The notes beneath the pieces are model-generated. The model ran no database searches. It was not told the origin of the DNA and saw nothing but the letters and a program-made list of their open reading frames with translations. This document shows positions 1 through 64,000 of a stretch of 64,000 nt of DNA, one piece after another. Numbering within the stretch: the first letter of the stretch is position 1; every line of letters starts with the position of its first letter. Source of the stretch: Xanthostigma xanthostigma (taxonomy: Eukaryota > Arthropoda > Insecta > Raphidioptera > Raphidiidae); NCBI GenBank assembly GCA_963575645.1, contig OY754469.1:38398753-38462752 (forward strand). The letters run 5' to 3'. Position numbers and translations under genes: made by a program.

Positions 1-17
1 TCGTGGCGCGTATTGTA

Positions 18-419
18 GTAGCTTCTAAATGTCTTCAAGATCGCTAGTTGCCAGACAAAAACTAGGTGGCATCGTATTACCTATTATAATATTTGATATA
101 AAATATTACTAATTTATTTTGTTTACTACTCAAGTCATTCATGCAACAAATTGTATTCAAATCTTGTGTAATGATTTGAAATTATTTAATATGCTGTGTA
201 GGTATACAATGTGCATTTAAATGTGTACTTAAAAGTATACAATGTGTTCGATCTATTTCGAACATTTATATACTAAATATTCCTGGAACGTCTTGTGTTG
301 GGTATTTGGATACTGTGATACTTTCTAGAATCTCGCATGGAGTACTCAGGTATTACATTTCAAAAAGTCTAAATATGAATTTTGCCCACTCTTATAAATA
401 ATAATAATTTTAATATAAG
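18..419. other. AT-rich non-coding stretch
   Basis: No gene or recognisable element seen. The first 17 bases (TCGTGGCGCGTATTGTA) resemble the right terminal repeat of the TIR element at 12094-12451, so the window probably opens at the end of another copy of that element. Confidence 0.4.
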
Positions 420-1137
420 CTCTAAAGCGGCCTACACACCTTGATACAAGCTGCAAGCAGGCATCGACTTTATGTTTCATGAAACTTGCATCAGTTGCAT
501 AAATGCCTACTTAAATCGAAACCTATTGCGATGCCTGAATCGACTCCATGTTCATGCAACACAAGAACAGTAGGTTAAGTTATTTTCTAGTCTAGGTATC
601 CTAGTGCTTGACGAATAAAATGAGGTACGTTTTGCCAACACCAGTTTTATTAGCAGTAGTTGAACTCTTTATACTCCATAAAAGAGAAAGGAAATCAAAA
701 AGGAAATGGTCAAAAAGATGGTTTATAGAATGAAAGCGTTATTCAAATGCAAATTTATTGGAAGAGCTAAAAGTACAGTTGTATTCCAATGACACGCATG
801 CAGATGATAAATGTTTATGAACTTTTCCCAAAATACACGACCACTTTCCATCCTACACACACAAACAACAAAGTAACCTCCAAAATGGCGCGGGAAATTA
901 AATTAATATCGTCTTGGCATCGACGCAATTCTACACACGCTGAAACTTGCATCAGCATCGCCGACTCGGCGTCGTGGCTCGCCGACCAAAATGGGATTCC
1001 AGACTCTGCATCGCTGCAAGCCGCAACTGATGCCAAATACGTGATTCAGTACTACACACACTGCTACTTGCATCATGAAACATAAGAGTCGATGCCTGCA
1101 TCGCAGCTTGTATCAAAGAGTGTAGGTCGCTTTAGAG
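420..1137. mobile_element. PIF/Harbinger-like TIR element (non-autonomous)
   Basis: The ends are imperfect inverted repeats of about 65 bp. The left end reads CTCTAAAGCGGCCTACAC and the right end is its near reverse complement (GTAGGTCGCTTTAGAG). Both arms continue with matching GATACAAGCTG, GGCATCGACT and ATGTTTCATG blocks. The subterminal regions are rich in GCATCG/TTGCATC words. A decayed transposase N-terminal fragment (620-820) supports the superfamily call. I cannot see a convincing 3-bp TSD: the flanks are AAG and TAG. Confidence 0.65.
620..820 (+). pseudogene. Decayed PIF/Harbinger transposase N-terminal fragment
   Basis: Reading from the ATG at 620 gives a hydrophobic stretch followed by KRERKSKRKWSKRWFIE, a TGA stop at 731-733, then KRYSNANLLEELKVQLYSND. 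The KRKW(S/W)xRxW...R..Y....LL.EL pattern is what insect PIF/Harbinger (DDE_Tnp_4 / HARBI1-like) proteins carry near their N-terminus, ahead of the catalytic domain. No catalytic residues are present and the frame closes soon afterwards, so it is a relic inside the TIR element at 420-1137. Family assignment rests on pattern recall, not a search. Confidence 0.5.
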
Positions 1138-1539
1138 TAGGTATACATTTTTAAGGTTATATTTTCAATTTACATAATTGTTACATCTCTGTCTGACAAA
1201 ATACCACTGAACGCGAATACAGAAATTTGAAAAACACATTTTTATACCGAAAATGACGGCTACTATTGCTCGCGCACATTCGAAAAGATTATAACGTCAT
1301 TTTACTTATATTTGTCAAAAACGTAGGCACGATATTGTTATTCACGATTAATTGTCATCTGTAACCATCAACTGACAGTTTTCAAAACTTTGAACAGCTT
1401 TTGGTGCAAAAATAACCTACCCGGTCTTCGATACCTTGATCAGAAAAGGTAGAAAAACCATAGAGATATAAGTAACTAGAGTACGATAATTCGTATACTT
1501 GCTATAAGTGAAAGTATTCTCAGTTAAGAGAGAGAACGT

Positions 1540-2095
1540 CAGTGGCGTAAATAACGTCCCCGCAGGCCCTGCGTTGCGGGGGGGGGGGGGGCGCCACAGC
1601 CAGGGGCGCTTTCAAATCCCTTGATGAAAATGATAAATTTTCGAAAAAAAGACTGCCGTGTGTTTCGAGAAAATCAAGCAATAATAAAATATTAATGCAC
1701 TTGCACAATGTTACTGTTACAAGTTAACATTTACAATAATAAATGAAAAATAATTTAATAATATGTGCCGAAATAAAAATTGAAGTCCCATACTTAAATT
1801 TGAACGTTAACTAACAATACTAATTTTCATGCTCGCTGAAGCCATTTTTGACTTCTTCGAAAGTCATTTCGTAGTCAAAGACAATGACTTTCGAAAAGGT
1901 TATAGACACGACTTCAGCGAGCATAAAAATCACGATATTTGCATGCAAACATATTATTTTAATAAACATTTCAATAAAAAAACGCGTACAAGTGACATTT
2001 TTCACCAAAAATATGAATGATGGAAACTGGTGCAAAATAGCAGGGCGCTTTCAAAATTCTGCGGGGGGGCGCACATACTTCTAGTTACGCCTCTG
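1540..2095. mobile_element. hAT-type MITE with 8-bp target duplication
   Basis: Terminal repeats are CAGTGGCGTAA (left) and TTACGCCTCTG (right). The flanks GAGAACGT (1532-1539) and GAGAACGC (2096-2103) match at 7 of 8 bases, as expected for hAT. G-runs sit just inside both ends (1577-1591 and 2061-2069). An internal inverted repeat around CTCGCTGAAG / CTTCAGCGAG spans about 1830-1923. There is no coding capacity; the short ORFs on both strands mirror the internal hairpin. Confidence 0.75.
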
Positions 2096-2103
2096 GAGAA
2101 CGC

Positions 2104-3241
2104 TGCAGAAAACCAGAAATTTGTTTACTCAAATCAGCATTGTCTTGTATCATTAGTTACGATAGAGATAAGGAACTGTTCTCTCTCTGAATTGCAGACA
2201 CCTTCACTGCTCTCTCGCGTACTCTATTGTAATATCAAAACCGTTCTACAAAATTTCATCTTTTAAAAATAACTTCATTGGCTCTTGGACCATAATTTTC
2301 CTGACATTTGTTATATCACGAATGTCAAAGCTTTCTTATATCCACAACAACGAAACCTCTTTAATTTTTATCCACGATGCAGCGCTTTCGTCATCAGTCA
2401 TAGACACGCAAGTGGGCCTTTTTGGACACATTTTCCGTTCACTCAGTATACACTAAACGTAATACAACAATAAAAAAGGGTGTTGATTGTTATTATTATA
2501 TTTATATACTTATGTATTTATCATCTATTAATTTGCAAACAGTGTTGCAATCAGTTTATTTCAGTTTTAAAGGCGTCGCGATTTCCAAATATTGCGTGGC
2601 TGGAGAAACATATTCTGTTTGGAATGGGTCATATGCATGATTTTTTTTATATTTTTAATAGATTATTTAGTCAACCATAATACGGAAAAAAATTGATAAT
2701 CATTTAAAAATGTAATATTATCATAAGAAAAAAAATATTAAATTCCACATTCAAAAATAGACAGTTTAAACAATCGGCCATGTTCGCGGGCTTATGTGAC
2801 GTCATGATATACGATGCATGCCAACCTTGATGTCAAATTGTCAATGTTCTAAATGAAGTTTATTTGTTGTTTTCTCTAAATACTGACATAATCTTACTGT
2901 GAGACGACATCGTCGTCATGGAAACTGTTGTTGATATATACTCTGACGTCACGATGCGTTTTGAGAATTCGAAAATAGCGCTTATTTTCTACATTTCTTT
3001 TTTATTATTTGTATTTTTTTCAGTGATTAGATTAATAAAATAACCATTACGTTATGATCAAGAACTAAAATATATTTCGAAATAAAAATTGTAACCAATT
3101 TGGAGTTTTATGCATATGACCTATTGAGTATAATTAATTGTGGCCACGAGAAAAGCGTGGACTGGAAGTCGGGTAATGCAGGGTAGGTACACTTTTAAAG
3201 GAACCAGATGCATTGTTGTGGAAGCTCAACAGATTGCGTTG
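2104..3241. other. Gene-free AT-rich stretch
   Basis: No coding region, RNA gene or clear repeat recognised. It contains scattered ORFs below 80 codons with no recognisable motif and several A/T homopolymer runs. Confidence 0.4.
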
Positions 3242-3795
3242 CCTCCCTGCCTCTTCTTCCGCCACTGTTAAACGATCACAGCACACTAATAGATTATCAA
3301 GTGGTCTACGAATTGGTTTTTCTTTGTTTGATAGTTTCTTTGTTAAGACCGCTACACACTAGTCTAGAAATACTGTTGGGACTTCTGCTGGCCGGCAGGC
3401 TGGCTACGAGGCTTGAAATGACGTCACAGCGGGCTCGGCTGCTGGCTCACAAGATGGATTTTAAAATTAGAACTGGGGCTGTTTTTCTTGCAAGGTCCTC
3501 TGCTTGCTCTGATCAAGAACCAATCAGGAAGCAGTATCTTCTCACGTGAGCGACATGAACAAACGCCCACAAACACTGTGCCATAGTGTGTGTTCTGTTC
3601 AGAGACATTAAATGTCCACTTTTGTTACCATTCTATCACTGCGCGCGCACTGAACCTACCTACAAAACAGGTTTTAAAAGACGTCTTGTGTGAAGGGAAC
3701 ACATAAAAGAATTCAAGGAAACTAGCGCTAGAAAACTATAGTAGTCAAATCTAGCAAGGAATCTAGCAGCAAATTCAGCCTCGTGTGCAGCGGCC
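3242..3795. repeat. Interspersed TIR repeat, family P (copy 1)
   Basis: From 3347 the unit starts GACCGCTACACAC and ends at 3795 with GTGTGCAGCGGCC, the inverted counterpart, with TTAA on both sides. The upstream part (CCTGCCTCTTCTTCCGCCAC, 3245-3346) recurs next to copy 2 at 10436, so the repeat extends beyond the TIR. Further pieces are at 31541-31780, 55610-55880 and 56530-56612. A partial inverted end follows at 3803-3844 (GCTGCACACGAGGCTGG). The 113-codon ORF inside is repeat sequence. Confidence 0.6.
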
Positions 3796-3844
3796 TTAAA
3801 GTTTGCTGCACACGAGGCTGGTTTTGCTGCTAGATTCGTATCTA

Positions 3845-4593
3845 GATTTAGAATATTAAAACAGGTCGTAGTGTCAAAACATTGCCGACTCCGACAATAT
3901 AGTGTATTTACTAATACACATGCAGTGTGACTTTATTTTGTTAATTTAAATTTGTTTTTAGACAAAATAAAGAATTTTACCCTTTTATACACCACTTAAA
4001 ACAATAATTATTTTCTTAATTGCAATATTATTGTCAATCTAACATCTACACCAAATTAAATACACCGTGTCTGCACAAACTAGTGTTTTCTTTAAAGTTG
4101 TATGTCCCCAGTCCTGTCGGAGCGATTTTATTCTAATTTTGGCAGCACATTCTAATCCTTACAAAGGGTTGAAATTCAAATTTTAAACGATTCTGAGACT
4201 TTTTTCGGTATTTTTGAGCTCAAAATTTTTTTTCAAGTCCTATAAATACTAAATGATGAATTCCAATATGCAGGCCAAATTTCGTTTAAATCGAAAAAAG
4301 TTTTGACCATTTCTTGTTAGAAGTCGGTGAAAAATTAAAAAAAAAATGATTTTTTATTTTTTTGTTACAAAAAAAATGTATCTAACCAGATTACCGCCTG
4401 GTAACATGGGTTTCCATAATCAGTACGGTGTTCAATAAAGAAAAATGAATCAGAATTGAATTCGAAACGACACGTCCTGTTCTAAAGCGAAAAATAATGG
4501 AATACAAATTAACAGAAAATGTGTCTTTTGTTTCAGATAGCAGCCTGTGATGAATCTACTTTGGTGAGTTTTTTTTTTACAATACCAACACCA
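3845..4593. other. Gene-free stretch
   Basis: AT-rich sequence with no gene recognised. The segment around 4190-4320 (TTTTGACCATTTC..., long A runs) resembles generic interspersed-repeat tails. Confidence 0.35.
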
Positions 4594-5047
4594 TATAAAT
4601 GGGGAATGGTACTAATTTAGGTCAAAATTCACTTTTCAGAATTTTACAGTTTTGTTTCGTTTTGAGATCCCCCGAATCCAAAAAACATATTTTTGGAAAA
4701 ACTCTGCGTCTGTTTGTATATGTTACGGTAAATGTAAACTCTTGGGAAATGTACACTTTTACCGTAAAATGTGCCGGGAAATGTGTACATTTGCCGCAAT
4801 ATCTACATTTAATGTACACATTCTCCGGCACATTTTACGGTAAAAGTGTACATTTCCCAAGAGTTTACATTTACCGTAACATATACATACGATACAGGTC
4901 AAACAGCTGAACGGATTGAAACCAAATTTTAGGAGGATTTTTGATATGCAAATATGAAAGGCCTTATTCTTTTTGGGGAAAATCGGCGCATGCACAAAAG
5001 AGATATATGCTATAACGTTGTTTTTTATATAATAATGGTATACTTTG
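4594..5047 (+). repeat. Interspersed repeat, family Y (copy 1) with an inserted hairpin
   Basis: It shares GGGGAATGGTACTA, AAAAAACATATTTTTG, GAACGGATTGAAACCAAATT-type words and TATAATAATGGTATACTT with 34788-35040 and, inverted, with 32697-32945. A 171-bp palindrome (4716-4886) interrupts it where the other copies are continuous. Confidence 0.6.
4716..4886. mobile_element. 171-bp palindromic insertion (foldback MITE)
   Basis: The left arm GTATATGTTACGGTAAATG is mirrored by CATTTACCGTAACATATAC on the right; arms are about 75 bp and nearly perfect. Because of the palindrome the two strands encode almost the same short peptides, which are not genes. Confidence 0.7.
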
Positions 5048-5239
5048 AATAACGGTTTACTATTCTATTTATTTTTTTAAGAAAGTTTTGTTAAGAATTT
5101 TTTTTCTAAACTTTATAGTTTCGGAAATATTTTGAAAATGAAAAAATCAGCTGTTTTTTCGTTTTGTAGATCTGTCAGAAAGAAATTAGGTAAATATGCT
5201 TTCATAGGTAACTATACCAACGAATAACAAAATATTTAA

Positions 5240-5780
5240 TACTAGCCGTTACCCGCGTCTTTGCACGCGATTTCTTTATTATACCTACTATATCTATTTT
5301 TTAAGTAGGAATGATCCGCACCGCGCCGCCCAATTGGCTGAAATTTTTATTTTGTATTTTCCATTAAAAAACACTTACTATCTTAACAAACACACGTTTA
5401 AAAATATTTTTTGCTAAGCGTTGCTAAAATATAACCTTGATATATGATAAGTCGATATAATTATGCAAACAAAATTTAATTGTACTTAACTATCATTTTT
5501 TTGCAAAAAAAAGTTAAACAAGAAATAAAAATTCGCGTGTTCTAGTTTTTTTTTTGTCTTCTATTAAATATAAACAAAACGTACTGACTTCTGCTTATTA
5601 TTTCTATGTTTAGGGAAATTGAAAAATATAAATAAACATTATTTATTTATAACAAAACTTAATGTTTTATTGAAACTAAACAGGTGTAGCGATGATGCAA
5701 CATTTAATTGCATTAATCCGCTGGTTGTTTAGTATATCGATGACTATATCATATTATATGATAATTAGAAGATTATAGTC
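5240..5780. other. Gene-free stretch with an interspersed-repeat head
   Basis: At 5243 the sequence CTAGCCGTTACCCGCGTC begins a short interspersed repeat of the CTAGC(N)G..CCCG type seen again at 25913 and 31127. Otherwise it is AT-rich with no gene. Confidence 0.4.
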
Positions 5781-6364
5781 AGAGTGCCCGTCGGTAAAAA
5801 TTTTATTGATACATACTCTCCCCAAACTTTGTATATGGCTTCATTAGGCCTAGTCTGACACCTATTTCCTCTATGACTTTTCTTGATTTTGCAGGGGCGT
5901 TTTCCCTCTAAACTTTCCGAAAGATGTCGTTTTGACGACATGTAAAAATTTATAGGTACTGTTGTCTGTTTGGTTTTTTAATTGGATAGCTTAAAAACTT
6001 CAACCAAAATGCTAAAATAATGTTCTCGTACAAATAACATGAACCATTTAAAATGTCTGACACCTCGAATCTGTTCGACATATTCGAAGTGTCAGACATT
6101 TTAAATGGTTCATGTTATTTGTCAGAGAACGTTATTTTAGCGTTTTGGTTGAAGTTTTTAAGCTATCTTATTAAAAAAACAAACAGTATCTATAAATTTT
6201 TACATGTCGTCAAAACGACATCTTTCGGAAAGTTTAGAGGGAAAACGCCCCTGCAAAATCAAGAAAAGTCATAGAGGAAATAGGTGTCAGACTAGGCCTA
6301 ATGAAGCCATATACAAAGTTTGGGGAGAGTATGTGTCAGTAAAATTTTTACCGACGGGCACTCT
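5781..6364. mobile_element. Large foldback element, near-perfect 584-bp palindrome
   Basis: It starts AGAGTGCCCGTCGGTAAAAA and ends with the inverted form TTTTTACCGACGGGCACTCT. The two arms (about 285 bp each) pair along almost their whole length around a centre near 6072 (GTGTCAGAC / GTCTGACAC). The 73-codon ORF across the centre is a by-product. No transposase sequence seen. Confidence 0.85.
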
Positions 6365-6545
6365 ATTATACCCACTTGGCTGAAATACTAAAAATGATGT
6401 TACATAGTGATATTATATACTGAAAACATTATTTCGATATCTTTAAATTCAATTCGACTAGTGCTGGGTTGCAGAAAGGATCGTCAAAAAAATTGATTTG
6501 ACAATAACCTTACATTGTGATCATACATCAGGAGCAGTCTAAATT

Positions 6546-7020
6546 CAGTGCCGATTAACCTGTAAGCAAAGTAAGCAATTGCTTAGGGCATCACGTCTCA
6601 GGAGCACAAGAAGCACAACTCATAAATGAAAAATACCTCACTAAACCGTGTCAACAATTTTTTTTTATTTTTGTCATGTTCTCAAAAATTTAATCTACTG
6701 ATATGTATTTAGAAGTATAAAAGTTAAAAATAAATTATAATTTATTTTTTGAAAATTAAAACAAAATAAACATTATTTCTTAAGGGTTCAATTTTTTAAT
6801 TTTAAAGTTTGGAAACTTTTTTTCTATTGAAAGGTCCAATTTTATAGACAGCCAAATTTTCAATGAGAGCATTGATTGTAAAATTCAATTTTTTCCTAAA
6901 AATCTAGGTTTTTTAACTTTTTTCTATCAATTTGAATTTTTTTTATAAACGGAACATATTAGAGATGGGGCCCATTAGCAAGAAATGCTTAGGGCATCAA
7001 GGAGTCTTAATCCGGCACTG
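6546..7020. mobile_element. hAT-like MITE, CAGTGCCGGATTAA family (copy 1)
   Basis: Left end CAGTGCCGATTAACC, right end TTAATCCGGCACTG. The subterminal GCTTAGGGCATCA is present at both ends in inverted orientation. Flanks AGTCTAAATT and AGTCTAATGT look like an 8-bp duplication with one extra base on the left. The interior is AT-rich and non-coding. A second copy is at 8364-8735 and an end fragment at 42050-42141. Confidence 0.65.
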
Positions 7021-7189
7021 AGTCTAATGTCCTATTCAAACTCTTTGTCTCTTTGTCATCTACAACATTAGATTGTACCCACACAAAAACAAAATAATGT
7101 TTTACATAGAATAAGACCGCTTTTCAAGCTAATTTTTGTACAAAATGCGTAGAAACAAGTTGTATTGGAGTGGAAACTGCAATACAAAA

Positions 7190-7330
7190 AACGGCCAAGT
7201 GCGAGTCGGACTCGCGCTCCCAGGGTTCCGTACAAACTTGTAGGTATGTAAATAGTTCGTCCATCACGGGACTCGAACCTCGAAGGTTTTTCCCGCTTAG
7301 CTGTTGGAAAACTGTTGTCCCCGTACATCG
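7190..7330 (+). repeat. Interspersed repeat of the GGCCAAGTGCGAGTCGGACT type
   Basis: Contains CGGCCAAGTGCGAGTCGGAC followed by AGGGTTCCGTAC, a head shared by a very common insect (notably lepidopteran) interspersed repeat. Related tails ending in GGAACCCTAAAAA occur at 16830-16890 and 45150-45170. A 86-codon minus ORF here is spurious. Confidence 0.55.
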
Positions 7331-7385
7331 ATTAAATTAAGTTGTCAATTTTTTTTTTAAGTTATGAAGTGCAAAGGTTGAAGAT

Positions 7386-7850
7386 ACCTATTTATAACGT
7401 CCTTCGTTATAACGAAAAACTCCCTATAACGTAGAAATTTTTACAATTTGGTTGGTTTACCTAAAAACCCATACTATAGCGCAACAGCCATTCTCTATTA
7501 CGAAGAAATATGTTCATATTTAGGCGTCAGCAAATATTTACAGACGTAAAGAGGACGATTCTGAACCATCACCAACTATTCAACAAGCACTTAATGCCGC
7601 CAAATTATCGAAAAATTCCTATTGTTTAATGAAGATGATTCCACCACATGCATAAGATACTTAATAAAATACAAAACAAATATTAGCATAACAAAAAACG
7701 TCAAGCAAAGTTAAAAGACTATATATGTTTGGAATAAATTAATTAGGTGAAATTTGGTTATTTTTCTTTCTTCCCTCCATATAACGAGCACTCTTTATAA
7801 CGAAAAAAAATGTTCGGTCCGTTAAGATTCGTTATAAAGAGGTTACACTG
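7386..7850. mobile_element. pogo/Tigger-like non-autonomous element (copy 1)
   Basis: The right end GTTATAAAGAGGTTACACTG is followed by TA. The left end is degraded (ACCTATTTATAACG). The interior matches 42762-43233 along most of its length, including the decayed transposase C-terminus (LSKNSY/..KFLLFNEDDST region). The CAGTGTAACCTCTTTATAACG terminus and TA target are typical of the pogo branch of Tc1/mariner. Confidence 0.65.
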
Positions 7851-8040
7851 TATAAAAAACTATGTACTTAATTGTAAAAAAAACATTTCTTTGTCCAATT
7901 GGCTGGAGTTTTTCTTTATTATCACAACAAAGCTTTGCAGGTGTAAAATTTCATAAATTATGAAATTCGAGTTAATCGGTAACTCTTAAACAACAATATT
8001 GTTGATACATCTTATTTCTGTTTACTACCACATTTCTCAC

Positions 8041-8067
8041 AATAATAATAATAATAATAATAATAAT
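8041..8067. repeat. (AAT)n microsatellite
   Basis: About nine AAT/ATA units in an uninterrupted run. Confidence 0.9.
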
Positions 8068-8363
8068 CGTATAATATTTCAGTTATCAGATAGCGCTAAT
8101 TTAGTTTTATCGCTATTGATATAAAATAATATTAAATTACACTTTGTTTATTTAATTGAAATGATAAAAACAACTGCGAATCAGCTTACCAGAGCGTTTT
8201 TACCCGACTACGGCGAAGCTAAAAAGGAGCATTTATTTTTTAGCAGGTCTCTAGTATGTGTCAACTGACATATTGGCATTGGCGTAGCAAGAGGGAGGGG
8301 GGGGCAGGTGGGCCTGGCCTACCCTACAATATTAATTGTTCACATACAACTATAACAAGATAA

Positions 8364-8735
8364 ATCTACACAACTCAGAAATGAAAAGTACCTCATTAAA
8401 CCGTGTCAACAATTTTTTTTTTATTTTTGTCATGTTCTCAAAAACTTAATCTACTGATATGTATTTAGAAGTATAAAAGTTAAAAATAAATTATAATTTA
8501 TTTTTGAAAATGAAAACTAAAAACGAAAAAAAAACATTAGTTCAATTTTGCTAATTTTATAGACAGCCAAATTTTCAATGGGAGCATTGATTGTAAAATT
8601 CAATTTTTTTCTTAAAAATCTATGTTTTTTAACTTTTTTCCATCAATTTGATTTTTTTTATAAACTGAACATATTAGAGATGGGGCCCATAAGCAAGAAA
8701 TGCTTAGGGCATCAAGGAGTCTTAATCCGGCACTG
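8364..8735. mobile_element. hAT-like MITE, CAGTGCCGGATTAA family (copy 2, left end replaced)
   Basis: It matches copy 1 closely from ACTCAGAAATGAAAAGTACC to the right terminus TTAATCCGGCACTG. The left end is missing. In its place (8279-8330) stands GGCGTAGCAAGAGGGAGGGG with a G-run, which looks like the left end of a hAT element of the GGCGTA family. Confidence 0.55.
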
Positions 8736-8739
8736 AGAA

Positions 8740-9239
8740 TAATGCTTTATGAACCACTTTACATGCTTACATACATGCGTGTAAAGCAGCTATTTTATGG
8801 GAGGTATGAGAAAAAGTTGGTTTACAAAATGCGTTTATGAGTGAGGAATTACACTGTTCAAAATTATCAAATTTTTATATGCGGGACGACTTACGATTGC
8901 AATAGAAATTTAAATACGCAACTACACCAGGAAGTAATATAATATTATATTTTCTTTGTGAACAAAAGTTAATGCAGCTCATAATATAGCGTACAAAATA
9001 CATTATCCAATACAAGATCAGTCATAAAAAAATTTCCTGGAAATACAAAGTAGGCCTAAACTCTATATAGCGAAATTGAATTATTTAATGTAAGGAAACA
9101 ATTTCACCTTTGATTCACTCATAGCTCTCACTACTGTAATGGTTCACATCTAGCGTTAACTAATATAATTGGCTCTCGCATGATGTGAAAAAATCAGTTA
9201 CCAATGCTATAAATATTAGAATGATAGTTTGATAGTTTG
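8740..9239. other. Gene-free stretch
   Basis: No gene seen. AAACTCTATATAGCGA near 9058 resembles a pogo-type terminus like that at 34680, but no partner end is visible. Confidence 0.35.
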
Positions 9240-9312
9240 TGTCACTGTAGTGTAATGCAACACAGTCCGCCGCGAGAGTGGAAAGATTCGGGGTTCGTAT
9301 CCCGACGGTGAC
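9240..9312 (+). repeat. tRNA-like sequence (SINE head or tRNA relic)
   Basis: The terminal TGTCAC pairs with GTGACA, and a B-box-like GGGTTCGTATCCC sits at the expected place. The anticodon arm does not fold cleanly, so this is not called as a functional tRNA. The minus-strand ORF reading VGIRTPNLS is the usual spurious translation of such sequences. Confidence 0.45.
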
Positions 9313-9431
9313 ATTGTTTGAAAAAAATAAACTAATTTTTCTATGTTGATAGCATTGTAACAATGGGTGTTTCTTAACAATTGTAGCAAACAGTAGCTAC
9401 TATAAACACAAAATATAAAATTAATACATTA

Positions 9432-9471
9432 TTTATTGAAGAGTTCTAATCAGACGTTAATCAAAGATTTG
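9432..9471 (+). repeat. End fragment of the inverted-arm element family E
   Basis: ATTTATTGAAGAGTTCTAAT and CAGACGTTAATCAAAGATTTG match the tail of the family E elements at 32322, 37536, 46262, 57451 and 62941. Only the last 40 bp are present. Confidence 0.55.
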
Positions 9472-9701
9472 AAAATTATTATAATCTGTTAACTTTATTT
9501 GTCGTTTTTTTTCTCTCTGTCAGTATTTTAATTGTAGGCATTAGATTAGATTAGATTTATTTGGGGTGATAAGACACTTGATATCTCACAAACACTGCGA
9601 CCTAAAAGATCTTTTGTGCATCCCCTAATAGTATTATTCCCAGTCTAGTAGAATACTTTTTATGAACCTTATTACCTTACTGGGGGCTGCTCTTCATAAT
9701 A

Positions 9702-9766
9702 TTAACAGGCCTTTTCCAAAGCCTGAGAACATATTATGTCCTCAGGCTTTGGAAAAGGCCTGTTAA
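9702..9766. repeat. Perfect 26-bp inverted duplication (hairpin)
   Basis: TTAACAGGCCTTTTCCAAAG... at 9702-9727 is exactly mirrored at 9741-9766, with a 13-base loop. The right arm joins directly to the decayed non-LTR coding fragment, so the left arm seems to be an inverted copy of its end. Confidence 0.8.
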
Positions 9767-9769
9767 GAT

Positions 9770-9912
9770 ATAGCCTTTTGGAGAGCACTGCTTCACATTC
9801 ACATAGAATGTGTTCAGCAGTTTCTTTTGCTTCTTTACAGAAGCGACAGTTATCATCTTGGGCTTTACCCATTTTTGAGAGATGGTATCTCAGAGGGCAG
9901 AGTCCTGTCAGT
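9770..9912 (-). pseudogene. Non-LTR retrotransposon C-terminal fragment (RNase H/zinc region)
   Basis: On the minus strand the sequence reads LCPLRYHLSKMGKAQ, then CRFCKEAKETAEHILCECEA. The CxxC....ET..H.LC.C pattern is the conserved C-terminal Cys/His motif of jockey/R1-type ORF2 proteins, downstream of the reverse transcriptase and RNase H. Nothing upstream (RT) is preserved here. It is a short relic, followed without a gap by a pogo relic at 9918. Confidence 0.65.
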
Positions 9913-9917
9913 ATTTT

Positions 9918-10130
9918 CAGTTAATTGAAGGTATATTTCGTAATATTTTATTCATATCTTGGGATATGGTGGGATCTTCCTCGTTAAATAAAAAGAATTT
10001 TTCTAATCATTTTGCGGCATGCAGAGTTTGTTCAACGCTTGGTGGTGGCTCAAGATCCTCCACTTCTTCATCTTCATCATCTTGTTCCTCCTCATTTTCC
10101 TCCCATTATGACGTATTGTCAGCCCCGAAT
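9918..10130 (-). pseudogene. pogo/Tigger-like transposase C-terminal relic
   Basis: On the minus strand an acidic run (EENEEEQDDEDEEVEDLE) is followed by PPPSVEQTLHAAK, an in-frame TGA, then LEKFFLFNEEDPTISQDM, ending at a TGA complementary to 9918-9920. The same layout, acidic linker then A..A..LEKF.LFNEDD, is found in the relics at 42935-43050 and 7560-7640. This region lies after the DDE catalytic domain in pogo-type transposases. No catalytic core is present. Confidence 0.55.
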
Positions 10131-10435
10131 CGAGAGAGCTATAACCGTTTTTTAGCGAAGGAAAAGGTTTTGAGATGAAAACTGCAGGGGATATTTATAG
10201 ATAGCGTATATTCTTTCCTGGATAGTGTATGGCCGCATCGGTTATATTAAAAGAAAAGTTTTGAACAGTCATTTATGCCGATCCCTGTTCGACATACACG
10301 ATTATGATAATAATGTATTGCAATAGATATTATGTACAAAAATAAACATCGTCCTTCTTAATGATTATCATGTACGTACGCAATAATATGTAGATTACCT
10401 ATTGAAATATACGTGCTTTAAAACAATATTACCTA

Positions 10436-10788
10436 CTCCCTGCCTCTTCTTCCGCCACTGTTAAACGATCACAGCACACTAATAGATTATCAAGTAGTCT
10501 ACGAATTGGTTTTTCTTTGTTTGATAGTTTCTTTGTTAAGGCCGCTGCACACGAGGCTAGAAACACTGCTGGGACTTCTGCTGGCCGGCAGGCTGGGTAC
10601 TAAGCTGGTAGTGACACCTGATGCTAGCTCACAAGATAGATTTTAAAATTAGAACAGAAGCTATTTTTCTTGCTAGGTCGTCTGCTAGGTATGAGCAAGT
10701 ACCAATCAGGAAGCAGTCTCTTGCCACGTGGGCGACATGAACAAATGCCTACAAACAAACACTGGGCAATAGCAGAGATGCCATAGTG
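10436..10788. repeat. Family P repeat (copy 2), interrupted by a hAT element
   Basis: Nearly identical to 3242-3590, including CCTGCCTCTTCTTCCGCCAC and GGCCGCTGCACACGAGGCT. It is cut at CCATAGTG by the hAT element at 10789-11441, and a few bases of P (CCATAGTGTGT) resume at 11442. Confidence 0.65.
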
Positions 10789-11441
10789 CAGGGGTCTGCA
10801 ACCCGCGGCCCGCAAGCCTATACCTTGCGGCCCGTGACTGTTTTATAAATAAAAATCTTACCTACCTACATAAATAAATAATTAAATTAATTTTCACAAA
10901 TCCTTTTTCTTGTGATATTGAGGATGTACCTAGTCATTTACAATTGAACGTGATTGATCTCCAATCTAATGATACTCTCATAAACTCTTTCTTTGAAATC
11001 AAAGATCTTGTTAAATTTTATGTCAGTTTGCCATTTAATTTTGACGAATTGGAAAGGTTTGCTCTGCAATTAATTACAATTTTTGGTAGTACTTACTTAT
11101 GCGAATAAACCTTTTCGATTTTCAATTACAGAAAAAATAAATATGCTTCTCGTCTCATAGATGAGCATTTGAGAGCTATTCTACGAATTGCAACTACAAA
11201 CCTGGAAGCTAACATACAACAAATAGCCACTCAAATACAACCTCAAACGTCACACTAATTTTTGTGAAAGAACAGTTCTATTTTGAAGTTCTCAGTTAAA
11301 TTTTTAATAAAATTCAAATAAAATGTTTCTAATTTTTAATATCACAAATACCTATTATTAAAATTATGAACTAGTGCGGCCCGCCTTTATTTCAATTTGC
11401 CACTATGTGGCCCTTGCTTGCCAAAAGGTTGCCGACCGCTG
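10789..11441. mobile_element. hAT element, internally deleted, with perfect 8-bp TSD
   Basis: Left terminus CAGGGGTCTGCAACCC, right terminus GGTTGCCGACCGCTG. The target duplication CCATAGTG is perfect on both sides (10781-10788 and 11442-11449). It keeps the C-terminal part of the transposase (10899-11258) but lacks the N-terminal BED zinc finger and most of the catalytic domain. It lies inside family P copy 2, so it is the younger insertion. Confidence 0.9.
10899..11258 (+). pseudogene. hAT transposase C-terminal (dimerisation) fragment
   Basis: The frame from 10899 reads NPFSCDIEDVPSHLQLNVID, continues LQSNDTL...FFEIKDLVKFYVSLP, then IFGSTYLCE, an in-frame TAA at 11106-11108, and TFSIFNYRKNKYASRLIDEH, then LRAILRIATTNL, ending at TAA 11256-11258. 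The FGSTYLCE.TFS...K...R.RL.DEHL...LRIATT block is the hAT-family C-terminal dimerisation region in the form found in ZBED5/FAM200/GTF2IRD2-like hAT proteins. One stop and the missing N-terminal half make it non-functional. Confidence 0.85.
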
Positions 11442-11449
11442 CCATAGTG

Positions 11450-11926
11450 TGTATAAAAAGCCCTATGACCGATAATCGTGGCCATCACCCTGATGTATAG
11501 ATTACCAAAAAGAAGACTCGTTAATACTGAAATTATTCACCGCGCGTGCGTGCATAAATTTGCATAAACTGCAATTTTTTTTACAAAATTTCTGACGGTG
11601 CGTTCATAAAATTGTCATGTACGGCCTCCGTAAGGTGTATGTTGGTACGTGAAGGACATTTCCTGGTACGATATACTAATCACTAATTGGTAATTAATCT
11701 CAAAAAAGTATATAGATATTATTATTACAATCAACTTTACAGCACTAGTATTAAATGTCTCATTTCCGCTATACGGGTAATGAAAATCAGATATTTTATA
11801 GGGAGGTGTTCAAAAATAATTATGCAACTGCGAGATAGTTCTTAAAATTGTTGTGTAAATGGAATGAAAAGTTAGAAGCCGTTATGTGAAACATAAGTTT
11901 GAGCTTGCCAAATGCAATTCAGAGTT
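11450..11926. other. Gene-free stretch
   Basis: No gene or clear repeat recognised. Confidence 0.35.
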
Positions 11927-12020
11927 ACAAAGCCTATAGACACTGTACGGACAGTTCCTAAAGCCCTATGGACACTCTCTAAAGCCCTATGAACACTCTG
12001 TAAAGCTCTATGAACATTGC
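11927..12020. repeat. Short tandem repeat, 21-bp unit
   Basis: Three adjacent units of AAAGCCCTATGGACACTCTC type, the last one degenerate, preceded by a diverged unit (AAAGCCTATAGACACTG). Confidence 0.7.
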
Positions 12021-12093
12021 AACTAGCAGCGTCCCTTAAGTGACTATTCTAGTAACGAATCAATCTCAGTTAGATGTCCCCGTCAACAAAAGA

Positions 12094-12451
12094 CATGTTA
12101 TACGCGCCACGGATCTAAAAGGTTCGGAAGTTACTCACAAACAGCGTTGCAAAGGCCATGGACTTTTCCTATGTCCATGGCAAAGGCACATTTTAGAACC
12201 GTTGAGGCTCCCACCACCTCCCAGCTACCTGCCCGGATCGTGCGCTCGTCGGTGATTGGCCGTGATCGCTCGTTGCCTTTGTCACTTGTCGCTTTCCTGC
12301 TTTAAAGTACAGTCGAGTACGCTAGTCAGGTTGTTATTGTTATTTTAGTTTTGTTGCGAGTTTGTAGTTTTTCAACAGACTGTACAAGGGCAAGCCCGCA
12401 TTCTCATCTAACTTCAGAGCCTTTTAGATTCGTGGTGCGTATTATACAATC
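12094..12451. mobile_element. TIR element with imperfect 36-bp ends
   Basis: TTATACGCGCCACGGATCTA at 12100 is mirrored by TAGATTCGTGGTGCGTATTA at 12427; the inverted blocks continue with AAAAGG(T/C)TC. A copy of one end opens the window at position 1. A GC-richer interior (12190-12300) has no recognisable coding. Confidence 0.5.
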
Positions 12452-12613
12452 CATTGCATACACGCAGCAAGCGTTACACGCTCTCACCTAACAAAATGCT
12501 ATTATGAATGAATGATTAAATTGGGGATTGTGGTTTCTTATAAGAGTTTTTGTGAAAAATAACTCTAATAATTTAGAGTTATGATGATCCTGTTTAATTT
12601 TGTTTTTTGGAGC

Positions 12614-12651
12614 AATAATAATAATAATAATTATTATTATTATTATTATTA
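12614..12651. repeat. Palindromic (AAT)n(ATT)n microsatellite
   Basis: About six AAT units switch directly to about seven ATT units, so the tract can fold on itself. Confidence 0.85.
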
Positions 12652-12652
12652 A

Positions 12653-12825
12653 ATGTTGGAAGATTAAAGATTAAAGATGAACTAAGCAATTACTGAAAGT
12701 TTTTTTATTGCATAAAGATTGCCGAAACGTCAGACAATAAAATGCAATAAAAAAAACCTTCAGTATTTGCTTAGTTCATCGATCCTATGCCACCAGGATT
12801 CATCCTTTTAATCTTCCATTAAGGG
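12653..12825. mobile_element. Small inverted-arm element with CCGAAACGTCAG motif
   Basis: AAGATGAACTAAGCAA...CTG and CAG...TTGCTTAGTTCATC are inverted arms, and TTGGAAGATTAAA is mirrored by TTTTAATCTTCCA further out. The arms enclose GATTGCCGAAACGTCAGAC, the sequence word recurring in Penelope-related terminal repeats. Confidence 0.5.
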
Positions 12826-12925
12826 TTTTTGTGCTCTCTTTTATCCTGGATCTAGCCCTCCAGTAGTCTAGATTTTCTCATGAACTCCAGAAGATAGGTG
12901 GCTAGATCATCCTGTTAAATTACTC

Positions 12926-13220
12926 CGTTCTCAACAATGTAACCAAAGATGGTTGTTCTCTTGTAGGCTAGGGCCTCGCATTCGAACAGTAAATGGTTGG
13001 CTGTTTCATCCTCTGTTTCGTAAAATCTACACTGGGTCAATTCCTGACTCATCCCCATTATGTTTTCTCAAGGATGCATGACCGGTAAAGAGCACAACCA
13101 CATTCCTGAGTTTTGGTCTACTGACTTTGATCAAGTCCTCTGTAAACCTATTTGAAGGGTCCACAATCATCTTTTTTCCATGTGAATTCAAGCTCCAGTC
13201 AAAAATTTGCAGATTGCGGG
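12926..13220 (-). pseudogene. Non-LTR retrotransposon C-terminal fragment
   Basis: The minus strand reads VVLFTGHASLRKH, then after a +1 shift MGMSQELTQCRFYETEDETA and NHLLFECEALAYKRT. The TGH..L..H...MG......CRF....ET..HLLFEC pattern is the RNase H-to-zinc-motif end of jockey/R1-like ORF2. One frameshift is visible near 13060. Upstream (13225-13420) the minus strand remains coding-like, but I cannot fix a frame. Confidence 0.6.
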
Positions 13221-13420
13221 TCAAACTTTTGACACGCTGTTAAATATTTTGATAATTATTTCCGCAAACCGGTTCTGATCTAATGAATTTCGCAGAGGCT
13301 CCTTGCCTAGCAAGTCTATCCGTCATCTCATTGCCCCAGATTCCTTGTAACATTAACCCAGAATTTCCAGTTTCACTAGTAACTAAATTTCGCCCTGTTA
13401 TCTAGATGTCACCCTCAACT

Positions 13421-14049
13421 AAAGCCATGTTTAATCCAAGTAACGTCTTCCCATTAATGTGCCGTGCCTATGACACGGTTTTACTCCCAACCAAACGCGC
13501 CATTAGATGTTTCACATCAATAAATGATAAAAATTGTTATCTGTGATTCTGGAATTAATTTCCATTTGCATTGGTATGTGACAGCCATAATCTTGGTTCT
13601 GTTATGTCTAACCGTTTTGTGTCGTGGACTTTTGGAGGTTAATCGCATTCTTGCGATCAGATGTCAGACTTGAGCCGAGCAACTTATAACAACAACAACA
13701 ACTACAGACAAATGGACAGACGGACAAACTTGTCTTGTATTACTGTCACATACCATCGAGCTGAAAATATTAAGATGACTGTTCACTCAGCTTGTAAAAA
13801 ATGATCGCGGAAATTGTAAAACTGCGGTCACAAAAGGCAGTAAACGTCGTATCAAAAAATGTGATTATTTCTTTACAGCGCGACATGAGATTTTACATTA
13901 CGGTACGTCTAATTAACACTGTAAAGTCTTTTCTTTACAAATGTATATGTTTAAAATAACAATTTTTTAAAATTATTTTTTTCTGTATATTTTCCGTAAA
14001 ACTTATTGTATTTTCGTTACTTTTTCCTGTTTTTAAATGAGTTATTAGA
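13421..14049. other. Gene-free stretch
   Basis: No gene recognised. The segment AACAACAACAACTACAGACA near 13690 is a low-complexity repeat piece. Confidence 0.3.
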
Positions 14050-14305
14050 TCAAATCTATACAAATAAAAATGTAAATGTTCGTTCGTTCAAAATCTTAAA
14101 TCTCCTAAAGTTTTACAAAATATTTTCATCAAAAATGGAGGTTTGAGTTTAAAATAAGTAATAAAGCAGGGAACTGCCAAAAACTATAAAAAATTTGGAC
14201 CCAACATTCATTTCGGTAAACTAAGATAAATGTGCGTACTCATGTCCCTCCCTTCCCCATTCGTTCTTTTGCACCCGGGTGAAACCGGACGGGACCGCTA
14301 GTCTA
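14050..14305 (+). repeat. Interspersed repeat, family W (copy 1)
   Basis: Shares GTGCGTACTCATGTCCCTCC, CGTTCTTTTGCACCCGGGTG and CCGGACGGGACC with 24000-24155. It ends in CGCTAGTCTATTATATAGAT. Confidence 0.6.
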
Positions 14306-14319
14306 TTATATAGATGTCA

Positions 14320-14757
14320 CATCTGTGACATGTGAAAACATGTTTTTTTTTCAAAAACAGCGCCAACTGTTGGACGTTAAAGCAACACAAGCTATACTAA
14401 ATATTTTACGGCAATGGGAGCGCCATCTGTTGAACGTAACAGTAACACACGCAATACCAAACATTTCTCATGCCGGACAGCGCGCTTCATGACAGATGGT
14501 GTCACTTAGCATTTTCAATGTTTCCGATTGCACTGTTAAACTGAATTTCTTAGATCTAGACACTGATTGCTTCTCACATGGACAATTAAGTGTTGCGTGT
14601 TCTAGAGTTGGAAAACCAGACAATCTCTTTATCTGCACAGACAATGGAATAATATTGTATTACACAAGCATTGTGAAATTAAACATATAAGAAACGTGTG
14701 CTTTCTTTTCCATTAAACCAGACTGAGCCTCAGCAACGCGTGGTCGGGTACAGCTAG
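14320..14757 (+). mobile_element. Helitron 3' fragment
   Basis: It ends ACGCGTGGTCGGGTACAGCTAG followed by T, that is a GC-rich stretch, then the CTRR terminus with insertion before T, as Helitrons do. The helicase C-terminus (14544-14690) lies just inside the end, which is the expected order. The 5' end is not visible. Confidence 0.65.
14496..14690 (+). pseudogene. Helitron RepHel helicase C-terminal fragment
   Basis: The frame reads FLDLDTDCFSHGQLSVACSR followed by VGKPDNLFICTDNG. CFSHGQLxVACSRVGxPxNLF is the conserved last helicase motif (Pif1-like motif VI region) of Helitron RepHel proteins. Only this C-terminal piece is present; the Rep nuclease and the other helicase motifs are absent. 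The ATG at 14496 is not a genuine start. Confidence 0.85.
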
Positions 14758-15221
14758 TAATATATAAAAATCCACGACTCATAGTCGCAATATAGAGCAA
14801 CACGAACCACATTGAACAGTCTCCTGAAGAGAAATCCCTGGTCTTGACAAGAAGCAGGCTAATAGGAGTGGCAGCACCTCTTAATGATTTATCTACGGAA
14901 CCGTAAATTGATGCGTGTACAATACGCACTTGACCGTTTTTTAAATTATTTTTTAATAAATAATAAAAATATTTGGAAAGTCTACAAAATATTTTCTCTC
15001 TCGACGATCGTTTCGGACAATCAGTACAGACATATTATATACTGAATTTTTTAACTTCCCGCTTTAAAAAAAAAAAAAATTATTTTTTTTTTTTTTTCAA
15101 AAATCGGGAAGTTATTGGTTTCACCCCGATTTTCGAAAATCGAGTTTTCGCCAGATCTCGACGTTTTGAGATCCTAGGAAGCTATTGAAACTATTTTGGC
15201 GATGATGTCCGTAGGGCTGTA

Positions 15222-15265
<44 letters not shown>
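15222..15265. repeat. (GT)n / (GTAT)n microsatellite
   Basis: About 15 GT units followed by GTAT units. Confidence 0.9.
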
Positions 15266-15267
<2 letters not shown>

Positions 15268-15499
15268 AACCTTTTATATCTTTTGAACGGAGTGTCCGAC
15301 TGAAACACGGTTTGCGGCATCTGACGTGATCTTGGTGAACTTAGACTTCCTGAAAATTTGAAACGATTCGGCCTAAAAAATTTTGAGAAATCTTAAAAAA
15401 ACAAGTTTCAAAAATTTTTAAAAATTTGTTTTTGTAAAATATTTTTTAAACTACTAAACCGATTAATTCCAAAATCTAATCAGCTTTTCTCCTTAACAA

Positions 15500-16022
15500 A
15501 CTGCGTCGATTTCCGCAAACCGCATCAAAATCGGTTCATTTGTTCACGAGATACCGTGAACGAAAAAATCGTAAAAAAGTGTTTTTTTAAAATGACTCTT
15601 AAAATTGTTATCAGATCGATTTTTTTGTAATAAATTACTTTCTTAGGCTAAAAAAACTGCGTCGATCGCCGCAAACCAGATCTAAATTGGTTCATTTGTT
15701 CATGAGATAACGTGAACGAAAAATTAGGAAAAAAGTAATTTTTTATAATTACTCGTAAAATTCTTATTACATCGATTTTTTTGTAATAATTTACTTTCTT
15801 AGGTTAAAAAAACTGCGTCGATCGTCGCAAACCGCATCAAAATCGGCTCATTTGTTCACGAGATATCGTGAACGAAAAATTTGTAAAAAGTGTTATTTTT
15901 AAATTGCTCGTAAAATTCCTATGAGATCGATTTTTCTGTAATAAATTACTTTTTTAGGTTAAAAAATTGCTTCAACTGCCGCAAATCGCATCAAAATCGG
16001 TTCATGAGATATCGTGAACGAA
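15500..16022 (+). repeat. Tandem repeat, about 155-bp unit, four copies
   Basis: Unit starts are marked by AACTGCGTCGATNNCCGCAA at about 15502, 15657, 15813 and 15966. Each unit includes CATCAAAATCGGTTCATTTG and GAGATANCGTGAACGAAAA. The related repeat at 53826 holds only two units. Confidence 0.8.
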
Positions 16023-16560
16023 AATTTCGTAACAAAGTGTTTTTTTTTGAGCTCGAAAAGCTAAAAAATAAACTTTGTGCATTATTTTATATATTTTTGA
16101 GCGTTTTGAACTCGAAAATAGCGGGAAGTTACAGGGATGGCCTGCAGGGTCAAACTTCTTTTCAAATTTTTGAATATCGTCGTTGGTTCTGTAATAGCTC
16201 TTACGTGCATAATTGGCAGATTTTACGTTTTTTAAATGAAAAGATTCAGGAAACGGAGCTCTATACACTAGTAATACCTCCAAATTAATTTTACAGTAAC
16301 CAACAAGGGGAAGTAACTCTTATGTGAAAAGTTGTATGAAATAATTCCTCCTATGTGCCAATAAATCCGAAATTAACGTTAAATATTTTTTAAGAAAATA
16401 CTTCGTCTTAATTAAACACGTATAGTGAAGGTAAGTATGAATTAGTAATATAGCTCTGAAATTGCTAGTTCTTACCATCCATTGCTGAAATAACCACTTT
16501 TTGGCTTTTCCTGCAAATTTTACTTTTTGCACATAAGAGGTATTACAGAACCAACGACGA

Positions 16561-16650
16561 TATGCAATTGTTTGTAAAAGGTAACCGAAAATTACTTGGG
16601 TTAATCATAGACCGGGCAATGTTCGGTTACCCTTTATAAAATATTGCATA
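16561..16650. mobile_element. 90-bp hairpin insertion
   Basis: TATGCAAT...AAAGGTAACCGAA is mirrored by TTCGGTTACCCTTT...ATTGCATA. The left arm of the host element lacks this block, so it is a separate insertion. Confidence 0.6.
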
Positions 16651-16679
16651 TTCAAAAAATTCAGTATATGTCTGTACTC

Positions 16680-16715
16680 CTGAGGATGGACAGATTGTCC
16701 GAAACGATCGTCGAG
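16680..16715 (+). ncRNA. Hammerhead-ribozyme-like core
   Basis: CTGAGGA (CUGANGA box), T, stem II GGACA-GAT-TGTCC, GAAA, a 2-bp stem III with a GATC loop, then GTC. CTC just before (16677-16679) can pair with GAG just after (16713-16715) as stem I. The order matches a type I hammerhead with the minimal stem III described for Penelope-like elements. Activity is not shown by sequence. Confidence 0.45.
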
Positions 16716-16806
16716 AGAGAAAATATTTTGCATTTTCCAGTGTTTTTATTATTTGTTATTAATCAAGTGCCGAGTGAAAAATCAGTGCAAATGAAATTAT
16801 TTTTTA

Positions 16807-18954
16807 GTTTCAAAGCTATGACTGCGACAGCACGTACAGACATAATGGTGAAAACCATAATACGATTCTACCTTTTGGGTAAGGAACCCTAAAAATAGCG
16901 AAATAATGTGCTTCCGATTAACTTGAACTCTGTACAGGATTTCTACTCGTTAATTTTACCTCGATTGTATTTTTTTTACTCGTATGTAGTGCGTACGGTG
17001 CGTGCATGTCTATAAAGCTAACCAACGACTGCAGTACACGCCCTCCTGCTGATACACCACAGCAGGAAAGGTCGTTACACTTTCCTGCTGTAGGTAACAC
17101 ACACACTCTGGCATAACGGATTCCTGCGTATTGAGTTACACTTTACGAAAACGGAACACAAAGCAAGAAAATTACAGAATTTGTTTACTAAATAGGGTAT
17201 TTGGATGTATTTTTTTTCAATCGTGTGATATCTTTAGAAAATTCAAATTAAAAACAAAATTACGCTTTGACGAATCATTTATAATGACCAATAAATCAGT
17301 TTTATAACGTTACATCAACTTGAAAATAATCAGCGGTAAATGTGCAGAAACCTTATCTAACAAAACATAGGTATACTTTATAATAATTTTAGCACATCTT
17401 TGTTTTTATGATTATAATTTATTAACAGAAAAACATAGTTATTTAATACTTAAGTATGAAACAAATAATATGCATGAAGATACTACGATATCGTTGTTTT
17501 ATCAGAAATTTGAGGTTATGTATTTTTAAACATGAGCTCTTTATAAACATAAGAGACATGAGACAATTGCCTTGAGAGAGCTGATCACAAGTTCCATAGA
17601 ACTCCAATTCCAAAACTATTTAAAATTTTGCAGATGTTTTTCGACTTGTTCCAATGTGGATATCCAGTTATGTATTACCTACTTTTATAAACTTTTATTC
17701 AATTCCACCTGTTTGTCGCAGTTAGTCGATTTGGATAAAAATTTCTACTAGTTCTAATTAAGATAAAGCTTTGAAATTTTTAAAGTTTTATTTCAGTGTA
17801 CTAAAAAAGGAAAAAAATAATAATACACATATTTAATGCAGAAATATTTTATAAAAATCTATAAAAGGATTCTACGCTTTTATAATTATGAACCTAAATT
17901 ATCATAAATCGACAATAGATATGTCTGTATCGAGTGATTATCGACATCGGCGTAAAAATCATATCGGTCGACCCCTAGCTGTTACCAATTCGCGCAATCG
18001 AATGAGAAATTTCGGGTAGCTGAGTTGCTAAATCGCGAATTTTCAATACAAAATCATAATAAAAATCATCGCTTGATCCTTTCTCGCTTAACAAGGTTCA
18101 ATTTTTAGAACACATCATTTGACGATGATGTAACAAAAAATGAGTTCAAAGACCACTATACACAGCGTAATGAGTAATATGTATAATTATTTTCTTCATG
18201 CATTTTAATCTGTTACAAAAAAGGTGACACTAATTTTATTTTTCCGTCGTAGTCGGAAATCGATGTGATATTTTGCATGAGTCATCAATTTTATAATTTT
18301 AAGTCGTTTATTAGTTTTTATATCATTAGGAATATTAATGATGAAATAAAATTATTTATTATTTACTTTGTTTTAGAGAACTGCGCAGTTTGATATTTTA
18401 ATAGATAAGATATAAGTTTACTATAATATATCTACAGTTAAATTCTAACAATTAGAACTCCAAATATTACGTCTCTTAAAAAAAAATATTGAACTGTAAA
18501 AAAGAAAACATACTGTAACGAGACGCCACTGGAGGCGGCGGCAGTGCATTGTTGCCTTAGCCGTGTAGACAACAATACTTGCATTATTGTCGGAACAGCA
18601 TAGGCAACAATGTGCGTTTTAATTACTAACTTCTTTCAAACACTACAAAATACGCTATAACACTAGTCACTACTGCCATAAACCGTGTATCGTGAATCAT
18701 GTATTGTTATGTACGACACACATGCCGCCGAGCAAAACCGTCAACGATATTGACTGAGTGAGATAGATTCAGTTAACATTTCCATAATACGACAGTGATA
18801 GATACTTATTTATACTAATGCACTGACGGTAAATGCAGCTCAATGTAAATACGATCTAAATACGCCATACACCGGGAGTATCTGATGATGACATTTCATG
18901 TGCTGCTTCGGATCGCAGAACAACGCACTGATTCTGTAACCTCTAACATTAAAT
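16807..18954. other. Gene-free AT-rich stretch
   Basis: No gene recognised. 16807-16892 continues the interrupted GGAACCCTAAAAA-type repeat. A short hairpin CAGCAGGAAAGG / CCTTTCCTGCTG is at 17061-17092. 18530-18640 has GC-richer sequence with GTTGCC/GGCAAC words but no clear feature. Confidence 0.4.
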
Positions 18955-19200
18955 ATTGGTTAAATATGTGAAAAATTATGGTGTTAGAGGCAAATCTCTA
19001 GATTGGTGTGAATCCTATCTGTCCAATAGACAACAAAAAGTTCAAATAACATCGGCAGCTTCAGAATGGGCCACAATTGAAAACGGTGTACCACAAGGAA
19101 GTGTTCTTGGCCCCTTTTCTTCGTTGTTGACGTGAATGACTTACCTTCCGTTCTTAAAACAAAATGTGTACTATACGCTGACGTTCAAGACAATTCATGA
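18955..19200 (+). pseudogene. Non-LTR reverse transcriptase fragment
   Basis: The frame reads YGVRGKSLDWCESYLSNRQQ, then after a short stretch IENGVPQGSVLGPF, and after a shift VNDLPSVLKTKCVLYADVQ. GVRG..L.W..SYL..R.Q and GVPQGSVLGP..F..YVND are RVT_1 motifs of jockey/CR1-like ORF2. The catalytic YADD box reads YADV and the LFLLY segment is lost, so it is dead. Confidence 0.75.
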
Positions 19201-19369
19201 CGTCCAACCGAATCATCATATTATAACTAGAGAGACCTGTGCGAATTATTCGCACTAAATAAGTATAATAATTATCACTTTACAAAATTATTTTTTAAAT
19301 ATGATTGCAGGTATTCAATTCGTTTCTAATTTTGCACACTGCTTATAACGTTCTTCTTTTTGTTGTATT

Positions 19370-19650
19370 ACAATATGAAGCTCAGATGACAGATCGAAGA
19401 AATATTTTACTAAAATTGTCATATACTGGCTCAAGTAGCAAAAGCGTTGAGCTAAGCCGTCAAATGGCATCATGCAGCATTGCTGTGACGTTGTTCAGCG
19501 TTGTTCGCTGTTTCAAAATTAAAACCGTCAGATGGCAGTAAGCAGTATTGTGTCTGTTATTTACAATATGAAGATCAGATGACAGATCGAATTGTTGACG
19601 TTGTTTCAAAATTAAAGCCGTCAGATGGCAGACGTTTTTCAGCGTTGCAG
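19370..19650 (+). repeat. Imperfect tandem duplication, about 190-bp unit
   Basis: TACAATATGAAG(C/A)TCAGATG, ACAGATCGAA, TTTCAAAATTAAA and CCGTCAGATGGCAG recur in order in the two halves. Confidence 0.65.
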
Positions 19651-20446
19651 TATTTTAATTAATTTACAAAAACAAAAGCAATAATAAATTTTTTAGTTGT
19701 CGATGTCAGTAGAGCAAGCAATTATCTGTAAAATGATATATAATTTATGTGGAGAAATTGTGAGGTTTTTTCTAAAAAGGGAGGCAAACATCTTAACCTT
19801 AGCGTATTAATATATATGATTCTATTACTTTAGTTGTTCTGCAGCTCTGTAGCGATCATAGAGAAACCGCTTCGGTTGACAACAGTGCTCTGCGTATTTC
19901 TTGTTTTACAAAACTGCGCGGGCAATGTGTGTGCAGTACGTATTTTCTTTTTGCGCTACTTTCTATAGCTAATAAAGTTGATTTTTAAAATATAAAAAAC
20001 AGTTTTACAAGCTTTACTGGTATCTTAAAAAATCGGACACTCCTCTGTTTTTTAAGTAGAACTGACCAGACCGTGATTTGTTTTATTGGACCAGTATGAC
20101 AGACTTTCACTGTATCTTTCTTACGTATTTTGTATGTTCATTGAATTTCGCTTGGTTCTAAAAGCGTATTTACTGCAAGTTCTTCGAAAATATTTTTGAA
20201 AATTCGCCAACAAACTCGAACGACTGAATGTATTTGTGTTTATGAACACGTCATCCATTAAATTACTAAATTAAAAACAATATTTGTTTGACTTGATATT
20301 AAGTGACTCGTTTAAGATATTTGTATGTTCCAAAAATATCACATAATTGTATTATTTGCACGTTTTTTGATCAGTTTCGTTTGTTAGATAGTTAAAAAAA
20401 AGATTAAAATGGAAATGGATCGTTCTAGTTGACCTAAAAATGCATA
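19651..20446. other. Gene-free stretch
   Basis: No gene or clear repeat recognised. Confidence 0.35.
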
Positions 20447-21070
20447 GTCTAAGATCCGGCATTACAAAAATATACCTTCATCTGTTAATTGAATAAAATA
20501 ACCTAGCGATATAGCGTAGTGGTGAGGGCACTAGACTCGCATTCGGGAGGTACTGGGTTCGAATCCCGGCGGGGGCAGATGTGGCCGAGGGCTTTTTCCT
20601 ACTGCCTCTCGCCCAGAAACGGTAATTACTGTACCGGCCATCTTGTTGAGGTTTTCCATGGTTTCCTTCAATAATTCCAGATAAATATCGAGATGGTTCC
20701 TTATTCAAGGCCATGGCCGATTACCTGTCAAACTCCTATGCTCAAAATTTGCCTATACCTTATCCTAATTTCCTAAAAATTCCTTCATTCGCCCATTGCT
20801 ATTAATTAAGTTGAAGTTTAAAAATGTAGAAAATAACGGGAAGTGTTATAGATGGAAAATAGTAATAGTGCAAATGGCGTTGTTATGACATAAAGTCGAG
20901 AAACTGGACGTTAAACGCATTATTATTATTATTGATTGAAGAAAATAGTGTTGTTAATTAATGTTAATGGCAGCAAGGGTAATCCTGGCAGACATTACAT
21001 TTTTAAATTCTTTATCTATTTTATTCAATTACCAGATGAGGGTATATGTTTGTAATGCCGGATCTTAGAC
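20447..21070. mobile_element. TIR element (TA target) carrying a SINE
   Basis: GTCTAAGATCCGGCATTAC at the left is mirrored by GTAATGCCGGATCTTAGAC at the right, with TA on each side. Inverted arms continue with TACCTTCATCTG / CAGATGAGGGTA and TTAATTGAATAAAAT / ATTTTATTCAATTA (about 55 bp). Confidence 0.7.
20504..20940 (+). repeat. tRNA-derived SINE
   Basis: The head contains an A-box-like TAGCGTAGTGGTGAGGGCAC and a B-box GGGTTCGAATCCC. The body has GAGGTTTTCCATGGTTTCCT and ATCGAGATGGTTCCTT, words shared by a SINE type widespread in hemimetabolous insects. It ends with ATT triplets (20918-20935). The minus ORF GIRTQYLPN is the usual spurious product. Confidence 0.7.
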
Positions 21071-21139
21071 TATACAGAGATTCACGGTTTGACTTGTTCT
21101 TTGTTCGCAACCTTCTAGCGCTGCCGATTGTGCTGCCAT

Positions 21140-21690
21140 TTCGACAAAATGGCGCTGGAAAACTTTATTAAATAAAAACTTTTTAACAAAAAAATTAAAC
21201 CGCCGAAAAACTGAAAAGCAAAAAATAATAAATCTTTTTATTTAACTAAGTTCTATCTAAGTAGTTGAACGTATGTGACAGTCTAGTATATCTAAGTAAT
21301 TTTGAGTCGGCGTCAACAATCCTTCGCCGGAAATCTGTAAGCGTTCACGAAGTTAATGTCAGCGACAGAGCAACCCGAACGGGCACACTGAGGGCACACG
21401 TCTTTGCGAGTGGTCGTGTGGAGAGCGCATGTTTGGAATGTTAATGTTTATCGCTGAAGATTTCACGTATCATTGTTAATTTGATTTGGTTATTTCTTTT
21501 AGTGATCTTTGTTCATTGATGGTTTGACGCCGACTCAAAATTACTTAGATATACTAGACTGTCACATACGTTCAACTACTTAGATAGAACTTAGTTAAAT
21601 AAAAAGATTTATTATTTTTTGCTTTTCAGTTTTTCGGCGGTTTAATTTTTTTGTTAAAAAGTTTTTATTTTATAATTTTTTGTGGCTATA
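21140..21690. mobile_element. Foldback element F (copy 1)
   Basis: Left arm 21169-21321 (AAAACTTTTTAACAAAAAAA...GAGTCGGCGTCAA) and right arm 21524-21673 are almost exact inverses, about 150 bp each, around a unique centre. A second copy is at 43535-44025. Both copies lead directly into the tandem array downstream. Confidence 0.85.
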
Positions 21691-21714
21691 TAATTTATAA
21701 TTGTAATACACAAA

Positions 21715-22140
21715 GCATGAAAATCTGTGAGTGAACTATAAATCACCTCTATTTTCCCACCCTTAGGGTAGGAGTTTTTTTTCCAAATTTATATGAGACG
21801 AGCCTCGAGGTATACCCTATCCAATAAAAAAATAATTATCAAAATTGGACCACTCGGTAAAAAGTTATGTGTGGTCATACATTACAATCAGTGAGTGAAC
21901 AATCAATCATCCCCTGTTTTCCTACCCTTAGGGTTGGAATTTTTTTACCAAATTTATATGGGACCAACTTCGGGGTATACCCTTTCAAACAAAAAAATAA
22001 TTATCAAAATCGGACTACTCTGTAAAAAGTTATGCGTGGTCATACATAAATAAAAAAAAAAAAAAATAAAAAAAAAAAATATACGCGTCGAATTGAGTAC
22101 CTCCTCCGTTTTTGTTTTTCGTCGGTAAAAAACCATATCC
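21715..22140 (+). repeat. Two-unit tandem array with CTCCGTTTTTGTTTTTCGTC tail
   Basis: Units of about 165 bp: GTGAGTGAAC, CTACCCTTAGGGTTGGAATT, AAATTTATATGGGACCAAC, AAAAAGTTATG(T/C)GTGGTCA. The array ends in A-rich sequence, ACGCGTCGAATTGAGTACCT and TTCGTCGGT. The equivalent array at 44075-44565 has three units. Confidence 0.75.
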
Positions 22141-22333
22141 ATTTACTTCTATGCACACGTTTTTTATGTCATTCGCCGTCATATTACTACCGCTATATTA
22201 CGGTACCGTTTTGCTAGGAAACCTCGATTTTAGATAAGCTCTACAATTAATTCAATTGTGCTCAAGGCACGTTTCGGAATATTTTTCAAGTTTATGGGCC
22301 AGGGTCCTATCTTGATGAAATAGTATTTCGAAA

Positions 22334-22690
22334 TAGTGATGTGCCGGATCGTTAAAAATATATATCCGCGGATACGTATACGGATCTTAATTTTTTTACT
22401 CAGGTAGGTACTATTGGAAACTCACTATAATAAATGTTTAAATATTTAATTTTTGCAATATAAATGTGTCAATAAATATAAATATATGTGATTTCCTAAA
22501 ATAAAAATTAATTTAAATGGAATTTAATAGTATTTCATTGCTACCTATATATTTAGAATTTCACATATATAATGAAATTTAATAACGTAAAAGATCCGTT
22601 CAACAAGATCAGTCAAAAAGTTACGATTACAGATCTTTTTTCTCCTTCGGATATTCGCGGATACGGATACGGATATCCGGCACATCACTA
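22334..22690. mobile_element. hAT-type MITE with perfect 8-bp TSD
   Basis: TAGTGATGTGCCGGAT at the left is mirrored by ATCCGGCACATCACTA at the right. TSD TTTCGAAA at 22326-22333 and 22691-22698 is perfect. Subterminal CGGATACG words occur at both ends. Non-coding. Confidence 0.9.
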
Positions 22691-22699
22691 TTTCGAAAC

Positions 22700-23277
22700 A
22701 TATGCCGTGAGTATAATTAAATTAGTTCCAGAACTTACCCAAGTGTATGTGTTATTTTAAATTAAATAATAGTGCATTTAAAACCGTTAAGAAAAACGAT
22801 GGTCTTAATTTTATTTTTTTTAATTTAATCTTAATTTTCATTATTGATTAAATTTATTATTCTGAATAACTTAAATCTTGATTGATAACGAATCGCAAAA
22901 TACTTACGTATATAATTTATAAGATTAATGATCATTGATATCAATTTATCATAAAGTTGCGTAATTTTGTCGTACTGATAAAGTAATTTTAAAGAAGAAC
23001 ATTTGCACTCAATCGATTTAATCAATTGTTAGAACTGAATGTCATTACTCATTAAATTAGGTACCTACGTAGATTTGTTGAAATAGACCGAAGCTAACGA
23101 CGAATTTACTTTAGGGTAAATCTGTCGCCAGCTCTTCACTAGTGTCGTAACCAAGTAAGAATACATATAGTCATAGTTAGAGAGAGCTGACACGCAAAAA
23201 AACCATGTCGTCCTAACTTTCTGCCGCCTTGTACATACGCTATTTAAGTAGTTTAGAGCAATTTTTCTTATATGATA
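22700..23277. other. Gene-free stretch
   Basis: AT-rich, no gene recognised. Confidence 0.35.
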
Positions 23278-23555
23278 TATAGGCAGAATCTGGATCCATT
23301 TTAAGATAAGAGGGATAAAAAATGTCAAATGGTAAAAACATTATTAAAATTTAAAAAAAAATTCTGCCGCTTAGGAGTGACTTGGGGAGGGCGCAATTGG
23401 TCAACAATTTCTGCCGTTGGTATTTCCCGCTCATTTGGCTCTAACAGAACCTAAAAACGGAGCGGCAGAATTTTTTTTAAATTCCAACAATTTTTTTATC
23501 ATCTTTGACATTTTTTATCCCTCTTATCTTAAAATGGGTCCAGATTCTGCCTATA
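23278..23555. mobile_element. TIR MITE, TATAGGCAGAATCTGG family
   Basis: TATAGGCAGAATCTGGATCC at the left is mirrored by GGGTCCAGATTCTGCCTATA at the right. Inverted arms continue for about 45 bp, with a second inner pair around AAAAATTCTGCCGC / GCGGCAGAATTTTT. Confidence 0.8.
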
Positions 23556-23564
23556 CTAATATAT

Positions 23565-23720
23565 AAAGCTGAAGAGTTTGTTTGTTTGTTTGAACGCACT
23601 AATCTCAGGAACTACTGGTTCAAATTGAAAAAAAAATTGTTGGATAGCCCATTTATCGAAGGAAGGCTATAGGCTATATAATATCACGCTACGACCATTA
23701 GGAGCGGAGCATTAATGAAA
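23565..23720 (+). repeat. Interspersed repeat, family Z (copy 1)
   Basis: ATATATAAAGCTGAAGAGTT, TTTGTTTGTTTGAACGC, GGAACTACTGGTTC and GGATAGCCCATTTATCGA; the same order recurs at 40250-40400. Confidence 0.7.
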
Positions 23721-23809
23721 AATGTTGCAAAATGTATCTCAAAAATAAGTTTCTATTCAGGTGTAATGCACTAACTAAATATACACATATCAGCGTTGTG
23801 AGTAAACAA

Positions 23810-23882
23810 CCCTGTCTGGCTCAATCAGTAGAGCATGCGACTGTCAATATCAGGGTCGTGGGTTCAAGCCCCACGTTGGGCG
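23810..23882 (+). tRNA. tRNA-Lys-derived sequence, probably a pseudogene or SINE head
   Basis: GTAGAGCATGCGACT, CAGGGTCGTGGGTTCAAGCC and CCACGTTGGGCG closely follow the animal tRNA-Lys body, with an intact B box. The anticodon position reads GTC in a loop CTGTCAA. The anticodon stem has two mismatches (C-T and G-A) and the acceptor stem (CCCTGTC with GTTGGGC) has C-C and T-T mismatches. A functional Lys tRNA is unlikely. Confidence 0.5.
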
Positions 23883-23999
23883 AATATATTTTTATTTTCT
23901 ACATTGGTTTCTTCTAAGGCTTACATTTAAATGTATTTCAATTTTATTTAATTAATTAAAAAAAAATATTAGTTAAAAAAAAGTATAATTACTGCTTTT

Positions 24000-24155
24000 T
24001 ATCGACAAAAACTTTTGAACGGTAACTCCGATCATCATGAAATTTGGACCCAACATTAATTTCGGTAAACTAAGATGAATGTGCGTACTCATGTCCCTCC
24101 CTTCCCTATTCGTTCTTTTGCACCCGGGTGAAATCGGACGGGACCTCTAGTATAC
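24000..24155 (+). repeat. Interspersed repeat, family W (copy 2)
   Basis: Contains GTGCGTACTCATGTCCCTCC and CGTTCTTTTGCACCCGGGTG, as at 14050-14305. Confidence 0.65.
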
Positions 24156-25912
24156 CATATGTTTAGTCGAAGTCGAAAATAATTAAATCGTAGGATATTC
24201 GGTTGCCCCAAACCCAGGGTCGTTATTAATATCATCGGCGCCCAGGGCAAGTGTCTGATTTCGCGTTGTCAACAATTCTCTCATCACTGGTTTCGACCTT
24301 CCGGGTTTGGGTCTCTGGCGCGAGTCCTTAACTCGAAATAGTTCTTTGCCTGTAACATGTACTGCGTTGTATTGTCATGTGATCACAGAGGCTTGTTAGT
24401 ATTTTTTTCTGTTCACATTGCCAAGATATCATTTATGATAGCGGTTTAATAAAAATGACGCAATAATGATTAGACCCACGTGGTTGGTTCGATGTGCTAA
24501 AAGTCAACAATGTGCGAAGCATGATACGGAAAGTATGATTTGTGTTCGTTCAATTTGTTGACAAGGTCTTTGGACCTAACCTACAAGGTCATCAATATAA
24601 TGGGGTCAAAAATTTAAATGGTCGGAAGATATGAGTCTACTCATCAGTTTCTGGTACGACCTGCAACGCTAACGATGCTTTTAGCACTGAGTTACCATGG
24701 AAATCACTGTAAATTTCATAATTTTGATCTCATCCTAAAAAAAATTAAAAACTAGCGGAGCAAAAAAATATTAATTACGTAATTATGTAAGATTACAACA
24801 CCCGGTTTGTTTTATTTATAAAAAAAAAACTTATAACGGAATGACGAAACGCCTCAAGGGAAGAGATTAACGGTCGCAATATATTAAGAAATTCACGTTA
24901 AAAACAAAAATCTTAATTTATTTTTATGGATTTTAATTAAATTTAAAATATTCTTTACGGATGTAAACCGCTCTGTTTAACTATAAGTTGATATGGTTGA
25001 AATCTTTGGAGATAAATAAAGACACATGACTGTCAACTGTTTTAGTTTCACGTAGCATTCTCAATGTCAAGGTTATTGAATTTACTTGATTCACAGTCTA
25101 TTTAACACGCGCTACGTCACAGTCACACCGCTGTTCTGTTGTTTTTAAATCGGCTCTCATTTGTCACAGAACTGTATTGTTATTTTTCGTAATTATTTGA
25201 AATCGACAAACAACTGGTCAATAAAAACGTTTGATTCTATATTAATTGATATTTTTATAATGTTGGACTATTATTTATAGTTTCCGTCTATGTGCGTTTT
25301 TTAGGCGTTCTTATGCATGGTACCTAAACAAACATGGATTTTAAGTTTCAATAGAACTAAAGGTTTAATAGTTATGTTCGAAGATACAGAAGTAGGTAAT
25401 AATTAACAACGGATTAAAAAAAGACAAAAGAAAAAATTATATTTATAAACAAAAGAAACACAAATTATAATATCTTTTGTCACGTTATTCTATTGTTATT
25501 TGAATCGATTGTCATTTGTCGACAGATTTGTATTTATGACTTTTATGATTTTCAGAATCAACAGGGAAGCAGGAAAGTTAGTTTATGAAATCAATTTGAA
25601 GATAACAAATAATTAAAATTCAAAATTATTCAGTACGTCAATTTGTTTTTATATAGAATGTGTGATCAAGGAAAATTAAACTGCTATAAGATTGAAAAAC
25701 TTTTAAATTAATTATCTGACGTTTGTGGTAAATTATCAACTCAGGAAACTACGTCATTAGGTACTAAATTTTTTATTCTGTTGGGAATCCTCGTTTATAT
25801 TCGCGGCTTTGCTCCTATTGATGTCGATTTTGTGACCATCGACTTAGAGAATGGACATCACGGCTACAAATAAGAGAGTCAGTCACTATATATACCTACT
25901 ATATAGTATACT
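24156..25912. other. Gene-free AT-rich stretch
   Basis: No gene, RNA gene or clear repeat recognised. 24190-24330 is GC-richer (CCAAACCCAGGGTCG / CCGGGTTTGGG inverted words) without a clear element. Confidence 0.35.
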
Positions 25913-26310
25913 AGCGGTTCGTCCCGGTTTCACCCGGGTGCGATAGATATAATTATGCAAAATGTATTTCGTTTGCGGTCCAGCGTCTGAACTAATAGTT
26001 TTGAGCAAAGTCTACCAGATTTGCTTCTGAACTAATAGCTTTGAGCGAATTCTAACAGATGTCGCTACTTGGTTCTAAAACAGTTTTTTGTTTGCTTCTG
26101 AACTAATAGCTTTGTTAAATTCTATCAGATGTCGTTGCATGTTACTAAAACAGTTTTTTAGAAAACATCGTAATTTTGTACAAAATATTTAATAAAAACT
26201 TTTCTGTAGCGTAAATTGCACTAAACAAGACACATTTACAAAATTTCATTAAAATCTGTTCAGTGGTTTGGGAGATTAGCGCGGCCAAAATTGTGACACG
26301 AGAATTTTAT
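25913..26310 (+). repeat. Interspersed repeat of the CTAGCGGTTCGTCCCGG type (copy 1)
   Basis: TAGCGGTTCGTCCCGGTTTC, ACCCGGGTGCGATAGATATA, GAACTAATAGNTTTGAGC and TGTTCAGTGGTTTGGGAGAT. The matching copy is 31127-31525. The internal 60-bp segment (GCTTCTGAACTAATAGCTTT) is itself repeated. Confidence 0.65.
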
Positions 26311-26769
26311 ATATATATGTGTTCCCTCGTAGTTTCTAAGCTACTGCATCGATTTTAGCAAATGTGTCTATCGATTCGTCATCATCATAATGTGTGTGTT
26401 ATAGAGCATAATATTACGTCACCACGGACCCAATATGGCGGACGATAAACTCACATTATTGAGTAACAACCAGTCTTCTCTTCTAATATCAAACAAAAAT
26501 CTTTTAATAATAAAACAGTTCTTTCATAACAAAACAACAAGAAGTCAAAAACTAAAATGAAACTCATTAACTAAGTTGAGTTGACTATTAAACTGAGATA
26601 TTATCAATTAAAGAAAACTATACCTATACTCAGAGATCTATTAGAAATTATAAATTAATTAACAATATACGAATCAAATGAAAGGATTGGCTTGTTCAGT
26701 TCACATCATAATATGCGAATTACGAATTATTTTGAAAGTAGCTTCGAATAAGGCGTTTTTATGCTCTTG
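26311..26769. other. Gene-free stretch
   Basis: No gene or clear repeat recognised. Confidence 0.35.
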
Positions 26770-26846
26770 TGCAATCTCGTTAAACTCGCGAGATCTCGCC
26801 CATTTTTCGCTAAAAAAGGCCGAGATCTCGCGAGAACGAGATTGCA
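26770..26846. mobile_element. 77-bp hairpin MITE
   Basis: TGCAATCTCGTT is mirrored by AACGAGATTGCA, and CTCGCGAGATCTCG by CGAGATCTCGCGAG. A 60-codon ORF over it is spurious. Confidence 0.75.
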
Positions 26847-27717
26847 TTCCCTATTATTGATTAGGGAAAAAAAACAGAAATGAACAATATCAACCCGGGA
26901 CAAACAAACTGACAGACGGGCAAAAATTCAGAAAATGGCTAAATTGTTCGCGGTATTCTATAAACTTACACAATAAGTGGAAATTTCATTAAAAATTTGA
27001 AATTACAGGCTGTTTTTTTAAGTGAAACTTCTTTAGCGATGGATCTGATTGAATAACGTGAACGGGGAAATGATTCAACGATAGATAAATATAAGTGAAG
27101 TCAATTGAATCAATGAAATGAATTCATAACTTTAAAGAAGTTTCACTTCTCCCGTAAGCTTTGTGAGTGAAAATCTCTGTATTTTTTTTTTGTATTGATA
27201 TAATTATAAATGTGAATCCCCTTGGCAAAAATCAATCGTGACATCCAACAAATTTTTACAGACGTTATTGTAATTACCAATAATTAATTTATGATTTTCA
27301 ATTATTCATTTTTATACTTTACGTGTAATTATAGGTGATTAGATAACGTTTCGTATTACGACTAATTTAACTTGATAAAAATGCAGTTTGGATTTTGATA
27401 TTAATAATTATTTTATACGATTCTGAAACAATTAATGTTAATAATTCATACACTAAACTTTACAATATGGCCGTCTAGTGGTCAAAAATCGACCTTAATA
27501 CATTAAATTTTTAAGATTGAACGTTTTGAGCTTCTTTTATCATTATATGGAAATCTCTTGAATCGATTTTACCTGTTACTACGTACACATCGTGATGAAG
27601 CATATATTGTGCACTTCCCTTCATTAAAACGAAGAGAACGATATAATATGTTTCGTCACAATGTGTGCGAATTAACCCACTCAGATCGGAACCACACTCG
27701 TTTTTTCCTTCCCGTAT

Positions 27718-28485
27718 TTATATATATGTTACGATCAATGCCCGAGCCACATCGGGCAATGTCTGAAATCGGACAAGGTTCAAAAAATGGATTTTTTATA
27801 AACATGAAACACTGACATTTGATTGTATCTTTATCATGATAAGTTACGCTTTATGGAATTTTTATCACTGATATCAACTATTGAAGAATATATTTTTCAG
27901 CTTTCAGATAGTGTCTTGAATAATTCAAATTTGAACAAAATATTTTGTAAGCACTTGAATGAAACACAATTAAAACTCACTGAAAATCGACCGACTATTA
28001 CGAGAATTTTAAAAAGAATGACAGCGCTAGAATTTACCTACGTCTTATAAAGCCGAATTTTGTAATAATTGGAAGGTTTTTGTATTTGAGTAATAAGATT
28101 ATGAGAAGAGCAGCTTCAGAGAGCAATAAACATATTTTCACTTATTTTTTGATTTTTATTTTTTTTTGCTGTTCTGAAATTTAATGCATTGAGATATATT
28201 GTTTATTGCTCATATCATATAAATAATAATTAAATTATACGCGTTTCCAATCATCAATAATTGTAATAGAAAGCTGAAAAATATATTCTTCAATAGTTAA
28301 TATCAGTGATAAAAATTCCATAAAGCGTTAATGATAACTTATCATGATAAAGATACAATCAAATGTCAGCGTTTCATGTTTATAAAAAAAATATTTTTTG
28401 AACCTTGTCCGATTTCGGACATTGCCCGATGTGGCTCGGGCATTGTCTACATTGCCCGGATATCGGACATTGGCCGTAACATATA
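27718..28485. mobile_element. Foldback element with about 190-bp inverted arms
   Basis: The left arm runs from ATATGTTACG through AATGCCCGAGCCACATCGGG, TATCTTTATCATGATAAGTT to AAGAATATATTTTTCAGCTT (27910). The right arm (28271-28480) is its inverse. The 360-bp interior has no recognisable coding. ORFs at 27558-27815 and 27823-28050 overlap the arm and carry no known motif. Confidence 0.75.
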
Positions 28486-28487
28486 GA

Positions 28488-28612
28488 TAGGTATGGTCCA
28501 AGCAGCCAGAGAACGGACACGAAACCGTCACCGTCATGCGCAGGTAGCTAAAACGTGTTTCAAAACCGGTGACGGTTTCGTGTCCATTCTCTGGCTGCTT
28601 GGACCATACCTA
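28488..28612. mobile_element. 125-bp hairpin MITE adjoining the foldback
   Basis: TAGGTATGGTCCAAGCAGCC...ACGAAACCGTCACC is mirrored by GGTGACGGTTTCGT...CCATACCTA, with about 45-bp arms and one mismatch region. Confidence 0.8.
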
Positions 28613-28619
28613 CTATAAG

Positions 28620-29140
28620 CGGCACGATTTTCATTCATGTGATAGGACACAAATGATTATTATTGATGAAAGCGTCCGTTCCTGTTCATTGATTAAATAT
28701 TGTAATTGAATGTGCATGAATAATGGCATATGTATTGTTTTTTTACGCATTATTTGTCACATGTTATCGGTAATAAAAGGCCAAGGCGCCAGTTCAGATA
28801 ATGGGAGCATGGCAACTATAATAGACTGACAGTTTACAAGGACTGTTTTATGTTTATCGTTAGAGAAGATCGGAATTAATTTCTGAACCACGCGGTGTTC
28901 AATTCAATCACACTCTTAGATCATCCAGATTCAAGATACGACGACTAATTGAAATTAATTATCCTATCGATTTATGTAATTGGAAACCCTTAGTTTTATC
29001 TCAAACACAATATGGTTATCAATTATCTCTAGTCCCATGGTTATCTAGAATCAAATGATAATAGGACAATTGAGTCAATTAATCATCGTGTGTTTCTGAA
29101 TGTAGATTTTAAGTTCAGAATGCTAGGAGTTGAAATTTAT
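28620..29140. other. Gene-free stretch
   Basis: No gene recognised. Confidence 0.35.
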
Positions 29141-29182
29141 TAATTATATTCTCCAATCCGATAGGATTGGAGAATATAATTA
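29141..29182. repeat. Perfect 18-bp-arm hairpin
   Basis: TAATTATATTCTCCAATC, CGATAG loop, GATTGGAGAATATAATTA. Confidence 0.8.
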
Positions 29183-29559
29183 AGTAAAGATAAGTGGCGG
29201 TTCCTTTACGAACAATCCAGAACAAGCAAAATTTTAGGTACTTCATAATTTTAGAAAGAATGATATTTAACCAATATCAAATGTAAGGGAAAATTTGTAA
29301 TAGCTGCACATTCAACGCTAAAGCCACTGGCAGTGTGCTCTGTGTGGCAAACTTTCTTGCGTTCAGGCGCTGTTCTGCGCTCCGAAGCAACACTTGAAAC
29401 GTTATCATCGCATACCTTTACTTTCTCTGATCGTTCAATTTAAATACATAAGAACTTTTTTTTTGTTTTTGGAGTCATTCTAAACAACTAGGGTTTATTA
29501 GGCTAACTCTTAATCTGTTATATCACTCAATCCATTCTTGTTCATTGTACAAACCTTTG

Positions 29560-29750
29560 GTTGAGATAACCTTTTAAACCCACACTTGATTGTCCTTAAA
29601 TGTGTTGCCTTCTCACAATTCGTACAGAAAATACGGTCGCCTTCTTGTATTATCTGCAATTAAGGTTCCCATTAAATTGGTCGATTGTAGGTGTCCTTTC
29701 AGGGTACAATGTCCTGTTAGGAGGCGAAGATTATTCCTAATTGTTGTAGT
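29560..29750 (-). pseudogene. Non-LTR retrotransposon C-terminal fragment
   Basis: The minus strand reads NLRLLTGHCTLKGHLQSTNL, then MGTLIADNT, and after a shift FCTNCEKATHLRTIKCGFKR. TGH..L.GHL...G and the CxxC..A.HL spacing match the RNase H-to-zinc-motif end of jockey/R1-type ORF2, diverged from the copies at 9770 and 12926. At least one frameshift. Confidence 0.5.
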
Positions 29751-30174
29751 TTTTTAGTAGTTTTTTCTGGAAGTCTTGCCTGAGTCCACTGGAAGAACCT
29801 AAAATTGAATATCTTCTTAAAGATTTTTTTCCCTTACCCTTGATGGCTTCTGGGGAAACCAATTACGTAAATTCACCTAATTTAAAGATTTTTAGACTGG
29901 TTTTTTCAAATCTGTCAAACATTTGGTTATCAATGGAATCTCAAGGTGATAACTCAAAATTTTTAACATACTAGGTAATCAACGCGTGAAAAAATTTACG
30001 TAAGTACGTAAATACGCAAAATAGATAACTTTTTTCTATTTAAAGATGATATTTATCGAATGGCCTTAAATTGTGATTTTGTTATCTTACATATTGTGAT
30101 CCAAGTAAATGACTGCATGCTCAGTAATCTATTGGCCAGTGGCATAATTGATAGCAGTTATCAACTGTACATGA

Positions 30175-30330
30175 AAGAGTAATGGCCTTCATACTTAAAT
30201 ATAATGCGCAGTCGTTTTTGAAGGTCGTTCAGTGAAACCACTTCCTGATTTTCAAATTCCATGCCCCCCTCTGTCATTTTGTTTCGATAATCCAAATCGT
30301 TTGTAATTATTCCAATTCTGCAGTTATTCG
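30175..30330 (-). other. Unrecognised coding-like fragment
   Basis: The minus strand has an open stretch reading YRNKMTEGGMEFENQEVVSL and continuing NDLQKRLRIIFKYEGHY. Its composition looks protein-like (charged, balanced), unlike the AT-rich ORFs around it, and it has no stop over about 50 codons. I do not recognise the family. It ends at the family M repeat inserted at 30337. Confidence 0.25.
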
Positions 30331-30336
30331 CAATGA

Positions 30337-30590
30337 TTTTTTGAGGTGATAACGTCTTACAAATTGATGAAACACCGGCTGCACGCACGAAAAAGTGTCA
30401 CGTTCCGCCTGAGCCTGAGCGTGCAAGCGAGAGCGCGGTATAAGCGATAGGGAGGCACGATCGGCCCAAGCGTCGGATTGTACGCATTTCTCTCTCTTCT
30501 CGCGTGACGTCAGAGAGTTCATCAATGTTTCTTTATGACGTTATCACGTAAAACTATCGTCCGTAAACCGACTTTACAAACAACCAATTT
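30337..30590 (-). mobile_element. Family M MITE (copy A, inverted)
   Basis: Minus-strand copy running from TTGGTTGTCTGTAAAG to GACGTTATCACGT(C)AAAAA. Inner inverted repeats ACGTGATAACGTC / GACGTTATCACGT. It contains the recurrent ORF starting MMNSLTSREKREKCVQ, found also in copies C and D. Confidence 0.8.
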
Positions 30591-31126
30591 TTTTATTATT
30601 CAAAAAATTAAATGAAAACATTTAGAAAACAAAATTACAGGTTGAAGTTCCGTTACCATTTTTAGATGACTAATTTTTGAAGAATAAAAATCATCACCGA
30701 GTCATAATGGTCGACATCGTTTTTTTAACACTCTTTTATTTACTTCACATATATGTATGCATTTATGTATGCAATTATTGGAATTTTTCAATTTAATTTT
30801 CAACCACTTCCAGACATTTGAAGAATTTGAAATTTTGTATACGTATATTAAGAACTCATGATAATACAATAATTTATATAAATACTAGTGATCCGGTTTG
30901 GCTTCGCCCGAATTTGTAGATTGTTGCCGTTTTTTCGTCGACTTGCGTTGCAAATTGGTCTCCACGAAAAGCGCTTTTATTTAAACGCGATAATATATAG
31001 CCTGCATTCATCCCGAAGGTCTATTCTAAATATTGGTGAAAAAAATTTTGTAATCGGATGAGTAGTTTTGGAGATTGCCTCCCACATCCAAACTTACAAA
31101 CTTCACCTCGCTTTATATTATAGCGG
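30591..31126. other. Gene-free stretch with an interspersed-repeat piece
   Basis: 30885-31110 has CTAGTGATCCGGTTTGGCTT followed by a tail typical of short interspersed repeats (GTAATCGGATGAGTAGTTTT). No gene. Confidence 0.4.
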
Positions 31127-31525
31127 TCCGTCTCGGTTTCACCTGGGTGCGATAGATATAATTCTAAGCAAAATGTAATTTGTTTGCGGCCCGGCGTCTG
31201 AACTAATAGCTTTGAGCAAATTGCAAGTTCTAACAGATGTCGTTATTTGGTACTAAACAGCGTTGTTTGTGTGCTTCTGAACTGTTAGTTTAGAAGCAAA
31301 CAAACAAAACTGACTTCTGATAGATCAGATGTCGTTACGTGTTACTAAAAAAGGTTTTTTGAGAAAATACCGTAATTTTGTACAAAATATTTAATAAAAA
31401 CTATCCTATAGCGTAAGTTGCATCAAGCATACACATTTACAAAATTTCATTAAAATCTGTTCAGTGTTTTCGGAGATTAGCGCGGTCAAAATTGTGACAC
31501 GGGAATTTTATTTTTATAGATTTAT
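31127..31525 (+). repeat. Interspersed repeat of the CTAGCGGTTCGTCCCGG type (copy 2)
   Basis: TAGCGGTCCGTCTCGGTTTC, GGGTGCGATAGATATAATTC, GGCGTCTGAACTAATAGCTT and AATCTGTTCAGTGTTTTCGG, parallel to 25913-26310. Confidence 0.65.
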
Positions 31526-31540
31526 AAATAATTTATATAG

Positions 31541-31782
31541 ACATGGGCAAAGGCCCACAAACAAACATGACGTCATAGTGTGTGTTCTGTTCAGAGAGAA
31601 TAAAGGCTTGACTTTTGTTTATATTCTAACTTTCACTGCGCGCGCACCAAACTCATCTACAAAGCTAGCTTTAATACAAGCATCGTGTGAAGAGAAAACA
31701 TAAAAGGCATCACTAAACATAGCAGCCAAATCTAGCTAAGAATCTAGCGGCAAAACCAGCCTCATGTGCAGCGACCTTTATT
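31541..31782 (+). repeat. Family P repeat, right half
   Basis: Matches 3560-3795: CATAGTGTGTGTTCTGTTCA, CACTGCGCGCGCAC, CTAGCTAAGAATCTAGCGGC, ending CATGTGCAGCGACC. Confidence 0.65.
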
Positions 31783-32321
31783 TACTCATTTTGTAGATGT
31801 GAGCAAAAGGGATTACTATTTCTTAATATTATCAAGTTTTTTTTCAAATATCCGAGTATATTTTTGTCAGTATACATTATACAACGATGTGTAATAAGAT
31901 GACTTTGATTGAAAAATCGTTCAAAAAAATTAATAAAATAATATTAATACCTATTAAAATTCCAGCCAATTGGGCGACGGGACCATTCCAACTTCGAAAA
32001 TATTGACATTTGATATAGTATAATAAAGAAAATAAAATTTCTGACTTCGCGTGAGGTGACGCGGGTAATGGCTAGTATTCAGTATGACATTTGCTATATT
32101 CGTTGCCATGATTACCTACATAATATGTTCCACGTCATGTAAAAATTAATCAAAGCATGCTTAACTAGTTTATTTCTGACAGATCTACTAAACAAAACAA
32201 CAGCTGATTTTTTTATTTTTTTCAAAATATTTCCGAAACTATAAAGTTTAGAAAAATAAAATTTAACCAACCTTTTTGAAAAAATAAATGGAATAATAAG
32301 CCGTTATGAATAGCATTATTA

Positions 32322-32714
32322 AAGTAAATAAAATTGTCGACCAATTTTTCTCAGACCATATTATATTGACGAAAAATAATAAAAATACAAATCAATATAA
32401 CACACGATGACATTTCGATCCGGATTTAGATCTTCTTCAGAAATATCTAAAAAATATAAAAATTAATTAGTACCTATATTAAGTTATTTATTATCTAATA
32501 GATTGCACGCAAGATTGAAAGTTTTTAACTTAATACTAATTAATTTTCATATTTTTTAGATATTTCTGAAGAAGATCCAAATTCGGATCGAAACGTCATC
32601 TTGTGTTATATTGATTTGTATTTTTATTATTTTTTGTCAATATATGGTTTAAAAAAATTGGTCGACAATTTTATTTACTTGAAGAGTTCTATTCAGACGT
32701 TAATCAAAGATTTG
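32322..32714 (+). mobile_element. Family E inverted-arm element (copy E1), 13-bp TSD
   Basis: TSD AATAGCATTATTA at 32309-32321 and 32715-32727. Arms TAAATAAAATTGTCGACCAA and its inverse. Internal CTGAAGAAGATCC...GGATCGAAACGTC occurs on both strands. The right end carries the unpaired tail ATTCAGACGTTAATCAAAG. It is inserted in the family Y repeat (32697-32945, inverted). Confidence 0.75.
32566..32597 (+). ncRNA. Hammerhead-like motif in element E1
   Basis: CTGAAGA, A, stem II GATCC-AAATTC-GGATC, then GAAACGTC. The CUGANGA and GAAA boxes and stem II are right, but stem III has no loop in the monomer (AC directly followed by GT), so only a dimeric fold could be active. The inverse copy (32409-32440) is slightly mutated (GAAATGTC). 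Confidence 0.35.
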
Positions 32715-32727
32715 AATAGCATTATTA

Positions 32728-32945
32728 TATAAAAAAACACATTTATAGCATCTATTTCTTCTGCGCGTGCGTCGATTTTCCCCAAAAACAATAGAGCTTT
32801 TCATATTTGCATACCAAGCATCCTCCCAAAACTTGGTTTCTATCCGCTCATCCGTTTGACCTGCATCGTGCTCACAGACTAACAGGCAAAGATATTGTAA
32901 AATTTTGTAAAGTGATTTTTGACCTAAACTAGTACCATTCCCCAC
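32728..32945 (-). repeat. Family Y repeat (copy 2, inverted)
   Basis: Inverse of GGGGAATGGTACTAGTTTAG, GGTTTCTATCCGCTCATCCG-type words and the TATAATAATG end. Its continuation lies left of E1 (32281-32308), so E1 split it. Confidence 0.6.
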
Positions 32946-33066
32946 TTGTGGGTTCGAATGGTAATACAATTAACAAATAACTTTAAATTATTTGCTAATT
33001 TAAGGCCTCAAATCCTGTATTTGAATTCATTAAAGATATTAGGTGGCACTATAATTAAATTAAATT

Positions 33067-33500
33067 TACCATCACTGGGTATAGGGCTTAAATAAATATA
33101 ATTTTCGTTTAATTTTTCAGACTTAAAAATTAGTCGAAAATGTTATTTATTTAAGCCCCATTCCTAGTGATGATAAATAAATAATATTTTCGACTATATT
33201 TAAATTTAATTTCGACTAATTTTTAATATAGTCGAAAATTTTATTTATTTATTTATTTATTTACTTATCATCACTGGGTATGGGGCTTAAATAAATAAAA
33301 TTTTCGACTATATTTAAATTTAATTTCGACTAATTTTTAAGACATTAGGTAAGTTTGAAAAATTACTCGAAAATTTTATTTATTTAATTTATTATTTATT
33401 TATTTAAACCCTATACCCAGTGATGATAAATGTATTAATTATGTATACTAAGTGTCAATAGTCTGAAAAATTAGTCGAAAATGTTATTTATTTGAATAAT
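33067..33500. repeat. Array of alternately oriented modules
   Basis: TCATCACTGGGTA(T)(A/G)GGGCTTAAATA and its inverse occur at about 33070, 33155, 33265 and 33410, alternating with AAAATTTTCGACTATATTTA / TTAGTCGAAAAT words in both orientations. Confidence 0.7.
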
Positions 33501-33913
33501 AAAATCAGAAATTAACAAAGAATTAAATAAAGAGGGTTTCATCAGAAAAAAATTCCTCTAAAACCATTAAAGCCGTTTGTAGTACTTCCAGAATGATTTC
33601 TTTTATAGTTTATTTAAATTAGACAATAAATAACGGAGCTATGACATGAAACATCATTTATACAATGTAGGTAATTATTCAACACCCGGTTTCTGAAAAT
33701 CTATAAAATATATTTTTGGAATTCTTTCGACAAACTTTTTGGTTTGATACTTTACACATATGATTTTCTATCTTTTGTTTTTTGCGTTTTGACAATATCG
33801 CGTCTAGCGCTCGCGGTACTATAATCAGGTCACTCGTGAGACTTTGGCAAATCTATCGACACTTAATTTGTGAAAATCCATTCTGTCGTTCGAGCAACAT
33901 GAATAATAGACGG
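33501..33913. other. Gene-free stretch
   Basis: No gene or clear repeat recognised. Confidence 0.35.
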
Positions 33914-34471
33914 AGAGCTGGCTACGGAGAAAATGGGTGACACGGTGCAGAGCTGAAAATTTGCAGAATAATAGGAGATAGTACAAGTAAGTAGGGAAAA
34001 AATTGCCAGAAGGCTATGCGGAAGATAAAGAGCCGCCAGAAGGCGCTAATTTTGCGAAAAATCAGTGCACTTCTGGCAATTTCTATACTTATTCTGTAAT
34101 TCAAAACTAGATTATATATTATATATGTCACCGGGATATTGTCAAATCCGTGATATTATAATTTCACTTAGTGAAATTATAATATCACGACTCTTTGTCC
34201 ATCGTGATATTGTAATTTCACTAGTGAAATTACAATATCACGGATTTGACAATATCCCGGTGACATATATTATAATATATAATTTAGTTTTGAATTACAG
34301 AATAAGTATAGAAATTGCCAGAAGTGCACTGATTTTTCGCAACATTAGCGCCTTCTGGCGGCTCTTTATCTTCCGCCTAGCCTTCTGGCAATTTTTTTCC
34401 CTACTTACTTATACTATCTCCTATTATTCTGCAAATTTCTGCTCTGCACCGAGTCACCCATAGCCAGCTCT
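33914..34471. mobile_element. Foldback element, 558 bp, with an inner double hairpin
   Basis: AGAGCTGGCTA...ATGGGTGAC at the left is mirrored by GTCACCCATAGCCAGCTCT at the right. Arms of about 200 bp pair through GCCAGAAGG..., GTGCACTTCTGGCAATTTC and TCACCGGGATATTGTCAAAT. The centre (34150-34240) holds two ATTTCAC-TAGTGAAAT hairpins flanked by GTGATAT. The 132-codon ORF on the plus strand is the right arm read through. Confidence 0.85.
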
Positions 34472-34787
34472 TAGCCATAAGTAAATAAACAAAGACATAA
34501 CCCAGTGGTGGTGCCTTTTATGGGGCTAGTGACCTGAGTCCAAATAAAAGAAGAAATTTTATTGCTTTTCCATAGACGTACCTAATTAATTTACATATTT
34601 ACGGTTTTGTTTTGAAAAAATATGTTTTACTATAATAGCAAGCACAATTTTAATATGAAATAAAACAAGTATACAGTGTAAACTCTATATATAGCGACAC
34701 TCAAGGGACTGTGCACTTTATGGCGTTATTGAGAGTTGGCGTTAAGCGGAGAGAAGAAATAATCCATTGATATTTTTTACCATTCCA
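34472..34787. other. Gene-free stretch
   Basis: ACAGTGTAAACTCTATATAT at 34674 resembles a pogo-type left terminus, but no right end is seen. No gene. Confidence 0.35.
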
Positions 34788-35040
34788 ACCCATAAGTGGG
34801 GAATGGTACTAGTTTAGGTAAAAAATCACTTTTCAAAAATTTTACAATATCTTTCCGCTTTAAGGTCCCCCGAATCCAAAAAACATATTTTTGAAAAAAC
34901 TCTGTGCGTCTGTTAGTCTGTGAACAGGATAGGTACAGGTCATACGGATGAGCGGATTGAAACCAAATTTTGGGTGGATGTTTGGAATGCAAATATGAAG
35001 AGCGCTATTGTTTTTTATATAATAATGGTATACTTTTCAT
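34788..35040 (+). repeat. Family Y repeat (copy 3)
   Basis: AGTGGGGAATGGTACTAG, CCCCCGAATCCAAAAAACAT, GAGCGGATTGAAACCAAATT, TATAATAATGGTATACTT. Uninterrupted, so it shows the family without insertions. Confidence 0.65.
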
Positions 35041-35479
35041 AACTCTTCTTAGAATGTTCGGTATGCATGATGCCGACAACAAAGCAACAAAATAACAAAC
35101 AAGCACTGTTTATAGCTTAATGATGACGTATTGTTGTCGGTATTTAGAGGGGGTGAGTCGTTATTTAGTGTATTATTGTTTGAGCAACAAGGTAACCCAA
35201 CTAGAGTTAAGTAATTTGGACGATTTAAGGAGTTTGTGGTTATATCGAGTGACGTTAAATGAAGTTTACACTGCACCTACATAAAATGTCTTGTTAAACC
35301 CGATTCGTAAGAAAAATTCCTCTGCAAACCTTCTAACAGTCGAGACGGTACAGCACTGGCCGTCTCACCGTTTCAGTTAGAACCTCGGCAAGAGCGTCGA
35401 AGTTACGGGAAAGAACAAAACGCGTAATAGAGACTGCGGTATACACGATTTTCCTTCATTGCATGTTGCCGGCAGGTAT

Positions 35480-36082
35480 AATGGCCATATTCACCGAACG
35501 TAAGTAGTTATTTATTCGGTTCGTTTGTTCTTCAGGTAGCTATTCCTCCGAATAAATAGCGATAATTCAATTCACCAAACATAATCATGTTAACGACAGG
35601 TATAAATGTATTCTGTCTTACTTTGAAGGTATAAATAGTTATTCGCTTGATAAAATAATAATGGCTGCCACATAGATCATAACACCTAACCTACAATAAA
35701 CGTGAAGTATTATATCTACAGATGCTCTTGTGAATTTATTTATGTGTTGTTTATTAACCTTTTGTAAGGTCTATAGTTGTAAAACATTAAAGTTAGTGGA
35801 AGTTTTGTGTGGAATTGGGTTAGGATAAAACATTATTATTTTGTGAAACTTTTTTTTTGACGTTTACACTAACGCCATCGGTCGAATTTTTGGATGAACG
35901 TCAAAATTGTCAACAAAAAAAAAAGCAAGGAGTATAGTGCAGTGTAGATATATTTTTTCTTTAACTAACTTTTCTACCTGATATTTTGCTTGGTGAATTG
36001 AAAGTAAATTTTATTCTAACGAATAAATTTGTTCCAAAATTAGTAACTTCTGTCTTTAATAGTGTTCGGTGAATATGGGCAT
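35480..36082. mobile_element. TIR element, CCATATTCACCGAAC family
   Basis: CCATATTCACCGAACGTAAG at the left is mirrored by ...GTTCGGTGAATATGGGCAT at the right. Inner blocks (TTCACCAAACATA / TTGGTGAATTGAAAG) are also inverted. No coding recognised. Confidence 0.6.
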
Positions 36083-36721
36083 AAATAGAATTAATAGAAA
36101 TTAAAAAAAAAAACAGAAAAAATCTTTCGATTCACCTTCCCCCCCACTCACCCACACCTATGCTTTTGATTGCTACAAATTTTTAACCTTCCTTGATCTG
36201 TAGTACCTAATAAGAATTGTCTTATAATTTGGACCATAGATCATAATCCTTTGTGTTAAAGCCTCCTATTCTTTAACGAACCCTATAGATATGATCATTT
36301 TTGTTTATCATGTTTGTTTCCTTCAGTTCAGTCTGAGAAACCGTAGAGAAAATACTTTTCTCTGTTACTTTAAGTTTGAAAAATCGTTCCAAATGTACGG
36401 AAAAATTAATTTCATTGTTAGTAAAAGTGCAGTGAAGAGTAATTTTAAATTAAGTGAAATATTCTTTTTGATTGATTGGAAACCAAAAATATTTATAAAA
36501 TTAATTTTTGATACGTGGATTTTAATTTGGACATTTAAATATATTCGATCAGACACGTGTGGTAAAAAGTTGTGATAAAAATAGTTAAGAATTTTGACCT
36601 GTAATTAGTTGTTTAATTGTACATAATTTTTTCATTTTCCAAAATTAATAGTCGGGTATAGACACTGTATGTGCGACCTGGTGTAGTACTTTAAATTGGT
36701 GGTAGACTAGTGCCTGTTCTT

Positions 36722-36751
36722 TCAGTTTCAAGTTTGGTCAAAACTCAAAAG
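36722..36751 (+). promoter_or_regulatory. Putative 5' non-coding exon and initiator of the 38653 exonuclease gene
   Basis: TTCAGTTTCAAG (initiator-like TCAGTT at 36722) is followed by a strong donor AAAAG|GTAAGT at 36751/36752. The matching acceptor TTATTTATTTTCAG ends at 38544, giving a first intron 36752-38544 that hosts element E2. The transcription start is inferred. Confidence 0.4.
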
Positions 36752-37535
36752 GTAAGTTTTAAAAAATTATATATATACCTATACCTACCTATTTGTCTAG
36801 CTCACTCTTCATTCAAGCCTTTGATGCAAGATTTTTGAATTTCGTATGATTGTTGTTTGACATTTAAAGATTCGGATAAGAAAATTACATTTTCATTAAA
36901 TTAATATTTATTTCATATTAATTAATTTTAAAAGTCAAAGGGTCGTATCTCCGAAACAAGGGCGGATATATAGGGGCTAATAGGGCCCCTAGATGTCAAA
37001 GGCCAACAGAAATTGACATATCATGTTTAATAGTAACACTTTGAGCACTTATCGTATAGTGAAAAGTTTTTGGTTTAATTGTGGACATTTTTTGGGTGAA
37101 TTTTCACAATTTTTTATGAATTTTGACGATTTTTCAGCTGAATTCTGACAACATTTAGGGTGATTTTTGATATGTTTTTTTAGTGAATTTTAACAGATTT
37201 TTAGACGAATTTTTACTTTTTTTGGGTGATTATTGACAATTTTTAGGGTTATTTTATAATGTTATTTGTTTTGTCAGATCACCAATTTCAACTCTAATTT
37301 TGATGATATTAAAAATGACTTTTAAACCCCGTTTTAAAGATTCTTGATGTAACAAAACATGGGGGGCCCATTGGTTTTCGATAAGCCCGGAAAGCCCTAA
37401 ATGTACCTCTGCTCCGAAAGGGTGCATTTTTGTATTTGTAGGTAAACAAATATAGTTTCAATCGGTCTCTTATTGAAAATGACCCCCTGTCCCAAATCAA
37501 CATTTAATAATTGACCCTATAGATAATAACATGAT

Positions 37536-37850
37536 CAAATAAATAAAATTGTCGACCAATTTTTCTCAGACCATATATATTGACAAAAAATAATAAAAAT
37601 ACAAATCAATATAACACAAGATGACGTTTCGATCCGGATTTGGATTTTCTTCAGAAATATTTAATATTAATATTAATTTTTTGAATCATTCAAACTTTCA
37701 ATCTTTTATATTTTTTAGATATTTCTGAAGAAGATCCAGATCCGGATCGAAACGTCATCTTGTATAATATTGATTTGTATTTTTATTATTTTTTGTCAAT
37801 ATAATTTTATTTATTTGAAGAGTTCTATTCAGACGTTAATCAAAGATTTG
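37536..37850 (+). mobile_element. Family E inverted-arm element (copy E2), 14-bp TSD
   Basis: TSD GATAATAACATGAT at 37522-37535 and 37851-37864. Arms AAATAAAATTGTCGACCAAT with the inverse partly deleted. CTGAAGAAGATCCAGATCCG followed by GATCGAAACGTC at 37725-37756 and the inverse near 37621-37655. Tail TTCAGACGTTAATCAAAGAT. It lies in the putative intron of the exonuclease gene. Confidence 0.75.
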
Positions 37851-37864
37851 GATAATAACATGAT

Positions 37865-38544
37865 TCAAAAGGGAAAATAAATATTATAAAATTAAAATCC
37901 TAAGTGTAAATAAATGATAAAATCATAAAATTAAATTTAAAATGTAGGTACTGATTTTTTTCTATCTTTCTCGTTTTCAATTTTGCAATTCATTTTAAAT
38001 CTACTTCCCATTATCGGATAGAGTTGAAATTTTCGATGACAATACAATTTTATGGAAACTAGCTGACCGGCCCGGTTACATCCGGGTGTGAATCGAACTT
38101 TTAAATTTTCACCCTCTTCTCGTTAACCGATTGAGTTGAAATTTTGCGCACATGTGTAATTCCACTTTGTTTTTTAGTTTTATAATTTATACTAATGATT
38201 TATATAAATTATAAGACTACGAAACAATATATAAATTATAGTTTAAAAAAAATAACACGTTTTTATGAACTAAAAGTGTAACAACAAAATTAATTTTAAT
38301 ATAAAAACGTGGGGTGCTCTCTATTTAAATTTTCATAAGGACTCTACTTTTACAAATAGCTAGTAATGAAAAATTTATGACTACTGATATCAAGCACCCC
38401 CCGCTTTTTATATTAAAACTAATTTTGTTGTTAAATTATTTAGCATCTTTTAGTTCATAAAAACGTGTTGTTTTAGTTTTTCATTTTTATTTAAAAATAG
38501 TTTAATGAATTTCTGTAAATTAACAGACAATTATTTATTTTCAG
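37865..38544. other. Intron sequence, no gene
   Basis: Contains CTAGCTGACCGGCCCGGTTA at 38059 (interspersed-repeat head) and inverted words AAAACGTG...GGGG / CCCC...AAAACGTG around 38260-38470. No coding. Confidence 0.4.
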
Positions 38545-38652
38545 ATCAACCAACAGAGTCAGTTAATTTCTTCGACACGTGTACCTACCAGCGTAAATCC
38601 GGTCAGTCGCTTTTAGAACTATATTGAAGAAAAAAGTTAAATCAATAAAAAT

Positions 38653-39930
38653 ATGGTATACAACTACTTCTATTGTCCTGATGAAGGATATTTTGGAGAA
38701 AATGATTTGTATGACCATTTGTCTGAATTGGTTGCCTCGCCCGACAAGTTGATGAAGCACGGCTATCCGATCGAGATATTAAATCACCCCGGTTCAGCTA
38801 TGGTGTATAAAATATCTTTTGAATCAGAAACTGAATCTGTTCAGAAATTAAATTTTTATGAGCGATCTGGGGTGAGGTTATTTACGAATCACCAACATAA
38901 AGACGATATAAAATTGGTTTATAACAAAGTATCCGATCCGACGATCATATTACCTTCGATTTTATCATCAAAAAGCCAAAATGTGATCATACCCGATGAT
39001 TATGTATGTTTAGAATTTCAATGTAAATTTACTGAAAAAGATGTGGTGAATATGTCTTTCAGATTTGCCGGAGACATTACAGATTATAACAACAATAATA
39101 TTGAAGCAAGTGAACAATTGAAATGTGTAAGATGCAAACGTGGCTTTTTCGTGAACAAAAATGGCGATTATATGACTAAAGAGAATTGCTTTTACCATCC
39201 AGGAAAGTTGCACGGAGAAAAGTATAGCTGCTGTTCAGGTGATAATACTAAGAAAGGCTGTAGCAAAAAAGACGTACATGTTTGGAACGGTACAGAGCCC
39301 GGTTTCAATCCAATGAAAGGATTTGTGAAGACGCAACCGAGACCTCTTCATCGGCAACTGGACGACCAAAGAGTTTATGCACTCGACACGGAAATGTGTT
39401 ACACGTCAAACGGTTTGGACGCAACCAAAATTTCTGTCGTCACGGTCGATAATCAAGTTATCTACAAGTGCATGATTCAACCGACGACGAAAATTGTAGA
39501 TTACAACACCAAATATTCTGGAGTCACAGCCAGCCATTTTGTGAAGGCTGGTCCAGTCAAAACGCTGAAAGAAGTTCAGGAACATTTGTTGTCGTTTATA
39601 TTTTCGGATACCATTTTGATCGGCCATGGACTAGAAAACGATCTGAGAGCGTTGAAGATAATTCACTATAATGTGATCGACACGGCGTTCCTGTTTCCGG
39701 ACCCGCGAGGTTTTCCTTATAGGACGTCATTAAAAAGCTTAGCAAAGTGTTATTTGAAACGCAGTATCCAAAACTCGTTTTATGGACACGATTGCTTGGA
39801 AGACGCCACAGCAACTATGAACCTAGTATTATGTAAATTGGGATTACCATCAGTTTCGAAGCCTAATTATTCGTTACCCTGGTTTGATTCTAACAACAAT
39901 AATTTACAAATTTCGCGACATAAATTATAA
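38653..39930 (+). CDS. REXO1/GOR/prage-like DEDDh RNA exonuclease (425 aa)
   Basis: Predicted 3'-5' exoribonuclease of the DEDDh (DnaQ-like) superfamily. The REXO1/GOR/prage group trims structured RNAs, and Drosophila prage acts in maternal RNA decay. Exo I is ALDTEMCYT (D245, E247), Exo II GHGLENDL (D330), Exo III YGHDCLEDA (H379, D384), so the catalytic set is complete. Residues 156-211 form the Cys/His-rich region of this family: C158, C161, C179, H182, C193, C194, C203, H209. Residues 30-55 hold the GYPIE..NHPGSAM block shared with 59885-61564. The ATG has A at -3 and G at +4 and follows an exon that starts at 38545. It is shorter than typical prage (over 800 aa) and lacks the basic N-terminal region. 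AATAAA at 39929 overlaps the stop and a second lies at 40137. Likely a duplicated gene that is still intact; expression is unknown. Confidence 0.85.
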   Translation: MVYNYFYCPDEGYFGENDLYDHLSELVASPDKLMKHGYPIEILNHPGSAMVYKISFESETESVQKLNFYERSGVRLFTNHQHKDDIKLVYNKVSDPTIILPSILSSKSQNVIIPDDYVCLEFQCKFTEKDVVNMSFRFAGDITDYNNNNIEASEQLKCVRCKRGFFVNKNGDYMTKENCFYHPGKLHGEKYSCCSGDNTKKGCSKKDVHVWNGTEPGFNPMKGFVKTQPRPLHRQLDDQRVYALDTEMCYTSNGLDATKISVVTVDNQVIYKCMIQPTTKIVDYNTKYSGVTASHFVKAGPVKTLKEVQEHLLSFIFSDTILIGHGLENDLRALKIIHYNVIDTAFLFPDPRGFPYRTSLKSLAKCYLKRSIQNSFYGHDCLEDATATMNLVLCKLGLPSVSKPNYSLPWFDSNNNNLQISRHKL

Positions 39931-39934
39931 TAAA
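39929..39934 (+). terminator. Polyadenylation signal (AATAAA)
   Basis: Overlaps the TAA stop of the exonuclease. A second AATAAA is at 40137-40142, a more usual distance for a 3'UTR. Confidence 0.4.
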
Positions 39935-40249
39935 GTTTATTTATTCCGTTGGAATTTTTTTCTAGCATAATTCCATTATGGTAGAAAAAAAATCCTGAAT
40001 GGAATAGAAGGTGTGTTTAATTAGGAGACGCTGGACGCTCCGATTAAAACAAAATATAATTATAGATAACGTATTTCGTAGGCGTACCTGTAGAAAATTT
40101 TATTATAATTATTTTATGTATAAAACATTATAAGTAAATAAACCGAACATTTAAAACCTCAAAAAATTCTAAGTTATCACATTATATATTTCATTATTTA
40201 TAATTGTACAAATAGTAATTTATTAATTTTTATTTATTATCTATATTAA

Positions 40250-40400
40250 TATATAAAGCTAAAGAGTTTGTTTGTTTGTTTGTTTGTTCGAACGCGTATA
40301 GTCTCAGGAACTACTGGTTCGAATTGAAATTTTTTTTTGTTGGATAGCCCATTTATCGAGGGAGGCTATAGGCTATCTCTATCCTTCCTAACTATCCCTA
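40250..40400 (+). repeat. Interspersed repeat, family Z (copy 2)
   Basis: ATATATAAAGCTAAAGAGTT, GTTTGTTTGTTTG, AGGAACTACTGGTTCGAATT and GGATAGCCCATTTATCGAGG, as at 23565-23720. Confidence 0.7.
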
Positions 40401-40640
40401 ACCAATCTTTTTGATTTAAATTGAAAAAAAAATATTTTTAGAAAATTTCAGCACCGACCAATGCAAGATAGAAAATGCGTAAAAATTGTTGGCAGAAAAG
40501 TACTCATCCCGGTGAGTTTGCTATATGACAAAATAAATGGGATGGAACAATCACTTTTCGCAGTTTTTAATTCTTTTTTTATCAAAAGTGAGCCAACAAT
40601 TAAAAAAAATCATTGCTATGACTCTCTAGATTTCATTAGA

Positions 40641-40964
40641 TACCCCACTCGATGGAGGTTATTCATTTTTTTCGCAACCTGTTTGTGTTCGTTCAGCCAT
40701 AACTCTTCAAGAAGTTAATCGATTTAAAAAAAAATCGACACCAGAATGTTTACGAACTGGTACCATATAATTTTTTTTATAACTCGGTTCAGTCGTTTTA
40801 AACCGACTTTAAAACAGCTAGAGAATTGAAATTCGGAGTAGTTGAAGATTGTTGTGATCCAATGATGTGGTCTAGATATGAATAAATTATTCAGATAAAT
40901 AATAAGGGGTGGTCAAACACAAACAGGTTACGAAAAAAATGAAAAACCTCCACTGAGTGGGGTA
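40641..40964. mobile_element. TIR element next to the exonuclease pseudogene
   Basis: TACCCCACTCGATGGAGGTT at the left is mirrored by CCTCCACTGAGTGGGGTA at the right; arms of about 55 bp include TTTTTTTCG(C/T)AACCTGTTTG. Its right end abuts a repeat of ACTCGATGGAGGTTTTTCAT just before the pseudogene starts, so it probably marks the 5' break of that copy. Confidence 0.6.
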
Positions 40965-40986
40965 CTCGATGGAGGTTTTTCATTTT

Positions 40987-41890
40987 GCAACCAAAATTTC
41001 TGTCGTCTCGATTGATGGTCAAGTTATCTATACAACTACATGATGCAACCGACGACGAAAATTGTAGATTACGACACTCAATTTTCTGGAGTCACGGCCA
41101 GAGATTTTGAAGAGATTGGCCAAGTCAAAACGCTGCAAGAAATTCATGAAAATGTGTTGTCGTTTATATTTTCGGATACCATTTTGATCGGTCAAGGATT
41201 CGAAAACGATCTGAGAGAGCGTTGAAAATAATTCACTATAATGTGATCAACACTGCGTTCCTGTTTCCGGACCCGCGAGGTTTTCCTTGTAGGATGTCAT
41301 TAAAACGATTAGCGAAGTATTATTTGAAACACAGTAGGTATCCAAGATTCGGTTTATGGACACGGTTGTTCGGAAGATGCCCGAGCAAGTATGGACGTAG
41401 TAATGTATAAATTAGGATTATACGACCGGTTTCGAACAAGGCCGTAGCTAGGATTTCATTTCGGGGGGAGTCGAGCTCTGGACCAGAGACAATAAGCAAC
41501 AGCTTTATTTGAAAATAAGAAGACATATATTATAATTTTACATAAATATAAATTTAATTAAAAGACAGCCGAAAAGATTTCGATGAAAGAGTTTAATGAT
41601 TCATTAATTAATTTATTAACAATTCATTACATATCAATTTTACTCGTTCCGACAAACGTGGAATCCAATTATTGTATCACAGATCCGAAAAAATCCGAAA
41701 AAAGAGTCGAAAATATTTTAGTAAGTATATGTATAAAACAGTGGGTTGGCTAAGGTATTACCGGGAGGGGTTTGAACCCTCTAAACACCCCCCCCCCTGC
41801 TTACGGCCTTGGTTTCGAATCCTGAATATTCGTTGCCCTGGTTTAATTCACATGATAATTTACAAGTTTTGCTGAATAACCAGGCATTTG
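40987..41890 (+). pseudogene. 5'-truncated, frameshifted copy of the exonuclease gene
   Basis: Homologous to 39421-39915. It begins at GCAACCAAAATTTCTGTCG, after the Exo I site, so Exo I and the whole Cys-rich region are missing. Frameshifts: +2 near 41030, +2 near 41214 (GAGAGAGCG for GAGAGCG) and +4 near 41335. Exo II reads GQGFENDL (His lost) and Exo III reads GHGCSEDA. A hAT MITE (41437-41811) splits it; coding-like sequence resumes with GTTTCGAATCCTGAATATTC. Similarity runs past the stop (ATAACGTA..ATTTCGTAGG, compare 40065-40085), so it is a tandem segmental copy rather than a retrocopy. Confidence 0.85.
41437..41811. mobile_element. hAT-type MITE with perfect 8-bp TSD, inside the pseudogene
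   Basis: CAAGGCCGTAGC at the left and GCTTACGGCCTTG at the right. TSD GTTTCGAA at 41429-41436 and 41812-41819. G-rich (GGGGGGAGTCGAG) and C-rich (ACCCCCCCCCCTGC) runs lie just inside the ends. Non-coding. Confidence 0.85.
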
Positions 41891-42049
41891 ATTATGGATA
41901 ACGTACAATATTTCGTAGGTATCGTATTTATTTTTTATGATAACAATGATATCTTATATCATAAATAGCGTCACATTATCATTAGTCGTTGCACTGATGT
42001 TGTAAGAAGTCATATTTACTGCAAAAAATTGTTGGCACGGTCTGGTGAG

Positions 42050-42141
42050 GTACTTTTCATTCCTGAGTTTTGATTTTTGGTGCCCCTTGAGACGTGATGC
42101 CCTAAGCAGTTGTTTTGCTTATGTAGGTTAATCCGACACTG
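42050..42141. repeat. End fragment of the CAGTGCCGGATTAA hAT-like family
   Basis: GATGCCCTAAGCAGTTGTTT and GGTTAATCCGACACTG match the termini of 6546-7020 in inverted orientation. Confidence 0.5.
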
Positions 42142-42761
42142 TAGATACCTTTACGCGTGAAAAACATAACCCTGTCTCTGCTGTCGCGCAGTCGGGTAAA
42201 AAGGAGGGCCGATATACAGAAAAGTTGTATACCCCTGTTTTAATGTATCAGTTAACCTAAATAATATATTATAGTAGATATATCTAAATGGACGTGTCGT
42301 CATATTTCTTACATTACTAATAAGTTGATAAACAACGAATTTATATATTACCTGCGTGCATTCATCGTAACATGAGTAATCGGTGAGTTTTTTGTTACAA
42401 AAAAAGTGATATCATTAGCATATTGCACGGGAACATGTGCCAGAGTAATAATATGATTTCATTTATAAGTTACGTGGTTTATTTTGGTCAGTTCCAACTG
42501 ATAGTAACTTGCAGTGCAGTAACGTACTTTGAAACGTGTTTAAAATACTCACTGGTCAAACGACACGTAATGCAGGATCATGGCAAATTTGATTAATTTT
42601 ATATCGATTAAAAATATATATACTTATACAGATAAAATAAAGTATAATTTGCTATTTTATGCATTATAATTCACATTTGTTTCTCAGACGTCGAAATTTT
42701 TCTAATCGGTTAAGCCCTCGAAAAGTTATGGCGGAACAAACATAAAAAATATATTGAATTA
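42142..42761. other. Gene-free stretch
   Basis: CGCAGTCGGGTAAAAAGGAG at 42187 is a fragment also seen near 8200 and 62630. No gene. Confidence 0.35.
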
Positions 42762-43233
42762 CAGTGTAACCTCTTTATAACGAAAAACTCCCTATAACGT
42801 AGAAATTTTTACAATTTGGTTGGTTTACCTTAAAACCCATGCCCTCTTTATAGCGCAACATCCATTCTCTATTACGAAGAAATATGTTCATATTTAGGCG
42901 TCAGCAAATATTTACAGACGTAAAGAGGACGATTCTGAACCATCACCAACTGTTCAACAAGCACTTGATGTCGCTAGACTTATCGAAAAATTCCTATTGT
43001 TTAATGAAGATGATTCCACCATCATCCCAACGCATGCAGAAGATACTTAATAAAATACAAAACAAATATTGGCATAGCAAAAAACGTCATACAAAGTTAA
43101 CGGACTCTGTAATTGGAATACATTAATTAGGTGAAATTTGGTTTTTTTTCTTTCTTGCCTCCATATAACGAAAACTCTTTATAACGAAAAAAATCCTCGG
43201 TCCCTAGAAATTCGTTATAAAGAGGTTATACTG
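42762..43233. mobile_element. pogo/Tigger-like non-autonomous element (copy 2)
   Basis: CAGTGTAACCTCTTTATAAC at the left, TTATAAAGAGGTTATACTG at the right, TA on both sides (42760-42761, 43234-43235). It retains a transposase C-terminal relic. About 80% similar by eye to 7386-7850. Confidence 0.85.
42898..43126 (+). pseudogene. pogo-type transposase C-terminal relic
   Basis: One frame reads RRKEDDSEPSPTVQQALDVA, then RLIEKFLLFNEDDSTIIPTH and a stop. Another frame, further on, reads SKKRHTKLTD. The acidic linker, the A..A..IEKF.LFNEDD block and a terminal (Q)TKLTD-type motif, which in Drosophila pogo is the PCNA-binding tail, are in the expected order, although frames have shifted. No DDE core. 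Confidence 0.55.
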
Positions 43234-43534
43234 TATCTCTTTTGTTTTTTTTAAATAGGTTGAAAATAGCGTCGGGACTCGGGAGAACTGTACCGTTTGA
43301 GGCGAAGAGTCCAGGAGGTGGCATATATAGCAAGAGCGTAGATAAGGGGGTAATTACCCCCCCAGGATCATAATAATAACAAAATAAGACTGAAAATAAT
43401 ACGAATACCTGGCTAAAAAATAAAAAAATAAACACGTCTTGACAAAATTGTAAAATTGGTTTGGGAATTAATATTTTGCTAGACACCTTCCTTTGTGAGT
43501 ATTCTTGTGTGATATTAATAAAACTTACAAAAAA

Positions 43535-44025
43535 AAAAACTTTTTAACAAAAAAATTAAACCGCCGAAAAACTGAAAAGCAAAAAATAATAAATCTTTTT
43601 ATTTAACTAAGTTCTATCTAAGTAGTTGAACGTATGTGACAGTCTAGTATATCTAAGTAATTTTGAGTCGGCGTCAACAATCCTTCGCCGAAAATCTCTG
43701 AGCGTTCACGAAGTTAATGTCAGCGACAGAGCAACCCGAACGGGCACACACTGAGGGCACACGTCTTTGCGAGTGGTCGTGTGGAGAGCGCATGTTTGAA
43801 ATGTTAATGTTTATCGCTGGAGATTTCACGTATCATTGTTAATTTGATTTGTTTATTTCTTTAAGTGATCTTTGTTCATTGATTGTTTGACGCCGACTCA
43901 AAATTACTTAGATATACTAGACTGTCACATACGTTCAACTACTTAGATAGAACTTAGTTAAATAAAAAGATTTATTATTTTATTTATTATTATTTATTAA
44001 TTTTTTTGTTAAAAAGTTTTTATTT
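43535..44025. mobile_element. Foldback element F (copy 2)
   Basis: Nearly identical to 21169-21673, including TCTAAGTAGTTGAACGTATG and GAGTCGGCGTCAACAATCCT. The right arm is slightly shortened near 43975 (TTATTATTTATT in place of the inner arm). Confidence 0.85.
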
Positions 44026-44074
44026 TATAATTTTTTGTGGCTATATAATTTATAATTGTAATACACAACTCAGC

Positions 44075-44660
44075 ATGAAAATCTGTGAGTGAACAATAAA
44101 TCACCCCTATTTTCCCATCCTTAGGGTAGGATTTTTTTCCAAATTTATATGAGACCAACCTCGAATGATACCCTATCCAATAAAAAAATAATTATCAAAA
44201 TCGGACTACTCTGTAAAAAGTTATGCGTAGTCATACATTACAATCTGTGAGTGAACAATCAATAATCCCGTTTTCCTACCCTTAGGGTTGAAATTTTTTT
44301 TCCAAATTTATATAGGACTAGCTTCGGGGTATACCCTTTCCAATAAAAAAAGAATTATCAAAATTGGACTACTCGGTAAAAAGTTATGTGTGGTCATACA
44401 TTACAATCAGTGAGTGAACAATCAATTATCCCCTGTTTTCCTACCCTTAGGGTTGGAATTTTTTTACCAAATTTATATGGGACCAACTTCGGGGTATACC
44501 CTTTCAAACAAAAAAAAAATTATCAAAATCGGATTGCTCTGTAAAAAGTTATGCGTGGTCATACATAAATAAAAAAAAAAAAAATAATAAAAAAAAATAA
44601 AAAAAAATATACGCGTCGACTTGAGAACCTCCTCCGTTTTTGTTTTTCGTCGGTTAAAAA
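44075..44660 (+). repeat. Three-unit tandem array with CTCCGTTTTTGTTTTTCGTC tail
   Basis: Three units of about 165 bp with the same words as 21715-22045, then A-runs, ACGCGTCGACTTGAGAACCT and TTCGTCGGTTAAAAA. Confidence 0.75.
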
Positions 44661-44719
44661 ATGAATTTTTGGCTTCTCCCCCAGAAAAAAAATATCTACG
44701 CCCTTGAAATATGGTACTC

Positions 44720-45180
44720 TTTAGTATGACTAAGAATTGAACATTCCGTTTTTCGTGAAAACTTTAAGAGTTAAGGATTTTTCTGTAAACTATGAGGCTC
44801 TATATTCCCTATTTTTATCGGAAATTTAAATCTCTGTAGTTTCAGAGAGAGGGGGGATGCTAAACTATGAATTTCGAAATTAGAAAAAAATATGTGTATT
44901 GCTCATAATGAGCCCTTTCATTTGATGTGTCGGATGATGCACTTGAAAAATATATTTTTTTTTAATTTTCTAATTTGACCTCCAAAACTAACCTTCAAAA
45001 TCGGAATTTGCCCATAGTTGGGTCATCTAGCTTTACATATGTACCCAAATTTTTTCGTCCAGTAGATTCGAAGGAAATAAGCCGTGACATATGAACAGAG
45101 AGCCATGCGGGCGATCTTATTATAAGGGTTTTTTTCATCAGATGTACAGAACCCTAAAAAAACAAAAACGCGCCACTGAC
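44720..45180 (+). repeat. Interspersed-repeat tail ending in GAACCCTAAAAA
   Basis: CATAGTTGGGTCATCTAGCT, AGCCGTGACATATGAACAGA and CAGATGTACAGAACCCTAAA belong to the same widespread repeat as 7190 and 16830. No gene. Confidence 0.45.
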
Positions 45181-45598
45181 TCGCCTGCCAGTTGTTTAAA
45201 AACATCTGAGCATTCATTTTTCCTTGTGTAATTTAAAAAAAATAACAAAGGTGTAGGTAATAATGATTACATCCAAACGTGACCCCAGTCATGACTCATG
45301 ACGTCATAGTAATGTGGTTAGTCATGTTTTAGTGCTTCAAATACGGGTCGTAATTAAAAATTGATTAAAAAATTTTATTCACACTCTTTGTTTGTCTTTT
45401 TTGCTTTGATTTACATAAATTTACTTAAAACATCGAACAAAAAAAATCTACAATAAGAATGCAAAATAGTTTTTAACGTCATATAAGCTGAAGACGATAA
45501 AGGCCAATTCTCACGTGGCTTTTTTATGTGACAGTTTTTTCTCGATTAACGCATCGCGACGGTACATGAATCAGCAACGTCTTAAAAGACTTCTTGAA

Positions 45599-45790
45599 TA
45601 GGGTTGATAGGTGTCCGGTTTTTTACGCTCGTGTCCGACCTGTCCGGCTTTTGGTCTGTGTACTTTTAATTATAGACTTTTGGATATTTTTCAAGAGTTT
45701 GAAATTGTTATTTTTTAATAAAGATCTTTTTATTTTTATCCAAAAGAATGGATATATTTTTGGTTTTTGCATTTTTTGAAATATATATTT
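45599..45790. repeat. hAT-like fragment of the TAGGGTTGNCA family
   Basis: TAGGGTTGATAGGTGTCCGG, TGTCCGACCTGTCCGGCTTT and GAAATTGTTATTTTTTAATA match the left half of 51509-52143. Confidence 0.55.
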
Positions 45791-46248
45791 GTTTATTTGT
45801 TGTTTTTTAATTTATCTACTAATAGTCTACAGAAGACTGACCATTTTTCATTTCATCAATATCATAGATATAAATACAAATGATGATAGGTAGGTAGGAC
45901 TGTTTGTTGAATAAATCATCTCACAAAAAATCTTATGGTGATATTATTCATGTGACAACTGTCAATCGATACGTTATTTAATTGAAATTGATTAATGCAT
46001 TGATGGATAGGTCAGTCACTGCGTAGATTGATCATTATTGATTGATAATGATGTACAGGAAACCCTCGTTAATGCGGAAGACACGCTCCTGAAAAACGCA
46101 TCGCCAACAAATCCATCGTTGGCTGAAGTATTTCAAGGTAACTAAATAAGAAATAGTGCCTTGAAAGCATATTTTTTTACATGAATGCGCCTTTAAAAAA
46201 TCATAACACTACCTACTGAAGATATGGGGCATGCACGAAATGTCGAGC
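45791..46248. other. Gene-free stretch
   Basis: CAGGAAACCCTCGTTAATGC at 46055 looks like a pogo/Tigger-type terminus without a visible partner. No gene. Confidence 0.35.
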
Positions 46249-46261
46249 GAAAAATGATGTA

Positions 46262-46590
46262 CAAATCTTTGATTAACGTCTGATTAGAACTCTTCAATAA
46301 ATAAAATTATCGACCAATTTTTCAGACAATATATTAACAAAAAATATAATTAATACATTAACGTTTCGATCCGGATTTGGATCTTCTTCAGAATGGATCT
46401 AAAAATATAAAAAAATAATTAATATTTAGTTTCTATTTATTTTTAATGTAATTCGTGAAAGATTTTTTTGATATTGAAAATTGAAAAAATAATACCTAAC
46501 AAACAATGTTTTATTATCGAAACGTTAATGTATTAATTATATTTTTTGTTAATATATTGTCTGAAAAATTGGTCGATAATTTTATTTATT
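46262..46590 (-). mobile_element. Family E inverted-arm element (copy E3, inverted), 13-bp TSD
   Basis: TSD GAAAAATGATGTA at 46249-46261 and 46591-46603. It starts CAAATCTTTGATTAACGTCT and ends GGTCGATAATTTTATTTATT. The motif on the minus strand reads CTGAAGAAGATCCAAATCCG followed by GATCGAAACGTT. Confidence 0.75.
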
Positions 46591-46777
46591 GAAAAATGAT
46601 GTAATTCTACGTTACCCGGCGGGCTTTGAGCCAGTGTAACTTTGGATGGCGTCGAGCAAGGACCACGAAAAAGTGGTGTCATTCGAATACTAGATGCGCC
46701 CCACGATTTTTGGCGCTATTCTGTATAGCAATGACGCTGTTAAATTTCTGTCTCATTTTAACTTACGTAGGTGACGT

Positions 46778-47004
46778 TAAAGGATCCCGTACAAACCTTA
46801 TGGGATTTGGTTCTCGGTTAAATTAACCGAAAATGGTAATATTTTATAGTTTAAAGGTCACTAAGAAAAAGTGTCCATCGGCGCATAGCCTAAAGACCAA
46901 TAGATTTTTCGCAACAGATATGTTTGGCGAGATTTTAGATATAAAGGGACATCCATTTAATTTAACCGAGAACCAAATCTCATAAGGCTTGTGCGGGGTC
47001 CCTT
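46778..47004. mobile_element. TIR MITE, GGATCCCGTACAAACC family
   Basis: GGATCCCGTACAAACCTTAT and GGTTCTCGGTTAAATTAACC at the left are mirrored at 46958-47002 (TTTAACCGAGAACCAAATCT ... GGGGTCCC). The interior is unique. Confidence 0.65.
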
Positions 47005-47648
47005 GTTAGCCAGTGACAAAAAATTGAAAGTATTGTAAATTCCTACATGTGGCCTTATACAGAATAGCACATTTTATTTTGGTCTGATCAAGATTGGTGA
47101 CTCATAATAAATTTCTAACTTTTAGTACACTATTGATGGTATAGTAAAACCGGTTTACTTAAAAAGTTTTTTATCTGTTTTATTTAATGCTAGTAATCCT
47201 ATAGCTGAGAGGTAATCTATGCGGTAACAATAGAATTTCGTTGGCAAACAAAATCTACCGGGCTTTAACCGGGACGGAAAGGTAATAAATATTAATTAAA
47301 AGCATGATCATAGTAGGTATGTTTCGTTATACTATGACATGGTGATTTAAAAATAGTACATAATGAATCAGTATATCGTCTTGTTTTATTGTATGTGGTG
47401 ACGTAGTAATGTACAAGAAATAATTTATTATGTGTATTTTCAGAACCAGTTTACTTGATCTAGGAAATTCACTAGAGCGCAATGAATGACGACTCATTCC
47501 TCGTGGCGGCAAAAACGCATATACGATTCGATGCTGATCGGCTTTCTATATATCTATATTTTCTAATCTGCGTGCAACTCGCGGAATTCCCGTCAATTGA
47601 CTTTTCTAGTATCCCGACCGATTTACGTATCCTTATTTGTTAATATAC
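47005..47648. other. Gene-free stretch
   Basis: No gene or clear repeat recognised. Confidence 0.35.
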
Positions 47649-48419
47649 AGGATGTCTCATTAAGAATGGGACATAGAACAACCGCAGATTCTCCAATTCA
47701 AAATAAAACGATTAAGCGAAATATGCTTAGATAAAGTGTTACTCGCTCTACCAGTGGCGTACGGCAGGAGTAAGTAATGCTTGTACCCCTTCTAAATGTT
47801 ACGCCGCTGTCTAAATTTTAATTTTGACTATAATTTTATTTTTTTTGATATTTTCTAAGTCAATAATGTACACTTGTTAGTTTGTTGTAAAGTCATTGGT
47901 TTTCGAGATATTCGCAGTTTTTTTAAGACAAAATTGTAAAAATGAATATTATTAATAATAATACAAATAAAAAGTACATGTCTATCTATCTTTAACTGCG
48001 AATATCTCGAAAACCAATGACTTTACAACAAACTAACAAGTGTACATTATTGACTTAGAAAATATCAAAAAAATTAAAGTTATATAGTCAAAATTAAAAT
48101 TTAGACAGCGGCGTAACATTTAGAAGGGGTACAAGCATTACTTACTCCTGCCGTACGCCACTGGTAGAGCGTACTGAACTAATTTTTTTATTGTTAGGTG
48201 CATTTTATGGATATTTAACAAGTGTGCCGATTTGAGTAAAATTAAACGGTGTATTAAAAAAATTATGGACATTAATAATTTTTCAGTTTTCAACTTCAAC
48301 ACCCCGTATTTCGGAAACGAGTAACATTTTATCTAAGCATATTTCGCTTAATCGTTTTATTTTGAATTGGAGAATCTGCGGTTGTTCTATGTCCCATTCT
48401 TAATGGGACACCCTGTATA
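47649..48419. mobile_element. TIR element (ACAGGGTGTCCCATTAAG) interrupted by a foldback
   Basis: ATACAGGATGTCTCATTAAG at the left is mirrored by CTTAATGGGACACCCTGTAT at the right; arms of about 95 bp include AATTGGAGAATCTGCGGTTG and CGCTTAATCGTTTTATTTTG. The left arm stops at GTTACTCG where the inner foldback begins; the right arm continues. Confidence 0.75.
47747..48172. mobile_element. Inner foldback, CTACCAGTGGCGTACGGCAG
   Basis: TCTACCAGTGGCGTACGGCA is mirrored by TGCCGTACGCCACTGGTAGA. Arms of about 190 bp are nearly identical inverses (AGTAAGTAATGCTTGTACCC; ATTGGTTTTCGAGATATTCG). The loop is an AT-rich 50 bp. Confidence 0.85.
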
Positions 48420-49038
48420 TTTTTTCGTCTTGAGTAATTTCAAATTTTCTTGGAAACCGTTCTTTTTATAATAAATTAGTGATTTTTTTTTTTATTTCAA
48501 CCCCTTCGGACCTGAATTTTATTTTTTGAAACAAAATATTTTTTAGGGTGTTGGGCTTATTTAAGGTGCAATTAAAGTATATTCAGTGAAAAACTAAATT
48601 TAACATTTACAGAATTTTGGAAAATCATGATATGCCCATTGAAATGGACAAGTCAAAAAAAATTTTTTTACACAAGCATTAAAGGATGGTTAATTACTTT
48701 TTAAGTATAATTAGTAAAGTTAAACATCATAAAATTAAAGTAAATATCGGCACAAGAAAATGCGTAAGTTATACGAAGTACCGAATACATAATCAGAATG
48801 TACACTTACCAGCTTTGCGCGAATCCATAACTGCGGTCAACACTTAACTCGATATTTCGACACACATAGTATTTCTTTGTTTTGTTTGGGATGTCTACAT
48901 CTCAAATAAGCCCCAACACAATGAAATGTTTATATTTGATATTTAATTACGCTGACTTAAATTATACGTTAGAATAGTATGTCCATTGAAATTATCGTCA
49001 GGACCGAATGAGTTAAGATGAGCTTACGGATATTTTAG
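48420..49038. other. Gene-free stretch
   Basis: No gene or clear repeat recognised. Confidence 0.35.
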
Positions 49039-49610
49039 ATACAGTGGAGCTTCGAACTGCGATAATTTGAATTTCTTGGCTGGTCCTTTCGACGACCTCG
49101 AATTGCCCACTGTATACCTGGGTCCTAATCTTTATTACAAGAACTGCGCACAGTACAAAAGACCATAAAAATTCACAGTATACGAACTGCGCACCAGGTA
49201 ATTATAATAATAATTATGTATGATCAAAGGAAAGAAAAATAAAACTTAACAGCTCTGCAAGTTTTAAAAGTACAGCGCCAAAACCACTCGCCATTTTTAA
49301 AACCTTCGAAAATGAAAACTTTACACTTTCTAAAACCAAAACTTCACTTCCTCTTTCACTATACTCAAAAACGGAATTCATAATGAATATCAGACGCTAG
49401 AGTAACTTTAGCACCTTCACAAAACAAATCTGAAGAACAATTGAAAAATTAACATTTCCATCAAAAGCAAATGCACATCTACCTGATAATGTGAAGATAA
49501 ATCGATTAAGAAAAGGGATTAATAATTATTTTTGTAAATACCAGGAATTAGACTAGTGCGGAATTCATGTTAAGTAGGTATTACAGGTAATAAAACGAAC
49601 GCTCATTAAA

Positions 49611-50283
49611 GGCTAGATGCACACATGCGTGAATTAACGTGCGGTGCCGCTGCGACACCGCTGCGTGGCCGCAGCAACTCGTGCACATGTCCGTTGTTTT
49701 AACGTGCGGCACCGCTGCGAGTCATAGTAGTTTCTGTGTTTTTGTTGGCGATGGAGGTGTATACAAAAAAACGTGCGATTTTCGCTTACATTGTATACAA
49801 AAAAATTGTTTTTTAAAAAAAAAAAGACGTTACTGGGTACATCCCTACATCGATGATAGGCTAACGAGAGGTGTTTTTGTAACTTAGTTTTCGGATCTGC
49901 GAGAAAATCCAGACAAGTTTTTCAACTATTTTCGTGAGTGGTTCAATCATTTGACGAACTTGCATACAAAATTAGAAATTAGAAAATTATTTCGAAACGT
50001 GGGTGATTTTTTCACAACAATTTTAAACGCGTTTGCGGCAAAATGACGGTAGTGTGCACTGACCAATATGTCGCAATGTTATGATAGACGGCGCGTGCAC
50101 GCGCGGTGCTCTTGCGGCGTGAGAGGACCCTGCGGTATTTCTTGCACGCAAGATGGACGTGCGGCGCCGCGGCGTTGCCACTGTTATGTGTGCACTACCA
50201 CATAAGTTTGTGGGTACTTCACGCCGCTTTCGCGGCGCCGCAGCGTTGCCGCGCGTTAAAAAACCGCATGTGTGCATCAGGCC
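49611..50283. mobile_element. PIF/Harbinger-type element, GC-rich TIRs, nested in the pogo-like element
   Basis: GGCTAGATGCACACATGCG at the left is mirrored by CGCATGTGTGCATCAGGCC at the right. Subterminal GC-rich words (AACGTGCGG, GCCGCTGCG, GCGGCGCCGC) occur on both sides. A clear transposase N-terminal relic (49822-50046) sets the superfamily. The GC-rich arms generate the ORFs at 50023-50410 on both strands. Confidence 0.75.
49822..50046 (+). pseudogene. PIF/Harbinger transposase N-terminal relic
   Basis: The frame reads KRRYWVHPYIDDRLTRGVFV, T, an in-frame TAG, then FSDLRENPDKFFNYFREWFN and HLTNLHTKLEIRKLFRN, ending at TGA 50044-50046. RRYWVHP......R...G.F..L..DLR..P.KFFNYFRM...F..L is the signature of PIF/Harbinger (DDE_Tnp_4) proteins before the catalytic core. 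One internal stop and no DDE residues, so it is dead. Confidence 0.8.
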
Positions 50284-50619
50284 TGAGAAAGTGCACAGTT
50301 CATGCATGTCCGGTCCTTTGACCTTCCCATGTAACACAAACTCCGATAATTTGAACTTTTACCTGAGTCCATTAATGATAGCCAAGAAGGTGGATAAATT
50401 CGCGAAGTAGAAAAAAGGAGAAAAAATGAGAAATGCTAACACCTACGATTTGTTTCTCTTCCGTGTAGACAGTCCTAAGTCTGTAAAAAGTGGGAAGGTA
50501 AATATTTTATTTCTTTCGTGTCCTCTCTCTCTTTCTCTCTATCTAGCAGCCGTTCGATAATTCGAAGTTTTGGGACGAGACTTTTGGCTTCGAATTAACG
50601 AAGTTCCGCTGTATATTAT

Positions 50620-51351
50620 TATGAAACTATTGTCGGGATTGAGAATAGCCGAGCGTATAAAGATGCAGTTGTTTATTTGGCGCTGTCTGTTACAAGCCCC
50701 CAGTTCACTTCTAATCCGAGAACATGAATTGAAGTCCAAATAACCTTAGCTGTAGCTGTTTATTTATATGTATTTAAACATTAAATTTCTTGTTTTCGAA
50801 TACTTTATAATTAATTTCCTTAATAAAAAAATCGGGATCGAGGTCTTTGAACAGCTTTAAATAATATAATAATGCCATCTGCTTTAAATTTATTGGCGCT
50901 ACTTTGTGTCTTTAAAAATAGACTATAACTTTATGCGCACTTTTTTTAAAGAATGACAGGTCTTGAAACATTTTGTTGAGGGCCGACAGACGTCGAGGCA
51001 AAGATTATTAAGGTTAAGGATAAATATGCGGAATTAAAAAAAAGTTGCGAGTCTGGAAGTCTCATTCAGGTTCGTACGATTACGCGAATCATTAATCTAT
51101 TGCTTACTTTTTTTCGATGATGAAAGTTAACTTTTCACGTCAAAGAACACGTAAAATAAAATTCGCGCAAGTGCAAATCAAAGTTAAAGTGTTTTCGTCC
51201 TTTGAGAAATTCTTTTCGGGTCAAAAGTAAGCGAAAGTGTCGCCATCCTACGCGATGATTCGTAAACAGTATCTTGATCGATGATATCCATTTAGAATGT
51301 TTTTGAAGGTATTTATTTAATGTTGTTCTTTCAATGCAATTATTTAAAAAA
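50620..51351. other. Gene-free stretch
   Basis: The 139-codon minus-strand ORF (51135-51554) runs across this boundary but shows no motif and reads through a hairpin MITE. No gene called. Confidence 0.35.
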
Positions 51352-51476
51352 AAGTACTGTGTGCTATTTAAGCAGAAAGTGGGCGTTTGCGACTCGAGTG
51401 ATTGACACCCTCGCTTCACTCGATGGCAAACTCCGACGCAAACGTCAACTTTCTGCTCTAGTAACACAATATACTT
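51352..51476. mobile_element. 125-bp hairpin MITE
   Basis: AGCAGAAAGTGGGCGTTTGC is mirrored by GCAAACGTCAACTTTCTGCT, with outer arms AAGTACTGTGT / ACACAATATACTT. The centre has TCGAGTGATTGACACCCTCG. Confidence 0.7.
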
Positions 51477-51684
51477 ATTCATTGATATTATCGGTTGGGT
51501 ATAGGCTATAGGGTTGCCAGAAGTGTCCGGCTTTTTAAGGTCATGTCCGGCCAAATATTTACGTGTCCGACTTTTGTTTTTGATCTGTGTACTTACTAGA
51601 GTTTGAAATTGTTATTTTTTAATAAAGATCTTTTTGTTTTTATCCAAAAGAACGGATATATTTTCGAATTGGTTAACGAAATCT

Positions 51685-51730
51685 TTAATACGAACCTAAC
51701 AGAGATAAAACTCTGTTAGGTTCGTATTAA
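51685..51730. repeat. Perfect 20-bp-arm hairpin
   Basis: TTAATACGAACCTAACAGAG, ATAAAA, CTCTGTTAGGTTCGTATTAA. Confidence 0.9.
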
Positions 51731-51734
51731 AGTG

Positions 51735-51990
51735 TGTAGGCTTTCACGGCCGGTGTTGATCCAAATCTTCTTGGTTTCCGGGCTTGTATGCCGTGGTTCA
51801 TTGGTATTACTGGCTGACGTTTCTTCTACAACTGCTGTAGACAATATCAAAGGCGATGTGGTAGCGGGCGAAGTTTCCTTCTAGGCTGCTCACAGGTAAG
51901 TGTGCCGACAAGTGTGGTACTTCCGTCGACGAAACGTTTGGTAGTAATACCAATGGACCACGGCATACAAGCCCGAAAACCAAAAAGATT
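51735..51990. mobile_element. Penelope-related inverted repeat
   Basis: GGCTTTCACGGCCGGTGTTG, then GGTTTCCGGGCTTGTATGCC, GTGGTTCATTGGTATTAC and CTGACGTTTCTTC. The segment from ATCCAAATCTT to TGGTATTAC is inverted at 51941-51990. The order GCTTTCACGGCCGG - CCGGGCTTGTATG - GACGTTTC resembles Penelope-like (Poseidon-type) terminal repeats known from lizards and other animals. Confidence 0.5.
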
Positions 51991-52155
51991 TGGACTAAAA
52001 GAGTTTTTTTATTATAAATGTGATGTCCGACTTTAAAAACGTTTGTACGTCTTTGATAAGGTGTTTGGCTTTTAAAAAAGATATATCCGGCCTAATACAG
52101 CGCCGTGTCCGCGACTTTTGTATTTTAGGGTCTGCCAACCCTATGTGGGTATAGA

Positions 52156-52648
52156 CAAGAGCGTAGATATGGGGGGTAAAGGGGGTAATTACCCCCCCAG
52201 GATCATAATAATAAAAAATAAAATTGAAAATAATACGAATACCCATGGCTAAAAAATAAAATTTAGAAATACTTTTTGAAAAGGAATAATTAATAAAATT
52301 AGTTTGGAAATTAATATTTTGCTTGACACCTTCCTTCGTGAGTATTCTTGTTGTATAAATTATAATAAAACTTAAAAAAATATTGATTTTTTTGCTTTAC
52401 CCCATCCTCAGAAAAAAATTGGTTGTCTGTAAAGTCGGTTTACGAACGATAGTTTTACGTGATAACGTATTCCGTAATACATAACCTAAATTTTAGTAGC
52501 TGTCAAACTTGGGCCGAAGCATACTGCGCTCTCGCTTGCACGCACAGGGTCAGGCGGAACGTTAGGAACGTTACACTTTTTCGTGCGTGCAGCTGGTGTT
52601 TCATCAATTTATAAGACGTTATCACGTCAAAAAATATCTACGCCCTTG
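52156..52648. mobile_element. hAT-type element CAAGRGCGTAGATA (copy 2) with perfect 8-bp TSD
   Basis: CAAGAGCGTAGATATGGGGG at the left, TATCTACGCCCTTG at the right, TSD GGTATAGA at 52148-52155 and 52649-52656. Family M copy B is inserted just before the right end, in the A-run. A third right end is at 56450-56526. Confidence 0.9.
52418..52632 (+). mobile_element. Family M MITE (copy B, diverged interior)
   Basis: Same ends as copies A, C and D (TTGGTTGTCTGTAAAGTCGG; AAGACGTTATCACGTCAAAA), but the CTCTGACGTCACGCGAGAAG block is replaced by unrelated sequence (AACCTAAATTTTAGTAGCTG), and the recurrent ORF is absent. Confidence 0.75.
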
Positions 52649-52659
52649 GGTATAGAAAC

Positions 52660-53825
52660 AGCTGACGATTTGTTTAAAGAAAGCAGCTTGTATAGATTTG
52701 TTTATATTGTTTTGTATTCACTTATTATTATATACCTACCTATCCTGGTTTTTTGAGATTTTAAAAATGGCTGAGATTAAAAAAAATATTGTCTGATTAC
52801 CCTAAACGAGAAATAGAACTGTCGGTCTCTTAATTCTATGTGAAGAAATTTAAAACGGATATATTAGTCATGCGTATACAGTTTTATCCTAAAGGTATTT
52901 CCCAGAACAGCGGAAACCAATGACTGGAAAACAGTATCACGATGATTGGTTGCTTGAAATGATCGCACCTTTTCCTGGTAAAAGATTAAAAAAAGCTGTG
53001 TTATAATAAATTGGAAAAATCGTCTGCGATAAATTTACTGTAACCGCGTATAAACACATAATTAGTAAACAAATAAAGCTAACAACATTATCAAGAACCA
53101 AGGACGCCTGTATTTGAATAGTATGTATAGGTTATGTATCTAAATATTATGACGAATATGACAATTTGTTAAAAACGAATACCAGCGAGTTTTAAGAGCC
53201 CGTTTGCCGATCACAGAGGGGAAGCTGTATTTTGCGGCGTGTGGTGAGGAAACATTTTGAAACATTCCATTCATAATAGTACACCTAATTATTGTGGTCT
53301 ATGAGAATTGAATGCTCTCTCTCTATCTTTCACACATGTGAGAAGGATTGACAAAGAGAACCGAATTATTATATGCCTCGTTATAGTGATATACATACTA
53401 TTACATGTATTAGTATACTAACACAGACACGTATAGACTGCAGATATCAAATAGGGATGTGCTATATTCATTTTATATCCAGAATTACAAAACTTTACAA
53501 CATATAATTTATCTGCAAAGAAATAGTTTACAAAAAATAGAATTATGTTAAATGTCACAAAAATATGGAAAAAAATGTATTGTATATTCATAATAATAAC
53601 TATAATACAGTAGGTACTGTTTGTTACAATTAGGGTTGCCACCTTTTTTTCGAAAAAAAAAGTATTTTTTTAAAGTTGCAAAAATATAGGACTTTCATTA
53701 TTTGTTTTATATATTATTTATTTAATTATTTAATTTATGACTGAGTTTCTTTACTCCACAGACCACAGTGACACAACTATTAGCCAACTTATGAGCTATG
53801 GAATCTAATACAGTTGCATAAATAA
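52660..53825. other. Gene-free stretch
   Basis: No gene recognised. TAGGGTTGCCACCTTTTTTT at 53631 looks like a hAT terminus without a clear partner. Confidence 0.35.
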
Positions 53826-54614
53826 AAATTTGAAAAGAAGTTTGACCCTGCAGGCCATCCCTGTAACTTCCCGCTATTTTCGAGTTCAAAACGCTCAAAA
53901 ATATATAAAATATAGCAAGAAGTTTATTTTTTAGCTCTTCGAGCCCAAAAAAAAAACACTTTGTTACGAAATTTTCGTTCACGATATCTCATGAACAAAT
54001 GAACCGATTTTGATGCGATTTGCGGTAGTCGACGCAATTTTTTAACCTAAAAAAATAATTTATTACAGAAAAATCGATCTCATAGGAATTTTACGAGCAA
54101 TTTAAAAAAAAAACACTTTTTTACGATTTTTTCGTTCACGGTATCTCGTGAACAAATGAACCGATTTTGATGCGGTTTGCGGAAATCGACACAGTTTGTT
54201 AAGGAGAAGAGCTGATTAGATTTTGGAATTAATCGGTTTAGTAGTTTAGAAAATATTTTACAAAAGCAAATTTTAAAAAATTTTTGAAACTTGTTTTTTT
54301 AAGATTTCTCAAAATTTTTTGGGCCGAATCGTTTCAAATTTTCAGGAAGTCTAAGTTCACCAAGTTCACGTCAGATGCCGCAAACCGCGTTTCAGTCGGA
54401 CACTCCATTCAAAAGATATAAAAGGTTTACATACATACATACACACACACACACATACAGCCCTACGGACATCATCGCCAAAATAGTTTCAATAGCTTCC
54501 TAGGACCTCAAAACGTCAATATCTGGCGAAAACTCGATTTTCGAAAATCGGGGTGAAACCAATAACTTCCCGATTTTTGAAAAAAAAAAATTTTTTTTTT
54601 TTAAGCGGAAAGTT
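53826..54614 (-). repeat. Family X interspersed repeat (copy 2, inverted)
   Basis: AGTTTGACCCTGCAGGCCAT to GGAAAGTT, the inverse of 15053-16170, with two tandem units (about 53990 and 54148) in place of four and a short CA microsatellite (54440-54454). Confidence 0.7.
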
Positions 54615-54689
54615 AATAATAAATCAGTTAATTTACTAGAAATCAATTAAAAAAATGAATGCACACTTTTTATTTTTTTGGTTTTTTAA

Positions 54690-55360
54690 TTCTGAATTTT
54701 TATTATGTACTTACATAATTTTATTACAATTCATTCTTATTTTATTATGTCCACTCATGCGCCTAGGCACAGGTTTTTTGACATTAGCGCGTTATAACTT
54801 TAAAAATATTAATTTTAGAAAAAAAGTTTGAATTAAAAGCTGTAGAAAATTTGTAGATTTAAAACTTAAGTCATTAGCATTTTATTGTTTAAACAATTAT
54901 TAGAAGAGATATGGATCCAAAAGTCAATAAACAAATCGTAATAGTTGAATAACTCGTAAACGGTAAGTGATACAAAAAAAAAGTATTGAACAAAAAAGAT
55001 AGTAAATTTATTTGTCTACAATAAAGGTTATTACCTTTTTTCGCCTCAAGTGCACGGTTAGGGAGATATAGGCTGAAACGGTTTTTGTCAAAATGGCGGC
55101 ACTTCCGCCCTCCTAATTTGTAAGGATTTTGTGCATTTAGGGTCAGTACGTGATACTGAACCTATTTAAGAAAACAAAAAAAAGTTGTAGGATAATGCAG
55201 AAAAAAATTCTCTATTACCAGTACTAGTGCCATAGTACCTAATTAAAACAGTTTTATTATTTACATAATTTTAATTCAAAATTCTTATTTTGTCATTAAT
55301 TCTGAATTTTTATTATGTAGGTACATAATTTTATTTGAATTCATATTTATTTTATTATCT
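54690..55360. repeat. Region flanked by about 60-bp direct repeats
   Basis: TTCTGAATTTTTATTATGTA and ACATAATTTTATT.GAATTCAT occur at 54702-54755 and 55298-55358 in the same orientation. The intervening sequence (including GTCAAAATGGCGGCACTTCC) has no recognised gene. Confidence 0.55.
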
Positions 55361-55609
55361 CTTCATAATTAAAATTCTCAATATATTCTATGTGTATAGA
55401 TGTAAAATTAATCTTTTCCATTTTAATTATGCTGTGACAAAATTTTTTTTCTGTTTTGACTTTTCAGATAATTTTTCTTTTACTATTAAATACAATAACT
55501 TCCTATTGGAAGTTAAATATCAATATAAATCAATAAAATAAGTATTATAGATAAAATATTTACCTATTATATTTGGCAATGTTACATTTTTTCTTACGTA
55601 CTGCTGATA
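55361..55609. other. AT-rich stretch, no gene
   Basis: A 68-codon plus ORF lies here; composition is T/K/N-rich with no motif. Nothing called. Confidence 0.3.
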
Positions 55610-55880
55610 AAGGTAATCTTGTTTATTTTCCAAGGCGATAATCCATGTTGAAACGCTGGAGTTCTGTTGGTACAAAGCTGGAAATGAAGTCACTGTGGGC
55701 TCGCCTGCTAGCTCACAAAATTACAATAAGAACAGGGGCTATTGTTCTTTCAAGGTCATCTGCTGGCTCTGAGCAAGAACCAATCTGGAAACGGTATCTT
55801 GTAACGTGGGTGACATGAACAAAGGCCCACAAACAAACATTATGACATAGTGTGTGTTTGTAAAGATGTCTCGTGTGATG
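55610..55880 (+). repeat. Family P repeat (central part)
   Basis: GCTGGAAATGAAGTCACTG, GGGCTATTGTTCTTTCAAGG, GAGCAAGAACCAATCTGGAA and GACATAGTGTGTG, parallel to 3400-3590. Confidence 0.6.
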
Positions 55881-56449
55881 GCAAGGTGACCTCTTAAATG
55901 ACAAGGAATGATTTTAATACCAACTGTGTAAAATGGTGTGTGTGTCGTAGCTGCCCTGGGAATGGTGTTGTCACAACAAGCACGTTTCGAACAAAATGGT
56001 TGATGTTTAAAATACATTTCCTCTTATAATTGTAATTTTGCAAGAATTGAACAGTTTTTTATCCTTTTTTATTAAATAATATTGTTCATAACATAAGTAG
56101 ACAATTTTGAAACTCCCGCTTTGATGCGCTTTGGTGAGCTGGCGCCATTTCAGCGATGCCAATGACTGAAAAAAGTTCGTCAAAAGTACATTTTCATTAA
56201 TTTTCATGCTATCATGTTGGCATTAAAATTATTCCTTCAGACAAATAAGAGAAGCTCGAATAGCATTGAGTTTCATACCCCTGGTCAGTCCTGCATTAAA
56301 GTTCCGTGTCCCGTATTATAGGAAATGTCCCGCATTATTACGTGAATTTTACGAGACCCGTGTGGCTATATGAAAAAGACTTTTTTTTGGCTCTTCAAAT
56401 TCTACCCAAAACAAAGTTTTTTAGTTTAGTCGTTTGGTTTTGGTGTTCC
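55881..56449. other. Gene-free stretch
   Basis: No gene recognised. GTCCCGTATTATAGGAAATG near 56310 is a piece of GTCC-rich repeat similar in style to 51509. Confidence 0.3.
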
Positions 56450-56612
56450 TATTAATAAAACTTAAAAATATTGATTTATTTAGCTTTATACCCCGCCCCC
56501 CAGAAAAAAAAATATCTACGCCCTTGTGTGAAGCGAGCACATAATAGCAATTAAGAAAACTAGTACTGAAATCTAGCGGCAAATCCAGCCTCGTATGCAG
56601 CGAACTTTAAAA
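56450..56612. repeat. Right end of a CAAGRGCGTAGATA hAT element joined to a family P end
   Basis: TTAATAAAACTTAAAAATAT to AATATCTACGCCCTTG (56526) is the hAT right end. GTGTGAAGCGAGCAC to CAGCCTCGTATGCAGCGA is the P right end, directly adjoining, so the hAT element probably inserted into P. Confidence 0.6.
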
Positions 56613-57439
56613 TAAAATCGTTGCAACGAATATATCAAACCACTATATAGTATACAACCCAGCCCTAAATTTTAACGGCACATGGCAGCACAGAGGATAA
56701 TTTCAAAAACACCCGTTCTTTCCGTAGTTACAGCACCAGTCAATTCAACATATTACGATATTTTTTCATTGCAGAGCTACGGCTTCCCGTATAAACTGGG
56801 TCGTAATTTTGGAAAATAGGCTACGGCATATTTTTTTCTAGTTATATTAAGGATCAATCTATGTCCGTATTGTAACAAATTTTTCATTTTTTACTTTGTT
56901 AATTAATGGCGAATGCTTTTAAAAGACACTTTTTACGGTTTTTAAAATTTTTATAAAAATTTTTCTGCTAAAAAAATTAAAAAAATGGTACAATAGGGAC
57001 ATAGATTGATCCTTAATCTCCATAAAAATAATTTTTCATAATTTTATCTCTCGTTTTACGATCAGATTTATACGGGACCGCAGACCACTGTATTGCATTG
57101 AGAAAACCAGGGGAAACGGGCTCTTAACAGTCACACGACTTGTAATAACATCACGTGCGAGATATACTTATATGTGGTGTTTTTTGCACGTGCCCACTTT
57201 AAAATAACTGATTTTCACATTATAATTTGTCAACATTTTTGACAGTTCAATTTTGAGCAAGTTCACTTCTAATTGTAGGCTGCGTTGTATTCGCATGCGA
57301 TTGGAAACGTCATGACTATGATTTACTATGGAAATGATAGCACGATCACACATTTTCTTTTACTTTACACAACTTTACACCACTAGTGCTAAATGTGTCT
57401 TTTTACGATCGCTAATATTATTATAGGATTATAGTGAAC
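56613..57439. other. Gene-free stretch
   Basis: No gene recognised. Confidence 0.35.
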
Positions 57440-57450
57440 TTATCTCAAAA

Positions 57451-57897
57451 TAAATAAAATTATCGACCAATTTTTTCAGACTATATATTAACAAAAGAAT
57501 AATAAAATTTTAAATCAATATTTCATCTAATGAAATATTGATTTATAATTTTATTATTCTCTTGTCAATATATATAGTCTGAAAAAATTGGTTGTCTGTA
57601 AAGTCGGTTTACGGACGATAGTTTTACGTGATAACGTCATAAAGAAACATTGATGAACTCTCTGACGTCACGCGAGAAGAGAGAGAAATGCGTACAAGCC
57701 GACGCTTGGGCCGATCGTGCCTCTCTATCGCTTATACCGCGCTCTCGCTTGCACGCTCAGGCTCAGGCGGAACGTGACACTTTTTCGTGCGTGCAGCCGG
57801 TGTTTCATCAATTTATAAGACGTTATCACGTCAAAAAAATGGTCGATAATTTTATTTATTTGAATAGTTGTATTCAGACGTTAATCAAAGATTTGTA
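57451..57897 (+). mobile_element. Family E inverted-arm element (copy E4), split by a family M MITE
   Basis: TSD TTATCTCAAAA (57440-57450) versus TTACCTCAAAA (57898-57908), 10 of 11. Arms TAAATAAAATTATCGACCAA and the inverse; a short inner palindrome CAATATTTCATCTAATGAAATATTG replaces the motif-bearing core. Tail TATTCAGACGTTAATCAAAG. Confidence 0.7.
57587..57835 (+). mobile_element. Family M MITE (copy C)
   Basis: TTGGTTGTCTGTAAAGTCGG to TTATAAGACGTTATCACGTC plus A-run. It sits inside the A-run of the right arm of E4. Almost identical to copy D. Confidence 0.85.
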
Positions 57898-57908
57898 TTA
57901 CCTCAAAA

Positions 57909-58399
57909 CATCCTTATTTTCATAAGTGTAACTAAAGAAGGCTTTCACCCACTCCATAAAAAATAGTACGTTTTGTCAGTGAATTATCAACAAAACCTGT
58001 CCACAGCAGCTTTAAATCTTACGTCAAGGCTTATTTTCGTTTTTATTCAAAATACATTTATGTGGAATTTAATTTGTAAGTATTTGCCGTAAGATTAAGA
58101 TAAAGGTTCGAAGAATAATGGAAAGTACTGAAAATCAGTAGTAGTATTTACACAATTGAAAAAAAATCCGAAGGGTTCAGTTTTTGGTTTTACCGCAGGG
58201 TTTTCCGCAATCCTACGTCTTTTGAAAATAAATGTTTCAATGTATAAATTTTATCGATGTTTTTTTTTTAATTGTAACAAACCGCACATTAAAAATAAAT
58301 GATAATTTGCCTGAGACTTCATTGGCTTTTAAATCATACCTCAGCCATTGTTATATCTATATATTTCTTTCAAAGTTTTGTCTGTTTTTAATTTTATCT
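57909..58399. other. Gene-free stretch
   Basis: No gene recognised. Confidence 0.35.
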
Positions 58400-58541
58400 A
58401 TTGGCGTTTTCGATATCGAGAACTTTCCCGGGGCAGGTCAGGCCGAATAGGTTACTATTGGTTAAAGAAATGATTTATTATTTAACCATTCTATTAGGCC
58501 TGACCTGCCCCGGGGCAGTTCTCGATACCGAAAACGCACAA
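58400..58541. mobile_element. 142-bp hairpin MITE
   Basis: GGCGTTTTCGATATCGAGAA and CCCGGGGCAGGTCAGGCC are mirrored by GGCCTGACCTGCCCCGGGGC and TTCTCGATACCGAAAACGC. It lies about 700 bp upstream of the TBL2-like start codon. Confidence 0.85.
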
Positions 58542-58689
58542 AATTTTGAAAGAAAAAAAAAACAGGGTGTTGTGGTTAGACATTAAATGTTCATTTGTTA
58601 AGTAAATATTTTGTTTTTAATAAGCGATATATTTTGTTGTATTGCGAGAAATATTTTAATAAAAATATGGCAATTGTCAGTTTAGCACA

Positions 58690-59264
58690 TTGAATTACTA
58701 GAACTGTTTCACCGTTCTCGCGTATTTAGAGAGACTCACGAATTCGTAAAATTAAATAATTCAAGTGAATTCCCACTACTTCCCCGCAACAATCATTGAT
58801 AAAGTGGGGGGTTAACAAACGCTACGTGTACAGCGTCGAACAGCGCGCGCCAAACTTCTTACAAGTCACGGGTTTTCTGTTGTAGAGTTTCATAGTTTGG
58901 TCGACTTTCGAAGAAGCAACTTGGAATATTATACTCGACGAGAAATCAGTTAGTGTAAATGTATTCAAGAAGAAGGTGCAGTAGAATGTATTCAGAAAAG
59001 AATTATTGCAATAATAGAATGCAACCTTACATTTTAACGCAACTTGAAGATTCGCGCCGTTTATTGAAGTTACGCTATTCGCCGTAAGAGAATTAAACCG
59101 AGCGTGTTTGGAGATTTTTGTTTTGCGGGAGCGCAGCGCATCATTCTGCAGTCATCGTGGACAACTCACAACGTGGTCAGTGCCGGTGAATTTTTGACAG
59201 TGTACGGTCGTGAAAAGTAAAGTCGCGTGGTGTATTTTCGCCGTTTCGTCAGAAATTTTTTATT
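58690..59264 (+). promoter_or_regulatory. Probable promoter and 5'UTR of the TBL2-like gene
   Basis: Richer in CpG than the surroundings (GAACAGCGCGCGCC, GCGGGAGCGCAGCGCATC, GAAGTTACGCTATTCGCCG). Initiator-like TCAGT words are at 58946 and 59177. No transposon fragment is recognised between 58700 and 59264, unlike everywhere nearby. The exact start site is not determinable. Confidence 0.4.
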
Positions 59265-59729
59265 ATGACTAATAAAAACATGAATGCGAGTGAATCATTA
59301 ATAGAAAATGTAGAAGTGTTATTAGCCCTGATATTGGGTACTTTTTTGATAATTATGTTCTATGTTATGAAATGGTCAAATACAGCGAATGAAAAACAGC
59401 AGACAAAAAATAAAAGTAAGCTTCAAATACTTAATTTAATAAAGCCGTTGCAATTTGTTAGGTTGTGAATTGAATAAAATGTTCCTAACTATCTTTTTCT
59501 TTTACAGTGCAAGAAGTAAAGCAGCAACAACATAGTACACTTAAGAAGGACACTGTTTCCGCGACTGCGAAAAGTAAAAAGAAGACAGCCGAAGGCCGTT
59601 GGACGGGACGTTCAGAAAAAAATACTTACTCACACTCGTGGTGTTTGACTTCATTGAAAGGACATACCGGACAGATCCTCGATGTAGACATATCGAGCAA
59701 CGAGAAATATTTAGCTTCGTGTGCCGATG
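59265..59729 (+). CDS. Transducin beta-like 2 (TBL2)-type protein, N-terminal two exons
   Basis: Exon 1 is 59265-59415 (donor A|GTAAGC), exon 2 59508-59729 (acceptor TTTTCTTTTACAG, donor GATG|GTGAGT); both junctions are phase 1. Residues 14-36 (NVEVLLALILGTFLIIMFYV) form one membrane segment, as in TBL2, an ER-anchored WD40 protein linked to the PERK stress pathway. A Lys/Gln-rich linker follows, then a first WD40 blade: SHSWCLTSLKGHTGQILDVD and EKYLASCAD. TBL2 continues with D-R-x-V...W and six more blades, but no further TBL2 exon is recognisable before the window ends. The next reading frame is instead the exonuclease ORF. The gene is therefore incomplete here, interrupted, or chimeric. 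Confidence 0.75.
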
Positions 59730-59884
59730 GTGAGTATTTTCTTGTTATTTTCTCTATTCTTTGATTCGAAGATAAAAAAAAAGCATAAATATTTGGAAAC
59801 CGAAAAGTGAATTGTAAATTTACAAAAGACAAAATTTATCATTTTTGGCAAGTTCCACAATTTAGTTGAGTGAATGTTTGATTA

Positions 59885-61564
59885 TTGACCGTGTGGTGTT
59901 TATTTTTGGAAGAACTTGGAGAGTCCACGTCGACCAGTAGCGGTAGTGAATTCAGCAAGGAGAACTCACCGTGTCCTTCGCCTCACGCCCCGGCGCAAAC
60001 CTTAAGCAGAAGGCAGCGCAAAAATCGAAGGTATCGAAAACGTGAAGAAAAACCACCGCCCTCAGAACCGATCGATTTAAAAGAGAAACGAACAAATATG
60101 TCTTCTTATTCGTTCGGTACTGCGCCACCTAGACTATTGTCGCCTCTACGTTTTCATACAAAACTGAACATGAAAGAGTTAAATCTCTATAAAAGCCTCA
60201 GTGAATTTGTCGTATCGGATCCGACCACACTAATGAACTGCGGCTATCCGATCGAAATTAATAATTATCCGGGCTCGGCTATGGTGTTCAAAATGTGCTT
60301 CAAATTGCTTAAAACTCTGCCGACTTTAAATCATTACGGACGATCTAAACTAAAATTAGTAAGCAATAAATCTTTGTTGAATCGTCGAATGCGTGATAAC
60401 ATAGTGCTACTTTGTAAAAGTGAAAATGGACTTATTCAACCGTCGATAGTCTTGCCGGCGTCCTTATTGAGTAGCTGTAATACTTCACCGGTACCCAATC
60501 AGTGTATAAGTGCGTTGTATCCTTGTGAATTCACCGTGAAAGATTCGGTGGACGTATCGACCGGAATCGACTACAACGACATCAAAGCCGAATGGAAAGC
60601 AAATCACGACGATGAGCTTTCGGCGGACAGCGGTCAAGGTTCGGGCAATTCGTCTCCCGCTTCCGAAGAAGACTATCATTTAAAAGACATCGATAACAAA
60701 ACAGTCGAACACATCGGTGAAGAGTTGAAGTGCGTGAGATGTGACCGCGGCTTTTTTGTCACCGGCACCGGTGATTATTTGACGGAAGAGAAGTGCTTTT
60801 ATCATTGGGGCAAAGTGCGCGGACCGAAGTACACGTGTTGTTTTAGTAGTAGTACTTCGAAAGGTTGTACTGTAAATAACGTGCATGTCTGGAAAGGTAC
60901 CGAGACCGGATTCAACGGACCGTTGGAAGGATACGTAAAGACAAAATCGAGACTTCCGCACCGGATAGAAGAAGATTGCGAGGAAAGGATTTTTGCACTC
61001 GACACCGAAATGTGTTACACGTCAAACGGTCTAGACGCAACAAAAATCACAATCGTTGCGACTGACGGACGTATTGTTTACGATTATATGATAAAACCGA
61101 CGACGAAAATCGTCGATTATAATACTAAATATTCGGGAGTTACGTCTGGTGATTTCAAAAAAAAACATCGAGTCAAAACGTTGCAGGAAGTCCAAGAAGA
61201 TTTGTTGTCGTTTATTTTTGCCGATACGATTTTGGTCGGGCACGGCTTGGAAAACGACTTGAGAGCGCTGAGAATAATTCATTACAGAATTATCGACACG
61301 TCTTTGCTGTTTCCGGACGCGAGAGGTTTTCCGTATAGGATGTCGTTAAAAAGTTTGATTGCGTTGCATTTGAAACGTAAGATTCAAGCGTCGCCTAACG
61401 GACACGACTGCTTGGAAGATGCGAGAGCAAGCATGGAACTAGTGTTATATAAACTTCACAAACAGTTCGAACGTCCCGTTTTGATAAATAACCAGTTCAT
61501 GACCTTCAGTGTAATGTCGTCGCCGTTGTGCTATCTGAATAGTTCGCAAATTGTACGATTTTGA
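59885..61564 (+). CDS. REXO1/GOR/prage-like DEDDh RNA exonuclease, intronless ORF, possibly fused to TBL2 exons
   Basis: The frame is open from TTG 59885 (559 codons); the first ATG inside is 60098 (488 aa). Numbered from 59885: a Ser-rich start (ESTSTSSGSEFSKENS), a basic patch (RRQRKNRRYRKREEK, about 42-56), the GYPIEINNYPGSAM block (about 119-132), a Ser/acidic linker (about 235-265), the Cys/His domain LKCVRCDRGFFV...CFYHWGK...YTCC...GC...HVW (about 280-340), and the exonuclease with D373, E375, D458, H507, D512. The catalytic set is complete. The coding-like sequence before ATG 60098 means the true start lies in an upstream exon. AG acceptors at 59910 (GGAAG|AA) and 59919 (TTGGAG|AG) would join exon 2 of the TBL2-like gene in frame. 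Polyadenylation signal AATAAA at 61768. Confidence 0.85.
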   Translation: MTVWCLFLEELGESTSTSSGSEFSKENSPCPSPHAPAQTLSRRQRKNRRYRKREEKPPPSEPIDLKEKRTNMSSYSFGTAPPRLLSPLRFHTKLNMKELNLYKSLSEFVVSDPTTLMNCGYPIEINNYPGSAMVFKMCFKLLKTLPTLNHYGRSKLKLVSNKSLLNRRMRDNIVLLCKSENGLIQPSIVLPASLLSSCNTSPVPNQCISALYPCEFTVKDSVDVSTGIDYNDIKAEWKANHDDELSADSGQGSGNSSPASEEDYHLKDIDNKTVEHIGEELKCVRCDRGFFVTGTGDYLTEEKCFYHWGKVRGPKYTCCFSSSTSKGCTVNNVHVWKGTETGFNGPLEGYVKTKSRLPHRIEEDCEERIFALDTEMCYTSNGLDATKITIVATDGRIVYDYMIKPTTKIVDYNTKYSGVTSGDFKKKHRVKTLQEVQEDLLSFIFADTILVGHGLENDLRALRIIHYRIIDTSLLFPDARGFPYRMSLKSLIALHLKRKIQASPNGHDCLEDARASMELVLYKLHKQFERPVLINNQFMTFSVMSSPLCYLNSSQIVRF

Positions 61565-61767
61565 ACGCGAAACAAATGAACGTTGAACAAGAAACAAGTG
61601 AATCGAAATTCTGTTACGTACAAATATTTTTACAAACATTTTTTTAATTAAATGAAATGTTGTGATCTCGTTTATTTAAAGTGAAGTTTATTTTTTTTAC
61701 ACATTTTTATAACTGTATAGCGTTAAAAAAACACATTTTCATCGCGCTTTTTATTTATTGGCTTGTA

Positions 61768-61773
61768 AATAAA
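61768..61773 (+). terminator. Polyadenylation signal (AATAAA)
   Basis: AATAAA 204 bp after the exonuclease stop, in GTAAATAAATTTC. No other canonical signal lies closer. Confidence 0.45.
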
Positions 61774-62925
61774 TTTCATTTGTTTTATCACCGTTTTTTT
61801 ACTCGGAATCATAATTACTATAAAATTTTTGCATCATTAAATTTCTTTTTATTTTAGTGCGTAATTAGTGAACGTATTTTTGGAGGAATATGAATCTTTG
61901 CACAAATTTGAAATAGTGAAACGCTGCAACTATTTTTTTTAAATTTAATGCTATATTTTTTTACACCCTGAAACGTACCCTTTGAGTCAGAATGCACACG
62001 AAATAGAAAATTTTCTACAGAAACTACTTACGGGAAAGTGTTAACAAGTGTTTTTATAATTCCCAAAATTCAAGTTCTTATTTTTTTAAGAGCCTTACAT
62101 GCGATTCTTTTTTATGAAATGAATTCAAAAACTTTAAAATTTAGAAATCATTTGACTGAAAATAATATGTAAGCGCCTCTAAGAAAATTTGAATGTTTTT
62201 ATGAACGACTAAAAGTATGATAGCTGGACAGCTGTGGTTTTTGGGAAACTTCTGTATTTCTGGTGATTTTTTTGCGGTAAACACTAAAATAACTCATATT
62301 CACCATGTGCAAGATTTAAGATAAGGCTTGCAGCGCACGTGGTGACAAAAACTAAAAGCAAAATATATTTTTATGGTTTCCATGGCAGTTTTATATAACA
62401 GAAATAATTGGAAATAACGCGTTTGAAAACATTTTGCCGTTTACATCCCGCCACTTGTGCTCACATGGCAATGAACAGTGAATAGTCAGAAAAAATCCAG
62501 GTGTCATACTTTAATGATTTCGTGACTCATGGGGCCGATTATTCATTTCATTATATTTTTTTTTGGGCAAGAATAGCTTGCCACATCCTATTTTTATGGC
62601 TGTAAAATATTAGTTTGCTTGACTTATTACCCGACTATGGCAAAGCCAAAAGGAAAGGTTGTTTATAATTGTAAATAGTTAAAAATCACAACACTTAATT
62701 GTATTTTTTTTATTAGATTTGTACTTCTAAATGTAAATTGTTAAAACGTTTTATATTAAAAAAAATACACGTAATACTGCCCTTTTGTTTTTATAAACAT
62801 TTATATTATAGTAATAATTAGGGCATGGTATTTTTTATAGTGAGATTTTTTAAATAAAATTATAACTTTTTTAATTAATTACTTGTTATTTATTTTACAT
62901 TCTTTTTCAGATCAACATTCTTTGA
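61774..62925. other. Gene-free stretch
   Basis: No gene recognised. ATTACCCGACTATGGCAAAG at 62627 is a fragment of the repeat also seen near 8200 and 42187. Confidence 0.35.
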
Positions 62926-62940
62926 ATAATTATAAGTTTA

Positions 62941-63034
62941 AATCTTTGATTAACGTCTGATCAGAAGTCTTCAATAAATAAAATTATCGACCAATATTGT
63001 CTGAAAAATTGGTCGATAATTTTATTTATTGAAG
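62941..63034 (-). mobile_element. Family E inverted-arm element (copy E5, minimal), 13-bp TSD
   Basis: TSD AATTATAAGTTTA at 62928-62940 and 63035-63047. It starts AATCTTTGATTAACGTCTGA; arms AATAAATAAAATTATCGACC / GGTCGATAATTTTATTTATT with only a few bases between them. The whole central core, including the hammerhead-like motif, is missing. Confidence 0.75.
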
Positions 63035-63388
63035 AATTATAAGTTTAATTAACAAAACTTTTTTTCATTTACCCAAACTACCTAATGCGCCATTTTAATT
63101 AAATTTGCAGGATAACTATTCGTTAAAAATAACTGAGCTACTGGATTGAAAATTTTGAAAAGTCAATATTTTGCAAAATACTGGATAACGGCAATTATTA
63201 CTGAATTTATGTTTATAAATTTTCGACTTGCGTCTTTTTATAGGTAGGTGTTTAATAATCAGAATAATATTAAATGAATTCAAACTTTTTTCAAGACCAC
63301 CAACAGCTATTAGGCTATTTAGGCCTAACTGCAATTTATTATTAAGACCAACCTGTATACTATCCACTGAATCATTTGATATTAAAAA

Positions 63389-63637
63389 ATTGGTTGTCTG
63401 TAAAGTCGGTTTACGGACGATAGTTTTACGTGATAACGTCATAAAGAAACATTGATGAACTCTCTGACGTCACGCGAGAAGAGAGAGAAATGCGTACAAG
63501 CCGACGCTTGGGCCGATCGTGCCTCTCTATCGCTTATACCGCGCTCTCGCTTGCACGCTCAGGCGCAGGCGGAACGTGACACTTTTTCGTGCGTGCAGCC
63601 GGTGTTTCATCAATTTATAAGACGTTATCACGTCAAA
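63389..63637 (+). mobile_element. Family M MITE (copy D)
   Basis: TTGGTTGTCTGTAAAGTCGG to AAGACGTTATCACGTCAAAA, inserted in an A-run 137 bp upstream of the putative ATG at 63774. It includes the recurrent ORF beginning MMNSLTSREKREKCVQ. Confidence 0.85.
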
Positions 63638-63704
63638 AATTATTAGTAAAAGTTCAAATTATTTCGCAAATACCTACCTTGAAAATCGTCAACTGTTTTC
63701 TTAT

Positions 63705-63710
63705 TCAGTT
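63705..63710 (+). promoter_or_regulatory. Initiator-like element (TCAGTT) before the putative exon
   Basis: TATTCAGTTTTC, 64 bp before the ATG at 63774. The same TCAGTT word stands at the inferred start of the exonuclease gene at 36722. Confidence 0.25.
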
Positions 63711-63773
63711 TTCAATTTCCGTGCGACTATTGCGAGATAATAAAAAGATTATAATTTGGTTGATTAATCAACT

Positions 63774-63808
63774 ATGTCCGAGGACTGGGAGGACCCCCGA
63801 GTAAAAAA
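63774..63808 (+). CDS. Putative first coding exon of a gene leaving the window
   Basis: ATG at 63774 gives MSEDWEDPRVK and then a phase-2 donor AA|GTAAGC at 63808/63809. Short acidic starts of the form M-S-(E/D)-(D/E)-W-(E/D) are seen in Vasa-type DEAD-box helicases, among others, so the family cannot be decided from 11 residues. The exon follows a family M MITE and an initiator-like TCAGTT. It may equally be chance. Confidence 0.3.
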
Positions 63809-64000
63809 GTAAGCATCAGTAAATAATATAAAGCAAATAAAACAAAAGACTACAACTAGAAAAAAAGTGAACATCTATTCATGTTAACCGGTAAAAACAA
63901 AAGATTGCAACCGAATTTATTGACTAAGTGAAAAACTGTGCAATAGATAATAGTGCAATTTTCTTAATTCACAATTAAGATCGGAGATCTAAGTTAATTA
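63809..64000 (+). other. Putative intron, window end
   Basis: A-rich sequence after the donor; no acceptor or exon seen before the window ends. Confidence 0.25.

Follow-up and report, generated by a model that had tools for sequence, protein, structure and literature searches.

The stretch of Xanthostigma xanthostigma DNA analysed here (the window; 64,000 bp, G000:C6:38398753-38462752, from a genome of 623 Mb in 28 contigs) very probably carries the beginning of a complete five-exon TBL2 gene, with the large 3′ coding exon of a KIX-less Rex3/REXO1-type exonuclease nested, in the same orientation, in its 14.9-kb second intron. We assign this reading a probability of roughly 85%; the evidence is the genomic DNA of one species, and at that level the nested layout is established. 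The original prediction had placed the N-terminal exons of TBL2 in splice phase with the exonuclease open reading frame, and had raised a possible chimeric gene, the product of which would be a membrane-anchored DEDDh RNA exonuclease with one WD40 half-blade. The overall anatomy held, with deviations of at most two bases, but exons 3-5 of TBL2 were found intact further downstream, which removes the main ground for a chimeric gene and rules out a truncated or replaced TBL2; the alternative named at the time, a prage-like copy in a TBL2 intron, matches the layout. What stands of the chimeric reading is an alternative transcript, since the joining of exons 1-2, or of exon 1, to the exonuclease is phase-compatible and the exonuclease apparently lacks a start of its own. 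Judged from the DNA, such a TBL2-exonuclease splice form is possible.

TBL2 and its long second intron

Human TBL2 served as the tblastn query; it matched exon 2 inside the window and the downstream part of the gene at window-coordinates 74.6-78.0 kb. Exon 2 (59508..59729, + strand), which was identified by tblastn, Pfam and exon assembly, follows the acceptor TTTCTTTTACAG, encodes the start of the first WD40 repeat (Pfam WD40, 27 bits against a cut-off of 27) and ends in phase 1 at G|GTGAGT, with the donor at 59729, exactly as had been claimed. Within the window, tblastn at a threshold of E 1 gave no TBL2 match beyond exon 2, in agreement with the earlier statement that no further WD40 sequence appears there, and the proposed search past position 64000 recovered exons 3-5 beyond the window end, at window-coordinates 74625-75221, 76767-76952 and 77815-78035 (tblastn and exon assembly). 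Intron 2 (59730-74624, 14.9 kb, + strand) runs beyond the window end at 64000, and neither the window nor window-coordinates 60001-160000 contain N bases. Coding exon 1 (59265..59415, + strand; phase-1 donor GTAAGC) was unmatched in tblastn with human TBL2 and was placed only by its ATG, frame, splice phase and a hydrophobic stretch read from the sequence by eye (VLLALILGTFLIIMFYVM).

When joined through four GT-AG introns, the acceptors of which all read CAG, the five exons give a single 458-residue frame ending in a stop. Like human TBL2, the predicted protein shows the expected similarity from the WD40 region to the C-terminus, with residues 85-454 aligning at 41% identity over 372 amino acids (BLASTP, E 4e-112); unlike it, the N-terminal 84 residues, including the hydrophobic stretch, were left unaligned, and the gene has a long intron 2 that hosts another gene. 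Exon 3 opens ATCGCACT, and the exon 2-3 junction reads CAD-D-RTVLLW where the human protein has CADDRTIRIW. A genome search with exon 2 (five candidates scored) returned its own place and one weak C10 match (37%, E 0.54). As far as the DNA shows, TBL2 is whole and not truncated.

Other elements were noted in and around the gene. A repeated element that reads KETLMNSLTSREKREKCVQ.DAW in one frame occurs at 30373-30534 (−), 57641-57802 (+) and 63443-63604 (+), flanking TBL2 exons 1-2 on both sides, and similar pieces are present in L031, in L032 and near the C13 and C1 loci. Intron 2 contains a hairpin at 62969-63034, formed by two arms of 27 bases, CTTCAATAAATAAAATTATCGACCAAT and the reverse complement, and carrying AATAAA motifs. 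Outside the window, a coding-like segment on the minus strand (L008, window-coordinates 79367-79603) presumably encodes ribosomal protein S2, judging by how it reads, and a fragment resembling the PAN2 exonuclease domain (L010, window-coordinates 95500-96000) is one that we take, by its look, to be that domain, which would put a possible second gene for an RNA exonuclease ~17 kb past TBL2.

The exonuclease open reading frame and its relatives

Inside intron 2, on the same strand as TBL2, an open reading frame extends from 59882 to a stop at 61562-61564 (560 codons); it runs for 549 codons without a stop from 59915, and counted from the first in-frame ATG it has 488 codons (60098..61564, + strand). 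A CHORD-like Cys/His region (60725..60892, + strand; CVRC..CFYH..CC..GC..HVW), the C and H residues of which are invariant in 3/3 aligned copies, is followed by a DEDDh exonuclease domain (60986..61453, + strand; DTE, ENDL, GHDCLED) that was recognized by Pfam RNase_T (30.8 bits, cut-off 24) and matched the solved structure of small RNA degrading nuclease 1 (5z9x, E 3e-22). All DEDDh residues are present, the Exo I region (DTEMCYT) contains a tyrosine and IQ precedes Exo III; the relevant part of PMC12129344 gives these Exo I and Exo III traits, together with CHORD, as Rex3/REXO1 features. The Cys/His pattern and MCYT match the CHORD and Exo I aromatic descriptions in that part of the paper, the Pfam search itself having given no CHORD profile, and PF15870, which spans the KIX domain, was unreported for the ORF in the Pfam search at E 1. 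By its sequence the predicted protein appears to be a Rex3/REXO1-type DEDDh RNA exonuclease, KIX-less and Prage-like in layout. A PF00929 family search omitted this locus although RNase_T exceeds its cut-off there, so that search misses members. A possible poly(A) signal (AATAAA, 61768..61773, + strand), ~200 bp 3′ of the stop, is one of 10 AATAAA/ATTAAA motifs listed in 61565-63500, and near 61.77 kb the exon would probably terminate at a poly(A) site of its own.

A genome search for relatives (12 candidates scored) listed 13 matches, including the ORF itself. The intact ORF C6a (38653..39930, + strand; 429 codons), ~20 kb upstream, gave two matching pieces in the window at 66% and 42%, with 66% identity over residues 268-526, and C8, which has a 470-codon open frame, likewise gave two pieces (65% and 37%). 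Two other matches fell in C6b, a broken fragment recognized by sequence matches (41016..41417, + strand), two in a C13 gene and one in a C1 fragment; a C11 gene, which gives the impression of being Rex1/Rexo5-like, matched at 39%, and a further single match had an E of 2.2. C6a and C8 are 82% identical over 1428 bp of DNA, with a dN/dS (NG86) of ~0.40, while the exonuclease ORF yields ~0.24 against C6a and ~0.27 against C8, at dS values (1.55 and 1.39) that are near saturation. PF15870 exceeded its cut-off only on C13 (C13:14631161-14631454; 42.6 bits against 27 for neighbouring matches combined, the single matches on this contig being weak at E 0.03-0.24, and those at this place at E 0.10 and 0.24), where REXO1-like exonuclease exons follow at C13:14633822-14634715; C6a showed a weak match to the domain end only (positions 125-163, E 0.56). 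Pattern scans with two short peptides each gave 34 matches in genome contigs and 47 in viral contigs, none of them confirmed. The last of the 13 matches from the genome search, at window-coordinate 95662, is by its look presumably a piece of PAN2. The idea that the relatives arose by retrocopying of a chimeric mRNA was unsupported, because the genome search did not place TBL2 exon 2 beside any other exonuclease copy, the C10 match being the only one elsewhere, and because C6a, C8 and C1 have common sequence upstream of the acceptor-like site.

Drosophila Prage is described in part of PMC12129344 as a Rex3 variant without KIX, some eukaryotes carrying such a variant beside the canonical protein, and a section of PMC4889664 describes six RNA isoforms of Drosophila prage (CG42666), with differing 5′ ends and a common 3′ region, and prage RNA in ovary and early embryo. 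Set against these accounts, the ORF resembles Drosophila prage in combining a CHORD-like region with a C-terminal DEDDh domain, in having an N-terminal extension and no KIX found, and in the presence of a KIX-bearing gene elsewhere in the genome, here on C13 (PMC12129344, PMC4889664). By this comparison the KIX-less exonuclease and the C13 gene fit the pattern of a variant beside the canonical protein. Unlike in Drosophila, the main coding part is one exon in a TBL2 intron and diverged relatives are present, and the likeness to Prage is one of layout only. A search for literature joining TBL2, REXO1 and insects found none, and ‘transducin beta-like protein 2’ was absent among the matches listed in a wider search.

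The beginning of the exonuclease exon

The ORF had been predicted to lack a start codon of its own before coding-like sequence begins, and this was borne out: the first in-frame ATG, at 60098, is preceded, from 59915 on, by 61 open, coding-like codons. GC content is 27% in 59730-59909 and 50% in 59913-60097, with the shift at about 59910. The pre-ATG stretch (59913..60097, + strand) has a codon score of 0.20 in the ORF frame, as do the 300 bp after the ATG, compared with at most 0.063 in the other five frames and at most 0.10 in 320 background windows; with a codon model trained on the same ORF and stops penalised in the background windows, this coding call is partly a call of openness and GC. 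Because the stretch between the intron and the ATG looks coding, an upstream 5′ exon is likely, and the exonuclease exon would most likely open at a splice acceptor near 59912. With only 183 bp between exon 2 and this acceptor, a separate promoter and exon within the gap are unlikely, and the 5′ exon would be needed at or upstream of TBL2 exon 2.

The intron end and candidate acceptor (59862..59912, + strand) read TTTATTTTTGG followed by AAG, ending at 59912, and the acceptor looks weak. Two AG dinucleotides had been said to join exon 2 in frame and both do so (CAD-E-LGESTS or CAD-ESTS), but their last bases are 59912 and 59921 rather than the 59910 and 59919 first given, a difference of one to two bases. 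At the aligned position the relatives read TTTATTTTCAG (C6a and C1) and TTTATTTTTAG (C8), and the exonuclease copy has GG where these three have AG. In an ungapped comparison of the last 48 bp before the break, a length picked after the alignment had been seen, 30/48 positions were identical to C6a, 30/48 to C1 and 32/48 to C8; over 40 bp the chance values were 0.003, 0.03 and 0.001, respectively. When the intron was aligned locally with the relatives and gaps were allowed, it did no better than shuffled sequences, which reached the score in 240/1000 cases for C6a, 788/1000 for C1 and 495/1000 for C8.

Between the acceptor site and the ATG, similarity beat shuffles for C1 (2/2000 local, 1/500 global), lay within them for C6a (172/2000 local, 177/500 global) and was mixed for C8 (552/2000 local, 7/500 global). 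Stops in the ATG frame over this interval number two in C6a and three in C1, and none in C8 (31 codons) or in the exonuclease copy (61 codons). As C6a has pre-ATG stops but an intact ORF, it should start at its own ATG; C8 need not. The donor phase required is 1 for the exonuclease copy, 0 for C6a and 2 for both C1 and C8, so the phase at the acceptor is unconserved in the family. The idea of an old phase-1 intron common to all copies arose because C6a and the exonuclease can be aligned on Glu-Ser in their first codons; it was dropped since these phases differ and since REEKP in C1, the sole clear similarity before the ATG, has a different frame from the acceptor.

Upstream, 10 strict ATG-to-donor pairs were listed in 56265-59729, in a scan that gives exon 2 no credit, its ATG being in exon 1. 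Five of them are phase 1; four of these run through the TBL2 exon 1 donor, and a 16-bp exon at 58060-58075 makes up the fifth. When a REXO1-type first exon was sought by its zinc-finger motif, none turned up in window-coordinates 1-100000 or at the 10-kb C13 locus, which makes this search uninformative.

Candidate 5′ exons and splice forms

Within the nested layout, the source of the 5′ exon can be read in several ways. It is quite possible, if somewhat short of an even chance, that exonuclease transcripts start at a promoter of their own upstream of TBL2, from which a short 5′ exon would be spliced past TBL2 exons 1-2. The six Drosophila prage isoforms with varied 5′ ends and a common 3′ region, as described in that section of PMC4889664, are consistent with this, as is the presence of C6a on the same strand, 20 kb upstream. 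The coding scan listed nothing above 18.3 between 41.5 and 59.2 kb, but a short exon could evade it and, as the score of 17.1 for TBL2 exon 2 shows, its sensitivity is low. Such a transcript must also skip TBL2 exon 2, the acceptor of which looks the stronger by eye (unscored); this exon sits between any distal exon and 59913, and transcripts would tend to pass through it, which argues instead for a splice form shared with TBL2. On that account, possible but on balance doubtful, the exonuclease exon would be an alternative terminal exon of TBL2, with exon 2 (or exon 1) spliced to 59913 to encode a putative membrane-anchored exonuclease with the TBL2 N-terminus, and skipping of the exon would give TBL2. 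Exons 1 and 2 are both phase 1 and both join 59913 in frame, exon 2 offers the nearest upstream donor, leaving a 183-bp intron, and the exon 1 donor accounts for most of the listed phase-1 pairs. The phase fit alone is weak, however, since a third of all AGs would fit by chance and there were two to choose from. The pre-ATG frame, closed by stops in C6a and C1, is open here but open in C8 as well, so its openness is not peculiar to the copy behind TBL2. The AAG acceptor looks weak beside the four CAG acceptors of TBL2, with GG in place of the relatives' AG, exon 2 was seen beside no other copy, and prage in Drosophila has its varied 5′ ends with ‘WD40’ occurring 0 times in the main text of PMC4889664.

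Transcription from within intron 2, with translation from the ATG at 60098 and the preceding open stretch a remnant, is unlikely. The stops of C6a and C1 precede an ATG at about the aligned place, where the intact C6a should start, and the relatives' AG being GG in the exonuclease copy points the same way; against this, the sequence before the ATG has stayed open and coding-like despite a dS over 1.3, and C8 forces no ATG start either. It is very improbable that the exon is an unexpressed duplicate lodged in the intron: the family does include the broken copies C6b and C1, but this copy retains 549 open codons, an intact predicted active site and an estimated dN/dS of about 0.25.

With the exonuclease exon nested in TBL2, transcripts that contain it would yield an RNA exonuclease and transcripts that skip it would yield TBL2. 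KTI12 lies in an intron of TXNDC12 on the same strand. As in this pair, treated in part of PMC3192792, one gene sits within an intron of its host, a layout in which the two may interfere or inclusion of an exon may be forced; unlike KTI12, the nested exonuclease exon seems to need an upstream 5′ exon. Human TBL2 is described in a passage of PMC4231078 as an ER type-I membrane protein that binds PERK and is anchored by residues 9-31, so a fusion would plausibly be ER-tethered, although the two N-termini were left unaligned. We consider it rather unlikely that TBL2 has captured the exonuclease exon as an alternative terminal exon, such that one gene would give either the ER stress factor TBL2 or, via a weak acceptor 183 bp past exon 2, an ER-tethered 3′-5′ RNA exonuclease with the TBL2 anchor. 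A nested gene alone would be ordinary, whereas the fusion, if true, would represent a new gene made by exon capture and would bring an RNA exonuclease to the ER membrane, next to stress signalling.
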